A DNA stretch of 59,491 nt from a virus: IMG/VR virus record IMGVR_UViG_3300044691_000368, positions 1-59,491 of that record. One strand, 5' to 3'. The notes below the pieces were generated by a model, which was not told where the DNA came from, made no database searches, and worked only from the letters and a program-made list of their open reading frames with translations. The stretch's first letter is position 1, and every line of letters begins with the position of its first letter. The translations under genes and the position numbers were made by a program. Below, piece by piece: positions 1 to 59,491 of the stretch.

Positions 1-12
1 CTGCGGCAGGTT

Positions 13-219
13 GTGGAGTCATACCGAACTCAGTGCTATCAATGCGAAATAGAGGGAAGGTGTGGGGTCTGCATCAAGGCTGACGCCCTACTTGCAGCAC
101 CCGTAGCTACAAATGCAGGAGAGGAGACGGCTCGCTGCAATTGTAGAACTTTGTGCTCATGCGCCGCCGCCGAAAAGCCACATTGCCATTACTGCAAGTC
201 CAACATGGAGAGCAAGTGA
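13..219 (+). CDS. Cysteine-rich small protein, possibly left-truncated
   Basis: A 68-residue protein with about 11 cysteines, several in CxxC-like pairs (CYQC, CGVC, HCHYC), so it may bind zinc. The frame is open from base 1 and the GTG used here has no visible ribosome site, so the true start may lie outside the window or across a circular junction. Its stop overlaps the GTG of the next gene in a GTGA, which suggests translational coupling. Family not recognised. Confidence 0.5.
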   Translation: MESYRTQCYQCEIEGRCGVCIKADALLAAPVATNAGEETARCNCRTLCSCAAAEKPHCHYCKSNMESK

Positions 220-1157
220 TTCACTACCACGGCACGCCTCTTACGCCTGAATCAGCAGCGGCCTCGGTTTTCGCAGGGCGACACGCGATGGTGTCCTTTG
301 CGCACCCTGATCAGTTGCCGTTAGTGGCTGAGGTGTGCCAGTCGTTCGCGCTAGACAACGGAGCTTTCTCTGCGTGGCGTTCAGGCAAACCGATTACAGA
401 TTGGCTACCGTTCCGTGGATGGATCGATGAATGGGCGAGGCATCCCGCCTGCGATTGGTTCCTAATTCCAGATGTGATCGATGGCGACGAACACGACAAT
501 GACAACCTCATATTTGAGTTTCGGGAAGTCAAATCGGGCGTCCCTATCTGGCACCTACACGAGTCCATTACCCGCATCGACAGGCTGATGGAGATGGGAT
601 TCGATCGTATTGCAATCGGGAGCTCTGGCGAGTTCGCAACCATCAAGACAAGCCGCTGGTGGAGTCGTATGGCTGAGGCCATGAAAGCGGTCTGCGACTG
701 CCACGGCAGGCCATACGTGAAGCTACATGGCCTCCGTATGCTCGATCCTGATGTGTTCGGTGCATTCCCCTTCGCAAGTGCAGACAGCACGAATGTAGCG
801 CGTAACGTTGGCCTGGATACGCGATGGCGAGGCACCTATGCGCCAACGAACAAGGCAACACGCGGTCTAGTGTTGGCAAACCGCATCGAAGCGTACCAGT
901 CAGCAGCCGTATGGACGCCTCACATGATTCAAGAAGGCCTAGAACTGTATGACCCCCATCATCAACTAAGTAGCAAGGGAGACAGTGTGAGCATTTACGA
1001 CTATGAAGATTGGGACGTATGCGACAAGCATCGCAAGCTGCATCCATGCCCTGACTGTCGTATTGAATCTGAACGCAGGGAGCACCAGAAGCGGCACGAA
1101 GAATCTGTGGCTCGTCAGCGCAACCAATTGAAGATCGCACCATGGCGAACTAAGTAG
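216..1157 (+). CDS. TGT/DpdA-like phage protein (putative 7-deazaguanine transglycosylase fold)
   Basis: A 313-residue protein started at GTG 216, which has GGAGAG just upstream and overlaps the preceding stop; the frame is open further left but lacks a comparable site. Conserved blocks are LDNGAF (46-51), IPDVIDGDE (84-92), IAIGSSGE (132-139), HGLR (171-174) and SADSTNVARN (188-197). Their order resembles a tRNA-guanine transglycosylase barrel with active-site Asp residues, as in phage DpdA proteins that insert 7-deazaguanines into DNA. A C-terminal Cys/His cluster (CDKHxKxHPCPDC) may be a zinc site. No preQ0 synthesis gene was seen in the window, so a modified base would depend on host precursor. 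The fold assignment is inference from motifs; the protein is a common phage type usually annotated as hypothetical. Confidence 0.6.
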   Translation: MIHYHGTPLTPESAAASVFAGRHAMVSFAHPDQLPLVAEVCQSFALDNGAFSAWRSGKPITDWLPFRGWIDEWARHPACDWFLIPDVIDGDEHDNDNLIFEFREVKSGVPIWHLHESITRIDRLMEMGFDRIAIGSSGEFATIKTSRWWSRMAEAMKAVCDCHGRPYVKLHGLRMLDPDVFGAFPFASADSTNVARNVGLDTRWRGTYAPTNKATRGLVLANRIEAYQSAAVWTPHMIQEGLELYDPHHQLSSKGDSVSIYDYEDWDVCDKHRKLHPCPDCRIESERREHQKRHEESVARQRNQLKIAPWRTK

Positions 1158-1171
1158 CAAGGGAGAGCACC

Positions 1172-1351
1172 ATGAGCGAATGGATTTCAGTAGAACAGGA
1201 ATTGCCGCCGCTAGACGCTGAAAACTGCTGTATGGATGAAGAGGACTATGGGAGATTCTCTGATCCAGTCCTAGTTTTCGACGAGGACCGCACCCTCTCA
1301 GGCGGTACAGTAGATTTGCAGCAACAGCAACTCCTCGAAGTAACTCCCTAA
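1172..1351 (+). CDS. DUF551-like small protein
   Basis: A 59-residue acidic protein. The N-terminus WISVEQELP followed by a VLVF strand matches the short pattern of the phage and prophage DUF551 family (W-I-S-V, then L-P, then VLV), whose function is unknown. The ATG follows GGGAGAG at a normal distance, 14 bases after the preceding stop, so it is likely in the same operon. Confidence 0.6.
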   Translation: MSEWISVEQELPPLDAENCCMDEEDYGRFSDPVLVFDEDRTLSGGTVDLQQQQLLEVTP

Positions 1352-1426
1352 CGCAGGTATAGCAAGATCGGTAGTTTCGACGATCCGTACTCCGGTGTCA
1401 CCCAAGTCTTTACCCGAGGTACGGCT

Positions 1427-1975
1427 ATGCTCCTAAATGAATCCGCCCTAAGAGACCGGTGCAGCAAAGCGCGGTACAGCATCCTGCAACGCGCGAAGCC
1501 GGTGAAGTGGAAGTCGGGCAAGCGCGAGGGTAAGATCAAGCGCCCTGGCATCGACAAGCTCCCATTCTCAACACAAGATCTTTGGCAACACGCGCTCCGT
1601 CAGGTAGGCGAGGGCGTAAAGCAGTGTCCTTACTGTCGGGAGATCGGGCGGCCGGCGAACCTCATCACCCTTGCAAATTATGTGTGGGACCACAAGGTTC
1701 CTGCGGCCCGCGGCGGTACGCACACACTCGACAATCTCTTTGCGGTTTGCGAAATGTGCAACCGGGAAAAAGGCAATCTCTCTTACGAGTTCTTCATCGC
1801 GGTCATGGCTGCAGTTGAGAAGTGGGACGACCCAAAAGATCGATCGATCTTTCACGCCTGCCTGCGAACGCATGGAATCTCGCAGCGGCTCAGAGGGTTT
1901 CATGGCAAGCCTAAGCCAGAAGCGAAGCCACAGTTACCAACTACCGGAGTCCTTGCCTTACAGGAAGATTTCTAA
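1427..1975 (+). CDS. HNH endonuclease
   Basis: A 182-residue protein with a C-terminal HNH/treble-clef nuclease. CPYC (67-70) and CEMC (108-111) would bind structural zinc; DH (88-89) is the metal-binding catalytic pair, followed by GGTHTLDNL and NREKG. The N-terminal 60 residues are basic and may contact DNA. The ATG has GAGG about ten bases upstream. It could be a homing-type or a host/phage DNA processing nuclease; nothing in the neighbourhood decides this. Confidence 0.85.
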   Translation: MLLNESALRDRCSKARYSILQRAKPVKWKSGKREGKIKRPGIDKLPFSTQDLWQHALRQVGEGVKQCPYCREIGRPANLITLANYVWDHKVPAARGGTHTLDNLFAVCEMCNREKGNLSYEFFIAVMAAVEKWDDPKDRSIFHACLRTHGISQRLRGFHGKPKPEAKPQLPTTGVLALQEDF

Positions 1976-2015
1976 AACCACAGCGCACCTATCACCGCCG
2001 TACTGGAGAAGAACG

Positions 2016-2822
2016 ATGAAGCGAATTGTTTTTGCCATGCTGACCGCAACCGTCTTGGTTTTGACGGGCTGCAGTACCGCTACGCCCAATGCAGGATATG
2101 AAGCCGTGCTGGTTGAGAAGCCGTGGGTTTTCGGACACGGGGGCATCGACAATGTTCCGGTTAGGACAGGACAGGAGTACGTTGCATGGTCGACCGACGT
2201 TATTTATGTCAGCATGCAACCGATTCAGGCGCACGTAAAAGCTGACGACATCATGACTAGCGATGGAGTTCCGCTGGGTTTCGATGCGGTGATTCGTGTG
2301 CAAGTTTTAGACAGCGTTGATGTCATCAAGCGTTTTGGCGAAGGCTGGTATGACCAGAACGTTGAACGCCAGTTTTTCAATCTGATCCGCCAGCAGGTTC
2401 GTCAGCACGGAATGAACGAGACCGCTATCCAGCCAACAGCGATTGAGGACATCGACAACAATGTTGCACAGGGCATGGAGAAGTATTTCAAGGATATCAA
2501 CATGCCCGTAAAACTGATTGCCGTCACGGTAGGCCGCGCAAATCCACCAGACTCCATCAAGAATCAGCGTATCGAAACCGCTGCGCAGCAACAGCGCATT
2601 CTCACGGAAGGTCAAAAGAAGCTGGCCGAGGACGCGCGCAAAGCTGCGGAAACGTCTCGCGCCGAGGCGGACAATGCCTTCAGGAACGCCATGCAGATGA
2701 GTCCAGATCAGTACCTAACGCTGGAAAACATCAACATGATCCACGACGTTTGCAAGTCTGGGGCTAAGTGCACCTTCATCTCTAACGGCAGCAAATCTCA
2801 ACCGATTCTGGACGCTCGCTAA
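2016..2822 (+). CDS. SPFH (band 7/prohibitin-like) lipoprotein
   Basis: A 268-residue protein with a lipoprotein signal: basic start, hydrophobic run, then lipobox LTGC with Cys19. The rest resembles an SPFH/band-7 domain: beta-rich segment around residues 30-110, DGVPLGFDAVIRVQV strand pattern, then a long Ala/Glu-rich helix from about 180 to 235, as in stomatin-like proteins. The longer open frame from 1671 overlaps the HNH gene and has no signal sequence, whereas ATG 2016 has GGAGAA at the right distance. SPFH proteins form rings on membranes; here the anchor is lipid rather than an N-terminal helix, so it would sit at the periplasmic face of a membrane. A role in envelope protection or superinfection exclusion is a guess. 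Confidence 0.75.
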   Translation: MKRIVFAMLTATVLVLTGCSTATPNAGYEAVLVEKPWVFGHGGIDNVPVRTGQEYVAWSTDVIYVSMQPIQAHVKADDIMTSDGVPLGFDAVIRVQVLDSVDVIKRFGEGWYDQNVERQFFNLIRQQVRQHGMNETAIQPTAIEDIDNNVAQGMEKYFKDINMPVKLIAVTVGRANPPDSIKNQRIETAAQQQRILTEGQKKLAEDARKAAETSRAEADNAFRNAMQMSPDQYLTLENINMIHDVCKSGAKCTFISNGSKSQPILDAR

Positions 2823-2897
2823 ATGGGCGTGCATGCGGCAGTGCTGCTATTTCTCGCGGCACTGCTCGTACTCCTGATTGCGATACGCCCTCGCTAA
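2823..2897 (+). CDS. 24-residue membrane peptide
   Basis: ATG directly abuts the stop of the SPFH lipoprotein gene. The product is almost entirely one hydrophobic helix (AAVLLFLAALLVLLIAI) ending in RPR. The abutting start suggests coupled translation and a possible partner of the lipoprotein. It is very short and could be fortuitous. Confidence 0.4.
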   Translation: MGVHAAVLLFLAALLVLLIAIRPR

Positions 2898-2936
2898 CAC
2901 CCCACGCACCTCTCACCAGATCGGAGAAATAAAACA

Positions 2937-3500
2937 GTGCCCAAACGAATTGAGAAGTCTACCGAGTACATCCGCCACACCTTCACGCCGGATGAGCGCC
3001 TGAAGATGGGCGACGAACTGGCGCAAGGCCACAACCGCATGGAAGACATTACCGATGAAGAGACGGTAATCAAGGCCCAACTCAAAGAGAAGAAGTCGCA
3101 GGTGGAGGCAACCGTATCGCGCCTGTCTCGCGAACTTGCCAACGGCTTCACCATGAAAAACGTGGAATGCCGTTTGGAGTGGGACAAGCCGAACGTCAAC
3201 GAAGTCTCCTACATCCGCATCGACACCGGAGATGTGATCAAAACGCGGGCATTCACGGAGGCAGAGCGCCAGCAGGATTTGCCGCTTGCTGGTGAAGTCG
3301 TGTTCGTTCCAGCGGATGAGTCTGAGGCGAACATCGCCAAACACTTCGGCTCGGTTGACGGAACGATTGCCATTGATGCCGCTGGTCCGGAAGATGCTGG
3401 CAACTCTGCGGTCGTCGATGCAGCGGAGGAGCGCACCTCAAAGAAGGACAAGGAAGCGAAGGCCGTCCGCGCTGCCACGATCAAACTCAGCAAACTGTAG
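2937..3500 (+). CDS. Phage protein of unknown function, coiled-coil N-terminal half
   Basis: A 187-residue protein starting at GTG with GGAGAA upstream. Residues 15-70 are strongly helical and charged (DELAQGHNRMEDITDEE), followed by a short beta-rich middle and a Lys/Ala-rich, probably disordered C-terminus. A hairpin terminator follows directly. Family not recognised. Confidence 0.7.
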   Translation: MPKRIEKSTEYIRHTFTPDERLKMGDELAQGHNRMEDITDEETVIKAQLKEKKSQVEATVSRLSRELANGFTMKNVECRLEWDKPNVNEVSYIRIDTGDVIKTRAFTEAERQQDLPLAGEVVFVPADESEANIAKHFGSVDGTIAIDAAGPEDAGNSAVVDAAEERTSKKDKEAKAVRAATIKLSKL

Positions 3501-3507
3501 CTCACCC

Positions 3508-3545
3508 TGGCGGCGGGTCCAATCCACTCGCCGCCACCAATTTTA
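3508..3545 (+). terminator. Intrinsic terminator
   Basis: An 11-base stem with one mismatch (arms 3508-3518 and 3526-3536, loop 3519-3525) is followed by an AATTTTA tract. It sits eight bases after the stop at 3500, so it probably ends or attenuates the operon before the next gene at 3559. Confidence 0.55.
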
Positions 3546-3558
3546 GAAAGAAGATTTC

Positions 3559-4005
3559 ATGACCACTTTGGAAGAGGCCGTAGAAGCTGGCAGGACGCTA
3601 GGTAAAAAGGCTTTGTATTTCGGATGCTGGGATTCGGCGGGACATTATTTGCACGATGTCAGAGGTAGTACGGTCTGGAAGAATCATGGATGGCCCAGTG
3701 ATCTTCCGTGGGATGAATCCATCATGGATGGAACACTTCTCAACAATGGGAAAGTGCCAGACATTCCTTCCGGGAAGGTTTATTGGACGAGCGGAGGGCG
3801 CGACGCATTTTGGTACGCCTTCTACTGGTGGGACCGCTCAGTTGATAAGCGCGGCGCGTGCAACTCCGGTTTCTATGTCCGAGGTTTCGGATACCCAGAG
3901 GCTCAAGATGCTTTTGACTGGGCCTGCTCTCAATTCCCTCATGTTGTCGAAAGGCAAAAGCACCCACTCGTACTACAAAATGCCGTGAGGGGCTCAAGTA
4001 AATGA
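3559..4005 (+). CDS. Phage protein of unknown function, Trp/Tyr-rich
   Basis: A 148-residue protein rich in aromatic residues (YFGCWDSAGHYLHD, FWYAFYWWDRS), with AGAAAGAAG before the ATG. Its end overlaps the helicase start by four bases (ATGA), so it is probably co-expressed with replication functions. Family not recognised. Confidence 0.7.
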   Translation: MTTLEEAVEAGRTLGKKALYFGCWDSAGHYLHDVRGSTVWKNHGWPSDLPWDESIMDGTLLNNGKVPDIPSGKVYWTSGGRDAFWYAFYWWDRSVDKRGACNSGFYVRGFGYPEAQDAFDWACSQFPHVVERQKHPLVLQNAVRGSSK

Positions 4006-5405
4006 ATGCTGCCCCCGAGCTAAACCGCCCCACATCCATCCATGCTGAGATAACGATCCTTGGGGCCATGCTGGTGGCACCGGAGAGCGTGCAGGATGCC
4101 CTCGACCTCCTGGTGGCAAGCGACTTTTCTCTTGACAGTCACCGGCGCATCTTTGCCGCGATGGAGCGCCTAGCGAAGCTCTCACAGCCCATCGACATCG
4201 TAACCCTCACGGATGAGTTGAAGCGGAAGAAGGAACTCGACTCCGTTGGGGGCCTGTCCTATATCGCTTCCCTAAGTGAAGGTCTTCCTCGAAAGCTCAG
4301 CATTGAAAGCTACGTCCGCATCGTGCGAGACAAGTCACGGGCGCGGTCGCTCATCAATCTGGCAGAGAGAGCAGCAGAAGAGGCGAGCGACGGGCAGGAA
4401 GAGGCCCAGGTCGTCATCGAACGGGCTATCGAAGACTTCCGTGAGTTGGCAGAGCAGCACCCCGACACGGACATGGAGAGCGTCGGCACCTACCTCGCCA
4501 CCCAGGGGGACGACTCAGAGGCACTGGAGGCCATGGCGACCACTGGCGGCCTGATGCTGGGCTGGACACAGTGGGATGACGTGACAGGGGGACTGCAGCC
4601 GGGGGAGTTGATCGTACTGGCAGCCATGGCAAGTTCTGGCAAGACGGCGTGGGCCTGCAATGCCGTCTATTACACGTCGGTCGTCCTCGGAAAGGTTACC
4701 GCCTACTTCCCTCTTGAGGATGGCCGGGGAGCCGCCGTTCGAAGAATGATCTCCGCAGCCACCGAGGTAGACCACCGCGCCATCCGAGACGGGAACCTTG
4801 GCCCACGCGACCAGTCTCTCATTCTGGAGTGCCGCGCCCAGCTCGCAGCAGCCCCGCTGTACCTCGATGAGACGCCAGAGATGACCATGACGCGCATCAA
4901 GGCGAAGTGCGCCAAACTGAAGCGCCAGAAGCTTGCCGAAGGCCATCCCACCGGCCTCGACTTTGTAGTTATCGACCAGTTGAGCCACACCGAAAACACG
5001 GACGTCTACGAGAGGGGCGTCAATCCAGAGGAGATAATCGGCCGTCAGGCGAAAGCAGCGAAGAAGATGGCCAAAGAACTAGGCGTCCCAGTCGTTTTGC
5101 TTGTCCAGTTGACGCAGGAGGCGGCGAAGCGTACCGACCCAACCCCGAAGATTACGGACATTGCAGGGTCAGGGAAGGTGAAGAATCACGCGGACATCGT
5201 GGCATTCCTGCACCGGCCGGAACTCTTCGACAAGTCCGACGAGGCACTCAAGGGCCAGGGTCACATGATCTTCGCGAAGAATCGGCAGGGCGAGACGAAG
5301 ACCTGCATCTGCACCTACAAGGGGCGCATCCTGAAATGGGAGGACGACACCCCGCCGAGGGCGAAGCAATCATCCTTCGATGCCTACCACGAGGTATACC
5401 GGTGA
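4002..5405 (+). CDS. Replicative DNA helicase, DnaB-like
   Basis: A 467-residue DnaB-family helicase. It has an N-terminal helical domain (about 1-115, starting with IHAEITILGAML), a linker, and a RecA-like motor. The motor carries Walker A AMASSGKT (208-215), Walker B FVVIDQLSH (321-329) and a Gln-rich motif VVLLVQLTQEA. The Walker A lacks the usual RPSMGKT proline and methionine but keeps GKT. The length is normal for the family. It would unwind the phage replication fork. The replication proteins at 42345-43671 lie on the opposite arm and could be its loader or initiator partners. Confidence 0.9.
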   Translation: MNAAPELNRPTSIHAEITILGAMLVAPESVQDALDLLVASDFSLDSHRRIFAAMERLAKLSQPIDIVTLTDELKRKKELDSVGGLSYIASLSEGLPRKLSIESYVRIVRDKSRARSLINLAERAAEEASDGQEEAQVVIERAIEDFRELAEQHPDTDMESVGTYLATQGDDSEALEAMATTGGLMLGWTQWDDVTGGLQPGELIVLAAMASSGKTAWACNAVYYTSVVLGKVTAYFPLEDGRGAAVRRMISAATEVDHRAIRDGNLGPRDQSLILECRAQLAAAPLYLDETPEMTMTRIKAKCAKLKRQKLAEGHPTGLDFVVIDQLSHTENTDVYERGVNPEEIIGRQAKAAKKMAKELGVPVVLLVQLTQEAAKRTDPTPKITDIAGSGKVKNHADIVAFLHRPELFDKSDEALKGQGHMIFAKNRQGETKTCICTYKGRILKWEDDTPPRAKQSSFDAYHEVYR

Positions 5406-5461
5406 AATAAAACCTCCTGGGTTAGTGGTACTGTAGCGGAGCGAGAAAGTGAGGAGAATAA

Positions 5462-5536
5462 GTGACGAATCGTTTTCGAGGTAGGCGGTCCGTTCCAGTC
5501 GATGCCGGGTGTTTTCAAAAGTCGCCTAATTTATAG
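5462..5536 (+). CDS. Possible 24-residue basic peptide
   Basis: A GTG with a strong upstream GAGGAG opens a 24-codon frame rich in Arg. It lies in the 215-base gap between the helicase and the gene at 5621. The good ribosome site is the only argument for it. Confidence 0.25.
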   Translation: MTNRFRGRRSVPVDAGCFQKSPNL

Positions 5537-5620
5537 AGCATGGTGGTTGTGGTTTGCCATTGCATTGCTTCGCGTTCCCTTCGACGAGTTCTGTCTAACC
5601 GAAAAGGACTGGAGAGCCAA

Positions 5621-6016
5621 ATGAACCTTGCTGACGAACAACTGGTAGCAGCATCGAAGGCGATGTTTGCATCGAGCCCACAATCAAAGCAATGGCGGGA
5701 GATCGGAAGCCTTGAGAAGCAAATTTACCTCAGCCAGGCCCTTGCCGCCGCTCCCTTCCTGCAGATGCCGTGGGATGAGCCGACAAGAAAGGAGGCGACG
5801 GAATGCTGGCAAGAGACCAAGCATATTAACCCAGTGGGAGTGGCGGTACAAGCGCAAATGGTTGTGTTCGTGCGTCGCCGCAACGCCTCCCTCATCCCCA
5901 AGCCGGTAGACCCAAGGCGGGAGAAAATTCTAGGCGCGATGAGAGATTCGCGACTGGCCATCATCCGCGAATTGCTGGCCGACCGCATCCTCGCCGCTCT
6001 GGACGCAAAGGAGTAG
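5621..6016 (+). CDS. Phage protein of unknown function, helical
   Basis: A 131-residue protein. The open frame extends left to 5540, but ATG 5621 has GGAGAG correctly placed and the upstream residues look non-coding. It is predominantly helical with a central hydrophobic VAVQAQMVVFV segment that may be buried. Family not recognised. Confidence 0.65.
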   Translation: MNLADEQLVAASKAMFASSPQSKQWREIGSLEKQIYLSQALAAAPFLQMPWDEPTRKEATECWQETKHINPVGVAVQAQMVVFVRRRNASLIPKPVDPRREKILGAMRDSRLAIIRELLADRILAALDAKE

Positions 6017-6019
6017 CGC

Positions 6020-6178
6020 GTGAAGGTTTGGGTCTGCAACCATTACATATCGTTTGAAGGTGAAATTGGCGAGACTCGCGTGTTCGATAGCAAGGAGAAG
6101 GCCGACGCATGGGTAGCTGAGTTTACAAATGAAACTCAACATGAGTGGCGAGAAATCGAAGAACATGAGGTTGGGTAA
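6020..6178 (+). CDS. Small phage protein of unknown function
   Basis: A 52-residue protein from GTG 6020, three bases after the previous stop and preceded by AAAGGAG. The pattern VCNHYISFEGEIGETRVFDSKEKADAWV resembles small phage proteins that begin with a beta hairpin and end with one helix. Acidic. Family not recognised. Confidence 0.55.
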   Translation: MKVWVCNHYISFEGEIGETRVFDSKEKADAWVAEFTNETQHEWREIEEHEVG

Positions 6179-6355
6179 ATGAAGCTCAGCGATTTGGAAC
6201 TCGGAAGTATGCCCGGCATCTCATCGATAGAGAACATCTGGATAGACGGCGTGCATTACGAATTGGCCGATGATGGAGATACGTTGATCGAGACGCCTGA
6301 GATTGGAGAACAGCATGAAGAGATTGGATCCAGAGTTTCAAGCGATGCTTCGTGA
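6179..6355 (+). CDS. Small acidic phage protein
   Basis: A 58-residue acidic protein whose ATG directly abuts the stop of the previous gene. Its 3' end overlaps the next gene by 41 bases in another frame. Family not recognised. Confidence 0.5.
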   Translation: MKLSDLELGSMPGISSIENIWIDGVHYELADDGDTLIETPEIGEQHEEIGSRVSSDAS

Positions 6356-6611
6356 GCAGAAAGAATGCAGTGATTTGCTTTATCATGCCAACCGTTCGGT
6401 CATCGTTTTGCATCCCAGGGGCGGAAAGGGTCACGTTCTCATTGACTGTCAAGACGCGGGCACTCGGACAATCCTGACGAGTGTCTTTGATTCCATCGAA
6501 GAGGCAATCCCGCTGATCAAGGCTTGGGCCGCGCATCCTCCCGAAAAGAATCCTGATTTTTTTGGGGCGTGGTTCGATTCTGAGCTTAAACAACAAAAGC
6601 CCACCGCCTGA
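6315..6611 (+). CDS. Small phage protein of unknown function
   Basis: A 98-residue protein. ATG 6315 is preferred over the TTG at 6303 because GGAGAA lies just upstream of it. Contains a VIVLHP strand and an amphipathic helix (SIEEAIPLIKAWAAH). It is the last gene of the plus-strand arm; its stop falls inside the hairpin that terminates the opposing transcripts. Confidence 0.6.
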   Translation: MKRLDPEFQAMLREQKECSDLLYHANRSVIVLHPRGGKGHVLIDCQDAGTRTILTSVFDSIEEAIPLIKAWAAHPPEKNPDFFGAWFDSELKQQKPTA

Positions 6612-6623
6612 TAGCGATGGGCT
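6591..6623 (-). terminator. Terminator at the convergence of the two arms
   Basis: A hairpin with arms AGCCCA/TGGGCT extended by CGC/GCG across one mismatch (6598-6623). On the minus strand it is followed by TTTGTTG, so it should end the late transcript arriving from 7135; on the plus strand there is no T tract. Confidence 0.6.
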
Positions 6624-6658
6624 CCGTTGGCTCTGGCGATTCTCCGCGACCTCCTCTC

Positions 6659-7135
6659 CTAGTCTGTTTTGTAGGTACACTTCCCGATGAACAGCGGGCT
6701 CAGGTGCAACGTCTCCGGTGTAATGAGCGAAGAGTATTGCGGAAGACAGTTCAGAGGCTCCAGCCCTGATTGCTGCATGAATTGGAGCATCAGAGCCGAG
6801 CAGATAACCTCGTGCTCGGAAACTCCAATCCGGGCATGCAGGGTCAAACCGAGAATGTCTGCGTAGTTGTAGGGAGTCCCAAGCTTGCTTTCCAACCACG
6901 TATAAGCAGCATCAGCCGCTCGATCTAACACTGGAATCGCGTACTGGCGTTCCCGTGTCGGCTTGCAGTAATTCAGCGGCCGGGGCTGCACCCCGGTACC
7001 AGCATGCGCCCCGATCCACGATTGACCATCGCGACTAAGGGCTTCCGTGTGGCACCAAAGAGAATTCGTCTCCCACCCAATCAGGCGAGAGACGAAATCG
7101 GGTTCAAAGATGAAACGGATGGTTAGGTCTGCCAT
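6659..7135 (-). CDS. Permuted NlpC/P60 (YiiX/papain-like) hydrolase
   Basis: A 158-residue protein with a circularly permuted NlpC/P60 or LRAT-like layout: catalytic His first (WCHTE, His29), then GAHAG, then the nucleophile in EVICSALML (Cys112). ATG 7135 has GGAGG close upstream. Family members cleave amide bonds in peptidoglycan or lipids; as the last gene of the late operon next to lysis genes, a cell-wall or accessory lysis role is possible. Confidence 0.65.
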   Translation of the reverse strand: MADLTIRFIFEPDFVSRLIGWETNSLWCHTEALSRDGQSWIGAHAGTGVQPRPLNYCKPTRERQYAIPVLDRAADAAYTWLESKLGTPYNYADILGLTLHARIGVSEHEVICSALMLQFMQQSGLEPLNCLPQYSSLITPETLHLSPLFIGKCTYKTD

Positions 7136-7154
7136 TGCCCCTCCGAGTTGAAAA

Positions 7155-7514
7155 CTACAGGCTGGTGGGCAGTGGTGTGAGGTTGCTCGGATCGGTCTTC
7201 ACCAGTGAATCCTGATAAGCCGTGATAGCGTCCGAGATGCCGGAGTCGAGTGCATTGATCTCATTCGCCTGGTTGAGGGTGAAGAGGACGCCTGCAGTTT
7301 TGAGCGCGGCAATCTCAGAGAGGACCGCCTGCAATCCAGCCAGCGCATCGGCGGTCACAGTCTTGTTACCCGAAACCAGCTGAGAGATGAGCGTTGCGAC
7401 CGTCGCCGCGGACGTGCCGACGAGACCGGTGAGGCTGGGAGGGATGACGCCAGCGACGCCGAGGCCGGAGGTGATGATGGGCAGAAGGAGTTGAATGATG
7501 GATGCGATTTCCAA
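7155..7514 (-). CDS. Small protein with hydrophobic N-terminus, possible lysis-region protein
   Basis: A 119-residue protein from TTG 7514. The frame is open to 7880, but that part overlaps the lipoprotein gene and is Arg/Pro-rich non-coding text. AGGAAAG lies upstream of the TTG and also carries the preceding stop. The N-terminal 35 residues are hydrophobic and Gly/Pro-containing (IIQLLLPIITSGLGVAGVI), the rest Ala/Leu-rich helix. Possibly membrane-associated. The non-ATG start makes the exact N-terminus uncertain. Confidence 0.55.
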   Translation of the reverse strand: MEIASIIQLLLPIITSGLGVAGVIPPSLTGLVGTSAATVATLISQLVSGNKTVTADALAGLQAVLSEIAALKTAGVLFTLNQANEINALDSGISDAITAYQDSLVKTDPSNLTPLPTSL

Positions 7515-7522
7515 GGGGTTGC

Positions 7523-7915
7523 CTACTTTCCTGTTACTGGGATGGCCGCTTGAGCAGCGGAGAATGCCGTGTAGACCTTCGCCGCCGCCGCCTGCAGCTG
7601 GCTGGCAGTGTTGGAGGTTGGGAGCGCGTGGTAAGCCTGCTCCAGCGGGTCCGCGAAGTTGAGCGCCTTGTTCAGCGCGACCAGAACGGACTTCTGTGTC
7701 GGTGTCAGTTCGATATGGACTTGCGGGTCGGTCGAGAGCACTGCTTTCGTCAGGGCCGCTGCGAACGCGTGGGCTGGTTGGAGGATCGAGTTGGCGTCCG
7801 CGTCGATCTGGTCCACTGCCATTGCTGGGAGAGGTGCGTGGACTTGTTTCGCGCAGCCAACCATCACTGGCAGGATGCACAGACTGGCTACTAAGGCTAG
7901 AAAAGCTCGCTTCAT
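7523..7915 (-). CDS. Lipoprotein of the lysis region
   Basis: A 130-residue protein with a lipoprotein signal (MKRAFLALVASLCILP, lipobox VMVGC, Cys21). The mature part is Ala-rich and helical, with no enzyme motif. Together with the neighbouring single-membrane-span protein at 7943-8260 it could play an outer-membrane spanin-like part, but it is longer than most o-spanins, so this is only a suggestion. Confidence 0.65.
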   Translation of the reverse strand: MKRAFLALVASLCILPVMVGCAKQVHAPLPAMAVDQIDADANSILQPAHAFAAALTKAVLSTDPQVHIELTPTQKSVLVALNKALNFADPLEQAYHALPTSNTASQLQAAAAKVYTAFSAAQAAIPVTGK

Positions 7916-7942
7916 TGTTTGCTCCTTGGGTTGTCCCCGCGG

Positions 7943-8260
7943 CTACTTCGCCGAGGGTTGGGTAGGGTCCGGCACTGCCGGCGTTACGGTGCTGTTGATG
8001 GTGGTATCGGTTTGGACCTTGGTGCCGTCGGGCGCAATCGAGGTCTCGGATGCCTGGAGTTTTTGGATAACCGGGTTGGCCTTTGCATAGTTACCCGCGT
8101 TCGCGCCGAGTGCCTGAAACGCATTGAACATCCACGTCTTCCAGAACCCCCACCATTTCGGGGTTTCTTTCGGTGCCGACGACATGACGGTCGCGAAGAT
8201 GAAGCAAAGCAGAATGACCAAAAATCCGTGGTGGTCCACCCACGCTGTAAAGTTGTCCAT
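7943..8260 (-). CDS. Single-span membrane protein, holin or spanin candidate
   Basis: A 105-residue protein with one N-terminal transmembrane helix (HGFLVILLCFIFATVM), a WWGFWKTW aromatic patch at the interface and a soluble Thr/Pro-rich C-terminus. The topology would suit an inner-membrane spanin or an atypical holin. No family motif was recognised. Confidence 0.6.
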   Translation of the reverse strand: MDNFTAWVDHHGFLVILLCFIFATVMSSAPKETPKWWGFWKTWMFNAFQALGANAGNYAKANPVIQKLQASETSIAPDGTKVQTDTTINSTVTPAVPDPTQPSAK

Positions 8261-8272
8261 TGTTTTCCTCGC

Positions 8273-8431
8273 TTACTGTCGAAACCCTCTTCCACCGCAC
8301 CCCTGACACTGATATCCGCCGTACATCCCACGACCGTCGCACGCACTGCATTTCTGCGGTCCAAAGAACCACTTCCCGCCAAGCAGAAGCACGAGGACAA
8401 AGCACAGCACAAACTTCTCTTCGTTTGTCAT
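8273..8431 (-). CDS. Small membrane protein with DnaJ-type zinc motifs
   Basis: A 52-residue protein from ATG 8431, which overlaps the stop of the upstream gene (ATGA). One hydrophobic helix (FVLCFVLVLLLGG) precedes two CxxCxGxG repeats (CSACDGRG, CQGCGGRG), the zinc-binding signature of DnaJ cysteine-rich domains. Function unknown. Confidence 0.65.
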   Translation of the reverse strand: MTNEEKFVLCFVLVLLLGGKWFFGPQKCSACDGRGMYGGYQCQGCGGRGFRQ

Positions 8432-8952
8432 TTTGTTATCGGGATGTGCGTAAATACCCACCATGCCATGCCACCGATAAAGGTCAACGCTGCTATGCCG
8501 AACCCTCCAACAAGCACAACGATATTGATGAAGATGACCACGCCAATACCACGCTGCACGAACTTCTCATGCCGGGAAAATGATTCTCTTAGGTGGCCGA
8601 CTTCAGATTCAGTCTTCTCGGATGTCCTTCGGTTCTCTAGGTGCATCCGGTTCTGCTCTCTCTCCGCATCTTGGAGAGCTTCTTTGGCCATCGTCTTCGC
8701 TTCAGCCACGGCATTCAACGCCAACTCCTTCGCGTCTACTACCGCCTGATGAGCGTTATTTTCGATATGCGCTTTGCGCCTTGGTTCGTCCTTGATAAAC
8801 TCCGATACCGGCGCGAAATAGAACTCAATCTTCTCTATGAGCGCGTTGCGAATCTGCGACAGCAACCCCGGATGCCCGTTGTCAAAAAGGCTGTCGACCT
8901 GCTGCGCCATCGCCGCATAATTGACTTCAAGCGTTCTCACTCGAGGCTCCAT
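8428..8952 (-). CDS. Coiled-coil membrane protein, holin-like candidate
   Basis: A 174-residue protein. ATG 8952 has GAGG upstream and follows the preceding stop; an ATG at 8994 would overlap the endolysin gene. A long charged helix (about 50-135) leads into two C-terminal hydrophobic segments (GVVIFINIVVLVGGFGIAAL, FIGGMAWWVF). The coiled-coil-plus-tail-anchor plan resembles XhlA-type lysis proteins. Adjacent to the endolysin, it is the best holin candidate here. Confidence 0.6.
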   Translation of the reverse strand: MEPRVRTLEVNYAAMAQQVDSLFDNGHPGLLSQIRNALIEKIEFYFAPVSEFIKDEPRRKAHIENNAHQAVVDAKELALNAVAEAKTMAKEALQDAEREQNRMHLENRRTSEKTESEVGHLRESFSRHEKFVQRGIGVVIFINIVVLVGGFGIAALTFIGGMAWWVFTHIPITK

Positions 8953-8971
8953 CGCTTCGTCCTCACACTGC

Positions 8972-9463
8972 TCACTCGGAACTCGTCTTGACATTGGTCT
9001 CCCCCGGCATAAAAACATCTGAATGAGCGTGCAGGATTGCAATGCACTCAGCGCCGCGCGTTGGTCCCGTCGACCATGTGCGCGAGACCTGAGTTAGAAA
9101 ATCTTCCGGGTTGGTTGCGACAAGAGCGGCGGCATAGTGCGGGTAGTGCGGTGCCAGCGCTCGCAAAGTGTTCATGCGATCGGCAAAGCAATCCGCCATC
9201 GTTGGATATTTCACAAAGTCATCATGCTGCACGACCCACTTACCGTTGAGGAATTCCTTTGTCGGGAGGTTCACTGTGCCGAAGATTGGGTGCTGATGCT
9301 GCTTCATGCCGAAGCCGTTCCAATCCTCGCGGAAGAGTTGGGATGTTCCCCACGTGGTCTCCACCATCACTTCGCAGGCCTGCGCTTGAGGGAAGAGGCA
9401 ACCGGACTGTTGCGCTGACGCGTAGACCTGCGCCAGCGCTGCTATCTGCTGTGGGCTTGCCAT
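8972..9463 (-). CDS. Endolysin, glucosaminidase domain
   Basis: A 163-residue protein matching the FlgJ/glucosaminidase family: QACEVMVETTWGTSQL with the likely catalytic Glu35, NGFGMK, and FVKYPTMADCFADRMNTL. It would cleave the glycan strand of peptidoglycan during lysis. No signal peptide is visible, so it would need a holin. ATG 9463 has GAGG upstream; the frame is open to 9526, giving an alternative 184-residue form. Confidence 0.85.
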   Translation of the reverse strand: MASPQQIAALAQVYASAQQSGCLFPQAQACEVMVETTWGTSQLFREDWNGFGMKQHQHPIFGTVNLPTKEFLNGKWVVQHDDFVKYPTMADCFADRMNTLRALAPHYPHYAAALVATNPEDFLTQVSRTWSTGPTRGAECIAILHAHSDVFMPGETNVKTSSE

Positions 9464-9590
9464 GAGTTGTCCTCTTATTTGGTGGTAGTCTGTGGGTGCG
9501 GCGGCGTAATTCGGGAGTCTCGACACGGACTTGACTGACGCCAGTGCGGAGCAGGCACGTAAACCATGCCACCGCCGCGAGTGTTCAGAT

Positions 9591-9608
9591 AGGCTCCTTC
9601 GGGAGCCT
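9591..9608. terminator. Hairpin with UUCG-type loop between fibre and lysis genes
   Basis: A perfect seven-base stem AGGCTCC/GGAGCCT around TTCG lies just beyond the stop at 9622. The T-rich tract (TTTTCTGTTG) follows it on the plus strand, while on the minus strand the following bases are TATCTG. It may partly terminate the minus-strand transcript before the endolysin gene, or act on plus-strand transcripts. Confidence 0.45.
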
Positions 9609-9621
9609 TTTCTGTTGTCCC

Positions 9622-12120
9622 TTATTTACAGGTCCAAACGACTGTGGAACCCGATGCCGCAGGCGTGCAGGTGAAGGTTTTGGTGAAGGTGAAGGCCTTC
9701 GGCAGCACGACAGGCGCGGTCACCAAAAGCGATGCTGACCCGGTTGCGCTGGTGAAATGGACGGTATCGGTTGGAGTGAAGGCAACGGATAGATTCGCCG
9801 TTCCGGCCGTCGCCATCACCGTCCCCAGCGCGGGCGTGTAGACAAACGTTCCAGGCGTCGATGCAGTGGCGTTCATCTGGGTCGAAGAGAGCGCCGTTCC
9901 AGAGACGATCGAGGCCGGGTTGCTCCATGTGATCGTTGGGGCGACTGGAACCGGTGGGGGCGGTGGAGGTGCTGTTCCGGCAAGAGCGGGCACCGTCACC
10001 GTAGACGTAACTCCATTGCTGACCATCTTCACCGTCTGGACACTGGCTACCTGCTGGATCTCAAGCTGCTTCATGACGCCAGGGCAGGGGTCTGATCCAG
10101 CCCATGCCGTTCCCACTGCTATGGTCGTTGCGGTAATCGTCACCGAAGGCAACCAGCATGCAGGGGAAGGTTGGCCCGCAACGCAGCTCATGAAACTAGC
10201 CAGGCATGTCGACGCGTCCTGCCCGTAGCGCACGGTGGCTGTGGATGTGAACGTCACTACACTGCCGTCAACAATCTGCGGTGTAGCAAAAAACCATGTC
10301 GAGGTGGGTGGCGGAGGTGGAGGCGGTGGGGGTGGCGGCTGGGCGGTCGAAGACGCAACCTCAACGGCTCCAATTGTCGGTGAGGGAGATCGGGCCGCGC
10401 CGTAGTAGTCGACCGACAGCGAAGGCAAGGGCACGCCCGCGCCAATCAGCGGAGATCCGGATGCCGGGTTGAAATTGAAGGCGTCGAGGTCCGACTCCGC
10501 CGAGAACGGCGATGCGGGCTGGCCCGCGAGCTGAGGAGAGACGCAGACTTCCCCCACGCCTGTAGGGCAAGGCCCGTTGATGTTGTAGTAAAGATTGTGG
10601 TCAGAGCTGATCGCCAGGGTTGCATCGCTGGCTGTGTAGTAGGGCGTGGGGAGATGACTGCTGTAGTTGCTGTCAAAGTATCCGAGGAACACGTTGTCGG
10701 TGAACGTGATCGGAACGCCAGTACAGTTATTTGGTTCCCCGCATCCGAAATCTATAGCAACGTTAGACACACCCATGATCGTGTTTCCAGCGAATAGGTT
10801 CGTAGAACCTGCATCAGTCTGGACGTTGAAGGCATCGCCCGACGCACGGCAAGCGGCGGAAAGAAATGCACCCGGATTGTTGGAGCCCATCCAGAAGCTT
10901 GAAACTGCGCCGGGAAGGGCTTGGGACTGACGGAAGCAATTATTGCCTGCGTAGTTGTTTGTGAAGATGACCGTCGCGCCGGTGGTAGTGTTCCATTTCC
11001 ACTGCTGGCCCATGTTGCCGTACGACGTTGACTGAGTGATGGTCAGGTTCTTGATCTTGGTGTGCGGCCCGATGAACCCGTCTTTGGTATTCCAGTGAAA
11101 ATCACAATGGTTGCAGGTCAGCGCGTCCAGTTCGGTATCCTGTCCGCTGAGAGCATCGCCGAATCCACCGCTGGAGAGGTCGTAGCACGAGGCGGCGGGA
11201 AAGGCCGTATGCACGATGGGGTACTCTTCGTTGCACCCGTTCCCGACCATCGTCAGGTAATTCAGCGTGAGCGACGAGCCAGGCCCGTCGGGCGTGTCCA
11301 CTCCATTGTCAAAGTTCCATCCGGCGAAGGCGTTGAAGTTCGATATCACGCGGGTGAGCGTTACAGGCCCTCCGATGGGACCGGAAAACCCGGCACCCAC
11401 CAGGCCGTGCACATAGACATCCTGGAACAGGACATTCGATGTGCCGGTGCCGGTCTGGATTCCGTTTGAAGCGAAGTCATCAAGGGGCGCGTTGGTGGCA
11501 CATCCGCTGGGGTAAGCGTTAGCGCCCCCGGACTTGGTGCAACTCGAATGATCGGTAACCTTGATGCACTGGAAATCAACATAGGGCGATCCCATGCTGA
11601 CGACACTACCAACCGCGAATCCGCCGAAGATCTCGGTCATGGCGGAGAGGTTCGGCACGTTGCCCGTACTGCACGCGGCGAAGTGCTCGCCGAGGATGCG
11701 GGTGTGTCCCGCCGCCGTGCCAGAAGGTGGATTAGGTGCCCCCGATGCATAAGGGTTCCCCGCGATGCCGAAGCACCCGCCAGTACCGCAAGAGTTAGTA
11801 TTGGTGGCCCAGCCGACTCTCCATGGCCCACCGCGAATGATAACGGTGTCTCCGCCTGCAATTACCCAACCCCATCCTGGGAAGGTCGTGCTGTCCGTGT
11901 AGGAGCCATCCTGCCAGAGATAGCGCACATCGCCGAAGGCGCAGCGCTGCTTCGGCGCGGTCCCGACCGGGGCCGAGTCGCCCTTGCCATCGCACAAGCC
12001 GGTGGTGACGTTGGTGGAGTAGCGCGTGCCTCCGTCCGGACGCACGTAGTACGTAGTTTGCGCGAAGGCGGGCAGGCACAGGCAGGCCAGAGCCGCGACG
12101 AAACAGGCTGTCTTTTTCAC
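9622..12120 (-). CDS. Large secreted beta-helix protein with Pro-rich linker and Ig-like C-terminus
   Basis: An 832-residue protein with a clear Sec signal peptide (MKKTACFVAALACLCLPAFAQ). Residues about 25-590 look like a right-handed parallel beta-helix (repeated NxxF/NN turns, as in pectate-lyase-like and tail-spike folds) with many Cys residues. An 11-proline linker follows, then a middle beta domain, a second Pro run, and a C-terminal Ig-like module (YTPALGTVMATAGTANLSV, PTDTVHF) of the type abundant in acidobacterial exported proteins. A signal peptide is unexpected for a virion protein. It lies between the fibre genes and lysis genes and is bounded by a hairpin. It may be a moron secreted by the host cell, or a spike with an N-terminal hydrophobic segment. 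Confidence 0.7.
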   Translation of the reverse strand: MKKTACFVAALACLCLPAFAQTTYYVRPDGGTRYSTNVTTGLCDGKGDSAPVGTAPKQRCAFGDVRYLWQDGSYTDSTTFPGWGWVIAGGDTVIIRGGPWRVGWATNTNSCGTGGCFGIAGNPYASGAPNPPSGTAAGHTRILGEHFAACSTGNVPNLSAMTEIFGGFAVGSVVSMGSPYVDFQCIKVTDHSSCTKSGGANAYPSGCATNAPLDDFASNGIQTGTGTSNVLFQDVYVHGLVGAGFSGPIGGPVTLTRVISNFNAFAGWNFDNGVDTPDGPGSSLTLNYLTMVGNGCNEEYPIVHTAFPAASCYDLSSGGFGDALSGQDTELDALTCNHCDFHWNTKDGFIGPHTKIKNLTITQSTSYGNMGQQWKWNTTTGATVIFTNNYAGNNCFRQSQALPGAVSSFWMGSNNPGAFLSAACRASGDAFNVQTDAGSTNLFAGNTIMGVSNVAIDFGCGEPNNCTGVPITFTDNVFLGYFDSNYSSHLPTPYYTASDATLAISSDHNLYYNINGPCPTGVGEVCVSPQLAGQPASPFSAESDLDAFNFNPASGSPLIGAGVPLPSLSVDYYGAARSPSPTIGAVEVASSTAQPPPPPPPPPPPTSTWFFATPQIVDGSVVTFTSTATVRYGQDASTCLASFMSCVAGQPSPACWLPSVTITATTIAVGTAWAGSDPCPGVMKQLEIQQVASVQTVKMVSNGVTSTVTVPALAGTAPPPPPPVPVAPTITWSNPASIVSGTALSSTQMNATASTPGTFVYTPALGTVMATAGTANLSVAFTPTDTVHFTSATGSASLLVTAPVVLPKAFTFTKTFTCTPAASGSTVVWTCK

Positions 12121-12197
12121 GGTAGGTTCCTTTATTTGGTTGGTTTATTGAGAGTCCGGTGGTAGGGTGTTAGTTTTCATGTCCCAGGAGAGTAACC

Positions 12198-12311
12198 ATG
12201 ATTGCAATTCTGTCTGCCTTGCAGCATCACCCTTGGTTTGTGCTTATGTTCCTTGAGACCGCAGTCTTTCTCGTCACTGTGCGCCAGATTCTCAAGAACC
12301 CTAATTTGTGA
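12198..12311 (+). CDS. Possible 37-residue membrane peptide on the opposite strand
   Basis: A plus-strand ATG with AGGAGAG ideally placed upstream opens a 37-codon frame with one hydrophobic helix (FVLMFLETAVFLVTV). It lies in the gap between two minus-strand fibre genes and overlaps the end of one by 11 bases. The ribosome site and composition support it; the wrong orientation for the late operon counts against it. Confidence 0.35.
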   Translation: MIAILSALQHHPWFVLMFLETAVFLVTVRQILKNPNL

Positions 12312-13536
12312 TCTTGATGCCGAACTCGGCGGCGTTGACTGCCGCTAACGTCCATGCCGCGCCCGTGTTTGGATCGGTGAGCGATTGGAGCATGTTCGAC
12401 TGGTAGTTGGTTCCAAGGGCAACGTCGGTTCCGCTCGTCCCTACCGTACCCCCACTCTTGATGGATGCCTGGATGGTCCTGAGACCACCATCATCTTTGC
12501 GACCGAAGACCCACACAATCACAGCAAGGACGCTGGAGCCAGTCACAGCCGGGTAGGTGAACCGGCTGATGTCGTTCAGCGTGTTTGAGGAGATGTACGA
12601 CGAATCACCATCGGGGTCTGACTCGCTCACCAACTTCCACTGCGACACCGCGCCAAGGTTCGTCCACGTGACATGGTTGTCCGTCGTTGGATTACCCGCA
12701 ACCGTGGCCCACGTCGGAGCTACTGCCCCAGTCTTGAAATCTCCGGTGATCGCCGTAGCTCGCTGCAAGTTGCCGTTGCTGTCAACGATGGTGGTCTGAA
12801 GGCGGGTGATAGTAGATAGAACCCAACTAGCTTCTACGTTGGAGAAGTTCTGCGTGCTGCCGTTACCGGAAGGCACCTGACCATTGACCCGCACATCACC
12901 GTTGAAACCGGAGGTGTCGAAGTACACGTCATCTAAATATCCTACGAACGTAACGAGGTTCGAACTTGTAAAGTTCATCGACCCCACGTGAATCGCTGTA
13001 AAGGTGCTATTCCCTGTCGCTTGAGTGTTGACCCCGGTGATGTTCAAAATAGATGTCTGGTCAATCTTTAGCTGACAAACACCGACTGAGCCGCTGATAG
13101 AAACCCCCACCTCGACATAGTGATAGCTGTTGGTGGGGTAGGAGACGGACGCATGAGGGCCTAGAGCGGCGGTGTTATCCCCCCGATTGAAGTAAAACAC
13201 TCCGGCTGCTGTGATCCACAGCGAAACCTGACATAAAGACCCGTCCATAAACCTGGCTACTTCAGCATCCCCCGTCTGTCCGGTTGGGTTGAAATAGAAG
13301 GCAAACCCCACATACGTGGTGGTTCTAGCACCAACGTTTTTTATCACCCCAGATCCGTAGTTATTGTTCGCAACGGTAGCGGAGAAGAGTTGTAGGGCAC
13401 CGGCTCCGCCTCTTCCTACCCCAGGAACAATAGCAACTGGAGCACTAATAAAACTCCCTACCGGTACGATACCGTCCCACTTATCTAAAACGGTTGTGTA
13501 GGTGTCGAATCCATCGGCAAAAATAATAGCGGACAT
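12301..13536 (-). CDS. Tail fibre/structural protein with lectin-like (LamG-type) beta sandwich
   Basis: A 411-residue beta-rich protein starting SAIIFADGFDTYTT, a common opening of phage structural proteins with a concanavalin-like jelly roll (about 1-215: HYVEVGVSI, YLDDVYFDTSGF). The C-terminal half (230-411) is found in similar fibre or decoration proteins. Likely a surface-binding component of the tail tip. No enzyme motif. Confidence 0.65.
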   Translation of the reverse strand: MSAIIFADGFDTYTTVLDKWDGIVPVGSFISAPVAIVPGVGRGGAGALQLFSATVANNNYGSGVIKNVGARTTTYVGFAFYFNPTGQTGDAEVARFMDGSLCQVSLWITAAGVFYFNRGDNTAALGPHASVSYPTNSYHYVEVGVSISGSVGVCQLKIDQTSILNITGVNTQATGNSTFTAIHVGSMNFTSSNLVTFVGYLDDVYFDTSGFNGDVRVNGQVPSGNGSTQNFSNVEASWVLSTITRLQTTIVDSNGNLQRATAITGDFKTGAVAPTWATVAGNPTTDNHVTWTNLGAVSQWKLVSESDPDGDSSYISSNTLNDISRFTYPAVTGSSVLAVIVWVFGRKDDGGLRTIQASIKSGGTVGTSGTDVALGTNYQSNMLQSLTDPNTGAAWTLAAVNAAEFGIKITN

Positions 13537-13546
13537 GAAGCCTCTT

Positions 13547-14230
13547 TTACGGGAGCATGAAATTTTGGATAGGCACTGGGCCTGGATTGGGGATGAAGGG
13601 GTAGATCAGTTCCACGCATACCTGGCTGGCTTTTACGTGCGGCATGGCGTTTATCAAATACTCTGTTACCACCTGCGAAGCTATTGCGTGGGCAGAAGGA
13701 TTTATCAGTGTTTCTACGGCTATCTGCGATGCCCTTGCATGAGGAGATGGGAGTAACGTTGTGTCTACCGCTACCTGCGAGACCCTAGCATTGCCCACAA
13801 CGGTAGACGCGGTGAAGTAAGCCGTCTGCCCGGTGCTGGTCCAAGTGAACCCGGTCACCGTGTTCTGGGTTGTCCACGTTGTTCCATCAGGTGAAGACTG
13901 GATTAGGAACGTTGGCGGCGACTGCGAAACCACGCCGATTGTAATCGCGATGGCAACTACGGGTACCGCCCCGGTGAATTGAAGCTGCAACCATTGCGGA
14001 GAGCCGGAACTTGGGTTGGCGTTTGATGACCAAACCGTTGAAGGGTTGCCGTCGAAGGCATTTGAAGCGGGGTTGCCGCTGAATGCGCTTGACGCGCTTG
14101 CCGTGCCGCCGCTGGTGGAGATGGCAGCGTTGTTCGTGTCTAGGAACACCGCCTCATTCAAGGTAACCAAGGAGGCTCCGGAGGTGGGGCCGTTGACGAA
14201 GATTCTCCAATACTGTTGAGTGACTGGCAT
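13547..14230 (-). CDS. Tail protein with F5/8C (discoidin-like) domain and C-terminal repeats
   Basis: A 227-residue protein. Residues about 1-140 resemble a galactose-binding F5/8 type C domain (SNAFDGNPSTVWSSN, WLQLQFTG). Residues about 148-210 contain four degenerate repeats of 17-18 residues around an ASQ core (VSQVAV, ASQIAV, ASQVVT, ASQVCV). A carbohydrate-binding fibre subunit is likely. Its ATG overlaps the stop of the upstream fibre gene in a TAATG. Confidence 0.7.
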   Translation of the reverse strand: MPVTQQYWRIFVNGPTSGASLVTLNEAVFLDTNNAAISTSGGTASASSAFSGNPASNAFDGNPSTVWSSNANPSSGSPQWLQLQFTGAVPVVAIAITIGVVSQSPPTFLIQSSPDGTTWTTQNTVTGFTWTSTGQTAYFTASTVVGNARVSQVAVDTTLLPSPHARASQIAVETLINPSAHAIASQVVTEYLINAMPHVKASQVCVELIYPFIPNPGPVPIQNFMLP

Positions 14231-16236
14231 TAGTGAGCCACCCCGTAGATTCTCACGATTCCAGAAGTTATGTTTCCACTCGACATGATGATGCGGAAGG
14301 CATTCACGGCAGCAGTATTCAAATAAAACCCACCAATTGACTCGTGGATTATCCCAACAGTGGCGTGCATTTCTATAGAATGCCCTACCAGCGCCTTATA
14401 AACGGTAGTACTGCCGGGAGACGTGAGGTTGTAGGTGCCGGTTATACCGTAATTGGCGTTGTTTGACGTAGACCCGTTGGCCAGCATAATACCCGGAACT
14501 GCTGCCCCACCACTTCCATCAATATTCGTGGCGCTGTTGTAAGCATAATCTCCAACTGCCGAGTAGTTGTTCCCAGTGTCATAACTTGCCCCGCCGTTGG
14601 TTGAAAATTGCATCCGGGCAACGATGCTGTTGGTCGCGGGAACGAGGGCTTGCACCGTAATGTGGTAATTGTCGTAGGCGGAAGAATACCAAGACGTAAA
14701 ATCTAACTCCGTGGAATTGCTGGCGGTATGGGCTTCCAAAAACACCAGCCCACCTCCACCACTAGAAGCCGCTCCCCCTGATACCATCTGCCAATTAGTG
14801 CCGTCAAAGATCAGGTCCAGCATCTGATTAGCTAGAATGTCCCCTGTGGCCAAAGCAGTGCTTACCTGCTTTTTGATAGGGGTAGCTGTGCCACCATTTA
14901 CTGCAAGAGTGGACGCTCCAGTGTTAGCGTGTGCCGCAATCAATTGCACACGAGACCCGGCCGCAAGGGTGGGTGCGGGTGACAGAGTTATTGCGTAGGC
15001 ATTGGCGGCCCCCATGTCAGCGGCATACGTGAACGCCTCTTGCTGCACCTGCGCCGCGGTGGTAGTCCCATTGGTGCCATTGGCCCCAGCCTGAGCTACT
15101 AAATTCCAAAACGAGGTATTAGTTGGCAAATTACCTGTGGTGGCGGCTATGCAGATGTAGCTCGATCCAAGGTAAGAGACCTCATCATAAAGGTTGTAGG
15201 CAGTGCTGCCGCTATAAACTCCCCGCCACGTGATTACCGGAGGCGGGGCTGAGATCGACGCCGACACTGCGCCTCGCGTGCCCACCAATGTAATACTCAC
15301 GTCTGAAAGTGTGGTGTCCTGAGTACCAGGAGCTACCACGGTGAACCTATCGCCAGCGTTCAGCGTGAAGGCAGCGCCGGATGTTGTGGTGAACGTGAAC
15401 ACCCCAGACGTAGAGATGGAGACCGTGCCTACGTTGCTGGCGTTCTTGAATACCGTGTAAACCGCAGTAGCGGTCGGAGTGACTCCCAGAGAACCGTAGG
15501 ACTGAGGTGCCGTAAAGTTTGGGGGAAAGGTCTCGGTTGCTTCTGCCGTGTAGATCAACACTAGTTGACCAGCCGATGGCTTGCCCACTACCGAGGACAC
15601 TGGGCGGGTGGCACGGTCGAACACCGGCAACCATTTACCGCTGGAGGCGTTGTACTGCCACGTCATCCCATCAATCAGCGTTACGGATGTATCTAGGGGA
15701 ACAGTGTTGAGACCCACAACCTTCTGGTGGGTTGCGTCAACGGTGGCCACGTCTCCACCAAATGTAGAACCGCCTGCAGGCACCGCAAATGTTCCATCAG
15801 CCTTCAGGAACTTGCCAAGGGCCGCCGAGCCGGCCGGTGGAGCAGGGACCGCACCCGCCGCCCCGCCTGAACCCGCATCCCCTGTAAATGCGCTGATTGC
15901 CAGCGTCCTATTCGCTGAAAGGTCTCCGCCGCCCGTAAGAGGCGCAGTGGTTGTGATTGTTCGGCTGGTAGGCACCTTGGCGGCAAGGTCTGTGACGAGG
16001 CCGGTTACCTGCGACTCTGCGATGTTCCCCACAGAGATCACGCCAGAGCCGTCCACGGTGGTCGTTGTGCCATCCGGCTTCACTGTGCCCCGTAGCGAGG
16101 CTGTGGCCTTCTGCGGGTAGAAGCTGATCGACTGTAGCGGTGCAGCGCCGTCGGTCTGCGGCTTGACGTTCTGATCGCCCGTTGGTGCCGCGGGCGTGGT
16201 GCTGTTGAGCAGGATGCTTACTGTTGGAGTGGGCAT
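14230..16236 (-). CDS. Tail fibre protein
   Basis: A 668-residue protein. ATG 16236 overlaps the stop of the J gene (TAATG); the longer frame to 16272 is rejected. It has a fibre shaft-like N-terminal third (SQVTGLVTDLAAKVP, GGGDLSANRTLAI) and an internal chitin-binding-like module (WRGVYSGSTAYNLYDEVSYL). The C-terminal beta region is typical of fibre tips. Likely receptor-binding. Confidence 0.8.
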   Translation of the reverse strand: MPTPTVSILLNSTTPAAPTGDQNVKPQTDGAAPLQSISFYPQKATASLRGTVKPDGTTTTVDGSGVISVGNIAESQVTGLVTDLAAKVPTSRTITTTAPLTGGGDLSANRTLAISAFTGDAGSGGAAGAVPAPPAGSAALGKFLKADGTFAVPAGGSTFGGDVATVDATHQKVVGLNTVPLDTSVTLIDGMTWQYNASSGKWLPVFDRATRPVSSVVGKPSAGQLVLIYTAEATETFPPNFTAPQSYGSLGVTPTATAVYTVFKNASNVGTVSISTSGVFTFTTTSGAAFTLNAGDRFTVVAPGTQDTTLSDVSITLVGTRGAVSASISAPPPVITWRGVYSGSTAYNLYDEVSYLGSSYICIAATTGNLPTNTSFWNLVAQAGANGTNGTTTAAQVQQEAFTYAADMGAANAYAITLSPAPTLAAGSRVQLIAAHANTGASTLAVNGGTATPIKKQVSTALATGDILANQMLDLIFDGTNWQMVSGGAASSGGGGLVFLEAHTASNSTELDFTSWYSSAYDNYHITVQALVPATNSIVARMQFSTNGGASYDTGNNYSAVGDYAYNSATNIDGSGGAAVPGIMLANGSTSNNANYGITGTYNLTSPGSTTVYKALVGHSIEMHATVGIIHESIGGFYLNTAAVNAFRIIMSSGNITSGIVRIYGVAH

Positions 16237-19200
16237 TAGGTCCCTACCTCGAAACCCTGCGGTGCAGGCCATCCGCCGGGTAATGGATTGGCCGATGCTC
16301 CAGCCGCGTGTGTGACTTGAATCGCTCCCATGTAGGTGTAACCGGCGATGCCGACCTTAGCCGTCGTCGTTTCGGCGAAGACTGCGAGCTGCGGGCTTTG
16401 ATCGCCCAGATAGTCTGGGTCTTGGATCGTCACGTAGTACCAAGTAGGCGAGCCGCCCGGGTCGGTGATCGCAATGGAGCGCGCGTTGTACGTCACCGTC
16501 CTACTGGTGAATACCGTAGTGACCGCTGCAAGCGCGATATGCGTGGCATCAGGCTGCGATAGCGATATTGCTGGAGTGTTCGCATAGTTCGTATTGTTGA
16601 CCAAAGTCGAACCTCCACCATCGATGGAGCCGGGAATCGTCGGCTGCTGGAAGCCCTGCGCCGTCAACTCCTCAGTTGCACTCCAGTCGTAAATCGATGG
16701 GTCGGTCTCCTGCACATCGATCTCGGTTCCGAGCAGGGTTACCTCGTTGCCGTCCACCTGCTGCTTATTGATCGTGAATCGGTGTGCTGCAATCTCCAGA
16801 TACTTATTCACCCAGCCGAGCAGCGGTAGGGTCATCTGCACAACGTCAAGGGCGGTTGTTTTGTACATCGCCATGTTGTAGGAGAAGGTGCCTGTTCCCT
16901 GCTGCCGCCGTCGCATCAACTCAATCTTGCAAAGCCGCTGCGCAGTCGCTACTTGGATGGTGAAGGGTAGCTGGATATCGAGCCAGCGCCGGTCCCCGCC
17001 ATCCGCGAACAAGTTGACATCGCCGAACGGAATCATGGGAGAACTTGGACCTGTATAGCCGTGGTCGACGTCTTGCGCATACGGAGGGATGTCGCTTGAC
17101 TGCCAGTTGTTCGCCGGGCTGACAAAGGTGCCCTTCACGCCGTTGTAGAGGTCGCGGATGGAGACCTTCTGGCGCCAGCGGAAGGGACCGGAGGCAATCG
17201 CGAGGGTTTCTGGCGTGTCCCCGAACGGTACTATCTTGCTGCCGCCTACAGGCATATCGAAATACACCGCCATGCCGACGAAACTAATACCCAAATTCAA
17301 AATCGCGCGCCCTGGAACCGAGTTTTCTACCGTCGCACTGATGGACTGGCCCGTGAGCGATGTTCCTATGCTTCCACCAACATGTGCTCCCGCCGCTATG
17401 CCCAAGGAGCCTAAGCTTGAGGAAGCTATATCCATAAAGCCGCCAGCTTTTAGGTTGGAGACTATGACAACCGGATAAATTCCGGTAATTGTTGCCCCGA
17501 TTGGTAGTGTTGGCACTGCAAAATTGAACCACCCCACGGTCACGGTATTTGTTCCCAGCGAATCGCCGTTCAGCATCTGAATTGCGCCGAAAGTGAGGCC
17601 CATAAACGCGCCTCCGGTGCATCCGAGTCCAGCATTGAAAATGCTAGGCGAATTGGAAAAGGATGGTGGTTTTGGTGCTGAAGTGGCAAACGCCCAGACC
17701 ATAGATTGCCCTGCAGGCGGCGGAAATGGCGGAGATGGTATGAAGTTGCCCGATGCCCATGCCGCAGGCCAAATCACGAACTGCCCTTGCGTGTAGGTAA
17801 GCCGCCCACCGCATGATGTCAGAAGGTTTTGCAGCACCTCGCCACGTTTCACCGTCAGTGGGAAGCCGCCGTTGCAGTCATAGCGCGGCACTGTTCCGCC
17901 CGCCGCTGTTGGCACGGCTTCATCGCAAATATTCGCTGCGGATATCAGCTTGTCGAGCGGGATTTCGGTGCCGTAAGCGGCATTGAAACCGAACACCGGA
18001 TGCGCCAGATAGTCGGCTATGCAGAGAGCCGAGTTCTCGGTATAACCGGTTCCGTCCGCATTCGAGGTGCCTGGGCCCGTCGAAAGTTGAATATCGTAGA
18101 CGTAGTGCCCCATGTCGTCATGGGCATCCGTGAATGCCATCACCTGAAGTTGGCTCGTGTCGGTGGTCGGAGAGAGCGTGATGCTATCCCACCCTTTCGG
18201 ATGGTCAGGAGAGTTATAGATTTGTGTCCAAGTGGTTCCGTTGTCCAGCGAATACCAGATGCCTGCAGAGCGGCCGGTAAAGCGGAACGGATCTACCGCA
18301 GAGAAAATGTTGAGATAGAGCGTGCCTGGAACCGGCGATGCGGGTAACGCTGCGAACTGCCAGACGCATCCAGCGTATGTATGCGTCGCGCGATAGACGG
18401 CCACGGCGCAGGTAGTCAGGCGCGCATCTATTGCGAAATCTGGATTCACGTATCCATCGGTGACATCGTTGTTCAGCCCGAAATTGAAGCCCTGATCCAC
18501 CCCTAATTCGTATGCTCCGACGTGCGCATTGTTCCCCCAGCCGTTGAGTAGCGTGGTGGGACGCTGGAGGATATTCGAGACTGCCGAGGCTCGGGGATCG
18601 TAGATATCGTTCTTCCCGGAGATGCGGAAAGCGATCGTTGGCAGACCATTCGCAAAGATTTCATCGTTGTAGTGCAGCCGCAAAAACGCGGATGTTTTGC
18701 CGAGGAGTTTGTGCTGTGCTGTCCAAGGATTGTTCGGGTAGGTGACAAGGTTGCCGGGGTCGCCATCGTAGGGCGTTCCGTTGATCATGCCGGGGAAGGT
18801 CTCCGTGTGATCGCCGAGCAAAACCTCCATGTGAATCTTAGCCTTATAGTTCGGCCATACCGTCACGGCCTGCCCAGAGCTCGAGACCGTCGTTGCAGCG
18901 CCTCCACAAATATAGGTGAAGGTGTCAGGGTTGACCAGCGTCACCGCATAGCGCCCGTTGAACGTGTGATCTGAGACGTTCTGGATGATGAGCGAGTCGC
19001 CCGTCTGGAGGTCGGTTATTGCGGATGCCGATACCGCAGTAACGACGTCATTCACCCGCGTTACGCTGACAAAGTTGATCGTCTGTTGGGTGGGTTCAAA
19101 GCTGCAACCGTTACTGTCCAGCCGCACCCGCTGGCCGTCGAACAGTAGAGCATCCACGCTCTTGGATGTATGGCAGTTAAGTACAGCCACCAAATCTAGG

Positions 19201-19478
19201 TACTTGTTGGCATCGTCGTGTTCGCTGATGTGAACAAGGATTCCGCCGACTTTTTGACGGCCGTATACGACGTTCCACGGCGCGACAGGATTGCGCGACA
19301 TAGTGGCTGTGCCGGTAAGGGGCCCCTGCGCGAGCAGGGTTCCGATGCCAGAGAGCGTCATACCGATGCCAGCTACGATGAGGTAGGTGCTGAGCGGATT
19401 GCCGGGGGCGATAAACTCAAGGGCTATGCCCACGATAAGCTCTGTGATGCCAAGAATGAGGGGGATGACTTTAGACAT
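16236..19478 (-). CDS. Tail tip attachment protein, gpJ-like (with gpI-like N-terminus)
   Basis: A 1080-residue protein. The N-terminus has two hydrophobic helices (LILGITELIVGIALEFIAP, IVAGIGMTLSGIGTLLA) as in gpI. These are followed by the gpJ hallmark NPVAPWNVVYGRQKVGGILVH and a long mixed alpha/beta body with putative tail domains. In siphoviruses this protein forms the tip below the tape measure and contacts the host receptor. Its position after the NlpC-like and minor tail genes matches the lambda order L-K-I-J. Confidence 0.85.
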   Translation of the reverse strand: MSKVIPLILGITELIVGIALEFIAPGNPLSTYLIVAGIGMTLSGIGTLLAQGPLTGTATMSRNPVAPWNVVYGRQKVGGILVHISEHDDANKYLDLVAVLNCHTSKSVDALLFDGQRVRLDSNGCSFEPTQQTINFVSVTRVNDVVTAVSASAITDLQTGDSLIIQNVSDHTFNGRYAVTLVNPDTFTYICGGAATTVSSSGQAVTVWPNYKAKIHMEVLLGDHTETFPGMINGTPYDGDPGNLVTYPNNPWTAQHKLLGKTSAFLRLHYNDEIFANGLPTIAFRISGKNDIYDPRASAVSNILQRPTTLLNGWGNNAHVGAYELGVDQGFNFGLNNDVTDGYVNPDFAIDARLTTCAVAVYRATHTYAGCVWQFAALPASPVPGTLYLNIFSAVDPFRFTGRSAGIWYSLDNGTTWTQIYNSPDHPKGWDSITLSPTTDTSQLQVMAFTDAHDDMGHYVYDIQLSTGPGTSNADGTGYTENSALCIADYLAHPVFGFNAAYGTEIPLDKLISAANICDEAVPTAAGGTVPRYDCNGGFPLTVKRGEVLQNLLTSCGGRLTYTQGQFVIWPAAWASGNFIPSPPFPPPAGQSMVWAFATSAPKPPSFSNSPSIFNAGLGCTGGAFMGLTFGAIQMLNGDSLGTNTVTVGWFNFAVPTLPIGATITGIYPVVIVSNLKAGGFMDIASSSLGSLGIAAGAHVGGSIGTSLTGQSISATVENSVPGRAILNLGISFVGMAVYFDMPVGGSKIVPFGDTPETLAIASGPFRWRQKVSIRDLYNGVKGTFVSPANNWQSSDIPPYAQDVDHGYTGPSSPMIPFGDVNLFADGGDRRWLDIQLPFTIQVATAQRLCKIELMRRRQQGTGTFSYNMAMYKTTALDVVQMTLPLLGWVNKYLEIAAHRFTINKQQVDGNEVTLLGTEIDVQETDPSIYDWSATEELTAQGFQQPTIPGSIDGGGSTLVNNTNYANTPAISLSQPDATHIALAAVTTVFTSRTVTYNARSIAITDPGGSPTWYYVTIQDPDYLGDQSPQLAVFAETTTAKVGIAGYTYMGAIQVTHAAGASANPLPGGWPAPQGFEVGT

Positions 19479-19481
19479 AGA

Positions 19482-19910
19482 TCAAACCCGCCATGCTCGT
19501 ACTGCGAGATTTAGAGAAATGCGGGAGAGACCACGAGCTCGACATGCGATAATCTCGCTCCAATTCAGCGCGATCAGACCAAGGGAATAGTCATTTGGCC
19601 GTTCGATAAGAACGAGGTCGCCATATTGAGCGCGGCGCACCGGAATTTCTGGCATCTGAAATTTAGCTGTAATGCTTGCAGCGATGGCCTGTACCGACGC
19701 GGTGCCGATAGCGGCCTTTATCAAAGCGTAGGCTTCCTTCCGCGACCGATACTTGCCGCGAAAGTCCGATGCTGGATCGATGCCGGTCATCTCACGTATC
19801 GCATCGCAGACGAACAGACAGCAGTCCCACGAACCGTAAACAAAGCGGTCTTGCGCATGGGCGTGAAGGAAGGAGTCCATGCGAGCCTGCCAATCGGGTA
19901 AGCGTGTCAT
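19482..19910 (-). CDS. NlpC/P60-like tail protein (DUF6950/gpK-like)
   Basis: A 142-residue protein from ATG 19910, overlapping the upstream stop (ATGA); the extra frame to 20138 is a shadow. The YGSWDCCLFVCDAI motif is the NlpC/P60 nucleophile region (DC), and QYGDLVLIE precedes the expected His region, which is poorly conserved (no clear H). Tail-tip peptidoglycan hydrolase or an inactive structural relative, in the gpK position. Confidence 0.75.
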   Translation of the reverse strand: MTRLPDWQARMDSFLHAHAQDRFVYGSWDCCLFVCDAIREMTGIDPASDFRGKYRSRKEAYALIKAAIGTASVQAIAASITAKFQMPEIPVRRAQYGDLVLIERPNDYSLGLIALNWSEIIACRARGLSRISLNLAVRAWRV

Positions 19911-20488
19911 TGATTGTTGATATTGGAAGGCGTGCGCCCCCAGTAGATCGTCACGTCCTGAATGCTTGACACGAACTCCATGCCGCGGTCGCCGGGATAG
20001 TCGAGTTGCTGGTCTTCGTTGGTGTAGCGCCGGTCCACTGCGACGTTCATCTCCACCAGCCGGTTTTCGCAGTTGATGGAGATGGTGCAAGTCTGCCCGT
20101 CGACGTCGATGGTGGGCTGGTCCATGCGCCCTGCCCATGAGATAACCGGGTCGTCGATCAGCGTAAGAGTTGCATCGAACAGGCCCAGTCGCACTAGCAC
20201 GGGAAGGCCGACCTGAAACTCTGTCAATATATCTGCCAACAGGGTGGAGTCGATGCCGCTCATGGTCAGCGTGATGCCCTTGGCGTCAATGGTTGCGCCT
20301 TCTTCAATAGTCGAGATGGAGCCGAGCGTGCCAACACCAAGCCACGTGTGACCGCCCCATGTAATCGAGCCGCGCCCGGTCCATACGTAGATCGGCCCGT
20401 TCACGAAATGAGCCTCGACGAAGAAGGCCGGCCGGAGATTGGTTGATTGAATCGCCGCAAGTTGCCCTGCGGTAATGGCGCGCGGCAT
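19907..20488 (-). CDS. Minor tail protein (DUF2163/BR0599-like)
   Basis: A 193-residue protein with the family pattern YVWTGRGSITWGGHTWLGVG and a later CENRLVEMN, as in phage conserved tail proteins encoded just before the NlpC-like gene. The end contains RRYTNEDQQLDYPGD, a strongly conserved segment of this family. It is part of the distal tail hub assembly. Confidence 0.75.
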   Translation of the reverse strand: MPRAITAGQLAAIQSTNLRPAFFVEAHFVNGPIYVWTGRGSITWGGHTWLGVGTLGSISTIEEGATIDAKGITLTMSGIDSTLLADILTEFQVGLPVLVRLGLFDATLTLIDDPVISWAGRMDQPTIDVDGQTCTISINCENRLVEMNVAVDRRYTNEDQQLDYPGDRGMEFVSSIQDVTIYWGRTPSNINNQ

Positions 20489-21112
20489 CTAGAGAGCCTC
20501 GCGAATATCGAATTGAATGCCGTAGACCCGCGCGGTCGTCTCGGACCACTTCCGCGCATTGCTCTTCAGCCGCCACAGGCCTTTGGTGTTGTTCAAGATC
20601 AGCGCATCGCCATCGGCGGGCGACTCGCGAAGACTTGGCCAGATATTGATCGCTGCGTTGCCGCTTCCGTCTGCATCAACATCGGAGATGGTGACGCTGT
20701 AGAGGCGATAACCGATTTGTAGGTAGTCATCCAGCAGGAGCACGCCGCTTGCTCCCGGCGTCAACCCTCTGACGTTGAGCGTGAATCCCTTCTGACCAGC
20801 CCCGTTGACTACTGGAGTACCCGCACCACTTCCCCGTGGCGCCACCGCCAACGGCTCGCCAAGCTGGAAGACGTTGACCTGCCCACGCAGCCCCTTGAGG
20901 AAGGCTACCCATGCCCTCGCGGACGCAGGCGGCAGCGGCGGCATCGAGACCGATGCTTCGAGCCATCCCTGCTGCCAATCCTGTATCTGCTGTTGGCCCG
21001 TAAACGGCGATATGCTCACTGCTGCAATATCTGTCGCAGTGAACTCAATCGTTGCCGGTGCCGAGGGCGTAGTCGGCATCGAGATAATGTTCCAACCGTT
21101 GAATGTGGGCAT
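20489..21112 (-). CDS. Distal tail / minor tail protein
   Basis: A 207-residue beta-rich protein containing GWLEASVSMPPLPPASARAWVAFLKGLRGQ, a pattern of phage proteins encoded right after the tape measure, and VYGIQFDIREAL at the end. Position fits the distal tail hub (Dit or gpM/L-like). Confidence 0.7.
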   Translation of the reverse strand: MPTFNGWNIISMPTTPSAPATIEFTATDIAAVSISPFTGQQQIQDWQQGWLEASVSMPPLPPASARAWVAFLKGLRGQVNVFQLGEPLAVAPRGSGAGTPVVNGAGQKGFTLNVRGLTPGASGVLLLDDYLQIGYRLYSVTISDVDADGSGNAAINIWPSLRESPADGDALILNNTKGLWRLKSNARKWSETTARVYGIQFDIREAL

Positions 21113-21115
21113 GGG

Positions 21116-24100
21116 TTACCGTTGCGGCGTGCGCTTGACGCGCTCCGCGCTGACCTGCACGGCGTTGCTGATCGCCGAATTGTGCGCAGCCATGATTGCA
21201 GTCCGGGTCCGCTGTTCGGTCAACACTGGATCAGTGCCGCGTGCGTCGATGGTGTAATAGAGATTCGGTCCAGTTGAGCCCTGACCGCGCCGTGCGGCCG
21301 TGGTGCCCGCAATCTGGCCTGATGCCGTGGCCATGCTCGATGTGGTCTCGCCCATCGTGTAAGCGGTGCTCGGTGCAGTTACGGTGCCACCATTGGCATA
21401 TCCAACGAACCCGCCCGCCGCAAAGCCTGGCGTTTTGTGGACGTTGCCGCCCTTATTGATGTGCTGCAGAAGCCCCTTGTATTTAGCCGCCGGAGTAGCC
21501 CGCACAACGAACTCTCCATTGGAGAGCCTTGCCGGAATGCTGTCGCTCGTTCCGGTGCCTGGGCCGGAGATGGGGCCGCCATCGGCATGGGGGATGAGAC
21601 CGCTAAAACTGCTGACCATGCTTCCGAGAAACGTAAAGGTCTTACTGGCAGTACTGTTCTTGTTACTGCCACTGAAGAGGTTGACGAGGCTGCCGATCAT
21701 TCCTGTTATTGCAGAGAGTCCAGCGCCCCCGCTGCCGCCACCATTTCCGGTCTGGTCCGTGCTGCCACCGTCACCGAGAGCGTCAACGCCCACGCCGCCG
21801 CTACCACCGCTTCCTCCGCCAGCCATCTGCACAAAGAGCGGACTACCCTTCGAGCCGTCCGGCTTACCCTTATTGCCACCACCGAAGATGCCGCCAATCA
21901 TCGATAGCAAGCCGCCGCCAATACCAGCAACTGCACCACCAACGCCCCCGCCACCGCCTTCGCTGTCGTTTTGATCTGGTCCGATGCCCGTAATGGCATC
22001 ACCGAGACCACCACCAAGAGCGCCGCCGCCCTCGCCGTCGCCGGGCGACCAGCCGCCAAGAAGATCGGTAGGATCGTTGCTGTACTGGGTTGGTAATAGA
22101 CCGCCCAGTCGTCGTCCGTAGTTGTTCGTATTCTCACCGACGAAGCCCTCGGGCATCGGAAGAATACGGCGACCGCTGGTATCGCCGCCCTCACCATCGC
22201 CGGGGGCATCGCCTAGAATATCGACACCGAGCGCGCCAACACCCAACCCGGCAATATTGGGGATACCGGGGATGCCGTGGCTGCCACCGAGACCAAGAGC
22301 GTCGCCACCGCCGCCGAGAGAGGTAACGCCGGTGCCCATGACGCCGGTGCCGACGCCAAGAGCGCTGCCACCCACGCCACCCAAACCGCCCTTGCCGCCG
22401 ATACCGCCCGCTCCGCCGAAGTTCGGAAGTGTTGATCCGCTCGCAGAGGCCATGCGCACCCAGAGCGCCCTCGAAGCGTCAGAGCCATCGGGCTTGCCCG
22501 CGATTGCTTTATTGAGATTTCCGAGAGGGCCGGAGAGGGAAGGGAAAGTCTTGCCGAGCGCGCCGAGGCCCTTTTGCATGGCGCTCTGGATGGACTGGTT
22601 GACCATCTGCCTGCCGATGTCCTGAAACATCTGCGCGAAGCTCGTCTTGCCGCCTGTGACCAACTGGGTGAGGTTTTCAGAGAGCTTCGTGAACGCTGAG
22701 TGCAGCGCGTCGTAGATGGCCTGCGCGGCCGTGATGGCCGACTTCTGCATGTCGAAGAAGAACGCCTTCACCCCGTTCGCCGCGTTGTTCTCGGAGAGTA
22801 GGCCCTTCACCGTGGCATCGATGAGGCGATTGAAGTTCTCCTGATGCGCCATCGCGATCTGGAGAGTTTGGCCATACGTGAGCATGTTCCCCTGGAACAG
22901 ATACAGCGCCTTTTCCGCATCGCTGATTGATTTCTCTTGGTCCTGATACTCCTTGGCGGGATCGTATTTGCGGGCGTTCTCAAGGTCTTTCATCTGCTTG
23001 TTCGCTTCAAACAGATCAGTAATGGCTTGCTTCTGCTTCAGCAAGCTGTCTCGCAACTCTCCCGCCGCCGCCGTGTCGATCTGGAGCTGGAGCGCATACA
23101 GTTGGGCCTTGAGTGCCGCTTCATCCTGCGCGTCGGCGGAGTCGAGTATCGCAGCGTTGACGATCCTGCGCATCGCAAGTTCATTTTGCAGATTGATGAT
23201 GTTGCCGTGAATGGCTTGGCTTTCCTTCGCCACCGCCTCCGCGTAGATTTCCTGCGAGCGCGCGAGAATCTCCGTCAGACTGCCACCCTTCGCCCTCAGT
23301 TCGTTCCATGCCTGAGTGACTGCCGCCTGACGCATGACCGCATCGGAGCCTTTGTCCATCGCTTGGACCATGAGGCCAGACTGGGCGATGCTCAAGGCCG
23401 AGGCGCGCGAGGTGGTGCCGAGCAGGTTGAGAAGCGTAGTCTTCGCTTCGATGTCCGATATCTGCGCGTTCTTTTCCCGGATGATCGCTTGCGTTGCTCC
23501 ATCCACCAGCGAGGCGTAGTCCTTGGTCCTTGCGCCGGTCTGCTTGGCAATCTCTTCCCCGAGCTTCATGATTTCGTTACTGGCTTTGTTGGCGGCCGCT
23601 ACCTTGCGTTGCGCCTCCTCCTCGAGGCCGGCTGCGGCAAGCGTCTGCTTGGATTCGTCCAACTTCTCTTGAAGGTTCGCGAGCAGCTTGCCAACCGGGC
23701 TTTCCTTCTCTTTGCCCAAGCCGGAGGTGTCGGGAGGAGGCTTCTCGTCGCCTTTCTTTTCAGAGGGTGGCGTGATGTCCGTGGCGGACAGTTTCAGGAA
23801 GCGGGAGGTCTCACGCTGGCCCTTCGCCTCATTCAGCGCCTTGATTGCTATTTCGGGCGTCAAATGACCGGCAAGCCTGCTATTCGCGTCCTTCAGTCTT
23901 TCGATGGCCTTCTCAACGAACTTTCCAACGTAGCCCTCGAGCCTCTCATTCGCCCCCGAGAGGTCGTCGCCGAGGAACTTCCCGATAGGGTTCTCGGATA
24001 GCCACTTCGTGAGTCCGCCCCAGATCGACTTGAGGTCCGTGGCCAGCGTGCTGAAGTGGTCCTTGATCCAAGTCAGTCCCCAACCCATCCCAATCCATGC

Positions 24101-25387
24101 AGCGTTCCAGGTGTCGCGCAACTTGTAGGTTGTGCCGCCGAGGCTGAAGGTGGCATCCCGAAACTTGTAGATGGCGACACCGAGGCCGACGATTGCGGCG
24201 ATAGCCCCGACAACGGCTCCCGTGATAGCGACTGCCGGAGCACTAACCACCGCCAACGCTCCATCGAGAACGTAGGTCGCCGCCGCCGCGACGCCTTCCG
24301 CGCTTGCCAGCGCCAGGACTTTGGTGGTTGCGGCAGCAATCCAAGCGCCGAATTTCATCAGTTGCGGGACCACCTTGCCGAGACCGGCGAATCCGAGCAG
24401 CATCTTCGTTATGCCCTCGCCCAGCTTGTTGATACCGCCGCCTGCGAGGTCACCGATGATAGGAATGGCAATCTTTGCGACCTGTATCCCAGCTAGCGCC
24501 ACCAGCGCAGCCTTGAGTAATCCGACATGCGTCGTCGCGAAGTCAAAGGCGCGCACCATGCCATTGATCGCCACGGTAACCTTCGCCCCGAATGCCTCGG
24601 CCAGCTTCGCGATGTCGAAGCGCGAACCCAACTCCTGCAGTCGTTCGCTGAGCGCGGTCAGTGCAGGCAGCACGGCGACAGTGAGTTGCATCCCGAAGCC
24701 CTCTTGCGCTGCGTGAAGCTTCACCAGCACCTCGTGATAGGCGCGCACCTTGGCGGGAACATCGTTGCCGATCACCAGGCCGTATTTCTTGGCCTCTTCT
24801 GTTATCTCCGCCTGATGCTTGCCGAGGTCATTCAACAGCGGAATCAGTTGCGCCCCAGCCTTGCCGAACAGCGCCATTGCCAGCGCCGGTTTCCCCGCAG
24901 CGGTTCCCATCTGCGAGAACTTCACAGCAACGTCGTTCAACATATCCGACGAGTCGCGTAGATGGCCGGTCGAGTCCTTAGTGGCAACGCCGAGCTTATC
25001 GAAGATTCGCCCCAACTGCGCGTTGCCGTTCTGCGCCTTGAACGCGCTTTGGCTGAGCTTTTCCAGGCCCTTCGCCAAGTCCTCCATCGGGGTATGGTTC
25101 AGCTTGGCGGCATAGGCGAGGACCGAGAACTTCTCCGCCGTGGTTCCTGCCGACTGCGCCAGGCGCGACATCGAGCCAATCGTTGCGACGCTCGATTCGA
25201 TCAAGGCTGCCGTGCCAGTGACAAGAGCGGCTCCCATCGCAATCCCGGCAGCGCCGATCCTCTCCAGTGACCGCTTGATGTCGTTAGCCGACTTCGCAGA
25301 CAGCGCACTCATCTTGTCCATTGACTGCGAGAAGGAGGCAGTATTTGCGCGGAGGTCGATGAGAAGGGTCCCAACTACGACTGACAT
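21116..25387 (-). CDS. Tape measure protein
   Basis: A 1423-residue protein, by far the largest. The N-terminus (LLIDLRANTASFSQSMDKMSALS) is the classic tape measure opening. Next come hydrophobic segments around 280-420 (VALAGIQVAKIAIPIIGDL), a long coiled-coil region (about 560-900), and a Gly-rich stretch (about 960-1300). At about 1.5 angstrom per residue the tail would be roughly 210 nm. It follows the G/GT chaperone genes as in other siphoviruses and overlaps their end by 13 bases. Confidence 0.9.
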   Translation of the reverse strand: MSVVVGTLLIDLRANTASFSQSMDKMSALSAKSANDIKRSLERIGAAGIAMGAALVTGTAALIESSVATIGSMSRLAQSAGTTAEKFSVLAYAAKLNHTPMEDLAKGLEKLSQSAFKAQNGNAQLGRIFDKLGVATKDSTGHLRDSSDMLNDVAVKFSQMGTAAGKPALAMALFGKAGAQLIPLLNDLGKHQAEITEEAKKYGLVIGNDVPAKVRAYHEVLVKLHAAQEGFGMQLTVAVLPALTALSERLQELGSRFDIAKLAEAFGAKVTVAINGMVRAFDFATTHVGLLKAALVALAGIQVAKIAIPIIGDLAGGGINKLGEGITKMLLGFAGLGKVVPQLMKFGAWIAAATTKVLALASAEGVAAAATYVLDGALAVVSAPAVAITGAVVGAIAAIVGLGVAIYKFRDATFSLGGTTYKLRDTWNAAWIGMGWGLTWIKDHFSTLATDLKSIWGGLTKWLSENPIGKFLGDDLSGANERLEGYVGKFVEKAIERLKDANSRLAGHLTPEIAIKALNEAKGQRETSRFLKLSATDITPPSEKKGDEKPPPDTSGLGKEKESPVGKLLANLQEKLDESKQTLAAAGLEEEAQRKVAAANKASNEIMKLGEEIAKQTGARTKDYASLVDGATQAIIREKNAQISDIEAKTTLLNLLGTTSRASALSIAQSGLMVQAMDKGSDAVMRQAAVTQAWNELRAKGGSLTEILARSQEIYAEAVAKESQAIHGNIINLQNELAMRRIVNAAILDSADAQDEAALKAQLYALQLQIDTAAAGELRDSLLKQKQAITDLFEANKQMKDLENARKYDPAKEYQDQEKSISDAEKALYLFQGNMLTYGQTLQIAMAHQENFNRLIDATVKGLLSENNAANGVKAFFFDMQKSAITAAQAIYDALHSAFTKLSENLTQLVTGGKTSFAQMFQDIGRQMVNQSIQSAMQKGLGALGKTFPSLSGPLGNLNKAIAGKPDGSDASRALWVRMASASGSTLPNFGGAGGIGGKGGLGGVGGSALGVGTGVMGTGVTSLGGGGDALGLGGSHGIPGIPNIAGLGVGALGVDILGDAPGDGEGGDTSGRRILPMPEGFVGENTNNYGRRLGGLLPTQYSNDPTDLLGGWSPGDGEGGGALGGGLGDAITGIGPDQNDSEGGGGGVGGAVAGIGGGLLSMIGGIFGGGNKGKPDGSKGSPLFVQMAGGGSGGSGGVGVDALGDGGSTDQTGNGGGSGGAGLSAITGMIGSLVNLFSGSNKNSTASKTFTFLGSMVSSFSGLIPHADGGPISGPGTGTSDSIPARLSNGEFVVRATPAAKYKGLLQHINKGGNVHKTPGFAAGGFVGYANGGTVTAPSTAYTMGETTSSMATASGQIAGTTAARRGQGSTGPNLYYTIDARGTDPVLTEQRTRTAIMAAHNSAISNAVQVSAERVKRTPQR

Positions 25388-25686
25388 ACGGTTCCTCCAG
25401 TCTTTGGAAAGCTTGCGAACGCGGCCATGATGTCTTCGCCGGTGAGTGGTTTTAGGGGTTGAGGTGGGAAGGGATGCAGCATGAAGGTTTCGGGACTCAG
25501 CGGTTTATCTGGTGCACAGAAAGAGAAGTTGGCCGTGGTCGCAGAGATGATGCCGACTAGCAATTCTTCCCGTTGCATCCGTTCAATCTGGCGCTTACGC
25601 AACGCGTGCAACATGCGCGGCGTGTACTCCAGCCACTCCTCATCTGAGAGCTTGAGTTCTTCGCGTGCGATGGACCACGCTTCCAT
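25375..25686 (-). CDS. Tail assembly chaperone, T part of gpGT
   Basis: A 103-residue downstream frame with the pattern EELKLSDEEWLEYTPRMLHALRKRQ, typical of the second chaperone domain. The frame is open upstream of its ATG back to the slippery site at 25722-25728, so it is likely translated as a fusion to the G protein by -1 frameshifting, giving about 227 residues. Independent initiation at 25686 is not excluded. Confidence 0.75.
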   Translation of the reverse strand: MEAWSIAREELKLSDEEWLEYTPRMLHALRKRQIERMQREELLVGIISATTANFSFCAPDKPLSPETFMLHPFPPQPLKPLTGEDIMAAFASFPKTGGTVCQS

Positions 25687-25703
25687 CCAGGTGAGAGGCG
25701 GCC

Positions 25704-26057
25704 TTACTCGACCGCCTCGGTAGGGCCCTCACCTTCATCCTCCTCTTCAGGCATGGATGCAGCCCACGCGTTGAGTAGGCCCTCCTGAACCATGACAAGA
25801 TTCTGTGGACCGATGAGCTTGCCAACTTGCTCTAGCGTATAGGGAGCACCGGCACGCTGGAGGCATAGGAAGAGCAAGGCGCGGACCAGTTTCGCTGACG
25901 GGCGGAGCAGGTTCGCTTCGCCCGTCAGCATATTCAAACCGGTCAACTCCTCGCATTCGATCAAGACGTTGTGATCGACAAGGAGTGGCCACTTCTTCCC
26001 TTTGAGTTTTACTTCAACTTTTTGAATCAGTTTGTCAGCAATCTTGCGTGGTGCCAT
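25704..26057 (-). CDS. Tail assembly chaperone, gpG-like
   Basis: A 117-residue protein between the tail tube and tape measure genes, ending in an acidic run (PEEEDEGEGPTEAVE). Position, size and acidic end match gpG-type chaperones that coat the tape measure before tube polymerisation. The slippery heptamer lies five codons before the stop. Confidence 0.8.
   Translation of the reverse strand: MAPRKIADKLIQKVEVKLKGKKWPLLVDHNVLIECEELTGLNMLTGEANLLRPSAKLVRALLFLCLQRAGAPYTLEQVGKLIGPQNLVMVQEGLLNAWAASMPEEEDEGEGPTEAVE
25722..25728 (-). promoter_or_regulatory. Slippery heptamer GGGCCCT for -1 frameshift (G to GT)
   Basis: Read on the minus strand in the gpG frame as G GGC CCT, this fits X XXY YYZ. 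Slipping back one base lets translation continue through YRGGRVRPPLTW into the frame at 25686, and no stop intervenes in the -1 frame after the heptamer. Conserved G/GT frameshifting is well established in siphoviruses; this precise site is inferred. Confidence 0.65.
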
Positions 26058-26115
26058 GAATACCTTCTTTTTTGGATTTGCTTGAATCGGAGGGAGGCTG
26101 GGGAGGGATGCTCGG

Positions 26116-26559
26116 TTATACGACGGTTTCGGTGATGTCGCCGGCGATCTCGATCGTCATCGCGAAGGAGATCAGCGCGCTGGGTTCGAATGGCCCGTTG
26201 TCATACTTGGAGATGAAGCCGCTGCCGGTCTGCGTGTAGACCTGTGTTCCGTTGTTGCAGGGCGCCGTGATTTTGTAGGGGAATACGGTGCGGAGTTTGG
26301 CCAGCGAGAGGATGTTGAGCTGCGTGGCATCGCCGATGAAGTTTCCGCCAACATCAACCGTTCCCGGCAGGATCAGCCCAGGGATCTTCTCCTCGGTAGC
26401 ATTCGGGCTTTGCAGGTGGGTAGCGTTGACGACCGGAACGGTCATGATGTTGGGCTTGACGGTCTTCACTTCAAGCATCGCGGTGTAGGTGGTCGGGCTG
26501 GACGAATCGCCAACCGAGAATGTCGCGAGATAGCCAATAGTTGCTTTCGTTTTTGCCAT
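26116..26559 (-). CDS. Major tail tube protein
   Basis: A 147-residue beta-rich protein with the tail tube pattern (KTVKPNIMTVPVVNATHL, PGLILPGTVDVGGNFIGD, SALISFAMTIEIAGDI) and a separate ribosome site (AAGGAG). It sits just upstream of the chaperones, as in lambda-like tails, where it polymerises into the tube. Confidence 0.85.
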   Translation of the reverse strand: MAKTKATIGYLATFSVGDSSSPTTYTAMLEVKTVKPNIMTVPVVNATHLQSPNATEEKIPGLILPGTVDVGGNFIGDATQLNILSLAKLRTVFPYKITAPCNNGTQVYTQTGSGFISKYDNGPFEPSALISFAMTIEIAGDITETVV

Positions 26560-26603
26560 GGGAATGCTCCTTCAGAAAGATGCGTTGGTGGGATGGGGTA
26601 TTA

Positions 26604-26996
26604 CTAGTTGAACCAGATTTTGTAGTCGAGCATCCTTCGAAACGTGCGGCTATCTGGATCGAAGAAATCCATCATGTTGCCGCGAAAACAACCTTGGACG
26701 AACGTGGCGTCGGGGTCCGTCAACGTGCCCCGGAAGCCACTCAGCAGTGCGTCGATGGCGTTAGCCAGCCGGATCACATCGGCGGCATTGGCTCCGTAGC
26801 AATCGATCTGCACACGGCGCTCCCCAACGGTCTCCGGTTGGCTGAGAACATAGCCAGCAACGTCAGAGATGGTCTGATAGGTCCACGACGGCAGAGTGTA
26901 GTCTTTCGGCAGTTGCGCGAAGAATCCACCTGTCGGCGCAATCGCCCGCACTCCCGCATTGCCCTGCACCAGCAGTACGACTCCGAGTTCGATCAC
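26604..26996 (-). CDS. Tail terminator/completion protein (DUF3168-like)
   Basis: A 130-residue protein with a tail terminator pattern: LPSWTYQTIS early, VQIDCYGANAADVIRLANAIDALLSGF in the middle and a C-terminal YKIWFN strand. It would cap the tail tube at the head side. Overlaps the upstream gene by four bases. Confidence 0.75.
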   Translation of the reverse strand: MIELGVVLLVQGNAGVRAIAPTGGFFAQLPKDYTLPSWTYQTISDVAGYVLSQPETVGERRVQIDCYGANAADVIRLANAIDALLSGFRGTLTDPDATFVQGCFRGNMMDFFDPDSRTFRRMLDYKIWFN

Positions 26997-27421
26997 TTGG
27001 CACCATCGACTGCGGCGCGGAGAACGCCTGCAAACGCATCCACCGCTTGGCCGGTCGTCTCATCGAAGGCCGGTCGGAGATATGCTTGAGCCGGGCCGTG
27101 AATAGATCCGAACTCCACCATCAGGCCCCATGCCCCAGGAGTTTGATTCGACTCGCCCTTGACTCGCCGCGGACCGACGCGCGCGCGCACGCCGCGTTTG
27201 CTGAGCGCAACGGTGCCTCCGATGGAGTCGCGTAGGTCGCCGGGCCGGCGGCCTTTGTGTGGCTTCTTCAGCAGCGGCGCCAGCGCCTTTGCGGCTCTGA
27301 TCTGCGGCGCGATGGCGGCCCTGGCTGCATCCCTAAAAGACTTCTTGACCAGTTTGGGCGCAAACTGGGCGAGCGCGTCCTCGATGCCCTTCAAGCCTTC
27401 GACTTTGACGGTTGTGTTCAT
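26993..27421 (-). CDS. HK97 gp10-family head-tail protein
   Basis: A 142-residue protein from ATG 27421, which overlaps the upstream stop (ATGA); the longer frame to 27751 is a shadow. VKVEGLKGIEDALAQF, a Lys-rich middle and GLMVEFGSIHGPAQAYLRPAF are hallmarks of the HK97 gp10 family, which joins head and tail. Confidence 0.85.
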   Translation of the reverse strand: MNTTVKVEGLKGIEDALAQFAPKLVKKSFRDAARAAIAPQIRAAKALAPLLKKPHKGRRPGDLRDSIGGTVALSKRGVRARVGPRRVKGESNQTPGAWGLMVEFGSIHGPAQAYLRPAFDETTGQAVDAFAGVLRAAVDGAK

Positions 27422-27759
27422 TGGTTCAGCCCCAGTGCAAGGCAGTTCAAGACGAGAATGACGTTGCGCTCGCCAGGATTCTCGACGGTCTGGATGATGT
27501 ACAGGCCGTTGAGCGACTGAAGTTGCATGCTCGAAAGGATGCCAGTCTGCCAGCGAATCTTTACCGTAAAAAATAGTTGCGCCGTATCCTGCCCTGACCT
27601 CAGCACCTCTAAGCTCCGCACCGGATCGATCTGCGCCCACGTGTCGACGAACGGCACCCATGCGGTGGCAGTGCCGGAGACGTCCGTTACCGTCGCCTGC
27701 TGCAATATCCTCACCCGGTGGATCATCTTGCCGGGGTCGAGCTGCGGCCATGAGGACAT
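27418..27759 (-). CDS. Head closure / head-tail joining protein
   Basis: A 113-residue protein of the SPP1 gp16/phage head-tail joining type: MIHRVRILQQATVTD, VPFVDTWAQIDPVRSLEVLRSGQD and the final VILVLNC. It closes the portal after packaging. Position between the connector and the gp10-like gene is the usual one. Confidence 0.8.
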   Translation of the reverse strand: MSSWPQLDPGKMIHRVRILQQATVTDVSGTATAWVPFVDTWAQIDPVRSLEVLRSGQDTAQLFFTVKIRWQTGILSSMQLQSLNGLYIIQTVENPGERNVILVLNCLALGLNQ

Positions 27760-28463
27760 TACCGCGCCCTCGTCAGCGCGCCGTAGGTGAGGCAGGACGT
27801 CACAGTGTAGGGGTATTCCTGCGCCGGTCCCGCACCCTTTTCAAACGGCAACCGGTTGTTGTACCAGGCCGAGATGAGCAGCAGCATTCCATTCTTGATG
27901 CGCGCTCCCGGGCCGTTCCAGAATGGATCAGTGTTCGAATAGCCGCTGGTGAAGCGCAACAGGATCGATGACGATGGCCATGGTGTGAAGATTGGCCAGG
28001 TTTCGTTGTAGGGCGGCGCGACGATGGCCGGCTGCTTCGCGACGTCCACGATGTAATCAGTATTCTCCACCATCGTTGTGAGCGCGCCGTTCGAGTCTTT
28101 GTATCGCAGGAGATCGACAGAGATCGTGGGCGTGCGCATCTCCAGCCGATAGAGCGGCCAGTAATCCATGCTCAGGTCCCATTGCTTGCGGACGAGATCG
28201 CGATTCTGCAAAATCTCCGCCTGCTCCCGCGCGCCCGAGATGTACATTTCGATCTGCATGTCTTCGAAGGAGTCTGCCGGTGAGCGCGCCGGTATTTTCA
28301 GATAGTCTTTGACGAGGTTGACGTCCAACGGTTCGACGAAGGATTGCTGCGGCGAAGCGTCGGTGAGATTGAGGCTGCCGTAGGCGACAAGCGCGCCGTA
28401 CAATCCGAGATTGCCGTAAGTTCCGTAGGGGCCCACCCCGCCAAATGGAAACCAGCTGCTCAT
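27759..28463 (-). CDS. Head-tail connector (gp6/gp8-like adaptor)
   Basis: A 234-residue protein. The core (VNLVKDYLKIPARSPADSFEDMQIEMYISGAREQAEILQNRDL) is the adaptor signature that forms a ring under the portal. It has a Gly/Tyr-rich N-terminal extension (about 1-40) and an unusually long beta insertion after it. Overlaps both neighbours by 1-4 bases. Confidence 0.8.
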   Translation of the reverse strand: MSSWFPFGGVGPYGTYGNLGLYGALVAYGSLNLTDASPQQSFVEPLDVNLVKDYLKIPARSPADSFEDMQIEMYISGAREQAEILQNRDLVRKQWDLSMDYWPLYRLEMRTPTISVDLLRYKDSNGALTTMVENTDYIVDVAKQPAIVAPPYNETWPIFTPWPSSSILLRFTSGYSNTDPFWNGPGARIKNGMLLLISAWYNNRLPFEKGAGPAQEYPYTVTSCLTYGALTRAR

Positions 28464-28579
28464 AGGTACGCCGCCTCTACGAGTCCGATTGCAAGCACGA
28501 TTATGGTGCCAAGAAAGAGACAGCCAACGATGATGGCTAGCGCCTCCAAGATGTCCGTAGGCCTATTCCACTTGCTCAT
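28460..28579 (-). CDS. 39-residue membrane protein between adaptor and glycosyltransferases
   Basis: Starts at ATG 28579, overlapping the upstream stop, and ends in ATGA overlap with the adaptor gene. One hydrophobic helix (ALAIIVGCLFLGTIIVLAIG) fills most of it. The tight four-base overlaps on both sides support it as a real gene. It might anchor the glycosyltransferases, but that is speculation. Confidence 0.6.
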   Translation of the reverse strand: MSKWNRPTDILEALAIIVGCLFLGTIIVLAIGLVEAAYL

Positions 28580-29292
28580 AGCGGCTGCACCTCAAGCGGT
28601 CCAGCCCAGCGGAACGAGGAATTTGCCGGAAAGATATCGCCTACTACCATATGTTTGTAGTGGTCTTCGAGCGTGTTGTTCGGGTCTATTTTGTTGTACC
28701 AGTGGTATTTGCGCACGCGGTCCTCTTTGTACAGGTAGCCGTAATGCAGGAGTCGCACTGGCAAGGGCTTGATCTGGTCGAGTAACTGAGCAGGTGCCGA
28801 TGAGCAATGAAAGTTTCCGCCGTTCGCCGTGCGCATGAAAGTCAAGTTGCGTGCGGTGAGTTGAAAGATCGACGGCCGCCGGAACTCTTTGTACCAGCGG
28901 TCCACTCTGATTTGGTCCTCTTTATCCCAGAGGTAGACGATGTGCATTGAACCGCACACGATGCCATCCGCTATGGCCTTTTGGAGCGCGGGGACATCGC
29001 GCGAGTCAAGCTCCTCATCTCCGTCCAGGCATAGAACGTGATCACCTACCTGCGCGCCAGCGGCCCAGACCTGCTGTAGCAGCCAGTCTTTGTCTTGCCC
29101 CTCATGAATGAACCCGCGCGCGGAGAATGGCGTCGGCAGAACTGTCGCGCCGTGCGCCGCCGCGACCTCTCGCGTGTCGTCCGTGGAATCGTCGTCCATC
29201 ACCAGAATCTGAGAGCACACAGGCTTGAGCGAGTCGATCACACGCCCGATCCAGCGGCCCTCATTCTTCACGCGCAACATTCCGTAGGTCAT
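28576..29292 (-). CDS. Glycosyltransferase, GT-A fold, family-2-like (1 of 4)
   Basis: A 238-residue protein from ATG 29292, overlapping the upstream stop (TGATG). Motifs: RVKNEGRWIGRVIDSL, QILVMDDDSTDDT (nucleotide-sugar binding) and LCLDGDEELD (DxD-like metal site). The C-terminal YGYLYKEDRVRKYHWYNKID resembles family-2 enzymes that modify glycans. No membrane helix, so cytoplasmic. Sugar donor and acceptor cannot be read from sequence. Confidence 0.8.
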   Translation of the reverse strand: MTYGMLRVKNEGRWIGRVIDSLKPVCSQILVMDDDSTDDTREVAAAHGATVLPTPFSARGFIHEGQDKDWLLQQVWAAGAQVGDHVLCLDGDEELDSRDVPALQKAIADGIVCGSMHIVYLWDKEDQIRVDRWYKEFRRPSIFQLTARNLTFMRTANGGNFHCSSAPAQLLDQIKPLPVRLLHYGYLYKEDRVRKYHWYNKIDPNNTLEDHYKHMVVGDIFPANSSFRWAGPLEVQPL

Positions 29293-29846
29293 CAGTTGTG
29301 CATCCAGAGATACCCTGGCGCTTTGGTATGGGTGGCGCCGGTTTTGATGAGAGCTTCGATGAGCCATGCGTCGGCAGCGCGGTCCAAGCCTGCAGGACCG
29401 GCAAAGCCTGTAAACTTCTCGCGCTTGAGCAGGAATCCGCCCTTGTCGATTTGTCCACTGACGGGGGCTACATCCATCGGCGCGTAATGAATGCCGTGTC
29501 CGTCGTAGATGCAGTCGCAATAAATCAGATCAGCGTCCCAGCCTGCGAGCATCGTCTGTAAAAAGCGCGGTCCATAATATCCGTCGTCACTCGGGAAGCT
29601 CAGATATTCGCCGGTCGCCATGCTCGCGCCATAGTTCGCAGACAGGTAGCAGTCTGGCAATCTGGTATTGAAGTAACAGAAACGCGGGTCGTTCATCTCC
29701 TGCACGATGGCCTGGTTATGGAAATCCGTGGAGTTATCCGTCACCAGCACCTCGAAATCTGGCTCGCTCTGAACTTGCAGGGACCGCAACAGGCAGGCTA
29801 GATGCAGAGGCCGGTCAAATGCGGAGACGACAAAGGAGCACTTCAC
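29292..29846 (-). CDS. Glycosyltransferase family-2-like (2 of 4)
   Basis: A 184-residue protein from GTG 29846, overlapping the upstream stop (GTGA). It has the GT-A opening KCSFVVSAFDRPLHLACLLRSLQ, LVTDNSTDF, and YLSFPSDDGYYG at the expected metal-binding site. It is shorter than typical family-2 enzymes, ending soon after the GT-A core. Confidence 0.75.
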   Translation of the reverse strand: MKCSFVVSAFDRPLHLACLLRSLQVQSEPDFEVLVTDNSTDFHNQAIVQEMNDPRFCYFNTRLPDCYLSANYGASMATGEYLSFPSDDGYYGPRFLQTMLAGWDADLIYCDCIYDGHGIHYAPMDVAPVSGQIDKGGFLLKREKFTGFAGPAGLDRAADAWLIEALIKTGATHTKAPGYLWMHN

Positions 29847-30505
29847 GCGCTCATGCCCCACTTCTGGCAAAAGAGGCTCCAATTGCGCGCATAAGAGCGG
29901 GAAGCGGTTGGCTCACCACGGAAAGTGCTCTTGAGTTGCGAGTGGTCTACGAAGCAATGATCATAGACGCCGCATTTGAGACCCATGCGCCTAACAGCTT
30001 CGCAGTAGTCCCGGTCCTCCACTCCGTAGTCGAGGCAGTAACGTTCGTCGAGCAGGCCGACCGCGTTGATGGTGCGGCGCGGAATCAGTACGCAGACGAA
30101 AGCGAAGTGCTCAACCTCGCGCAATCCGATGCCTTGGGGCTGCTGCAAGGGTTGGCCGGTTACGTTCGTTACAGCTCCGATGATGCCGAACTCGGGATGC
30201 TCTTGCGCCTGCCTCTGCATGGCAGTGAATCCGTCTGGAGTCCGCAACAGCGCGTCATCGTTGAGCAGGATTACGTCGTTGTCCCCGGCGCAGGCCATGC
30301 CAATGTTGCAATTGCGGGCATAGATGAAGGGCGTCTCGACCTCGCGCACGCGGTAGTCAGGCGTCGGTGGTAGCCATTCGTTGCCGTTGCTGCGGTCCCA
30401 TGCCACAATCGTGTCAACGCTCTCTTCATGGCGTGCGACGGCTTCGGCGCATGGCGTCAGATTCGAGAGTGTGCGGCTGGGGATGATGACAGATAGATTA
30501 TTCAT
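29843..30505 (-). CDS. Glycosyltransferase family-2-like (3 of 4)
   Basis: A 220-residue protein: NLSVIIPSRTLSNLTPCAEAV, IVAWDRSNG, ARNCNIGMACAGDNDVILLNDDALL (metal site) and DYGVEDRDYCEAVRRMGLKCGV, the catalytic ED-containing segment of family-2 enzymes. Complete GT-A core, no membrane span. Confidence 0.85.
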   Translation of the reverse strand: MNNLSVIIPSRTLSNLTPCAEAVARHEESVDTIVAWDRSNGNEWLPPTPDYRVREVETPFIYARNCNIGMACAGDNDVILLNDDALLRTPDGFTAMQRQAQEHPEFGIIGAVTNVTGQPLQQPQGIGLREVEHFAFVCVLIPRRTINAVGLLDERYCLDYGVEDRDYCEAVRRMGLKCGVYDHCFVDHSQLKSTFRGEPTASRSYARNWSLFCQKWGMSA

Positions 30506-31097
30506 TCAATGGTTTCCAGTTGTCGCCCATGCAGCGCGGGCTTGTGTTGCCGGGGTGAATCGTTGCGTGCATCAACTCGCCTGCATCGACGCTGACGAGC
30601 TGCTGGGCTGCGCTTGCAGCCGCGACGAAGATGTTGTCCTCGCCGATGTTCTTTGCTTCGAACTGATGCGACTGCCACCACTCCCGCCGATAGCAGAGCG
30701 AGGTGCCGAGCGCGTAGTTCCTTGTGCCTTCGTACTTCCACCACGTTTTGCCATCCGTGAACCGCATCGAATGGAAGCCGACGACAGAACGCTTGCTCTC
30801 GTTGAGCATGTCGACCTGACACGCGAGGCGCCCTGGGCCGCTCCAGTCGTCGTCGTCCCAATGGCAGACGACCTCGCCGATAGCCTGAGTGCAGCCAAAG
30901 TTGCGCTTCTCTCCAATGTTGCGCTGCTCGGCCAGGTGGATGATGCGGATTCGCTCATCGGCCGGAACGAGATCCTTGACGTCCTCCCCGTCTGCGAGAA
31001 TCAGGAGTTCCGCCCGGGGGTACGTCTGTTGCTGGAAGCACCGGATAGATTCTGGTAACCACTTTCTCCTGTTCCGTGTGAGACACAAGCACGTCAC
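30498..31097 (-). CDS. Glycosyltransferase family-2-like (4 of 4)
   Basis: A 199-residue protein starting at GTG 31097: MTCLCLTRNRRKWLPESIRCFQQQ, AELLILADGED, RNIGEKRNFGCTQAIGEVVCHWDDDDW (DxD) and NIGEDNIFV near the catalytic base position. It overlaps the preceding small gene by 143 bases in another frame, so its true start could be slightly downstream, but the conserved N-terminal TCLCLTRN argues for this one. Confidence 0.8.
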   Translation of the reverse strand: MTCLCLTRNRRKWLPESIRCFQQQTYPRAELLILADGEDVKDLVPADERIRIIHLAEQRNIGEKRNFGCTQAIGEVVCHWDDDDWSGPGRLACQVDMLNESKRSVVGFHSMRFTDGKTWWKYEGTRNYALGTSLCYRREWWQSHQFEAKNIGEDNIFVAAASAAQQLVSVDAGELMHATIHPGNTSPRCMGDNWKPLNE

Positions 31098-31293
31098 GAA
31101 ACGGTTGCCGCGCGCTCACCTCGGGAGCTTCCGGGACGATGATCTTGGTTTGATATTCAATGCGTGGCGGCAAGGCGCGCACCATCCCTTTTTCACGCAA
31201 TGCTTCGACGATGTCATCAGGGCACTCAAACTCCTGATTCTGAGCCACAGTCCCGTACTCGCCAATCAGTTGGCGGTTTGCGATTACTCTCAT
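30955..31293 (-). CDS. Small head-region protein (long overlap with glycosyltransferase)
   Basis: A 112-residue frame from ATG 31293, overlapping the upstream stop (ATGA). The first 65 residues (RVIANRQLIGEYG, FECPDDIVEALREKGMV) resemble small phage proteins encoded near capsid genes. The last 47 are Arg/Gly/Pro-rich and coincide with the glycosyltransferase start, so the C-terminus may be read-through text or a former frameshift. Confidence 0.55.
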   Translation of the reverse strand: MRVIANRQLIGEYGTVAQNQEFECPDDIVEALREKGMVRALPPRIEYQTKIIVPEAPEVSARQPFRDVLVSHTEQEKVVTRIYPVLPATDVPPGGTPDSRRRGGRQGSRSGR

Positions 31294-31466
31294 GCGACGA
31301 CTTCTCGGATGAGCATCCCGGGAGCATGAATCAATACGGCGACGGTGCACGCGGATATGTCGTCTTTTTTTCTGAACCTCGTTCGACCATCCTCGGTGAG
31401 CATCTCATCTGCTTCGATAATTAACGGATTGCTAAGCGAATCGCGGAATACTTGAAATTTTGCCAT
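31290..31466 (-). CDS. Small protein downstream of major capsid gene
   Basis: A 58-residue protein from ATG 31466, the first gene after the capsid terminator hairpin. It ends in ATGA overlap with the next gene. Mixed alpha/beta composition (KFQVFRDSLSNPLIIEAD, CTVAVLIHAPGMLIREVVA). Family not recognised; coupling to the next gene supports it. Confidence 0.55.
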   Translation of the reverse strand: MAKFQVFRDSLSNPLIIEADEMLTEDGRTRFRKKDDISACTVAVLIHAPGMLIREVVA

Positions 31467-31489
31467 GCGAATAACCTTCCTGTCAGCGA

Positions 31490-31528
31490 TTAGAAAAGAG
31501 AGGGCACCGCCTATTGCAGCGGTGCCCT
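31490..31528 (-). terminator. Terminator after the major capsid gene
   Basis: A perfect ten-base stem AGGGCACCGC/GCGGTGCCCT with an eight-base loop (31501-31528). On the minus strand it is followed by CTCTTTTCT. Placed 26 bases after the capsid stop, it would raise capsid transcript levels relative to the downstream glycosyltransferase and tail genes by partial termination. Confidence 0.75.
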
Positions 31529-31553
31529 GGAGGCAACTAAGGCAACTTGTGGA

Positions 31554-32777
31554 TTAGGAGAAGGTTCCCGTGATGAAGGCTTCTGCCCGGCGGACTGCCA
31601 TGCCGATACGCTCTTCACACAGAATCGTCGCCAGGTTGGAGGTGAAGTTCGAGGCATGCTCCCATGAGATTTCGATCATGGCTTCCATGCGATCGATCAA
31701 CTCTGCGCCGACGCCGAAGGAGCCGACAAGGAACGTTCCGGAGGTGATCGAATCGCTCTCGACCACCGGCAGGCCCCAGAGCAGCTTGACCACTGGACCA
31801 GTCCGAGGATCGCCGATGATGTAGACGCCTTTATTCGCGCCTCCCTCTTCGGTCTTGATCAGCTCGATCTTCTCCATGTCCACCGGATTGAGAACAAAGC
31901 CGTCCGGCGCGAAGGTGCCCAACCCGGCCAGGCGCGCCTGCAGTTTCGCATGGCGCAACTGATCGAGACGCTGATCACTCGCGACGTTCGCCCCGGTGTT
32001 GTAGGCAGTGGCTTGATGAAGCAGCCCATTGAGATGCTGCCCGGTTCCATCACCGGAGAGAATCTCGCCCTCTTCCTTGAGTTTCAAGCCATACATCAGC
32101 TCACCGTTGATCGTGCCCTGCATCCATGGAATGTCGTCCAGGGCCTGCCGGGATGCGTTCACGAAGTGAGCAATGGTCTTGACAGTGTCGCTTGCCGAGG
32201 TCCACGTGTAGGTTGACTCGCCCTTGAGCGTTCCTTCCACCTGGGGCGAGGCGTTGTTGGTTCGCCCATTCTGCTTCACGTAGTCGAACGAGTTGCCGGT
32301 GGTCATCGTCCGGACAGTCATCAGATCGCGGATGCGAAGTTCCTGCATCGGCAAACCGGTGATGCCGGGAAGGCGGAAAGGCATTTGCACGCCGGTCGTG
32401 CCAGTCCCCACGCCTACAGTGGTGATGACCGACTTGCGCGAGAATAGCTGAGGAATCGCGACGCGAACCCGGCCATCCTTGCCACGCAGACTGAGGAATC
32501 CGTTGCTCTTCTGAGCCTTGATCTCGTCCGACTCAACGAATACTTCACCGACGCTCTTCTCCTGGTGACCTTCGCCAGTGAATCGAGCCTCGTTCAGCTT
32601 CAGGTCGATGGCGTCGGCCTGCTTCTGGATCTCGTCAATCTTTCCCTTGATGCCTTCGAGCGCGGTCTTTGTTTCGGTTGTAGACGTGCCGAGCGTCTTG
32701 AACTCCTCATCGGCCCGAGCGATGAACTTCTTCTGCTCGGTAACTAGTTCTGCTAGCTGGATTTCTTGGGTTTCCAT
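31554..32777 (-). CDS. Major capsid protein, HK97 fold
   Basis: A 407-residue protein. Residues 1-100 form a charged coiled coil like the HK97 delta (scaffold) domain, which is normally removed by the protease encoded just upstream. The rest has HK97-fold signatures: GTGTTGVQMPFRLPGI, LKLKEEGEILSGDGTGQHLNGLL and LLWGLPVVESDSITSGTFLVGSF. AAGGAGAG precedes the ATG, and the gene overlaps the protease gene by 25 bases. Confidence 0.92.
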   Translation of the reverse strand: METQEIQLAELVTEQKKFIARADEEFKTLGTSTTETKTALEGIKGKIDEIQKQADAIDLKLNEARFTGEGHQEKSVGEVFVESDEIKAQKSNGFLSLRGKDGRVRVAIPQLFSRKSVITTVGVGTGTTGVQMPFRLPGITGLPMQELRIRDLMTVRTMTTGNSFDYVKQNGRTNNASPQVEGTLKGESTYTWTSASDTVKTIAHFVNASRQALDDIPWMQGTINGELMYGLKLKEEGEILSGDGTGQHLNGLLHQATAYNTGANVASDQRLDQLRHAKLQARLAGLGTFAPDGFVLNPVDMEKIELIKTEEGGANKGVYIIGDPRTGPVVKLLWGLPVVESDSITSGTFLVGSFGVGAELIDRMEAMIEISWEHASNFTSNLATILCEERIGMAVRRAEAFITGTFS

Positions 32778-33739
32778 TGGAAACTCTCCTTCAAAACTGA
32801 TTTGATCGCCGAGTGGTCTTTATCCGGCTCGGGAATTGTCTCGGCGGCTTTCGCTTCTGCAGTGGCGGCGGCGGACTTGTCTAAATCGTCCTCCTCGTCG
32901 GCTGTGTCGTCGAAAAGTGCTCCGAAAATGTCGTCGAGGCTTTTCACGTGATCGTGAGCCTCTTTCAATGTCTTCATATTGGCGGCGCTGAATTCGCGGC
33001 CTGACTTCTTCTCGATCTCCTCACGCGACATGGTCTCCATGTCGCCATACTGTTCGGTGAGATAATCGATGTAGAGCGGGAGGAAGGCTAGATATGCTTC
33101 AGTGAATTGCTGCAAGGTTGTCTCGGCTGCGCTCACCTTCTGGTCTTTGCTCATGCCGCTCTGCCACGGCAAGGAACAGGTTGCATAGCGCAGCGCGCAG
33201 AAGAGTTGATCTCCAGTGTCACGAAGTTGAATCTCCGCAAGCTCCGTATTGAAATCATCCTTCTTCTCTCGGAGCGCTTTGATCGCCGTCACCATCGCCA
33301 GTTGGTTCATCGGAAAAGTTACAACGCTGCCTTCCCATAGGCGAATCTCTTTCAGTTTGCGAACGCCGGCCTCAGTGTCTTTCTTGATGGTGTCGTAACC
33401 AATAGATAGACCTTTAATTATTTGGCTCTTGAGTAGCAGATACGCCTTTTGCGCCATCGGCAGATCCATAAGCAATTGACCTTTGACGAGCAGGGCGTCA
33501 GGGCTGTCGGTGACGGTAAGCTTGCCTATCGGCTCGTGGGTGTCGTGCTGCCAGAGTAGTGGAACCTCGGAGCCGTGCTCCTGAATCGTCTTCGTGAACG
33601 CGCCGGGCAGGATAGAGTCGCCGCCGAGGTCGACGTTGTTATAGACCGCGAGGATGCCCTCGAATGACCCGTCTGGCGCAATTTCCTTTACCTGAAGATT
33701 GAAGCGCTGCTTTGCCGCGTTCTTGTTGTTGATTGGCAT
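32753..33739 (-). CDS. Prohead protease, HK97 (S78) family
   Basis: A 328-residue protein. The protease domain (about 10-160) shows FEGILAVYNNVDLGGDSILPGAF, catalytic His65 in LLWQHD and Ser112 in GLSIGYD, then WEGSVVTFPMN. The additional 170-residue helical, acidic C-terminus may be a scaffold-like extension. It matures the capsid shell before DNA packaging. Confidence 0.9.
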   Translation of the reverse strand: MPINNKNAAKQRFNLQVKEIAPDGSFEGILAVYNNVDLGGDSILPGAFTKTIQEHGSEVPLLWQHDTHEPIGKLTVTDSPDALLVKGQLLMDLPMAQKAYLLLKSQIIKGLSIGYDTIKKDTEAGVRKLKEIRLWEGSVVTFPMNQLAMVTAIKALREKKDDFNTELAEIQLRDTGDQLFCALRYATCSLPWQSGMSKDQKVSAAETTLQQFTEAYLAFLPLYIDYLTEQYGDMETMSREEIEKKSGREFSAANMKTLKEAHDHVKSLDDIFGALFDDTADEEDDLDKSAAATAEAKAAETIPEPDKDHSAIKSVLKESFQWKPKKSS

Positions 33740-33752
33740 GGTTTCCTTTCGG

Positions 33753-35120
33753 TTACTCGCTGATGCGCACGAGCGAAGGCGACTCAGTTATGGGCGCCTT
33801 CCCATCAGTCGGAAGTGACTGCATGTTGAGTTGAATATGCTTGCCGTCGCCGCCAGGGAACGGGTTCATGTCCTCTTGATCGCGGACTTCGTTCTGGGAC
33901 CAGACGCCGTTCTGCAGGCCGATAGCATTGCCCTGCATGCGGGTCAGGAAATCGCCCTTGAGCAAGTCTGTTACGTTGTGCCTGAAGTAATACCCTTGTT
34001 CCTTCTCGTCGGGAGTGAGCACGCAACGCCAAAGGTCTTGCTCCCAGCGCGTGAACCAGGGCTGCATCGTCACCTTGACGAATTCCAGAGCGAGTTGCTC
34101 GATGTTTGAAAAAGTGGCTCGACTCAGATCTCCCACGAGATGCGGAGACATCAAGAACCAGCGACAGATTTCGTGGATATCAAAGAGCCGCGTCTCGATC
34201 ATTTGCTGATCGATGGCGCTTAGGCCGGTCTGCTGATACTCCCCTCCCATGCCCTCGAGGATGGGGACCTTGTGCGGCTCAGCATAGGTCGTTTCCCAAT
34301 CAGATCGGAACTTGTCGAACGCGGCATTATTTTCAAACTTCTTATCGAACTTCAGTATGTACGGAACCCGGCCACCATTTGCATAGAAGCGCGCGACGTT
34401 CCGTTCGACCGCAATCGAGGTGCCGATGCTCTGCCGGGCCATCGTAATGACCGAATAGCCGCGGAGGCCGTCCCATCCCAGACCCCGAAGATGGAAGATG
34501 TCGTGAGGCTTGCCGGGCTGCACCGTGAACGTCGTCTCATTGGCAACGCCAGGCCCATCCTTGACGACATACACGAGGCGCTTCTTGCCGGTCTTCTCGC
34601 GATCGATCTTTACGTGGGCAGGATCGAGCGCATGTAACTGCAGGGCGGTCCCATTGCTCCGGCGGACGATCAGCGCAAAACCGTTACCATGGAGAGCACA
34701 GTGGCTGGTCCGCGTCTCCTGAAAACTCATGGCTGACATTTCTTCGTTAGGCGCGTGCCGGAGCGCGTTGAACATCGGCTTATCGTCAGCAAGCCTCTTC
34801 GCACCATTCTTTCGCTGAAGCATCACCAGCGGCGTAGAGCCTTGCGTCTCACTGATCAGCCGATTGCAGGCCCACACTACCGAATGATTGAGCGCACTCT
34901 CAAGCGATACCGATTCACCGGACCAAGCGGGCGCTCCACGCGCCCATGCTGCATAAATGTTCCGAAACCCGTTTTGGGCATACCAGCCGGCATTGATCGC
35001 GTCGAGCGGTATTTCCATTGCCTTCTGCTCACCGATTTGGAGAGAGAGAGTCTCGTCTCCCATGCCCCCCTTGACCGCTTTATATGCTCCCTTGACCGCA
35101 TCTACGATTGCTGGAAACAT
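33753..35120 (-). CDS. Portal protein, HK97 family
   Basis: A 455-residue protein with portal signatures: VWACNRLISETQGSTPLVML, GNGFALIVRRSNGTALQLHALDP, IFHLRGLGWDGLRGYSVI and LEFVKVTMQPWFTRWEQDLWR. Length and position between protease and terminase are standard. It forms the dodecameric DNA channel. Confidence 0.92.
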   Translation of the reverse strand: MFPAIVDAVKGAYKAVKGGMGDETLSLQIGEQKAMEIPLDAINAGWYAQNGFRNIYAAWARGAPAWSGESVSLESALNHSVVWACNRLISETQGSTPLVMLQRKNGAKRLADDKPMFNALRHAPNEEMSAMSFQETRTSHCALHGNGFALIVRRSNGTALQLHALDPAHVKIDREKTGKKRLVYVVKDGPGVANETTFTVQPGKPHDIFHLRGLGWDGLRGYSVITMARQSIGTSIAVERNVARFYANGGRVPYILKFDKKFENNAAFDKFRSDWETTYAEPHKVPILEGMGGEYQQTGLSAIDQQMIETRLFDIHEICRWFLMSPHLVGDLSRATFSNIEQLALEFVKVTMQPWFTRWEQDLWRCVLTPDEKEQGYYFRHNVTDLLKGDFLTRMQGNAIGLQNGVWSQNEVRDQEDMNPFPGGDGKHIQLNMQSLPTDGKAPITESPSLVRISE

Positions 35121-36812
35121 TTAATTGAGGCTCCGCAGTCCGGTGTAGCTGATAGTGTTCGATTCGGCCACCAATGCAGGTGCGAGCAGGGTCACAGTCG
35201 CCGCCAATCCGTCGATACGCTTCGACGACTTCAATCTTTCTGGTTTCGTGGGCTGGCAGTTGTCTTTGCGGTCGTACTGAAGTTGCATACAGGCCGCGTT
35301 CCAGTTGTAAACAGGGTTGTTGCCATGGCGAATCTTCTGGTCGAGATAGGAGCTGAGGATGAACTTGGTCGGGTAGCTCAACTGCATGAAGTTCTGCTGC
35401 ACCTCGATGGCGTTGATTCCCTCGTCGTTTAGCTCCATGGCCTCAGTGCGGAAGTTGCAGCGGTCGAAGGCTAGGTCTTGCAAATCAAACATTCTCTTAC
35501 CCCAGCGAATCTTTTCTTTCACTTCCCGCAGATCGATCGCGTTGCCAGGGGTCGCTATCACGAAGCCCTTCTCCACCCAATCGGCAAACGGAAGCCGACA
35601 GATGCGCTCAAGCTCCGGCACTCTCTCCTCCGGCACAAAGAAGAATGGCAGGAAGGTCCATACGCCGTTTCCGCCGAACGGCTCAAAACCAAATACAACC
35701 GCGGTAAAGTCTGTGGTCCAGGAAGCGTCGACGCCCACATGGCACTTCCTGTCGATCAGTCCCCATTTGCGAATCAGCAACTCGACATCGTATTCCGGCC
35801 AGGTCCGAAGATCCACTTCGCCACCGCACGCCTGCCACTTCGCCATATCGATGATCGGCTCTTGCTGGCTGGCAATCGGAACGTTGAGGTGGTAGCGCAG
35901 AAACTTGGACTTGTTCGCCGGCTGTGCGATCGCCTTGTCGAGCTCGACCACGATTGCGGCATCTTTCAGAAACCCGCCCAGGTCCTCGTGGCTTGGGTTC
36001 GCCAGGACGCGGGCCTCGCGCGATTTCCAGTATTCTGGGTCGCTCTTGATCTTCGCCTTGTCGGCTTCCCAGATGGCTGGATAGAATTGTGGGGATTGGA
36101 CTGACCCCTCGAGGACCTTTACTGCAAACTCATACTCCCCGAACCACAGCGGCGATTCGTACTCGGCGCCGGCAGTCGTGATTGCTATGTCCAATGGCTC
36201 GTCGCGGCTGATCTGCCCCTTGGTGGTGACGTCGTAGAGGGTTTCCGCTTTCGCATTCTTCCAGCGGTGCATCTCGTCCCTGATGTTCAAGCTCGGCCGG
36301 ATGCCGTCCTGCACGTCGCCGTCTGCAGAGAGCACCTGGTAGGTCCCCCCGCCGTCGCGACGGATGATTCGCTTAGTGCTCGGCAGGACCTTCAGCCTGC
36401 TGCGGAGGTCTGGGTTCGCATTCACCAGCATGGCGGCAGCCTTGAACACGATGCCGGCTTGCTCCTTCGCCGCCGCCGAACCGTAAGCCTCCGGGTTTAG
36501 CTCGTCCTCCATGAGGATGTGGTAGAGCGGAAGCCCGGCAGTGATGAACGACTTGCCGTTTTGCTTGGCCGTCGAAATGTAGGCACGCCTGAACTGGCGC
36601 TGTCCGTTCGCCGGTTGCACCTTACCGAACAGGTTCCTGAGGACCTTGCGGTGCCAGCCCATCAGGGAAAGATTTAGCGGCGGATACAGCACCCGCTCAT
36701 AGAACGCCTCGACCTTGCACCCGCGGCACTGTGGTTTCCCGTTCGACCTCGTCTCGCACCACGTATCCGCATTGCAATAAGCGCAGGTATCGGGACGGTA
36801 GTTGCTACCCAC
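35121..36812 (-). CDS. Terminase large subunit
   Basis: A 563-residue packaging motor. The ATPase has a Walker A-like TAKQNGKS (81-88) and Walker B LNIRDEMHRW; the nuclease domain begins near HVGVDASWTTDFTAV (metal-binding Asp). An N-terminal zinc-ribbon-like segment, Cys10, Cys13, Cys29 and Cys32, precedes the ATPase. It starts directly before the portal gene and follows the small subunit by nine bases. Confidence 0.92.
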   Translation of the reverse strand: MGSNYRPDTCAYCNADTWCETRSNGKPQCRGCKVEAFYERVLYPPLNLSLMGWHRKVLRNLFGKVQPANGQRQFRRAYISTAKQNGKSFITAGLPLYHILMEDELNPEAYGSAAAKEQAGIVFKAAAMLVNANPDLRSRLKVLPSTKRIIRRDGGGTYQVLSADGDVQDGIRPSLNIRDEMHRWKNAKAETLYDVTTKGQISRDEPLDIAITTAGAEYESPLWFGEYEFAVKVLEGSVQSPQFYPAIWEADKAKIKSDPEYWKSREARVLANPSHEDLGGFLKDAAIVVELDKAIAQPANKSKFLRYHLNVPIASQQEPIIDMAKWQACGGEVDLRTWPEYDVELLIRKWGLIDRKCHVGVDASWTTDFTAVVFGFEPFGGNGVWTFLPFFFVPEERVPELERICRLPFADWVEKGFVIATPGNAIDLREVKEKIRWGKRMFDLQDLAFDRCNFRTEAMELNDEGINAIEVQQNFMQLSYPTKFILSSYLDQKIRHGNNPVYNWNAACMQLQYDRKDNCQPTKPERLKSSKRIDGLAATVTLLAPALVAESNTISYTGLRSLN

Positions 36813-36821
36813 ATCTCACGT

Positions 36822-37310
36822 TCAGTTCGGTAGGTTTCCGCATAATGCCCGCTCTAAGGGGTCCATAGGCTTTGTTGCATGTGCCGGCATGCTCGCACCC
36901 GACGGAAGCGCATCCCCGTCCACCCGGCTGCGGCTGGATGCCGTCAGGCCCAACTCTGAGTCATACCGCTGGATTGAAACGCGATATGTTCTCGCGATGC
37001 GAATAGACGGGTTCGCAACCTTGCCGTTTCGAGTCCGCACAATCGTGCCGCGGTCCCGAATATCCTGCTCTGCCTCAAGCAGCCGCTGAAAACATAGGCA
37101 CCGGTCGGCGACGGCGACTGAGTCCGTTTCGCGAAGCCAGAAAGCGGCCGCGACGATCCGCTCCCATTCGACAAGGGCGATGCCATCCAGGGGAAACGGT
37201 GGCTCAAACGGTCCCACTGGCAGGTCCACGCCCGGCTTGAGCTTGCGCCTGCCACGGTTTCCCTCTGCGAGCTTCAGCAAAAACGGTTTGGGCTTGCGTC
37301 CAGTTCTCAT
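36822..37310 (-). CDS. Terminase small subunit, P27-like
   Basis: A 162-residue protein opening TGRKPKPFLLKLAEGNRGRRKLKPGVDLP, the P27 family hallmark, followed by VEWERIVAAAFWLRETDSVAVADRCLCFQRLLEAEQ. It recognises packaging sites and regulates the large subunit encoded next. Confidence 0.88.
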   Translation of the reverse strand: MRTGRKPKPFLLKLAEGNRGRRKLKPGVDLPVGPFEPPFPLDGIALVEWERIVAAAFWLRETDSVAVADRCLCFQRLLEAEQDIRDRGTIVRTRNGKVANPSIRIARTYRVSIQRYDSELGLTASSRSRVDGDALPSGASMPAHATKPMDPLERALCGNLPN

Positions 37311-37396
37311 GGCGGAAAATTATTCTCGTTTCGCGAAAGTTTGCGGATGACTTGGCTACGGTACGCAGGGCGTTTACGCCAGAGATTGCCATCCCC

Positions 37397-38263
37397 CTAC
37401 CATGTACCTGATAACAAAGGAGATACCATGGTAAGCATGAGTTGACCCTTGTACTCGTTGCCTCTCAAGCTGTTGCATCGATGGTGAGCCGGTCTGACGT
37501 TGGTCAGGTTATGCCAGCCGCCGAGCGAAAGCGGCACTACATGGTCGAGGCTGAACGATTCAGCAAGCGACTCCGGTTTGACCTGTATCAATCTCCTACA
37601 TATCCAGCACTTGCGCCCGTACTTTGCAATGACAGCAGCACGGCTCACGGATACGTAAGGAACGTTGGCTTTGCGGGCTCGATCTCGATGGGTCTTATTA
37701 TCCCGGTGAGATATCCAAGCATTCGCCTTCGCGCACGAACTACACAGCTTGCAACCGCAACCGTTGGTCCGTTCGACCGTGAAGGGTAGTGCGCATTGCT
37801 TGCATTGCTTCGTCAACGTTGGCCCTAGTGCGGCGCGTTCAATGCGGTAGAACGCTAGACTCTTGCGCCTTCCATCCTCGAGACTGCATTCCCTTCGTCC
37901 GCATAGCCGCTGATTGGTTTGGACTGGTTCGAAGATACCTTCACATATTGCGCATGGTCGAGGTGCGAGTGCTTGCTCGCGTAACGTCGCACGCTTCTGT
38001 CTGCGCTCTTGCTTGCATCTAGCCATATGCGCGAAGCTGCAATCCCGAGAGCAGAACGTCGCGCATCGTTTCCATGCGTTGAATATCTTCCCGCACTGTT
38101 TGCAGGTATAGTCTGGTCTTCCCGCCAACTTGAGTGCGCTCTGATACCGTCGCTTGCATTCGTCAGAGCAGGTCTTCCTCTTTGCATTGGGAAGAAAAGG
38201 AACTCCACACTGGAGGCAATCGCGCTTGTTTAGGGTTATCGACACCGCATACAATACCACCAT
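37397..38263 (-). CDS. HNH endonuclease with multiple N-terminal Cys clusters
   Basis: A 288-residue protein. Three or four CxxC/CxxxC zinc clusters (CLQCG, CKQCG, CAIC, CKQC, CSSC) occupy residues about 15-180; a C-terminal HNH domain carries CWIC, SLDHVVPLSLGGWHNLTNV and HHRCNSLRG. The ATG lacks a good ribosome site. Upstream of the small terminase, it could be the packaging-associated HNH or a mobile nuclease. Confidence 0.8.
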   Translation of the reverse strand: MVVLYAVSITLNKRDCLQCGVPFLPNAKRKTCSDECKRRYQSALKLAGRPDYTCKQCGKIFNAWKRCATFCSRDCSFAHMARCKQERRQKRATLREQALAPRPCAICEGIFEPVQTNQRLCGRRECSLEDGRRKSLAFYRIERAALGPTLTKQCKQCALPFTVERTNGCGCKLCSSCAKANAWISHRDNKTHRDRARKANVPYVSVSRAAVIAKYGRKCWICRRLIQVKPESLAESFSLDHVVPLSLGGWHNLTNVRPAHHRCNSLRGNEYKGQLMLTMVSPLLSGTW

Positions 38264-38278
38264 TCGTGCGGATTTTAT

Positions 38279-38749
38279 TCACCTGGAAGGGTTGCCGTTC
38301 TGCTCTCTCATGGTCTTGGCACTGTGGCACTCATTGCAGCGCGTCCGGTAGTTGTCGAGGTCGAGCCGGAGGTCTGGGCGCTCTTGTATGGGGATGTCGT
38401 GGTCACCGTGCAGGTGTCTCTCGTTCCGGTTCCATCTTTGCCGCAGCTCATCAAGGATTGCTTCAGTCTGTGGCTCGCCAAGTTCGTACACCCTGAAGTC
38501 GCGGACAGCGTCAGGCTCCCACCCGCAGTCAACGCACTTCCATCCATCACGTTCGAAGCACTGGATCCGGAGCCGCTGGTGATTGGCGTCGTATCCTCGT
38601 GAGTGGGGTGAGCCGCGCTGTTGGCTCTGTTGCTGCCTGCACTGAGAGCAGCGCCCACCGTTCTCGGACTGTCTGCCGCAGGCGTTCGAGCAGTTACGCT
38701 TTGTGAGTCGCACGTTGTGGTGGCGTCTCAGGTCGTGGCCACACCACAT
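38279..38749 (-). CDS. HNH endonuclease, terminase-proximal
   Basis: A 156-residue protein with CFERDGWKCVDCG, LHGDHDIPIQERPDLRLDLDNYRTRCNECHSAKT. The first 40 residues contain CxxxC pairs typical of zinc ribbons. HNH proteins next to the terminase assist cos cleavage in several HK97-like phages; two side by side here leave unclear which does so. The start overlaps the upstream gene by 56 bases and may be further downstream. Confidence 0.75.
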   Translation of the reverse strand: MWCGHDLRRHHNVRLTKRNCSNACGRQSENGGRCSQCRQQQSQQRGSPHSRGYDANHQRLRIQCFERDGWKCVDCGWEPDAVRDFRVYELGEPQTEAILDELRQRWNRNERHLHGDHDIPIQERPDLRLDLDNYRTRCNECHSAKTMREQNGNPSR

Positions 38750-38891
38750 CGTAGTTGCGGCACGCCTTGCAGATGCGGCATTCGCCGGTCATGTGACAGA
38801 TGTCGCCAGTGTACGAGCGCCAACGGAACCAATGGCCGAACAGTTGGCATACCCAATACAGCCGTGTTGCTTCGCTGACCTTTGTGTACAT
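38694..38891 (-). CDS. Cys-rich small protein, DUF1660-like pattern
   Basis: A 65-residue protein with AAGGA before the ATG. WVCQLFGHWF followed by CHMTGECRICKACR resembles small prophage zinc proteins in which a C-x-GH segment and later CxxC pairs bind one metal. Function unknown. Confidence 0.55.
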   Translation of the reverse strand: MYTKVSEATRLYWVCQLFGHWFRWRSYTGDICHMTGECRICKACRNYDVVWPRPETPPQRATHKA

Positions 38892-38910
38892 GCCGAATCC
38901 TTTTTCCGCT

Positions 38911-38944
38911 GGGCCGCGCGTCCCCTTGGATGAATGCGCGGCCC
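38911..38944. repeat. Perfect nine-base inverted repeat between genes
   Basis: Arms GGGCCGCGC (38911-38919) and GCGCGGCCC (38936-38944) surround a 16-base spacer in the gap between the genes at 38694 and 38968. Neither side has a T tract, so it may be an RNA stability or regulatory hairpin rather than a terminator. Confidence 0.45.
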
Positions 38945-38967
38945 ATGCTGTTGCCGTTGCGGAAACT

Positions 38968-39249
38968 CTACGACTTCGGCGTAACCGTAATGTTTACGGA
39001 CTGATAGCAACCGGTCTTCTTGTCCCAATCCGCAAAGCCCATGTGGCCATTAGCAACGATAGCCACTTGGTTGTCAGGATCGAAGGTCGATAAAATCTGC
39101 TCGCAAAGGTCGGACACTTGCTGGACGGTCTGCTTCTCGCCAGCATCGCTAAGTCCGGCGTCGCCTTCAGCCAGCGGATACGTGAACTGCTGTGATAACT
39201 GACCGCGAACTTCTGCCGGTGTTCCTGATCCACTTACGCTCCAACTCAT
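38968..39249 (-). CDS. Phage protein of unknown function
   Basis: A 93-residue protein (VRGQLSQQFTYPLAEGDAGLSDAGEKQTVQQVSDLCEQIL, then VAIVANGHMGF). Alternating charged helix and short strands; AGAGGGAAA precedes the ATG. Family not recognised. Confidence 0.65.
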   Translation of the reverse strand: MSWSVSGSGTPAEVRGQLSQQFTYPLAEGDAGLSDAGEKQTVQQVSDLCEQILSTFDPDNQVAIVANGHMGFADWDKKTGCYQSVNITVTPKS

Positions 39250-39328
39250 TATTTCCCTCTTTCTCTCCCCATTGGGGAGCCATGCAATTGCGGAACTTTA
39301 CAGGCTCCTGAACCAATTCAGGATTGCG

Positions 39329-39673
39329 CTAATTAGCCGTTCCAGCCAACCCGGTCGGTGGTTGAAGAGGCACCGTGGAGGTCAGGGTGATCTTGTTGGA
39401 TGGAACTGATTCCACACCACCCAGAGCGGCTGTGACGTAATAGCACTGCACGCCCACCAGGGGAGAAACGTCAGTGTAAGGTCCACCAGCCACCACGCCC
39501 GTTGCGATCTGCACGAACGCAGTAGGATTCGAGGCGCATGAACCAGTGGCGCGATAGACGTTGATCGTGGTTCCGTTGGTGGGCGATGCCGTCCAGGTCA
39601 GAACGTCAGTGTGCGCCGTCTGGCCGAAGGCGGAGGCGGTAAGCAAAAGTAGCGCTGCAAGTTTGATCTTCAT
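39329..39673 (-). CDS. Secreted FnIII-like protein
   Basis: A 114-residue protein from ATG 39673, with GAGGAG ideally placed. A Sec signal peptide (MKIKLAALLLLTASAFGQ) precedes a single fibronectin type III-like module: VLTWTASPTNGTTINVYRATG, GPYTDVSPLVGVQCYYVTAA, ESVPSNKI. This module style is common in acidobacterial exported proteins. Likely exported by the lysogen or during infection; role unknown. Confidence 0.7.
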   Translation of the reverse strand: MKIKLAALLLLTASAFGQTAHTDVLTWTASPTNGTTINVYRATGSCASNPTAFVQIATGVVAGGPYTDVSPLVGVQCYYVTAALGGVESVPSNKITLTSTVPLQPPTGLAGTAN

Positions 39674-39681
39674 GAAACTCC

Positions 39682-40056
39682 TCACTGACACCGTGCGTAC
39701 CGCGTGATCTCGTGGCGCTTCTTGTTAGGGTTGAGCGAAACGCCTTTGAACATCAACTCTGCCGTAAAGTCTTGGATGGCCCACTGCATCTGCATGTCGT
39801 CGCTTACCTGCAAGAGGTACCGGGCCACATGCTCATGTTCCCCGAACACAAGTTTGAATCCCCAGCGCAACTGCTGATTGAGCCAGAACTGCCGAGGCGT
39901 GCGGGTGGCGAGATGGAATCCCTCGGGAAGTTCGCAGTCGCACAGGCGCTTCGTCTTGCAGCGCATCTCCACCTGTTCGTCCATGGTGCGAGCGGTGGGA
40001 TCGGGTGCATTGTCGACGTCGTTCCACATCGGGCCGGTGGCCTTCGAGACTGTCAT
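39682..40056 (-). CDS. Phage protein of unknown function
   Basis: A 124-residue protein with an N-terminal CKTKRLCDCELPEGF Cys cluster and aromatic-rich helices (QFWLNQQLRWGFKLVFGEHEHVARYLL). Overlaps the HTH gene upstream by four bases, so coupled to it. Confidence 0.65.
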   Translation of the reverse strand: MTVSKATGPMWNDVDNAPDPTARTMDEQVEMRCKTKRLCDCELPEGFHLATRTPRQFWLNQQLRWGFKLVFGEHEHVARYLLQVSDDMQMQWAIQDFTAELMFKGVSLNPNKKRHEITRYARCQ

Positions 40057-40304
40057 GCGGCCCTCTTGGGGAGATTGAGCTTAGGATGGAGCTCGCGGGA
40101 GTGATATTGCATGGCAAGTTCTAGCCGGGAGCTGACACCGAGGAGATCGAAAAGCGCTTGAATATGCGTATTGACTGTATGGTGGCTCATTCCTAGATTC
40201 AGTCCTACGTGGCGGACTGGTAGAGCCGTTGAAACCAGCACTAAATAGACCTCAAACTGCCTCGGCGTAATTGTTCTCAACTCCATGATGTGGAGCGCTC
40301 TCAC
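40053..40304 (-). CDS. LuxR/GerE-type helix-turn-helix protein
   Basis: An 83-residue protein, essentially just a GerE DNA-binding domain: TPRQFEVYLVLVSTALPVRHVGLNLGMSHHTVNTHIQALFDLLGVSSRLELAM. No receiver or sensor domain. The GTG at 40304 overlaps the upstream stop (GTGA); an ATG at 40286 is an alternative. Likely a phage transcription regulator, targets unknown. Confidence 0.75.
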   Translation of the reverse strand: MRALHIMELRTITPRQFEVYLVLVSTALPVRHVGLNLGMSHHTVNTHIQALFDLLGVSSRLELAMQYHSRELHPKLNLPKRAA

Positions 40305-40702
40305 GCCAGCACCAACTCAGGCTCTCTTTGCCCTGCTGGTACGTGGCGACCCTTGAATCCCACTCTCAACTGCATGGTGCAGACCGGACCGCTTTGGGTC
40401 TTCTGCCATGTGCCAGCGGCTTGCTCAGTGAAAGTGGCCAGAGTGGTGAAACGCTTTGTCTGCTCACCGGTCTCGGGATCAAGGAAGGCCATTTCGCCCG
40501 TGGCCTTCTTTTCTGCAACAGTATGTTGGGCATAGTGCGTATGCAGTCTGCATTTATTCGCGAAGATGTGCCAATGCCGCGCTTGGCTCACCGACAAGAC
40601 GCAAACGTTCCTATTTTCGTAGGGTTTGGCCTGTAGTGGTTTGGGTCGATGGCTTACGTGCACGCAGGGGCGTGACCACTTGGCAGAAGGACGTGCGATC
40701 AT
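40301..40702 (-). CDS. Phage protein of unknown function
   Basis: A 133-residue basic protein from ATG 40702, chosen over a TTG at 40714 because GGAG lies seven bases upstream. The C-terminal half (EMAFLDPETGEQTKRFTTLATFTEQAAGTWQKT) looks like a compact beta domain. Downstream of the promoter at 40895-40923. Family not recognised. Confidence 0.6.
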   Translation of the reverse strand: MIARPSAKWSRPCVHVSHRPKPLQAKPYENRNVCVLSVSQARHWHIFANKCRLHTHYAQHTVAEKKATGEMAFLDPETGEQTKRFTTLATFTEQAAGTWQKTQSGPVCTMQLRVGFKGRHVPAGQREPELVLA

Positions 40703-40894
40703 CCGGCGCTCCAAAGATTGAAATTGGGTGACACCGGAAAACGAGAGCGGGTAGCTCTGATGTTGTTTTGGTTATTTCGGGGGTGGGTCGGCTGTACTGC
40801 TCGAAGATCAGGTCAGTCTTGCGCGGCTGACTCGCAACATCCACTCCGGCTCTTCGGGGCTGGGAGTGAAGTTTGGTTTCACTGTTCGGTTTTG

Positions 40895-40923
40895 AATATA
40901 ACATGACACGTGCGATTACTGAA
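40895..40923 (-). promoter_or_regulatory. Candidate extended -10 promoter
   Basis: On the minus strand, TTCAGT (40923-40918) is 17 bases from TATATT (40900-40895), which is preceded by TGT as in an extended -10. It opens a 244-base stretch without a convincing gene (40703-40946) and would transcribe the genes from 40702 leftwards. Confidence 0.4.
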
Positions 40924-40946
40924 CACGTTACTCAGAAGGTACGCAG

Positions 40947-41147
40947 CTAGTACTTGCCGCTGATATCCCGCAACCAAAACAATTGCTTCACACTGACGAA
41001 GCTGGAAGACTCCATCTTTGTGGCGAACTCGCGCTCTTTTGCCGTCATCTCGTCTTGAATTCCAGTGAGTCGCGAAACGATGCGGTCCTTCTCGGCTACG
41101 CGCTCATCCTGCGTCAACGTGCATTCACTCAAGTCGTTGTATCCCAT
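40947..41147 (-). CDS. Small coiled-coil protein
   Basis: A 66-residue, highly charged helical protein (LTQDERVAEKDRIVSRLTGIQDEMTAKEREF). Its ATG overlaps the stop of the upstream gene in TAATG. Family not recognised. Confidence 0.55.
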   Translation of the reverse strand: MGYNDLSECTLTQDERVAEKDRIVSRLTGIQDEMTAKEREFATKMESSSFVSVKQLFWLRDISGKY

Positions 41148-41335
41148 TACTTGGCAACCTTTATGCGGTGCGGCGCGAACAAAATAAATCCGACAACCAG
41201 AACCATGCCAGCAACAATGCTTGGCCCAAAGTATGGGTGCGCCATGTTGAACTCCCTCGATTGCTCCGGATGTTGAGCGCTGTGCTTCTGCACCATCCGC
41301 GCTCCTGCTGCTACTGCTACCGCTCCTCCAGCCAT
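41147..41335 (-). CDS. Small membrane protein
   Basis: A 62-residue protein from ATG 41335 (AGGTGAGAG upstream). A second ATG at 41245 also has a very strong GAGGGAG and would give a 32-residue form, so dual starts are possible. The C-terminal half is one membrane helix (SIVAGMVLVVGFILFAP). Function unknown. Confidence 0.5.
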   Translation of the reverse strand: MAGGAVAVAAGARMVQKHSAQHPEQSREFNMAHPYFGPSIVAGMVLVVGFILFAPHRIKVAK

Positions 41336-41395
41336 TTCTCTCACCTCTCGGTTTTGAAGTGCCGACGCTATGGGAGCCGTCGGCGCTCAGGGTTA

Positions 41396-41581
41396 CTAGA
41401 CTTTCTTGATGGGTTTCAGCACTATGCGGGACTCGCCCACCTCATGCACATTGAACGAGATTCCCTTGAGGTCGACGGTCTCGCCTTCCTGAAAGCGTGT
41501 CCAGTCGCGCTGTGGATGGGGCAGTGTTGCGATGGCGCTTTCGTCTACCGCGACGAACTTGTTCTCGTGTGGGTCGTACAT
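41396..41581 (-). CDS. Small phage protein of unknown function
   Basis: A 61-residue protein from ATG 41581, with GAGGTGAGC directly upstream. RDWTRFQEGETVDLKGISFNVHEVGESRIVLKPI is a compact all-beta pattern found in small phage proteins of unknown role. Confidence 0.6.
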   Translation of the reverse strand: MYDPHENKFVAVDESAIATLPHPQRDWTRFQEGETVDLKGISFNVHEVGESRIVLKPIKKV

Positions 41582-41674
41582 GCTCACCTCTTTCGTTTGG
41601 GAAGCTGGGGCGCTGTGTGAGCCGCCCACGCTTGAACTTGCTCAATTGTGTGATTCTGTGATTTTGGTGCGCTG

Positions 41675-42013
41675 TTAGACCGCCGGTGCCGGGGTGGGAG
41701 CCGGTGCGGCAGCCTTCAGGCCAGCATCGACCGCAGAGAGACCGCTCTGGATCGCCTGAGCCTTGGCAAGGACGCCGGTGAGGTCTACGCCGGGATTGGC
41801 AGCTTGCAGTGCAGCGACTTCGGTTTCAATGCTCTGAGCGTCGGTCGCTACGGTGGAGAGCGTGGACGAGATGCCGTCCAATAGGGTGTTGAGGTCGTCA
41901 AGCTGGGACATGATTTTCTCCTGGTTGTTCAAAATCAGGCGTAGCAGTCGCAGTGTTAGTTTTTGCTCTGCGCTGCAGTGCTCCTCGAATACTTCAATTT
42001 CGATTAGGCTCAC
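41675..42013 (-). CDS. Helical phage protein of unknown function
   Basis: A 112-residue protein. GTG 42013 has AGGAGG upstream; ATG 41911 also has AGGAGA and gives a 78-residue form. The GTG is preferred because CSAEQKLTLRLLRLILNNQEKIM is a recurring opening in phage proteins of this shape. A long coiled coil is followed by an Ala/Pro-rich tail. Confidence 0.6.
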   Translation of the reverse strand: MSLIEIEVFEEHCSAEQKLTLRLLRLILNNQEKIMSQLDDLNTLLDGISSTLSTVATDAQSIETEVAALQAANPGVDLTGVLAKAQAIQSGLSAVDAGLKAAAPAPTPAPAV

Positions 42014-42063
42014 TGGTCTGCCTCCTGTGCCGCATACAGTACAACAAAATGTGCGGAAATTAT

Positions 42064-42345
42064 TCACGCGAACAATTCGAAGATGTGCCATACGAACACA
42101 CGGTCAAACACTGTTCCCAAATAGCAGGGATTCTTTGGCAGGCAGTGACCGGTGCCGGCGATATGAAAACGCCGCTCGATTGGCGCTGCATCGGCATCGA
42201 CGAGGCACCAGAGGGTGACGACGCCCTTCTGCATCCCTACGTGCTGTATGCCCGTAGAAGGCGGGAGTTGTATGCTAACCGTGTCATCGAATACGGCGCC
42301 ATTTACGTCGAACAGCGGGTATTTGTACATCCTCAGATCAGCCAT
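42064..42345 (-). CDS. DUF7352-like phage protein
   Basis: A 93-residue protein matching a widespread phage family: YKYPLF, IQLPPSTGIQHVGMQKGVVTLWCLVDADAAP, RRFHIAGTGH, CYLGTVF and WHIFE. Function unknown. Its ATG overlaps the stop of the replication gene upstream in TAATG. Confidence 0.75.
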   Translation of the reverse strand: MADLRMYKYPLFDVNGAVFDDTVSIQLPPSTGIQHVGMQKGVVTLWCLVDADAAPIERRFHIAGTGHCLPKNPCYLGTVFDRVFVWHIFELFA

Positions 42346-42974
42346 TACGCTGCCTCCCTCTTGAATCCCTCAGCCTTGCGCCGCGTATAAAACTCCACCC
42401 ACTTCCGCTCAATCTTTTCTCCTGCCACTGCTCGGAAGGATTCCAGTTCATCCAACTCATCTGGAGGCCGCACCAGGTCCAAGGCAGGATGCGCCCAGAT
42501 CGCCTGTAAGCCGGTGCGCTCATCCCCGAAGCCGAAGTCGCATACTGTGGCCTTGACGACGCCTGAGAGTACCGGCGGTTCGATCGGTGGCGTGCCGCGG
42601 TTGGTGAGCTTGCGCCCGTGGTGCCGTAGCAGGGGGATGAGGGTTGCGAACTCGCGCTTGGCCTCCTGCTCGACGGGCGCGGCGGTGACCAGGCCGGCGA
42701 ACCGGCGAATCTCCGCGATGTCGGGCCGGTACACCGAGGCATTCAGCGCCAGGCGGAAGGCTTCATCGAAGCGCACCTCACCGATTTCGCTGAGCGTCTG
42801 CTGCCAAAGCTGGACCATCAGCGCCTTCGAGAATTTGTCCAGCGTGGGGCCGGGCTTGAGCGCCTCCCCCGCCGAGATACGCTGGAGTATCCATATCGCC
42901 GAGGAGTTCGAGAGCGCCGCGGCTTGTGTTGGCGATGTCGGCGAAATTGCGCTGTTTCCCGTTGGTGTTTCCAT
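42345..42974 (-). CDS. Replication-associated helical protein (loader-like candidate)
   Basis: A 209-residue mostly helical protein. ATG 42974 has a textbook GGGAGG, which forces a 197-base overlap with the upstream replication gene in a different frame. The pattern TLDKFSKALMVQLWQQTLSEIGEVRFDEAFRLAL and YRPDIAEIRRF resembles phage helicase-loader-like proteins encoded after the initiator. The function is inferred from position. Confidence 0.6.
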   Translation of the reverse strand: METPTGNSAISPTSPTQAAALSNSSAIWILQRISAGEALKPGPTLDKFSKALMVQLWQQTLSEIGEVRFDEAFRLALNASVYRPDIAEIRRFAGLVTAAPVEQEAKREFATLIPLLRHHGRKLTNRGTPPIEPPVLSGVVKATVCDFGFGDERTGLQAIWAHPALDLVRPPDELDELESFRAVAGEKIERKWVEFYTRRKAEGFKREAA

Positions 42975-43671
42975 GTGTACTGCCTCCCTTGTCCTGCTCT
43001 TTGCCCAACCATCGGGCGATTCTCTGCTTTGACCCGTTCACCGACTGGCTGCACTTGTCGGGGTGCGCGTCGAGCCATACGCACACCTCCCGCAACTGCT
43101 GGCTTACGTCGACCGCCGGGTACGATTGCTCGTAGACCACCACGTCGGCCTGGGTGATGATGTGAAACTTCTTCCCCGTGAGCGGCAGTGCGATGAAAGT
43201 GGGGCTGGCGGGAACCGCGACAGCGGTGGACGCTTCCCTGTTCCCTGTTCCCTGTTCAATTCCATTCCCTGTTCCCTGATCAGGGCGGAGAGACTCCGGA
43301 GGTTTCACGTAATTCTCCGGAGGTTTCCGTGAGCCTTCATTGAATCTCTGTTTTAGCCTTGATTCTGAAGGGTGTGACACCTTTTGGTGTGAGTTGAAGT
43401 TGACGATTCGCCCGATCATCTTGCCGTCCGCACACGAATGAATCTCGATGTACCCCATGGCTAAAAGTTGGGCGAGTTGGGCGACGATGGGAGTTGGATC
43501 GTCCCTCAGTGGGTGCGTGCCGGCCCTGACGAGTCCAGGGTTAGCGTTGAAATATCCCTCGTCGTCGGCGTAGTTGGTGAGTGCGCCGGCGAGGAGGTGC
43601 GTCTCCGCTGGCAACGCTGACAACTCCTCGTGAGAGTGGAACTCGGGCTTGATTGTGCGTATGCGTCCCAT
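42778..43671 (-). CDS. Phage replication protein with winged-helix N-terminus
   Basis: A 297-residue protein opening GRIRTIKPEFHSHEELSALPAETHLLAGALTNYADDEGYF, the hallmark of a large phage replication-initiator-like family with a winged helix, then KMIGRIVNFNSHQKVSHPS. The C-terminal part is low-complexity and Gly-rich where it overlaps the next gene. Likely binds the origin and recruits helicase. Confidence 0.75.
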   Translation of the reverse strand: MGRIRTIKPEFHSHEELSALPAETHLLAGALTNYADDEGYFNANPGLVRAGTHPLRDDPTPIVAQLAQLLAMGYIEIHSCADGKMIGRIVNFNSHQKVSHPSESRLKQRFNEGSRKPPENYVKPPESLRPDQGTGNGIEQGTGNREASTAVAVPASPTFIALPLTGKKFHIITQADVVVYEQSYPAVDVSQQLREVCVWLDAHPDKCSQSVNGSKQRIARWLGKEQDKGGSTHGNTNGKQRNFADIANTSRGALELLGDMDTPAYLGGGGAQARPHAGQILEGADGPALAADAQRNR

Positions 43672-44243
43672 TAGAAGGGGATTTCCTTATCGCTCACTGC
43701 GAGCGTGAAGATGCGGTGACGGGCATAGAGTTGAGCCATTGCGTAAAGTTCAACACCCAACGAATCCCTGATTCGTTCTGGGGGCGTTCCTTCCACAGCG
43801 ACCATCTGAAATACCTGCCAGAGAATCGTCTGGAGCCAAAAGGGATCCTGACCATCCACTTTCTGGTCGAGGCGAAACATAGCCTTCTCGAATTCTTCAC
43901 GCAACTCTAGGCATGCGCCACAATAGCGCGATCGGTAGTTCCAATGGGGGGCGTAGCATCCCTCACATTTGGCCTTCTTTACTTCCCTCAACTCGCTGCG
44001 ACCGTATGTCTCAACCTCATGGCAGCGCCGGCACAATACCTCAAGGTCTTCGGGTTGCTCATTGCCCTTGTTCGCGTAGGTCAAGTGATGAACATTGAGG
44101 TCCTGGTCGTAGGCGATTTCAGCTAGCCACCGCGGCAGTTCGCAGCGCTCGCACTTATCGCCGGCATCTGCGATCGCCTCTTTACGCTTCTCCTGCCAGT
44201 TAGGTCCCTGCAGGTACTTCCTGTATTCAGTTTTAGTCGCCAT
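43671..44243 (-). CDS. HNH endonuclease-like protein
   Basis: A 190-residue protein with an HNH core: CERCE, LNVHHLTYANKGNEQPEDLEVLCRRCHE, then a second Cys cluster CEGCYAPHWNYRSRYCGAC. The C-terminal 80 residues are helical. Overlaps the replication gene by one base. Confidence 0.8.
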   Translation of the reverse strand: MATKTEYRKYLQGPNWQEKRKEAIADAGDKCERCELPRWLAEIAYDQDLNVHHLTYANKGNEQPEDLEVLCRRCHEVETYGRSELREVKKAKCEGCYAPHWNYRSRYCGACLELREEFEKAMFRLDQKVDGQDPFWLQTILWQVFQMVAVEGTPPERIRDSLGVELYAMAQLYARHRIFTLAVSDKEIPF

Positions 44244-44349
44244 CTACGTCCCCTACACTTTCTAAAATCTCTTCGGTCAAGCAAAGCTCCAGAGGGAGGT
44301 CTGTGAGGACTGGAGGAGGTATCAACCATTGCGGCGCCGGCTCGCTCAC
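44233..44349 (-). CDS. 38-residue acidic peptide
   Basis: GTG 44349 overlaps the upstream stop (GTGA). The product is Pro/Leu-rich with an acidic end (LTEEILESVGDVDGD). The tight coupling is the main support. Confidence 0.4.
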   Translation of the reverse strand: MSEPAPQWLIPPPVLTDLPLELCLTEEILESVGDVDGD

Positions 44350-44591
44350 GCTTCACCCCAGAATGGACGCACAGAGTAAACCCGCTCGGGGTGACCTGGG
44401 TCCGGACTCGCCTTGCAAATGCCAACCATTCTCTGAGCACCGGCTTTGGTGTTGTAAACGAACATTTGGCCCGCGTAGCTGTGATACAGCCACTTCTCCT
44501 TGGTCATGCCGACGCCACGCTTCTTTGGCGCACGGAAGACCACTGCGTACATCACGCGAGGCCTCGGCAGAATGCTCAGGTCTTGAATCAC
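44346..44591 (-). CDS. Small phage protein of unknown function
   Basis: An 81-residue protein from GTG 44591, overlapping the upstream stop (GTGA). Beta-rich (VMYAVVFRAPKKRGVGM, WLYHSYAGQMFVYNT). Family not recognised. Confidence 0.55.
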   Translation of the reverse strand: MIQDLSILPRPRVMYAVVFRAPKKRGVGMTKEKWLYHSYAGQMFVYNTKAGAQRMVGICKASPDPGHPERVYSVRPFWGEA

Positions 44592-44839
44592 GCCACCCTC
44601 TCAGCCTGGGACCGGACACCGGGAACGCCAGAAATCATCTTCCGTGCAGCCATGCCGCCCACGGCGACAGTCTGGGAGTTTGGATATTGGGAGAGTTTGA
44701 GGATTACCGCACGCGCCTGAGAATCCATCGATCGCAAGCGTGCCTCACCGCCCAACATCCTCAGCCGCCTAATGGTGATTCCAAGCTCATCCGCGTAGAC
44801 CGATGCCGTGCTCCTCTTCCTGCCAGCACGGTTCACCAT
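44588..44839 (-). CDS. Small basic helical protein, possible DNA binder
   Basis: An 83-residue protein from ATG 44839, with GGAG seven bases upstream. RKRSTASVYADELGITIRRLRMLGGEARLRSMDSQARAVIL has helix-turn-helix-like spacing and high basic charge. DNA binding is possible, not shown. Confidence 0.55.
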   Translation of the reverse strand: MVNRAGRKRSTASVYADELGITIRRLRMLGGEARLRSMDSQARAVILKLSQYPNSQTVAVGGMAARKMISGVPGVRSQAERVA

Positions 44840-45042
44840 TGTTTGCTCCAAAATGGCTCTGCCTTCCTTGTGCGGGAAGCCGCATAATCCAAATCCTTCA
44901 GCGACGTAACCTCAATGAGAGACATGGCAATTCGTACAGCCGCCTCCTCGCCGGGAGTTCGAAAGCATTCGATTCCCCGATACTCGCCCAACTGCTCAAG
45001 CATCCTGAGCAGTTGGGCCTTGCGTGATTTCAACTTTGCCAC
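44833..45042 (-). CDS. Small phage protein of unknown function
   Basis: A 69-residue helical protein (LLRMLEQLGEYRGIECF, AAVRIAMSLIEV). Overlaps the HTH gene upstream by 13 bases. Family not recognised. Confidence 0.5.
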   Translation of the reverse strand: MAKLKSRKAQLLRMLEQLGEYRGIECFRTPGEEAAVRIAMSLIEVTSLKDLDYAASRTRKAEPFWSKQW

Positions 45043-45227
45043 TCGACACTTCCCTTCCTGTTGCGGTCCAAATCATCTGCCAGTTCTTGCATCTTGATTA
45101 CGAGTCCCTGAGAGCGGAGCTTGCGTAAGGCACGCCGAAGGCACATGTTGACAGCGGCCTTCGACATGTCCATCTCTTCTGCTATCTCTGAAACGGACAT
45201 GTGAGCGTTGGTGGGGAGGTTCCTCAT
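45030..45227 (-). CDS. Sigma-70 region 4-like helix-turn-helix protein
   Basis: A 65-residue protein with MSVSEIAEEMDMSKAAVNMCLRRALRKLRSQGLV, a region 4-type HTH. It is too short to be a sigma factor and more likely a phage regulator. GGGGAGG lies upstream of the ATG, which follows the cupin stop. Confidence 0.65.
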   Translation of the reverse strand: MRNLPTNAHMSVSEIAEEMDMSKAAVNMCLRRALRKLRSQGLVIKMQELADDLDRNRKGSVEWQS

Positions 45228-45680
45228 TTAGCAGCCTCTCTCTTTGAAATAGGACTGCCATTGTTTCCAGCCCTTAGAAGTGAAGAATCCCCACTCGCGG
45301 CGACGAGTCCCCATGAAGACGAGCGTTACCGCCTTCTTGCCGTCGATAAGCTCCACGCGGTGTGCATGGGACGCCCTTCGGAACAAGAGCATGCCGGGCC
45401 ATATCCGCTTACGCTGACGAGCCCAGCAGATGCCTTCGGAGCGTTCACTTTCGCGCGTACCGCAGACTAAGCACGGTGTCACCTCGACATAGCCACGCCA
45501 AAGAATCAGTGAAGCGAAGGGCCACGGATGATCGTGCAGTTCGTCAGCATCGCTGCGATGAAAGACGTGCAGGCATACCCTGACAGGTCCGAGTCTAGGG
45601 AATGCGTACCGCGTCATGTAGGGCGAGTTTCCATCCCCGCGAGACTCGCAACCGTAGATAATCTGTTTTGCAACGATCAA
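45228..45680 (-). CDS. Cupin-like phage protein
   Basis: A 150-residue protein from TTG 45680, chosen because GGAGGTGA lies just upstream; no ATG has such a site. Two His-containing motifs, HVFHRSDADELHDHPWPF and RASHAHRVEL, fit a cupin barrel metal site. Function unknown. It is transcribed away from the small plus-strand gene at 45719. Confidence 0.65.
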   Translation of the reverse strand: MIVAKQIIYGCESRGDGNSPYMTRYAFPRLGPVRVCLHVFHRSDADELHDHPWPFASLILWRGYVEVTPCLVCGTRESERSEGICWARQRKRIWPGMLLFRRASHAHRVELIDGKKAVTLVFMGTRRREWGFFTSKGWKQWQSYFKERGC

Positions 45681-45718
45681 AGTTTCACCTCCACAGGAAA
45701 ACCGCCTAAAATCCCACC

Positions 45719-45892
45719 ATGGCAAAGAAGCCACGAACTCCAAAAGTCGGCGACAAGGTCATCCCCAAAGGCTCCGAGTTGGTCTACACCATCTGGCAGG
45801 TCTATGAAGATGGAGAGGTCAACATCCACGTCGAGGGGACACTCGTGGAGCGCTACCGGGTGCAGGTTAGAGACCTTACTTGGGTGGAGTAG
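45719..45892 (+). CDS. Small protein on the plus strand within the minus-strand arm
   Basis: A 57-residue protein with a convincing beta-rich pattern: KVGDKVIPKGSELVYTIWQVYEDGEVNIHVEG, ERYRVQVRDLTWVE. It is 38 bases from the divergent cupin gene and ends three bases before the converging methyltransferase stop. The ribosome site is weak (AGGAAA, too far upstream). Composition, not context, is the support. Confidence 0.55.
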   Translation: MAKKPRTPKVGDKVIPKGSELVYTIWQVYEDGEVNIHVEGTLVERYRVQVRDLTWVE

Positions 45893-45894
45893 GG

Positions 45895-46935
45895 TCATGC
45901 TGGCACCTCGGCCAACTCTGGCACGTTGTAGAAAAGGCCTAGCTGAGGCCGTATACAGTGAGGCGAAAACCAGATCCGCTCACGCGCGGCATTCTCCCGG
46001 CCAGTTCCCTCACCCTGCGACCCGTAGCCGCCGCGAGATTTCCACGCGACACACTCCCAACTATCCGGCATCTCGTGTTCGCCGTCGTAACCGCACAATG
46101 CAATCCGTAGCTCACGGTTGTCGCCGTTCTCTATCGCCCAGCGGCGAACATCGTGCGCGACGGCCGAGGAATCTGAGGCGTAGAGGTCATCCTGCCGCCC
46201 TGCGGTATCAGCGTAAGGCGGATCGAGGAAGACACCCGTGATGCCATGCTTGAAGGTCACAGAAGGGCCGCAGATGCGTTCCCAATCGCCACAGCAGACA
46301 CGCACCTTGCGGAGCCTCTCTGCCAGTGCAAGCATGTACGCGGAGAGGGGCGATTGCACGGTGCGGTTGATGCCCTTGCCCTTGGTTGCTAGATGGGGAC
46401 GCTTTTGATCTAGGCACGACTCCTCCGTGCCCGCGTCCCCGAGGTGAGGTAGCTTACGGTGTACGCCCGTGCCCGCGCCCCCGAGGTGAGGTAGCTGCCT
46501 GTTTACTCCTCGGCCCGCGTCCCCGAGGTGAGGTAGCTGCACCGAACACCATCCCGAGCCAATCCAGATACACTGTCCCCATACCCACCATCCTGCAATC
46601 TTGGCATCATAAAACTCCGGATCAACCTTCATTCGTTCGCGAAACTCTTCCTGAGAGCAGAGCCATAAATGCTTGGCGTGCTGGTCTGCTTCGTTCACCG
46701 GTTCATCGGCGTAGCGCGTCACGGACTCGGGATCGTTCTGCAACGCACGCCAGAAGTTGGCAACCATGCAATCCAAGTCGTTGATCGTCTCGGTGCCGGG
46801 GTCAGTCTCGCGCCCTAGCAGCACCGCGCCAGATCCGAAGAAGGGTTCGACATAGTTCGGGACGTCGCCGAGGCGTGACCATACGAGGTCGCTCACGCGA
46901 GACTTCCCGCCAAACCATGGAAACGGTGCTTTCAT
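45895..46935 (-). CDS. DNA adenine methyltransferase, D12/Dam class
   Basis: A 346-residue protein with the D12-class layout: FPWFGGKS (5-12), SAM-binding EPFFGSG (30-36) and catalytic DPPY (238-241). Residues 134-191 between the two core halves hold four copies of a PHLG-containing repeat (starts at 135, 149, 163 and 180), an unusual insertion. It probably methylates adenine in phage DNA to evade restriction. No cognate nuclease was seen. Confidence 0.88.
   Translation of the reverse strand: MKAPFPWFGGKSRVSDLVWSRLGDVPNYVEPFFGSGAVLLGRETDPGTETINDLDCMVANFWRALQNDPESVTRYADEPVNEADQHAKHLWLCSQEEFRERMKVDPEFYDAKIAGWWVWGQCIWIGSGWCSVQLPHLGDAGRGVNRQLPHLGGAGTGVHRKLPHLGDAGTEESCLDQKRPHLATKGKGINRTVQSPLSAYMLALAERLRKVRVCCGDWERICGPSVTFKHGITGVFLDPPYADTAGRQDDLYASDSSAVAHDVRRWAIENGDNRELRIALCGYDGEHEMPDSWECVAWKSRGGYGSQGEGTGRENAARERIWFSPHCIRPQLGLFYNVPELAEVPA
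46390..46540. repeat. Tandem repeats within the methyltransferase gene
   Basis: Three near-identical units with the core CCCCGAGGTGAGGTAGCT on the plus strand are spaced 42 bases apart, with a degenerate fourth beyond. They encode the PHLG repeats and are in frame (14 codons), so copy number can vary without breaking the gene. Confidence 0.75.
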
Positions 46936-47150
46936 CTGGCTCCCTTACACCAAGCCAGCAAAGACTCGCGCCGGATCGTCAAGCTCTCTTCCATGCCGGG
47001 AGTCCAGCGTTTTAGAAGGTAGTCGTATGCGGTGATGGTCTCGGCATACTCCCGCTTACACCTTGTGCATCCCATCTTTTGGGTGTAGCGAGATAAGGAC
47101 TCAATAGGTTCGAGGTCGTGGCCTGAGAGCAGGCAGAGGAGGAGGTTCAC
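46932..47150 (-). CDS. Small zinc-binding protein
   Basis: A 72-residue protein with LLSGHDLEPIES and CTRCKREYAETITAYDY, resembling the small DUF1660-like prophage zinc proteins. Overlaps both methyltransferase genes by four bases, so made with them. Confidence 0.55.
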   Translation of the reverse strand: MNLLLCLLSGHDLEPIESLSRYTQKMGCTRCKREYAETITAYDYLLKRWTPGMEESLTIRRESLLAWCKGAR

Positions 47151-47980
47151 GCCTTAGCGTCCTTGTCTAGCGTGACGATAACCGTGTTGACGAGCGTCCC
47201 CGATTCCTTGAACGAGCCGGTAGGCAGGTCGATGAGTTCGCCGCAGCCCTCAATCAACGAACGGACGGACTCGTATTCTGTTTCCCGTCGGAACTTGACG
47301 CCCGCACCCATGATGCTGACAAGTCGCCCGCCCGGCTTCAGCAATGAATAGGCGTGGAGGACGTGCTTTGCGTCAGCCCTATTCTCAAATGGAGGGTTCA
47401 TGACGATGCGGTCGTAGAGATATTCCGGAGCCTCGACGGTCCATTGCGTAAAATCCATACATTCGATCAGAACCACAGCCTGAGACTCGTACCGCGCCTG
47501 CATGGCCCCCGATAATTCTGAGTTCAACTCAACTGCGCGAATCGTCGTTGCAATGAGCGGCGGCCCTCCGTCCCGAGCAAGCAACACCCGAAGAGCGGCA
47601 TCGATCAATGCTCCGCTCCCCGCGCTCGGCTCAAGTATTCTTTGGCCGCGCTTCAGATCTGCCATCTCTACGAGCCGGTCGGCTAGACCCCCTGGGGTTG
47701 GGAAGTATCCGTTTTTGGAGAGTGGGGTAATCTCTCCAGAGACGATGACGCCCTCAAGCCTCTCCGTGGTCTGGTGAGGCTGGGAGGCGAACAGATGCGC
47801 CTTTGCCTTCGTGTTCCACTTGCCGCCGATCTCCACCAAGACTCGATTCACCGTCTCATAGAGTTTGCGGTCGAGTTGACCCGCAACGATTCGAACCTCC
47901 GCGCCACCGTTGGTACCGCCGTGCACTGTGCATGCACTCAAAACTGCCAATGCTTCTTCTGGTATTTGAATCGTTCTCAC
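47147..47980 (-). CDS. N6-adenine-type class I methyltransferase
   Basis: A 277-residue protein: an N-terminal domain (about 1-90), then NGYFPTPGGLADRLVEMADLKRGQRILEPSAGSGAL (SAM binding), IRAVELNSELS and catalytic NPPF in YDRIVMNPPFENR. NPPY/F enzymes methylate adenine or glutamine; here DNA is likely. Second methyltransferase in this arm. Confidence 0.82.
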   Translation of the reverse strand: MRTIQIPEEALAVLSACTVHGGTNGGAEVRIVAGQLDRKLYETVNRVLVEIGGKWNTKAKAHLFASQPHQTTERLEGVIVSGEITPLSKNGYFPTPGGLADRLVEMADLKRGQRILEPSAGSGALIDAALRVLLARDGGPPLIATTIRAVELNSELSGAMQARYESQAVVLIECMDFTQWTVEAPEYLYDRIVMNPPFENRADAKHVLHAYSLLKPGGRLVSIMGAGVKFRRETEYESVRSLIEGCGELIDLPTGSFKESGTLVNTVIVTLDKDAKA

Positions 47981-48405
47981 GCAGCCTCTTTCTTCACGCC
48001 CACGGCCGAGCAGATGTCAATCACCACCTGGGTCTGCACTTCGTTGAAATTCCCTATGTGGCAGTTCCCTGCCTCGATTCCCATCTCTTGCGCCAGCCAG
48101 AGGTAAGCTGCATGTCTGGCCTTGTGCTCATCCCACCCGCTCATCACTGCAGCAGCACGCCAGAGCTGGTCGAAGAAGAAGTTTGCTTTGACCTTCAGCG
48201 CCCTCAATTGCCCGTTCGCCAGCCTGCCCATTGGTTTGTGTACCGGGGAGTTCCTGTGTGCTGGCACCCATGCATGGCACGGAAGGCAGATCCAAATCAG
48301 TCCATCACGGTTGGCACGGTTGACGTTGTAGACGAACCCTTTGTCGGCAAGCTCCGCGTCTTTATGGCAGTAGGGACACTCTGGGGCAACAATAACGCCC
48401 GTCAT
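47977..48405 (-). CDS. DUF3268-like zinc-finger protein
   Basis: A 142-residue protein with CPYCHKDAELADKGFVYN, WICLPCHAWVPAHRNSPVHKPMGRLANGQLRALKVKANFFFDQLWR, matching the DUF3268 zinc-finger family of phages and prophages. Function unknown. Confidence 0.8.
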   Translation of the reverse strand: MTGVIVAPECPYCHKDAELADKGFVYNVNRANRDGLIWICLPCHAWVPAHRNSPVHKPMGRLANGQLRALKVKANFFFDQLWRAAAVMSGWDEHKARHAAYLWLAQEMGIEAGNCHIGNFNEVQTQVVIDICSAVGVKKEAA

Positions 48406-48599
48406 CGGGCCGCACCCACGCGGTCCACAAGCCTCTCAAACCGCTTGCGCCGCACATATTCGAGGATTCTTTGGCCTATGAGAGGGACTGACACGCAAAG
48501 GCAGGCTAGGAGCAGTACGACAAGATCGAAGAACATCAGTTTGCTCCAAGGGGAATGAGAACCGACAATAGCACCAAATGAAGAGGAAAGTACAGACAT
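48402..48599 (-). CDS. Small membrane protein, first gene of the minus-strand arm
   Basis: A 65-residue protein from ATG 48599 with one membrane helix (FFDLVVLLLACLCVSVPLI) and a basic C-terminus. Its start codon lies inside the left arm of the inverted repeat at 48590-48625, so its expression is probably controlled by whatever binds there. Confidence 0.55.
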   Translation of the reverse strand: MSVLSSSFGAIVGSHSPWSKLMFFDLVVLLLACLCVSVPLIGQRILEYVRRKRFERLVDRVGAAR

Positions 48600-48625
48600 A
48601 ATTATCTCTAAAATTATGTCTGTAC
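48590..48625. promoter_or_regulatory. Perfect 14-base inverted repeat, candidate operator
   Basis: Arms GTACAGACATAATT (48590-48603) and AATTATGTCTGTAC (48612-48625) flank eight bases. It covers the start of the leftward gene and touches the -35 of the rightward promoter. The minus-strand reading of 48621-48602 recurs at 52716-52735 with two differences, which argues for a repressor operator rather than an RNA hairpin alone. Confidence 0.7.
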
Positions 48626-48650
48626 ATAAGTGTCCATAGATTGGTACTAT
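48621..48650 (+). promoter_or_regulatory. Candidate rightward promoter for excisionase and integrase
   Basis: TGTACA (48621-48626) and TACTAT (48645-48650) are 18 bases apart, each matching consensus at four of six positions. The -35 overlaps the right arm of the inverted repeat. Confidence 0.4.
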
Positions 48651-48668
48651 TCGCCAGAGGTAATAACA

Positions 48669-48884
48669 GTGACCCAAGCAAATAAGAACGTCCCAGCGAA
48701 TAAGCGCGTGGCCGACAGGCTCTCCGGCGAGATCATGACCCCCAGTGAAGCCGCAGACTTACTGCGCGTTTCGCGACAAACAGTAGTTAGACTGTTCGAG
48801 CAAAAGAAGATACCGGCGCAAAAGATTGGTGTCCTCTGGCGTTGTAAGCGTTCAGAGATTGACAAATTTATGTCCCCAGCCTAG
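48669..48884 (+). CDS. Excisionase-like helix-turn-helix protein
   Basis: A 71-residue protein from GTG 48669, with AGAGG upstream. MTPSEAADLLRVSRQTVVRLFEQKKIPAQKIGVLWRCKRSEIDKFM is a MerR/excisionase-type winged helix (HTH_17). An earlier GTG at 48630 is in frame and carries the same ACATAAGTGTCCA as the integrase start. Directly upstream of the integrase, it likely directs excision or acts as a regulator. Confidence 0.75.
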   Translation: MTQANKNVPANKRVADRLSGEIMTPSEAADLLRVSRQTVVRLFEQKKIPAQKIGVLWRCKRSEIDKFMSPA

Positions 48885-48914
48885 CATCGGTCAACCGTCC
48901 ACAGGGAGACATAA

Positions 48915-50159
48915 GTGTCCACATCTCGCTATCAACTCGGCTCGCTAGAGAAGCGTAAGTCTGCGCAGGGATTGACTTGGTACCTGCGCTTCCACCAGAC
49001 GGAGGGCGAAGCTGTCCAACGTCCTCGGGTAAGAGTCGGGCTGGTCGCTGAGTTTTCCACAAAGGCCGAACTGAACCGCGCCCTTGAGAAGGCCAGACGT
49101 GAATTCAACACGCCGGAAGCCGACAAGCCCAAGCCTGTCGCGCTATTCCGCCACCTCGTCGAGCAGTACGAGTTGAAGGAGATGCCGGAGCGCTACTCCA
49201 CCTCGCAGAGCTATCAGTCCATGGTGCGGGTGCACATCCTTCCGAAGTGGGGCCACATGCCTGTAGCCGAGGTCAGGCCGGGCGCCGTGAAGGATTGGCT
49301 GTTGGGCCTGCATACCGTCCCGCGCAAGCCGCATCATGCTTCGCGGCCGCTGGCGCCCAAGACTATAGGGCATGTTCGGGGGCTGATGAGCGTGCTGTTT
49401 CGCTATGCGATGCTGCACGACTACATCCCGGCGGCAGTGAATCCCATGACGCTCTTCCCGTTATCCACGGCGCGATTGAAAGAGCCTCGCATCCTGACCG
49501 TTGTCGAGTTCAAGAATGTCGTCATCGAACTGACCACGGAGCCATTCCGCACCATGGTCATCACCGCCGGATGCCTGGGCCTCAGTTGCTCTGAGCTTAT
49601 CGGCATCCGATGGGAGGATGTGGACTGGATCGGCAAGAAGGATGGACCCGCTGTCAGTATTCGCACCGGCGTGGTCAATGGACGGGTCGGGGGAGTCAAG
49701 AACAAGTTCCGCAAGAAGCCCCTGCCCCTACACCTGATCCTCGTCAAGGTGCTGCAGTCTCACTTCCAGAGTTCCGAGTTCCGCAGGCCGGATGACTGGG
49801 TCTTTGCCAGCCCCCATGCCGTCGGCGAGAGCCCGTACAATCCCGGCGACGTTCTGAAAAAGTACATCCGCCCCGCTGCGATCGATATGGAAATCAAGCG
49901 CATGAAGGCCGAGAAGGGTAACTCCCACCTCACCTCAGCGGAATACGCCCACGCCATCGCCCTCGGCAAAGAGATCGGCTGGCACACGTTCCGGCATTCC
50001 TACCGGGCCTGGCTGGGCGATAGCGGAGCCAAGATGGAGATCCAGCGCGATCTCATGCGCCATTCAAACATCAGCACCGCAATAGACACCTACGGGGGAA
50101 CCTTCCCCGAAGGGCTGAGAGAAGCGAACGCTAAAGTCGTGGAAGGATTGCTGCAGTGA
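48915..50159 (+). CDS. Tyrosine recombinase integrase
   Basis: A 414-residue integrase starting at GTG with GGGAG upstream. It has an N-terminal arm-binding region, a SAM-like core-binding domain (about 75-185) and a catalytic domain. Visible catalytic residues are a Lys in the KFRKK turn, His357 and Arg360 in HTFRHSY, His383 in RHSN and Tyr393 in DTYGG. The position of the first catalytic Arg (usual GLRxSE) reads GLSCSE, Ser224. If correct this would impair or alter catalysis. It sits directly before attP. Confidence 0.9.
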   Translation: MSTSRYQLGSLEKRKSAQGLTWYLRFHQTEGEAVQRPRVRVGLVAEFSTKAELNRALEKARREFNTPEADKPKPVALFRHLVEQYELKEMPERYSTSQSYQSMVRVHILPKWGHMPVAEVRPGAVKDWLLGLHTVPRKPHHASRPLAPKTIGHVRGLMSVLFRYAMLHDYIPAAVNPMTLFPLSTARLKEPRILTVVEFKNVVIELTTEPFRTMVITAGCLGLSCSELIGIRWEDVDWIGKKDGPAVSIRTGVVNGRVGGVKNKFRKKPLPLHLILVKVLQSHFQSSEFRRPDDWVFASPHAVGESPYNPGDVLKKYIRPAAIDMEIKRMKAEKGNSHLTSAEYAHAIALGKEIGWHTFRHSYRAWLGDSGAKMEIQRDLMRHSNISTAIDTYGGTFPEGLREANAKVVEGLLQ

Positions 50160-50160
50160 A

Positions 50161-50339
50161 AATTGCCCCCCAATTGCCCACCAAATCAAATAAGGCTTTT
50201 GATTTCAATACTAACTATCGCCTCATAACCCAAAGGTCGAGGGTTCAAATCCCTCCCCCGCAACCAAACCCCAATAAAATTGACCATCCGCGTCCTCCGC
50301 AGATATCCCTCAGCGGTCGAATTGCCCCGCAATTGCCCC
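50161..50339 (+). other. Phage attachment site attP with paired arm-type repeats
   Basis: Two pairs of AATTGCCC-containing repeats flank the tRNA-like core: 50161-50169 and 50172-50179 on one side, 50320-50328 and 50331-50339 on the other. In each pair the units start 11 bases apart, one helical turn. This fits P and P' arm sites of a tyrosine integrase. Apart from this the 408-base gap 50160-50567 holds no gene I can support. Confidence 0.75.
50222..50266 (+). other. attP core: 3' part of an initiator tRNA (fMet, CAT anticodon)
   Basis: From the anticodon loop (CTCATAA) to the ACCA end, the bases fit an initiator tRNA: anticodon-stem CCC, T arm GAGGG-TTCAAAT-CCCTC, then CCCCGCA plus ACCA. 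In initiator tRNA the final A of CCCCGCA is unpaired. No 5' half exists here, so it is not a functional gene; integration would restore the host tRNA gene. Confidence 0.85.
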
Positions 50340-50567
50340 AAGGGTTTTCCACACCATGCACCGCCTATCTCACGTTGGCAAGTGGTTTACCACTTTGTGG
50401 TGTAGCAGACAAAAGACTTCCGAGTCATCGAAAATTCTTATTGTCTTTTTCCGTAAGTGCGGTTACTGTTTTGGTTCGTCGGCTACTCGACTCAAATGTT
50501 ATTCCTTGCAGGCCATTTTCCCTTCGTAAGCTCTGTGTAGCGCATTCACGCGCCAAAGGAGCTTTCA

Positions 50568-50759
50568 ATGAAAACTCGTCTGGCTTTATTCTTCGCCTTT
50601 GTTCTGTTCAGCCTCTTCGCGTCTATGCAGGTTGCCACGCGCAACCATGCGTCCGTTCTCGCGCAAGCCGGCCCGGTTGGAGATCCAACTCCGTGTCCCC
50701 CCGCCTGCAGCTCCCTCAAGGCGCCGGCCCCGTTGCCGGTCAAGCCTCACAAGAAGTAG
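50568..50759 (+). CDS. Small secreted peptide
   Basis: A 63-residue protein with AAAGGAG before the ATG. An N-terminal signal sequence (TRLALFFAFVLFSLFASMQVA) precedes a short Pro-rich, Cys-containing mature part (CPPACSSLKAPAPLP). Function unknown; first gene after attP. Confidence 0.55.
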   Translation: MKTRLALFFAFVLFSLFASMQVATRNHASVLAQAGPVGDPTPCPPACSSLKAPAPLPVKPHKK

Positions 50760-50792
50760 TCCTCTCGCAGGGCGCTTCCTCATGGGGGCGCC

Positions 50793-51641
50793 TTGCATAC
50801 TAAAATCACCCACCTCCAGCTTGTCATCTGGATTGCCGTCATAGTTGGTCAACTGGCAGTCGGCCTGTGGTCCTATAGGCGGCGCAACGCCGTCCTTGTG
50901 GTTTATCTTGGCGTCGAGGTTGTCCGCGCCGTCTGTGTCTTCACTGTGGCCCACCTAGCCTCAGCACATGCCTACTACATCGCCTATTGGATAGGATGGT
51001 TTGTCGATTACGCCGCCCAAGTCTATCTCGTGGTGGCCATCTTCCAGACGATCCAGAAAACCGGTATCCCCAGCCGGTATCCTATGCTCCTTCATGTCTT
51101 CGCCGGCTGCATGTTCGCGCTTGCCATATTGACCTTGCGCTTTCCACTGCTAAGCAACATCGACCCAGGCTGGAAGTGGATGCTGACGATTGACCACGTG
51201 GCGCTCTATTGGCTCTGCCTGATGCTCGCCGTGGTGCCGTTCTATGCGTGGATGGTCGACTCCGCGAAAGATACCCGCCTGTTGCTGATTTACCTAGGAT
51301 TCGCACTCTATGTTGCAGTTCGCTCCAACGCGGTCGATACCGCCATCGGAACCCATCTGGCTGTTCGGCCCACCCACATCACCGAAATCGCATACCTCGT
51401 CTCCCTCGTTCTATGGATCATCTCCTCCAACTACCAAGTCGCTAGTCATCAATGGGACCCCGCCCAGACGGAAGCTCTGAAGACGGCCCTCCGCGCAAAA
51501 CACCGGAGCAATCTCCACGAACTCTCAGCCCTGGAAAGGTCCCGCACACATGAATTCCATTTATTCCGGAGCAGCAACTCTCCTGGCCGGAGCCCTCATC
51601 GCCAACATGGCTCGTCGAAACTCAAGCGGCAAAAGCGTTGA
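50793..51641 (+). CDS. Seven-helix membrane protein
   Basis: A 282-residue protein from TTG 50793 with about seven hydrophobic helices (LVIWIAVIVGQLAVGLW through EIAYLVSLVLWII) and a basic cytoplasmic tail. This size and layout recur in uncharacterised acidobacterial 7TM proteins. The tail's last 30 residues overlap the next gene and look non-coding-like, so the true end may differ. Not a known phage function; accessory cargo is likely. Confidence 0.65.
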   Translation: MHTKITHLQLVIWIAVIVGQLAVGLWSYRRRNAVLVVYLGVEVVRAVCVFTVAHLASAHAYYIAYWIGWFVDYAAQVYLVVAIFQTIQKTGIPSRYPMLLHVFAGCMFALAILTLRFPLLSNIDPGWKWMLTIDHVALYWLCLMLAVVPFYAWMVDSAKDTRLLLIYLGFALYVAVRSNAVDTAIGTHLAVRPTHITEIAYLVSLVLWIISSNYQVASHQWDPAQTEALKTALRAKHRSNLHELSALERSRTHEFHLFRSSNSPGRSPHRQHGSSKLKRQKR

Positions 51642-52065
51642 AACCTTCATCCGCAGCATGCGTACCCTATCCAAAGCCGGAGAGGAGTCTATGAACGAAG
51701 TCAACTGCGGCAAGGATCCGAACAAGGATCTGACGCCCGTGCATCTCTCAAGATATGACATCTGGACGCTGTTCTGGAATTCGAGGTTGAATGTGTGCAT
51801 CGCCAACCTAATGCGGGTTTCTGAACCGGACAATCCAGCGTGGGAGTTGATCCTGCGCAAGATGCAAGCCGGCCACGGAGAGGTTTGCCGGCTCGCTCGT
51901 CAGATGATTCTTCTTTCCGCAATCAAGCCCATTGTTGGTAGACTCGGGTTGGGCATGTACGCCCACGTTCTTCTATGGACGTATGGAGAGGAGTTGGAGC
52001 TCCTGAGCCAAATCTCAGAAAGATGTAGTCCTCTGGAGGGAACCGCCATTCGGGCGATCTTGTGA
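51550..52065 (+). CDS. Protein of unknown function, accessory cassette
   Basis: A 171-residue protein overlapping the 7TM gene by 92 bases, with GGAAAGG somewhat far upstream of the ATG. Helical, with two apolar stretches (AATLLAGALIANMA, LLSAIKPIVGRLGLGMYAHVLLW). Its stop overlaps the next gene. Family not recognised. Confidence 0.55.
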   Translation: MNSIYSGAATLLAGALIANMARRNSSGKSVETFIRSMRTLSKAGEESMNEVNCGKDPNKDLTPVHLSRYDIWTLFWNSRLNVCIANLMRVSEPDNPAWELILRKMQAGHGEVCRLARQMILLSAIKPIVGRLGLGMYAHVLLWTYGEELELLSQISERCSPLEGTAIRAIL

Positions 52066-52442
52066 CTATGGATTCACGCGAAGTAATGGACGATTTAGAT
52101 CGTCAGATAGAACGGATGGAGGCTCAGCTCAAACTCCTCAAGTCTCTGCGCGCCGGCCACAAAAAATTGGTCGACATGCCCCAAGGAGAAAGCTCTCCAG
52201 CCACCCGTTTTTACAACATGAGACCCCTGATCGCCGTGCGTCAGATATTGACGGAACGTGGCAAGCCGATACCTTTAGACGAATTGCGCCAGATCCTTAT
52301 CGAGGGCGGAATTACGATCGGGAAGAAGCGCGGCGTCCACAACATCAACAAGGGCATTGAGATAAGCGTTGGCATAGACGAGTTGACCAGCACCGGCAAG
52401 AATGAGTTGATCGGCCTGCCTGAGTGGCAAAAGAAAAAGTAG
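52062..52442 (+). CDS. HARE-HTH-like protein
   Basis: A 126-residue protein: an N-terminal coiled coil (DDLDRQIERMEAQLKLLKSL) and a C-terminal winged helix of the HARE-HTH type (RPLIAVRQILTERGKPIPLDELRQILIEGG, then GLPEW). Such domains bind DNA or chromatin-like partners. It could regulate the cassette or be a repressor candidate. A terminator follows. Confidence 0.65.
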   Translation: MTMDSREVMDDLDRQIERMEAQLKLLKSLRAGHKKLVDMPQGESSPATRFYNMRPLIAVRQILTERGKPIPLDELRQILIEGGITIGKKRGVHNINKGIEISVGIDELTSTGKNELIGLPEWQKKK

Positions 52443-52466
52443 TTCGACACGCGAGCCGGTAACAGA

Positions 52467-52494
52467 AAAGCCCTCTTTCGGAGGGCTTTCCGTT
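52467..52494 (+). terminator. Intrinsic terminator ending the accessory cassette
   Basis: A perfect nine-base stem AAAGCCCTC/GAGGGCTTT with loop TTTCG (52467-52489), followed by CCGTTTG. It separates the cassette from the early operon. Confidence 0.75.
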
Positions 52495-52686
52495 TGTAAT
52501 GGGCAGCTTTATTGGCTCGTTTGAGACGGTGGCCTTGCACTCCATAAAATACCGCCCCCATCACAAATCTTTTGTGCCAGCCGCCCCCGTGGTTGGAGTG
52601 CTCCTGCGAACAGGAAGCAGCACGGGAGGCGACCGGCGAGGCTCAACCGCTTTGCGCGGGAACCCAGATGTCACAATAGCACTGAG

Positions 52687-52768
52687 TTGACAGGTTTTAT
52701 TCAAGACATAATAAAAGACATAAATTGAGAGATAAATCTTGACTTAAATAAGTCTACAGGACTATGGT
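52687..52768 (+). promoter_or_regulatory. Early promoter region with repeated operator-like motif
   Basis: The 356-base gap 52443-52798 is AT-rich at its right end. Two promoter candidates are present: consensus TTGACA (52687-52692) with a weak AATAAA 17 bases away, and TTGACT (52739-52744) with TATGGT (52763-52768) at 18 bases. Between them AGACATAA occurs at 52704-52711 and 52716-52723. The stretch 52716-52735 matches the divergent-region motif at 18 of 20 bases, so repression is likely. Confidence 0.6.
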
Positions 52769-52798
52769 CTCGTTATCGGCTGTTGGAGGCTGATAACG

Positions 52799-53011
52799 AT
52801 GTCAAATAACCCACGCATAGCTAGGGTTCAATGGAACCCCCGCATGAGCAGCAAGCGCCTGAACGAGCTGCTCAACACCCCAAACATCACCGAAGACGAT
52901 GAGGACGCCATCATGGGCGAACTCTGGTTGCGGGACGCTGAGGAGCTTCCGTATGACTCTCCGTGCCTTGACTACTCCCTTCAGCAGCATGAAGCGATGG
53001 GAGGCCGGTAA
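52799..53011 (+). CDS. Small acidic protein, first gene of the early operon
   Basis: A 70-residue protein with GGAGG twelve bases before the ATG. Helical, acidic (LNTPNITEDDEDAIMGELWLRDAEEL). Its stop overlaps the next start (TAATG). Family not recognised. Confidence 0.6.
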   Translation: MSNNPRIARVQWNPRMSSKRLNELLNTPNITEDDEDAIMGELWLRDAEELPYDSPCLDYSLQQHEAMGGR

Positions 53012-53400
53012 TGGGACATGCAGCTTACATGCGAGGCTCCAAGGCGCTGAGGGGCAGGATCGACAGCGATATCCAAGAGGCACGCGCCCGTGGAGTTATG
53101 TTCATGGTGGCAGTTGAGCACCCGAAATTCCTCCCCTCTCCAGTAGTGGTCCCCGTTGTGGCCACGTCTGCTCCCTCTCTCCCGGCTCGGGTCTGGGTGC
53201 CAATTCTTGATCGTTGCATGCGCGTAGGTCCGGCGAATCGCCATCAGTGCGAGGTTTGCCACAAGCCCACCGGCGTGCAGCTAAACCGTGGATTTCACTG
53301 GTCGGACAGACTTCGGGTTTGGATCAATACCTGCCTCGTTTGCTCCGACTACGTTCGCATGGACAACCAACAGCAGCAGCACTACAAGGGAGGCCGCTAA
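53011..53400 (+). CDS. Zinc-ribbon-like phage protein
   Basis: A 129-residue protein with a C-terminal metal site CEVCHKPTG ... WINTCLVC, and an apolar, Pro-containing middle. Coupled to both neighbours by one-base overlaps. Function unknown. Confidence 0.6.
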   Translation: MGHAAYMRGSKALRGRIDSDIQEARARGVMFMVAVEHPKFLPSPVVVPVVATSAPSLPARVWVPILDRCMRVGPANRHQCEVCHKPTGVQLNRGFHWSDRLRVWINTCLVCSDYVRMDNQQQQHYKGGR

Positions 53401-53615
53401 TGGCTAGAACTCTCCCTTGGGATCCGAACAGGCTCGGCAAGTGCGAGTTCCCCGACTGCAACGGCACGGGGAAGCTCGTCCTGATGCGCCCCTCCAAGCT
53501 CTACGGCTGCGGCACAGAGACCTACGCAGTTGATTGCCCTTGCTGCCTCGGCTCTGGGCGCAAGCCTCCAACCGTGGCCGATGGAAAGATGGCTGCTTCT
53601 GGAGGTGCCCGATGA
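53400..53615 (+). CDS. DnaJ-type zinc-motif small protein
   Basis: A 71-residue protein whose ATG overlaps the previous stop (TAATG). CEFPDCNGTGK and CPCCLGSGR are variants of the CxxCxGxG zinc repeat, comparable to the membrane protein at 8273. Function unknown. Confidence 0.6.
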   Translation: MARTLPWDPNRLGKCEFPDCNGTGKLVLMRPSKLYGCGTETYAVDCPCCLGSGRKPPTVADGKMAASGGAR

Positions 53616-53701
53616 GCACACGCGCCTTCATGTTTGCCATTCCCCTCAGCACCGCGGCATGGGCCTGCATTTATCTCGTCGTGCGGATGGTGACGGCATG
53701 A
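53612..53701 (+). CDS. 29-residue membrane peptide
   Basis: ATGA overlap with the previous gene; one apolar helix (AFMFAIPLSTAAWACIYLVV). Supported mainly by the unbroken chain of overlaps. Confidence 0.45.
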   Translation: MSTRAFMFAIPLSTAAWACIYLVVRMVTA

Positions 53702-53817
53702 CCTTCCACCACCTCTTATTCGGCTACTTGGTCCCCGCATGGCTAATTGTTGGGGGACTTCTCTTGCTCCGTCGGATGTTCATCGATGGAAGCCCGTTCA
53801 GTGGAGATCGCACATGA
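53698..53817 (+). CDS. 39-residue membrane peptide
   Basis: ATGA overlaps on both sides; one helix (LVPAWLIVGGLLLLRRMF). Function unknown. Confidence 0.5.
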   Translation: MTFHHLLFGYLVPAWLIVGGLLLLRRMFIDGSPFSGDRT

Positions 53818-53918
53818 GAATCATCTACTCGCTGCTCCAAGTTTCCCGCAATGTCTGGCAGTTCAACATCCACGAAGTTCCAGCCAAGCCTAAGACGGCG
53901 GTGACCTATGTCAATTAG
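53814..53918 (+). CDS. 34-residue peptide
   Basis: ATGA overlap upstream and an 11-base overlap with the next gene. Basic, beta-prone (RIIYSLLQVSRNVWQFNIHEV). Function unknown. Confidence 0.4.
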   Translation: MRIIYSLLQVSRNVWQFNIHEVPAKPKTAVTYVN

Positions 53919-54159
53919 CCCCTGCCGGATGATCGACCATCTCTGCCTCGCCAATCGCGCCTACCAGGTCTTGTACGCGCTCGGGGAAACATCAAGCACG
54001 GTGCGCACCTTGGAGCCGAGTGAAGCTGCCTGTCTCGTCGGCATCGTGCAGGACTTGCTCGCGCCTGACAAGGAATTTACTGAGCTTGATTGCTTCCTGT
54101 TTGGCGCAATGTCGCGCGGGATGATCGCTTACGTTGCCGGATCGGAGGCTGCGGCATGA
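53908..54159 (+). CDS. Small helical phage protein
   Basis: An 83-residue helical protein (CRMIDHLCLANRAYQVLYAL, AACLVGIVQDLLAPD). ATGA overlap with the next gene. Family not recognised. Confidence 0.5.
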   Translation: MSISPCRMIDHLCLANRAYQVLYALGETSSTVRTLEPSEAACLVGIVQDLLAPDKEFTELDCFLFGAMSRGMIAYVAGSEAAA

Positions 54160-54323
54160 TGAACACTCGTCCGGTATTCAAGGCCCAATTCTCAAGAGGA
54201 TTCGTTGCAGTCGGGCCGTGTAAGCGCTGCGGTAAACCGGTAGGCTCCCACGGCCAGCACCAGTTCTTCATCGGGCTTCGGTTCTGCATTCGGAAGTACA
54301 TCGCAGATCGGAGGGCCGCATGA
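54156..54323 (+). CDS. Small CxxC protein
   Basis: A 55-residue basic protein with GPCKRCGKPVGSHGQHQF, a possible zinc knuckle. Overlaps neighbours by four bases each side. Confidence 0.5.
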   Translation: MMNTRPVFKAQFSRGFVAVGPCKRCGKPVGSHGQHQFFIGLRFCIRKYIADRRAA

Positions 54324-54517
54324 GCGACTTGACCATCATCGACGGCCTCCGCATCAGAACGAACTTCGTTCACCCGCCAATTCCAGACCGCAGCTTCGAC
54401 TGGGCAGCATGGATCGACGGCGAAGAGGAGGGCAACATCCAAGGGCGCGGACGCACTGAGTCTGACGCTGTTGCCGAACTGCTGGAGACTCTGGCAGAAC
54501 GCGACGGTGGCCTATGA
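54320..54517 (+). CDS. Small phage protein of unknown function
   Basis: A 65-residue acidic protein: FDWAAWIDGEEEGNIQGRGRTESDAVAELLETL, a strand-helix pattern common in small phage proteins. Coupled by ATGA overlaps. Confidence 0.55.
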   Translation: MSDLTIIDGLRIRTNFVHPPIPDRSFDWAAWIDGEEEGNIQGRGRTESDAVAELLETLAERDGGL

Positions 54518-54681
54518 ATCAGACCATCGCCCAAAACCTCCGCCACAACCGGCTCATCCTCATCCGCCAGTTGATCGATGCTGCGATTGCAGATCCCGGT
54601 CCTCTCAACTCCACCGTTTACTCCAACCTAAACGCTGCGAAAGCTTTGATTGTCGCGGCAACCATGAAGGTGGCCGCATGA
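54514..54681 (+). CDS. Small helical protein
   Basis: A 55-residue helical protein (NRLILIRQLIDAAIADPG, AKALIVAATMKVAA) coupled by ATGA overlaps. Confidence 0.5.
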   Translation: MNQTIAQNLRHNRLILIRQLIDAAIADPGPLNSTVYSNLNAAKALIVAATMKVAA

Positions 54682-55007
54682 ATATTGAACTTCTACGCAA
54701 GATCGCAGCAGTGATACAGGAGAAGCCCGCGGAATTCGATATGGCCGACTTCACCAAGTACACGACGTGCGGGACAGCCCATTGCATTGGCGGATGGGCG
54801 CACGTTCTTACTGGCGGCGACGAGGAAAAGGCGTGTTCTAGGGGTGGAAGGTTGGCGCTCGAACTAAGCGAAACCGAGGCTTATAGGCTCTTCTACTGCG
54901 ATCAGTGGCCACCACGGTTTCAATCTGGTGAGACCGGCTGGGAGGTTTCGCCGGAACTTGCTGCAGCCCGCATTGAACACTTCATTGCAACGGGCGGTGC
55001 GGAATGA
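54678..55007 (+). CDS. Phage protein with CGTxxCxxGW motif
   Basis: A 109-residue protein from ATG 54678. ADFTKYTTCGTAHCIGGWA is the signature of a widespread phage family of unknown function; helices follow (ELSETEAYRLFYCDQWP). The two Cys and His could bind metal. The longer frame to 54471 is a shadow. Confidence 0.65.
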   Translation: MNIELLRKIAAVIQEKPAEFDMADFTKYTTCGTAHCIGGWAHVLTGGDEEKACSRGGRLALELSETEAYRLFYCDQWPPRFQSGETGWEVSPELAAARIEHFIATGGAE

Positions 55008-55159
55008 ACTACTACGGCATCTGCGGCTGCACCTTCATCCTCCTCCTCTGCGTTGCGATCCTCTGGGCCTCAGAGCATGAGCAGCAGGTAAGAGACTTCC
55101 TCTTCGGCGTACGCGCCTGCCTTCGCTATGCACGCGCAAAGGAGGATGACGGTGAATAA
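55004..55159 (+). CDS. 51-residue membrane protein
   Basis: ATGA overlap upstream; one helix (CTFILLLCVAILWA) and a charged tail. Function unknown. Confidence 0.45.
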   Translation: MNYYGICGCTFILLLCVAILWASEHEQQVRDFLFGVRACLRYARAKEDDGE

Positions 55160-55268
55160 CCTCACGCTCGGCCAATTCATTCTCGGAGCCATGCTCACCG
55201 TCGGCTCTGCCTACATGCTCTGCGCTTTGGGTGTCAGCACTCTGCGCTGGTTACGGAGGCGGCGATGA
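55152..55268 (+). CDS. 38-residue membrane peptide
   Basis: GTG start preceded by GGAGGA and overlapping the previous gene by eight bases; one helix (FILGAMLTVGSAYMLCALGV) and an RRRR end. Function unknown. Confidence 0.45.
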   Translation: MNNLTLGQFILGAMLTVGSAYMLCALGVSTLRWLRRRR

Positions 55269-55507
55269 GCGTAGACGTCCGCGCCCTTCCTCCGATCGCT
55301 TACGACACCCAAAGCAATCGGGCGATCTACACAAGAATTCCGATTCAGCAGCGCGAGAAGTGGTTCAAGCGGTGGGCGCAGATGGACGCCGAGGGCAAAG
55401 AGCAGAAGCACTACACGCGCTACGAATGGCAGCTTCGCAAGAGCCTCGAAGAGTTGGAGATTCGCGAATCGCAGCTATTCGATTGCATACGAAAGGGACA
55501 CCAGTGA
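55265..55507 (+). CDS. Small helical phage protein
   Basis: An 80-residue charged helical protein (QQREKWFKRWAQMDAEG, WQLRKSLEELEIRE) with ATGA and GTGA overlaps. Family not recognised. Confidence 0.6.
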   Translation: MSVDVRALPPIAYDTQSNRAIYTRIPIQQREKWFKRWAQMDAEGKEQKHYTRYEWQLRKSLEELEIRESQLFDCIRKGHQ

Positions 55508-55839
55508 GAAAGATCAACGTGTTGAAAACCCTAAAGGCAACGCGAAAGCTGCTGACGCCGAAGAAGAATTGGTGCAAGAAGGTATACGCCAAGAGGTCGC
55601 AGCGCTCGGTCTTAGCTCTGTATGGCAATGATCCGGGGGCTACGTGTTGGTGCATGGAAGGCGCAATGCAGAAGGTGCTCAATGTCCCCGGCGTCTACAG
55701 CCTTATGGACCAGTTTGAGCCCTTTTTCCCTGCCTACGCGAGAAATTTCCCATACTACAACGACCACGCCACCCATGAACAAATTCTCGGTGCTCTCGAC
55801 CTAGCCATAGCCAACGCCACTGCGGCGGAGGCCCACTGA
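55504..55839 (+). CDS. DUF6197-like protein
   Basis: A 111-residue protein from GTG 55504, overlapping the previous stop (GTGA). VLKTLKATRKLLTPKKNWCKK and ATCWCMEGAMQKV fit the DUF6197 pattern (Leu-rich helix, W, then CxxGA). Function unknown. Confidence 0.65.
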   Translation: MRKINVLKTLKATRKLLTPKKNWCKKVYAKRSQRSVLALYGNDPGATCWCMEGAMQKVLNVPGVYSLMDQFEPFFPAYARNFPYYNDHATHEQILGALDLAIANATAAEAH

Positions 55840-56114
55840 TGGAGACCCGCCGCGTCCGCGAAGTCTACGTGCGAAGCCAGGAAGAGGTAGCCATGCTTAT
55901 GGGCATATCTCAGGTCGCTGTATTGAGGTTGGAGCGGTCTGCGCTGAGGAAGCTGCGGGCGTTACCAGAGGCGAAGGTGCTGCTTCGGTACGTGTGCCAG
56001 CAGAACGCCCAGCCCTTCACTCCTGCAGTTGAGCCAACCATTCTTCGCAAGCTCGGCACGGCGCCGGGGGATGCGAGCTTTATGACGATTTCTGGATTCT
56101 CACCCAACCTCTGA
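55839..56114 (+). CDS. Sigma-70 region 4-like helix-turn-helix protein
   Basis: A 91-residue protein with RSQEEVAMLMGISQVAVLRLERSALRKLRALPE, a region 4 HTH, then a Pro-rich tail. A regulator of the early operon is likely. Directly upstream of the recombination genes. Confidence 0.65.
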   Translation: METRRVREVYVRSQEEVAMLMGISQVAVLRLERSALRKLRALPEAKVLLRYVCQQNAQPFTPAVEPTILRKLGTAPGDASFMTISGFSPNL

Positions 56115-56133
56115 TTTACCGAAAGGAATACCC

Positions 56134-56865
56134 ATGAGCACAGCACTCGCAAGAGAAGAGCGCCACGATATAGCCACTCAGCCCACAGTGATGGAGATTC
56201 TAAGCTCTGCCGTCCTGTCGGGGAAGTGTGATGTAGACATTGTCGAACGCCTGACACGGTTGCAGCGAGAGCAGGTTGAATATCAGGCGATGGTGGAGTT
56301 CAACGAGGCCATGCACCGTTGCCAACAGCAAATGAAGCACATCAACACAGATATGCAGTCCGACAAGGGCAGGTACGCCAGCTATAAGCAGGTGGATAAG
56401 GCTATCCGGCCAATCTACACCGGCGAAGGAATATCACTCTCGTTCTCTGACGGTGAGCCTATAGCGCCCGACACCCTGCGTCTTCTCTGCTACGTCTCTC
56501 GCGGTGGCTTCACCCGCGTCTACCACAAGGATATGCCGATCGATACGAAGGGGGCCAAGGGCAATGACGTGATGACGCGCACCCACGCACAGGGATCGGC
56601 TGATTCGTATGCGAAGCGCTATCTCGTCAAAGACATCTTCAACCTCGCGGTTGGGGAGAATGACGACGACGGAAACGGCGGCGCGCCGATGGAAGACACG
56701 GAGTTTGTTTCCTGGCGTGACAACATCCTAAGCGCTGCTAACGAGGATGAACTGCGCAAGTATTTCAACGCAGCTTTCCAGGAGGCGACAAAGGCCAAAG
56801 ACAAACTGGCCCTCCAGTCGTTCCGTGATGCGCGCGATAAGCGGCGGAAGGAGCTAGGCCAATGA
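56134..56865 (+). CDS. Erf-family single-strand annealing protein
   Basis: A 243-residue protein with the ERF pattern: EYQAMVEFNEAMHRCQQQM, KGRYASYKQVDKAIRPIYTGEGISLSF, then GSADSYAKRYLVKDIFNLAVGENDDDGN. It promotes annealing of complementary strands. Paired by a four-base overlap with a YqaJ exonuclease, as in many phage recombination modules; AAAGGAA precedes the ATG. Confidence 0.85.
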   Translation: MSTALAREERHDIATQPTVMEILSSAVLSGKCDVDIVERLTRLQREQVEYQAMVEFNEAMHRCQQQMKHINTDMQSDKGRYASYKQVDKAIRPIYTGEGISLSFSDGEPIAPDTLRLLCYVSRGGFTRVYHKDMPIDTKGAKGNDVMTRTHAQGSADSYAKRYLVKDIFNLAVGENDDDGNGGAPMEDTEFVSWRDNILSAANEDELRKYFNAAFQEATKAKDKLALQSFRDARDKRRKELGQ

Positions 56866-57590
56866 AAATCGTCCGCTGCTCACAACATTCCCCGGAATGG
56901 TTTGAGGCGCGTATTGGCCATGTCACCGGCTCAGAGATGGCCGCAGTGCTCAATTGCCTGAAGAGAGGTGGAGAGTCAGCAGAGCGGCGTAACTATCGGT
57001 TCAAGATCGCATCCGAACTTCTTACCGGCGTGGGCCAAGGTGAAGGCTATGTCTCTGCCGCTATGGACTGGGGCAATGAGCAAGAGCCTTTCGCCCGCGG
57101 TGCCTATGAGGTACGAACAAACTCGCAGGTCGGACAGATAGGGTTCGTCCTCCACGACACGATACCTTTCTTCGGCGGCTCACCTGATGGCCTGGTCGAC
57201 GAAGATGGGGGCTTGGAATTGAAGTGTCCTGAGACCACCACCCATCTGAAGTGGATGCTTGCTGACGAGGTTCCCGAAGAGCACCGGGACCAGATGTTCA
57301 GCTACATGGCACTGACAGGGCGCCGGTGGTGGGACTTCGCCTCATTCGATCCACGCCCGATGGACCCACGCTACCACCTCTTTATCAAACGCCTCGCGTG
57401 GGACGACAAACGCATCGGCGAAGTCGAGGAGGGCGTGAAGCAGTTTCTATCCGAGGTGCACGACATAATCGAACGGCTCAAGGGAGTTTGCCCTGTACTC
57501 GAGCAGTTGCGGAAATCAGTTGCAGAAGAGGACGAACTCGGCATCACCGACGATGACATTCAGTGGATACGGGAGCAGGTGGGCAAATGA
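56862..57590 (+). CDS. YqaJ-like viral exonuclease
   Basis: A 242-residue protein of the YqaJ/lambda-Exo nuclease type: SPEWFEARIGHVTGSEM, GNEQEPFARGAYE, FFGGSPDGLVDEDGGLELKCPE (catalytic D and ExK) and QMFSYMALTGRRWWDFASFDPR. It would resect DNA ends for Erf annealing. Confidence 0.88.
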   Translation: MKIVRCSQHSPEWFEARIGHVTGSEMAAVLNCLKRGGESAERRNYRFKIASELLTGVGQGEGYVSAAMDWGNEQEPFARGAYEVRTNSQVGQIGFVLHDTIPFFGGSPDGLVDEDGGLELKCPETTTHLKWMLADEVPEEHRDQMFSYMALTGRRWWDFASFDPRPMDPRYHLFIKRLAWDDKRIGEVEEGVKQFLSEVHDIIERLKGVCPVLEQLRKSVAEEDELGITDDDIQWIREQVGK

Positions 57591-57733
57591 ATAGTGCGCA
57601 GCGTTTGGTAGCCGAACTCCGATGGCTCGCGGTAAGTTTCATTCTTCGCGCCTTGCCGAATATCACTCCTAAAGACGCGCGCGGCCTGCAGTTGATTGCG
57701 GTCATATGCGAGTGGATAAAGGAGTCCCGGTGA
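57587..57733 (+). CDS. Small protein of unknown function
   Basis: A 48-residue protein with four-base overlaps at both ends; helical and partly apolar (LVAELRWLAVSFILRALP). Family not recognised. Confidence 0.5.
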   Translation: MNSAQRLVAELRWLAVSFILRALPNITPKDARGLQLIAVICEWIKESR

Positions 57734-58101
57734 ACATCTTCCGCGTCCCCAAGCCCATCCGCAAGGTGTCGAAGACGCGCAGAAAGCGCTCTGGTAAGCC
57801 AGGGAAGCTCGGCATCGTGCGCGTGGTCGGCAAAGATATGGAGGCTGTACGTCGTGAAGTGTTCGAGCGCGATGGGCACAGATGCCAGCATGACCTCGGA
57901 GACGGTGTTATTTGTTTGTCGGCAGTCGTCTTCGAGCGCGGTGAATGGAACTCCGGCCATCTGGCTCACGTTCGGGCCAAGCGGAACAATGGGGATCTCG
58001 CCAGCAACCTTTTGACGAAGTGCCCGCACTGCCACTTAGTGCTCGAGCATAACCCCAAGAGTGTCCCACGCAAGGTACCAGCCCCACCTGAAACCACCTA
58101 A
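57730..58101 (+). CDS. HNH endonuclease
   Basis: A 123-residue protein from GTG 57730. A basic N-terminus precedes VFERDGHRCQHDLGDGVIC, SGHLAHVRAKRNNGDLASNLLTKCPHCHLVLEHN, an HNH core. Next to recombination genes it may act in DNA processing. Confidence 0.8.
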   Translation: MNIFRVPKPIRKVSKTRRKRSGKPGKLGIVRVVGKDMEAVRREVFERDGHRCQHDLGDGVICLSAVVFERGEWNSGHLAHVRAKRNNGDLASNLLTKCPHCHLVLEHNPKSVPRKVPAPPETT

Positions 58102-58122
58102 CCACCAGAAAGGGTAATTGAA

Positions 58123-58386
58123 ATGAGCACTAAGACAACTTATACGTGCGACCGATGCAAGGGCGACTTCTCTGATCGCAAGGCAATAAAGTGCGTGTCC
58201 GCTGGAGTAGGCGACTTCTCCGGATCGGATAGTTGGTTCAAGTCGTTCCGTCAAGACTGGTGTCACAACTGCTTGAAAGGTTTCGGCTTGCCCTGCGAGA
58301 GCGCAAAAGCGACAGACGTTCCCCCGAACCCGCCGCCGACACTAGAAGACATGATCCGCGAAATTGTCCTCCGCGAGTTGCATTAG
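58123..58386 (+). CDS. Small zinc-binding protein
   Basis: An 87-residue protein with TYTCDRCKGDFSD and WCHNCLKGFGLPC, a paired CxxC zinc site. AAAGGGTAA precedes the ATG. Function unknown. Confidence 0.6.
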   Translation: MSTKTTYTCDRCKGDFSDRKAIKCVSAGVGDFSGSDSWFKSFRQDWCHNCLKGFGLPCESAKATDVPPNPPPTLEDMIREIVLRELH

Positions 58387-58439
58387 CGAGGCACCACCTG
58401 AAGCAGAGTAGACCATTTTTGATAACTGAAAGGGAGATT

Positions 58440-58769
58440 ATGAGCGAACTGATTGAAGTATTGAGGTTAGCTTTTGTGGCAGCAGACAATGCCCGCGACT
58501 TGGCATGGAGCGAGTTTCAGCTTCGCGCCGTTGAAGAGGGGCCGTGCCATGTTGGAGACGTCGTTACAGTTTCTCCGTACGGAAGAAGTGTGACGGTGCG
58601 GGTGACTAAATCCTCACTCAAAAAGACATATTCTTCCAGTCGATTCTATGTTCAATACGTCGGGTTTCCATTGAAGAAGGATGGCGATACAGCACTGGTC
58701 GGAGAGAAGGTGTTCATAGATTCCGACCATATAGAGATCGTCTCGCGGGCAACACTTGAAACCAAGTAA
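58440..58769 (+). CDS. Phage protein of unknown function
   Basis: A 109-residue protein from ATG 58440 (AAGGGAG upstream); the longer frame to 58233 is a shadow. Helix then SH3-like beta barrel (VGDVVTVSPYGRSVTVRV, FYVQYVGFPL). Family not recognised. Confidence 0.6.
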   Translation: MSELIEVLRLAFVAADNARDLAWSEFQLRAVEEGPCHVGDVVTVSPYGRSVTVRVTKSSLKKTYSSSRFYVQYVGFPLKKDGDTALVGEKVFIDSDHIEIVSRATLETK

Positions 58770-58795
58770 CCCAATTTCCACCTCTAGGAGCAAGT

Positions 58796-59281
58796 ATGAG
58801 CACTATGGCCACATCGAAGGCGGCAGGTTTCACCCATGGCGACGTGGTTCGGTACAAGCCATCGCATGACTGGTGCCACCACGGTATCGCGATTGTCCAC
58901 GTCCTAGATAGCGGAAAGGTATTCGCTGCGGATACCTACTGGGGTTCGTCACCTACCGATAACAGCTATGTGGACATCAAAGAGTTGGACTCAGCCAACA
59001 TCATCGGCAACGTCATCACCTTTGGCGGGGTTCCTTATCCACACCACTATGACGATTTTGCCGATGCGGACAAGTATTACGTGCCCATGGGCGGCGGGTC
59101 AGCATACCGGAGGGTGAGGATCGGGGCCGTACCTGTGCCAGAGCAAGCGCGGCACAGGCTCGCCTACGCGGTGGAGAGGGCTGAATCCGCCGTACGTTCG
59201 ACTGGCTGGAATCTGGAACAAGCGAAAAAGGATCTAGCGGCCTTCGATGAAGCAATAGCAAAACTGGAGGCCCAACAGTGA
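58796..59281 (+). CDS. Phage protein of unknown function, beta domain plus coiled coil
   Basis: A 161-residue protein: THGDVVRYKPSHDWCHHGIAIVHVLDSGKVFAADTYWG, an NlpC-like or SH3-like beta start with His-rich DWCHHG, then a C-terminal coiled coil (ARHRLAYAVERAESAVRS). TAGGAG precedes the ATG. No catalytic assignment is made. Confidence 0.6.
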   Translation: MSTMATSKAAGFTHGDVVRYKPSHDWCHHGIAIVHVLDSGKVFAADTYWGSSPTDNSYVDIKELDSANIIGNVITFGGVPYPHHYDDFADADKYYVPMGGGSAYRRVRIGAVPVPEQARHRLAYAVERAESAVRSTGWNLEQAKKDLAAFDEAIAKLEAQQ

Positions 59282-59491
59282 AACCCCTTAGCGTAGAAGA
59301 TGGGACCGCAAGCGAACTAAAGCCGCTCATTGAGCAGGTGAAGGCTGTAAACACTAGCCACATTGTAGTGTTCATAAGCGATGCGGGGATTCATTGGCGC
59401 GGCGAATCCGAGGCAGCTTGTGAAGTCATGGCGAACATTATTGGGAATTGCAAGGTGATGCCCCGCGAGAAGTTTATTGAAGAACTGGAGA
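59278..59491 (+). CDS. Partial protein running off the right edge
   Basis: GTG 59278 overlaps the previous stop (GTGA) and the frame is open to the last base: LKPLIEQVKAVNTSHIVVFISDAGIHWRGESEAACEVM. If base 59491 is joined to base 1, the frame would continue to a stop at 81-83, overlapping the Cys-rich gene at 13. Family not recognised. Confidence 0.55.
   Translation, partial: MKPLSVEDGTASELKPLIEQVKAVNTSHIVVFISDAGIHWRGESEAACEVMANIIGNCKVMPREKFIEELE

Follow-up and report, generated by a model that had tools for sequence, protein, structure and literature searches.

A glycosyltransferase cassette in the head operon of a tailed phage: a likely locus for virion glycosylation

The DNA analysed here, called the window, is the 59,491-bp IMG/VR virus record IMGVR_UViG_3300044691_000368, and positions refer to the whole record. 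A cassette of four predicted glycosyltransferase genes occupies 28576-31097. All of its genes are on the minus strand, and they are read in the order GTd, GTc, GTb, GTa. The cassette lies within a longer minus-strand run in which the terminase, portal, protease and capsid genes come first, followed by two small genes, the four glycosyltransferase genes, a gene for a short peptide and the connector gene. From the capsid onwards the features are:

31554-32777, minus strand: HK97-fold major capsid protein (PF05065, 5e-44)
31290-31466, minus strand: 58-residue open reading frame between the capsid gene and the 112-residue gene, overlapping the latter by 4 nt
30955-31293, minus strand: small head-operon protein of 112 residues; precedes the cassette and is a conserved marker of the insertion point
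30498-31097, minus strand: GTd, predicted GT2/GT-A glycosyltransferase of 199 residues with the motif WDDDDW and a GTG start; first cassette gene and probably its anchored member
29843-30505, minus strand: GTc, predicted GT-A glycosyltransferase of 220 residues with an NDD motif and a C-terminal ED motif (YGVEDRDY); mosaic
29292-29846, minus strand: GTb, predicted GT2 glycosyltransferase of 184 residues with an SDD motif
28576-29292, minus strand: GTa, predicted GT2 glycosyltransferase of 238 residues with the motif DGDE; last cassette enzyme, adjoining the connector gene
28460-28579, minus strand: one-helix membrane peptide of 39 residues (maximum 19-residue hydropathy 2.9)
27759-28463, minus strand: head-tail connector, adaptor Ad1-like (PHROG 40 connector, 2e-8); downstream border of the cassette

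GTd and GTc overlap by 8 nt, GTc and GTb by 4 nt, and GTb and GTa by 1 nt, which agrees with the overlaps of 1-8 bases given in an earlier sequence-only reading. Several flanking genes overlap too, and the frame of the 39-residue peptide shares 4 nt with GTa and 4 nt with the connector gene. The same reading had placed the cassette between capsid and connector, where the family matches listed above now frame it on both sides. Protease, portal and terminase lie on the capsid side, according to a Pfam search. The connector carries a Tyr/Gly-rich N-terminal extension.

The 58- and 112-residue genes, which separate the capsid gene from GTd, were absent from that reading, as was the strand. A family search with the 58-residue frame gave no match. 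Of the 43 viral loci that a first scan, with GTd only, returned, about 20 have a tblastn match (41-75%) to the 112-residue protein, which also matches PHROG 2616 weakly. Its frame overlaps GTd by 143 nt out of frame, and a similar overlap recurs in relatives. The frame of GTd, which has a GTG start in the window, also begins with Val in the relatives L009, L013, L014, L017, L018 and L021.

All four genes are predicted to encode soluble GT-A glycosyltransferases. For GTa and GTb, this assignment is based on Pfam and PDB profiles; for GTc and GTd, it is based on AF2 models. The GT2 family PF00535 matches GTd at 7e-16, GTb at 3e-10 and GTa at 1.3e-8. GTc has no match in the Pfam search, and its fold was settled by its AF2 model, a single GT-A domain (pLDDT 89.7). 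The GTd model also has the GT-A fold (pLDDT 94.1), so that structure prediction, which had been suggested as a check, came out in favour of the assignment for both enzymes that were modelled. Pfam, AF2 and the coordinates agree with the original description of four distinct GT-A enzymes in a coupled run inside the head operon.

The metal-binding motifs reported at first sight (DGD, SDD, NDD and DDDD) are present, and their acidic residues are invariant in all four alignments: D81-D84 of GTd in 29 sequences, D83 and D84 of GTc in 26, D87 and D88 of GTb in 6, and D90, D92 and E93 of GTa in 22. None of the four enzymes has a transmembrane segment (maximum 19-residue hydropathy 1.55), and a search of the cassette run for a flippase-like open reading frame found none.

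Structural neighbours can give some idea of what these enzymes resemble. Foldseek places GTd near SpsA, heparosan synthase and GalT1 and, among viral models, near a Che8 glycosyltransferase. The GTb profile matches SpsA (1.8e-8). The neighbours of GTc are WrtF and the polypeptide GalNAc-transferases, and its fold matches share 11-17% identity. Alignment of GTc with GalNAc-T2 by VIA-align gives Z 20.2 and rmsd 2.8 over 210 aligned residues, but other GT-A families score within about 1-2 Z, so that this likeness is not specific. GTc was not assigned to the polypeptide GalNAc-transferases (GT27), as the protein has 220 residues in a single domain and lacks the C-terminal ricin-type lectin domain.

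The best PDB match of the GTa profile is GmaR (8e-11), followed by 7msk and the SunS peptide glycosyltransferases (2e-5 to 1e-4). The alignment behind this profile (A3) combines GTa with GTa2, a variant of the last enzyme, which may blur the result; a profile of GTa only again ranks GmaR first (5.5e-4). With a GTa2 profile, no solved relative was found. GmaR is a flagellin O-GlcNAc transferase, and the best solved relatives of GTa, as judged from these profiles, appear to be enzymes that act on proteins or peptides, which does not fix the acceptor of GTa. The likenesses to GmaR, SunS and GalNAc-T are at the level of fold or superfamily, and donor and acceptor cannot be named from them.

All four enzymes are under purifying selection. 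By the NG86 method, with part of the dS values saturated, GTd has a dN/dS of 0.12-0.16, GTb one of 0.11-0.21 and GTc one of 0.14-0.22; in comparisons of GTa with near relatives the value is 0.04-0.05.

Relatives of the cassette are numerous. Scans with the GTc and GTa profiles added loci to those of the first scan (the best 80 of 196 and the best 80 of 104, respectively). One scan used the connector as the query, and the glycosyltransferase searches took no account of gene context. When loci with identical glycosyltransferase sequence were merged, an approximate procedure, at least 129 distinct viral contigs were obtained, of which 115 have one or more virion genes of the type seen in the window inside the fetched stretch. 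A search for the cassette beside HK97-type capsids, proposed with the first reading, is therefore strongly positive. Since the fetched viral stretches are 4-14 kb long, structural genes are expected in them fairly often by chance, and conserved gene order is stronger evidence than the mere proximity of virion genes.

The order is well conserved in this set of contigs. GTd precedes GTc in 88 of 88 contigs and GTa in 71 of 72, and GTc precedes GTa in 77 of 81. Among the contigs listed, the first gene that could be recognised beyond GTa or its variant is the connector in 40 of 81 cases and head closure in 18 of 81. The gene preceding GTd is the 112-residue gene in 39 of 78. The loci L002-L021, that is 20 of the 43 from the first scan, have the cassette after the capsid or 112-residue gene and, where the sequence reaches far enough, before the connector. 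Many distant relatives place it elsewhere in the structural region, for instance after the connector (11 of 78 contigs listed). GTb is confined to L002-L005, L015 and a few more, all of them close relatives. The cassette is well beyond what chance would produce: dN/dS lies between 0.04 and 0.22, the Pfam E-values of three genes are low, and dozens of contigs repeat the gene order.

The 39-residue membrane peptide that the sequence-only reading had put at the end of the cassette does exist. A search of every short plus-strand frame in the fetched loci found no counterpart, however, and for this reason the peptide is probably incidental and not part of the glycosylation system.

Named phages give little help, because tblastn of each glycosyltransferase against 50,697 annotated phage records returned weak and mostly partial matches. 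One relative (L045) lies on a bacterial scaffold of the acidobacterium KBS 96, which carries the cassette as a prophage. The window itself has a tyrosine recombinase at 48915-50159 (weak NCBIfam matches), and its phage is probably temperate. The known host link is this one acidobacterial genome with the cassette, and the window's own host may differ.

Five types of cassette can be distinguished among these phages. The window has the type GTd-GTc-(GTb)-GTa. Two others are GTd-c28-FkbM-c36-GTa2 and GTd-c28-FkbM-GTa2, the latter including the KBS 96 prophage. Finally, more distant phages have the types GTd-methyltransferase-GTc-...-DegT-TOD1-GTa and GTd-methyltransferase-GTc-RmlD-...-GTa. Among the contigs listed, 87 have a defined interval, and this contains a methyltransferase in 37, a TOD1/MUCI70 glycosyltransferase in 19, a DegT aminotransferase in 14, an RmlD/epimerase-methyltransferase in 11 and FkbM in others. 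The PIG-L, YdjC, UDP-sugar dehydrogenase and WbqC families occur in one or two cases each in these 87 contigs. By family assignment, the middle-gene content of the relatives is that of glycan biosynthesis.

The middle and the start of the cassette appear to differ in how they are inherited. On common contig sets, the Spearman correlation of distances with those of the portal is 0.79 for GTd, 0.59 for GTa and 0.18-0.28 for GTc. The pairs behind these coefficients are not independent, and no significance test is attached; even so, the neighbouring genes differ strongly. The window's GTc is also a mosaic, with residues 1-55 being 91% identical to L004 and residues 111-220 71-88% identical to L014, L016 and L017.

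Capsid type and cassette type assort independently. The window's capsid type is otherwise found in L002 (99%) and L018 (63%), and its identity to the capsids of other cassette phages is 34-44%. L003-L005 share the window's cassette (glycosyltransferases 67-93% identical) with capsids of 37-38% identity, and L018 combines the window's capsid type with a different cassette. It follows that the capsid need not be the sole acceptor, and this independent assortment weakens the idea of an enzyme set that is specific for the capsid only.

GTd tracks the portal, GTc hardly does so, and capsid type is independent of cassette type. For these reasons GTd is probably the operon-anchored, vertically inherited enzyme and the first to act, and the remaining enzymes would diversify the glycan. 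GTa was considered as the initiating enzyme on the strength of its likeness to GmaR and SunS. GTd is the favoured candidate, since all cassette types seen begin with it and since it follows the portal; the resemblance of GTa stays a competing hint.

Taken together, these observations make it likely that the cassette is expressed late and glycosylates the virion of a tailed phage, which is probably temperate and has an acidobacterial prophage among its relatives. The gene order suggests that it is read together with the late head genes. The four soluble enzymes would then take nucleotide-sugars from the cytoplasm of the host during infection and build a short glycan on at least one virion protein, the presumed acceptor, during its synthesis. 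GTd most likely attaches the first sugar, and GTc, GTb and GTa may lengthen or branch the chain. In other phages, methyltransferases, aminotransferases, epimerases and further glycosyltransferases take the place of the middle genes, and the coat glycan would therefore vary between phages although the operon is left intact. Phages that bear the cassette thus probably decorate their own virions with sugar chains that vary.

Alternatively, the enzymes may modify the surface of the infected or lysogenic host (LPS, capsule or S-layer glycans), for example as a block to superinfection in the manner of gtr. This is unlikely, although it has the best standing among the alternatives. O-antigen loci typically contain GT2 enzymes, DegT, RmlD and methyltransferases, and the phages are probably temperate, as the recombinase and the KBS 96 prophage suggest. 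Bacterial O-antigen and exopolysaccharide loci also share with the cassettes their fixed ends and their variable content of glycosyltransferase, DegT, RmlD and methyltransferase genes, and NCBIfam relatives of the glycosyltransferases include TuaG, EpsE and WcaA, all far below cut-off. However, no genes for a lipid carrier, flippase or polymerase were recognised among the cassette genes scanned, and the window cassette lies inside a virion operon. The gtr seroconversion cassette consists of the GtrA flippase, the membrane-anchored GtrB and a multi-membrane transferase, whereas the cassette in the window has no such membrane parts. A lipid-linked glycan of the host surface is disfavoured since the four enzymes lack membrane segments and the run lacks a flippase. 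In addition, the genes overlap within the structural run and do not form a separate transcription unit.

Next in rank, and rather improbable, is that a single minor component of the virion is glycosylated, for instance the connector with its N-terminal extension or else a tail protein, which would serve assembly or genome gating and not a coat on the particle. The cassette borders the connector, and the extension of that protein (MSSWYPFGGVGPYGTYGNLGLYGALVxYGSLNLT) is nearly invariant in many phages with the cassette at this position; capsid types, for their part, are freely swapped. Distant cassette phages lack the extension, however (L022-L024, L027, L029, L033 and L036), and for this reason it is kept as a minor alternative only. 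The distances of GTa and of the connector also correlate modestly (0.44).

Phage glycosyltransferases that act on DNA bases and on host proteins exist in general, but counter-defence of either kind is very improbable here. The cassette lies in the head operon and not with replication genes, and its closest folds are polysaccharide and polypeptide transferases, whereas DNA glucosyltransferases, T4 beta-GT among them, have the GT-B fold. Least probable of all are non-functional passenger genes in a recombination hotspot: the middle region is often rearranged and some relatives have endonuclease-like insertions, but the dN/dS values refute this in the main, the catalytic residues are invariant, and the order is kept in nearly every contig that has GTd with GTc or GTa.

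The preferred reading, glycosylation of the phage's own particle, has precedents. The first description had called a four-gene cassette among structural genes unusual, which is too strong, because cluster O mycobacteriophages carry one between portal and protease and an embedded glycan cassette in a structural operon is thus already known. Corndog has the O-methyltransferase gp35, the glycosyltransferases gp36 and gp37 and the N-acetylglucosaminyltransferase gp38 in this interval, and peptides of the cluster O capsid were missing, for which the authors proposed glycan modification (PMC4351075). Firecracker, also of cluster O, is annotated with the same arrangement, one O-methyltransferase gene plus three for glycosyltransferases. 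Later reports of virion glycosylation concern Che8, Corndog and Myrna, as cited in PMC12363180 and PMC11256854; the former mentions capsid glycosylation for Corndog and Che8. The Corndog-type locus resembles that of the window in having four short glycan-assembly genes embedded in the head operon. It differs in its slot (portal/protease versus capsid/connector) and in its methyltransferase, which the window lacks, while the window's relatives exchange their middle genes. Profiles of the window's glycosyltransferases gave no match at E 0.1 to the proteins of Firecracker, which represented cluster O in this comparison.

Two further phages have comparable genes. The GTd profile matches gp108 of Che8 (locus L055, 7998-9347) at 5e-7, in line with the fold match. 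Che8 has three glycosyltransferases in a row (gp108-gp110) and virion glycosylation is reported for it in PMC11256854, but these genes lie at the far end of the genome, outside the head operon. In the mangrove soil phage GX15bay (MK557849), a run of glycosyltransferases with a methyltransferase is found near the terminase, and one of them matches the GTa profile at 1e-21; this glycan island lies upstream of the terminase, however, and has another gene set. The GmaR- and SunS-type protein and peptide glycosyltransferases, the best solved relatives of the GTa profile, are similar at superfamily level only. New in the present case are the slot between capsid and connector, the host group (one acidobacterial genome), the wide spread of the cassette and the exchange of its middle genes.

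In the literature cited here, virion glycosylation by phage enzymes is reported for only a few mycobacteriophages. If the preferred reading is true, it would be common in environmental phages, given over a hundred contigs, most of them from metagenomes, and it would be organised as an exchangeable cassette that evolves separately from the capsid. A broader view, held more tentatively and with somewhat less than even confidence, is that a widespread group of environmental tailed phages carries within the head operon a glycan locus of serotype-like character, in which GTd is inherited with the portal and the extension and modifying genes are freely exchanged; related particles could then show different coat glycans, and different capsids could share one. 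KBS 96 is a cultured host whose prophage (L045) bears the cassette, which makes the hypothesis testable. Finally, work on viral metagenomes often classes GT2-type genes as auxiliary, with a role in carbon use, as was done for 19 of 21 such genes in one study (PMC11924767). If virion glycosylation is the role of the cassette, many of the GT2 genes in viral metagenomes may decorate virions and not serve carbon use.

The capsid gene is exchanged as one unit. The window capsid is 99% identical to that of locus L002 and 63% identical to that of L018, both loci of other contigs with relatives of the glycosyltransferase cassette. Against the capsids of other close relatives identity is 34-44%, although their nearby genes reach 93%. 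The features concerned are:

31554-32777 (-), the exchanged capsid gene
30955-31097 (-), out-of-frame overlap of 143 nt between the 112-aa gene and GTd, the first cassette gene
27759-28463 (-), head-tail connector with a Tyr/Gly-rich N-terminal extension
48915-50159, tyrosine-recombinase integrase (weak NCBIfam matches, XerD-type)

The connector extension (MSSWYPFGGVGPYGTYGNLGLYGALVxYGSLNLT) is strongly conserved in many phages that carry the cassette between the capsid or 112-aa gene and the connector (loci L002-L021 and L060-L071). More distant connectors lack it. Relatives also keep a similar overlap of the 112-aa gene with GTd, of roughly 80-140 nt.

Cassette content can differ. A minimal cassette (L068:3355-4893) has GTd alone, flanked by the 112-aa gene on one side and the connector on the other, which suggests that GTd can act without the other cassette enzymes. 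In L088, a TIR-domain protein (3272-4270; PF13676, 1e-30) lies between GTc and GTa, and is possibly a defence gene carried along. Other cassettes contain a radical SAM/SPASM enzyme (L220:2156-3247) or a collagen-repeat protein (L112:8207-9085).

In L003, stretches that by their sequence look like HNH endonucleases are inserted at the cassette borders, one at each (5065-5805 and 9364-9945). Such insertions may provide a route for cassette exchange. Finally, because it encodes the integrase, the window phage is probably temperate.
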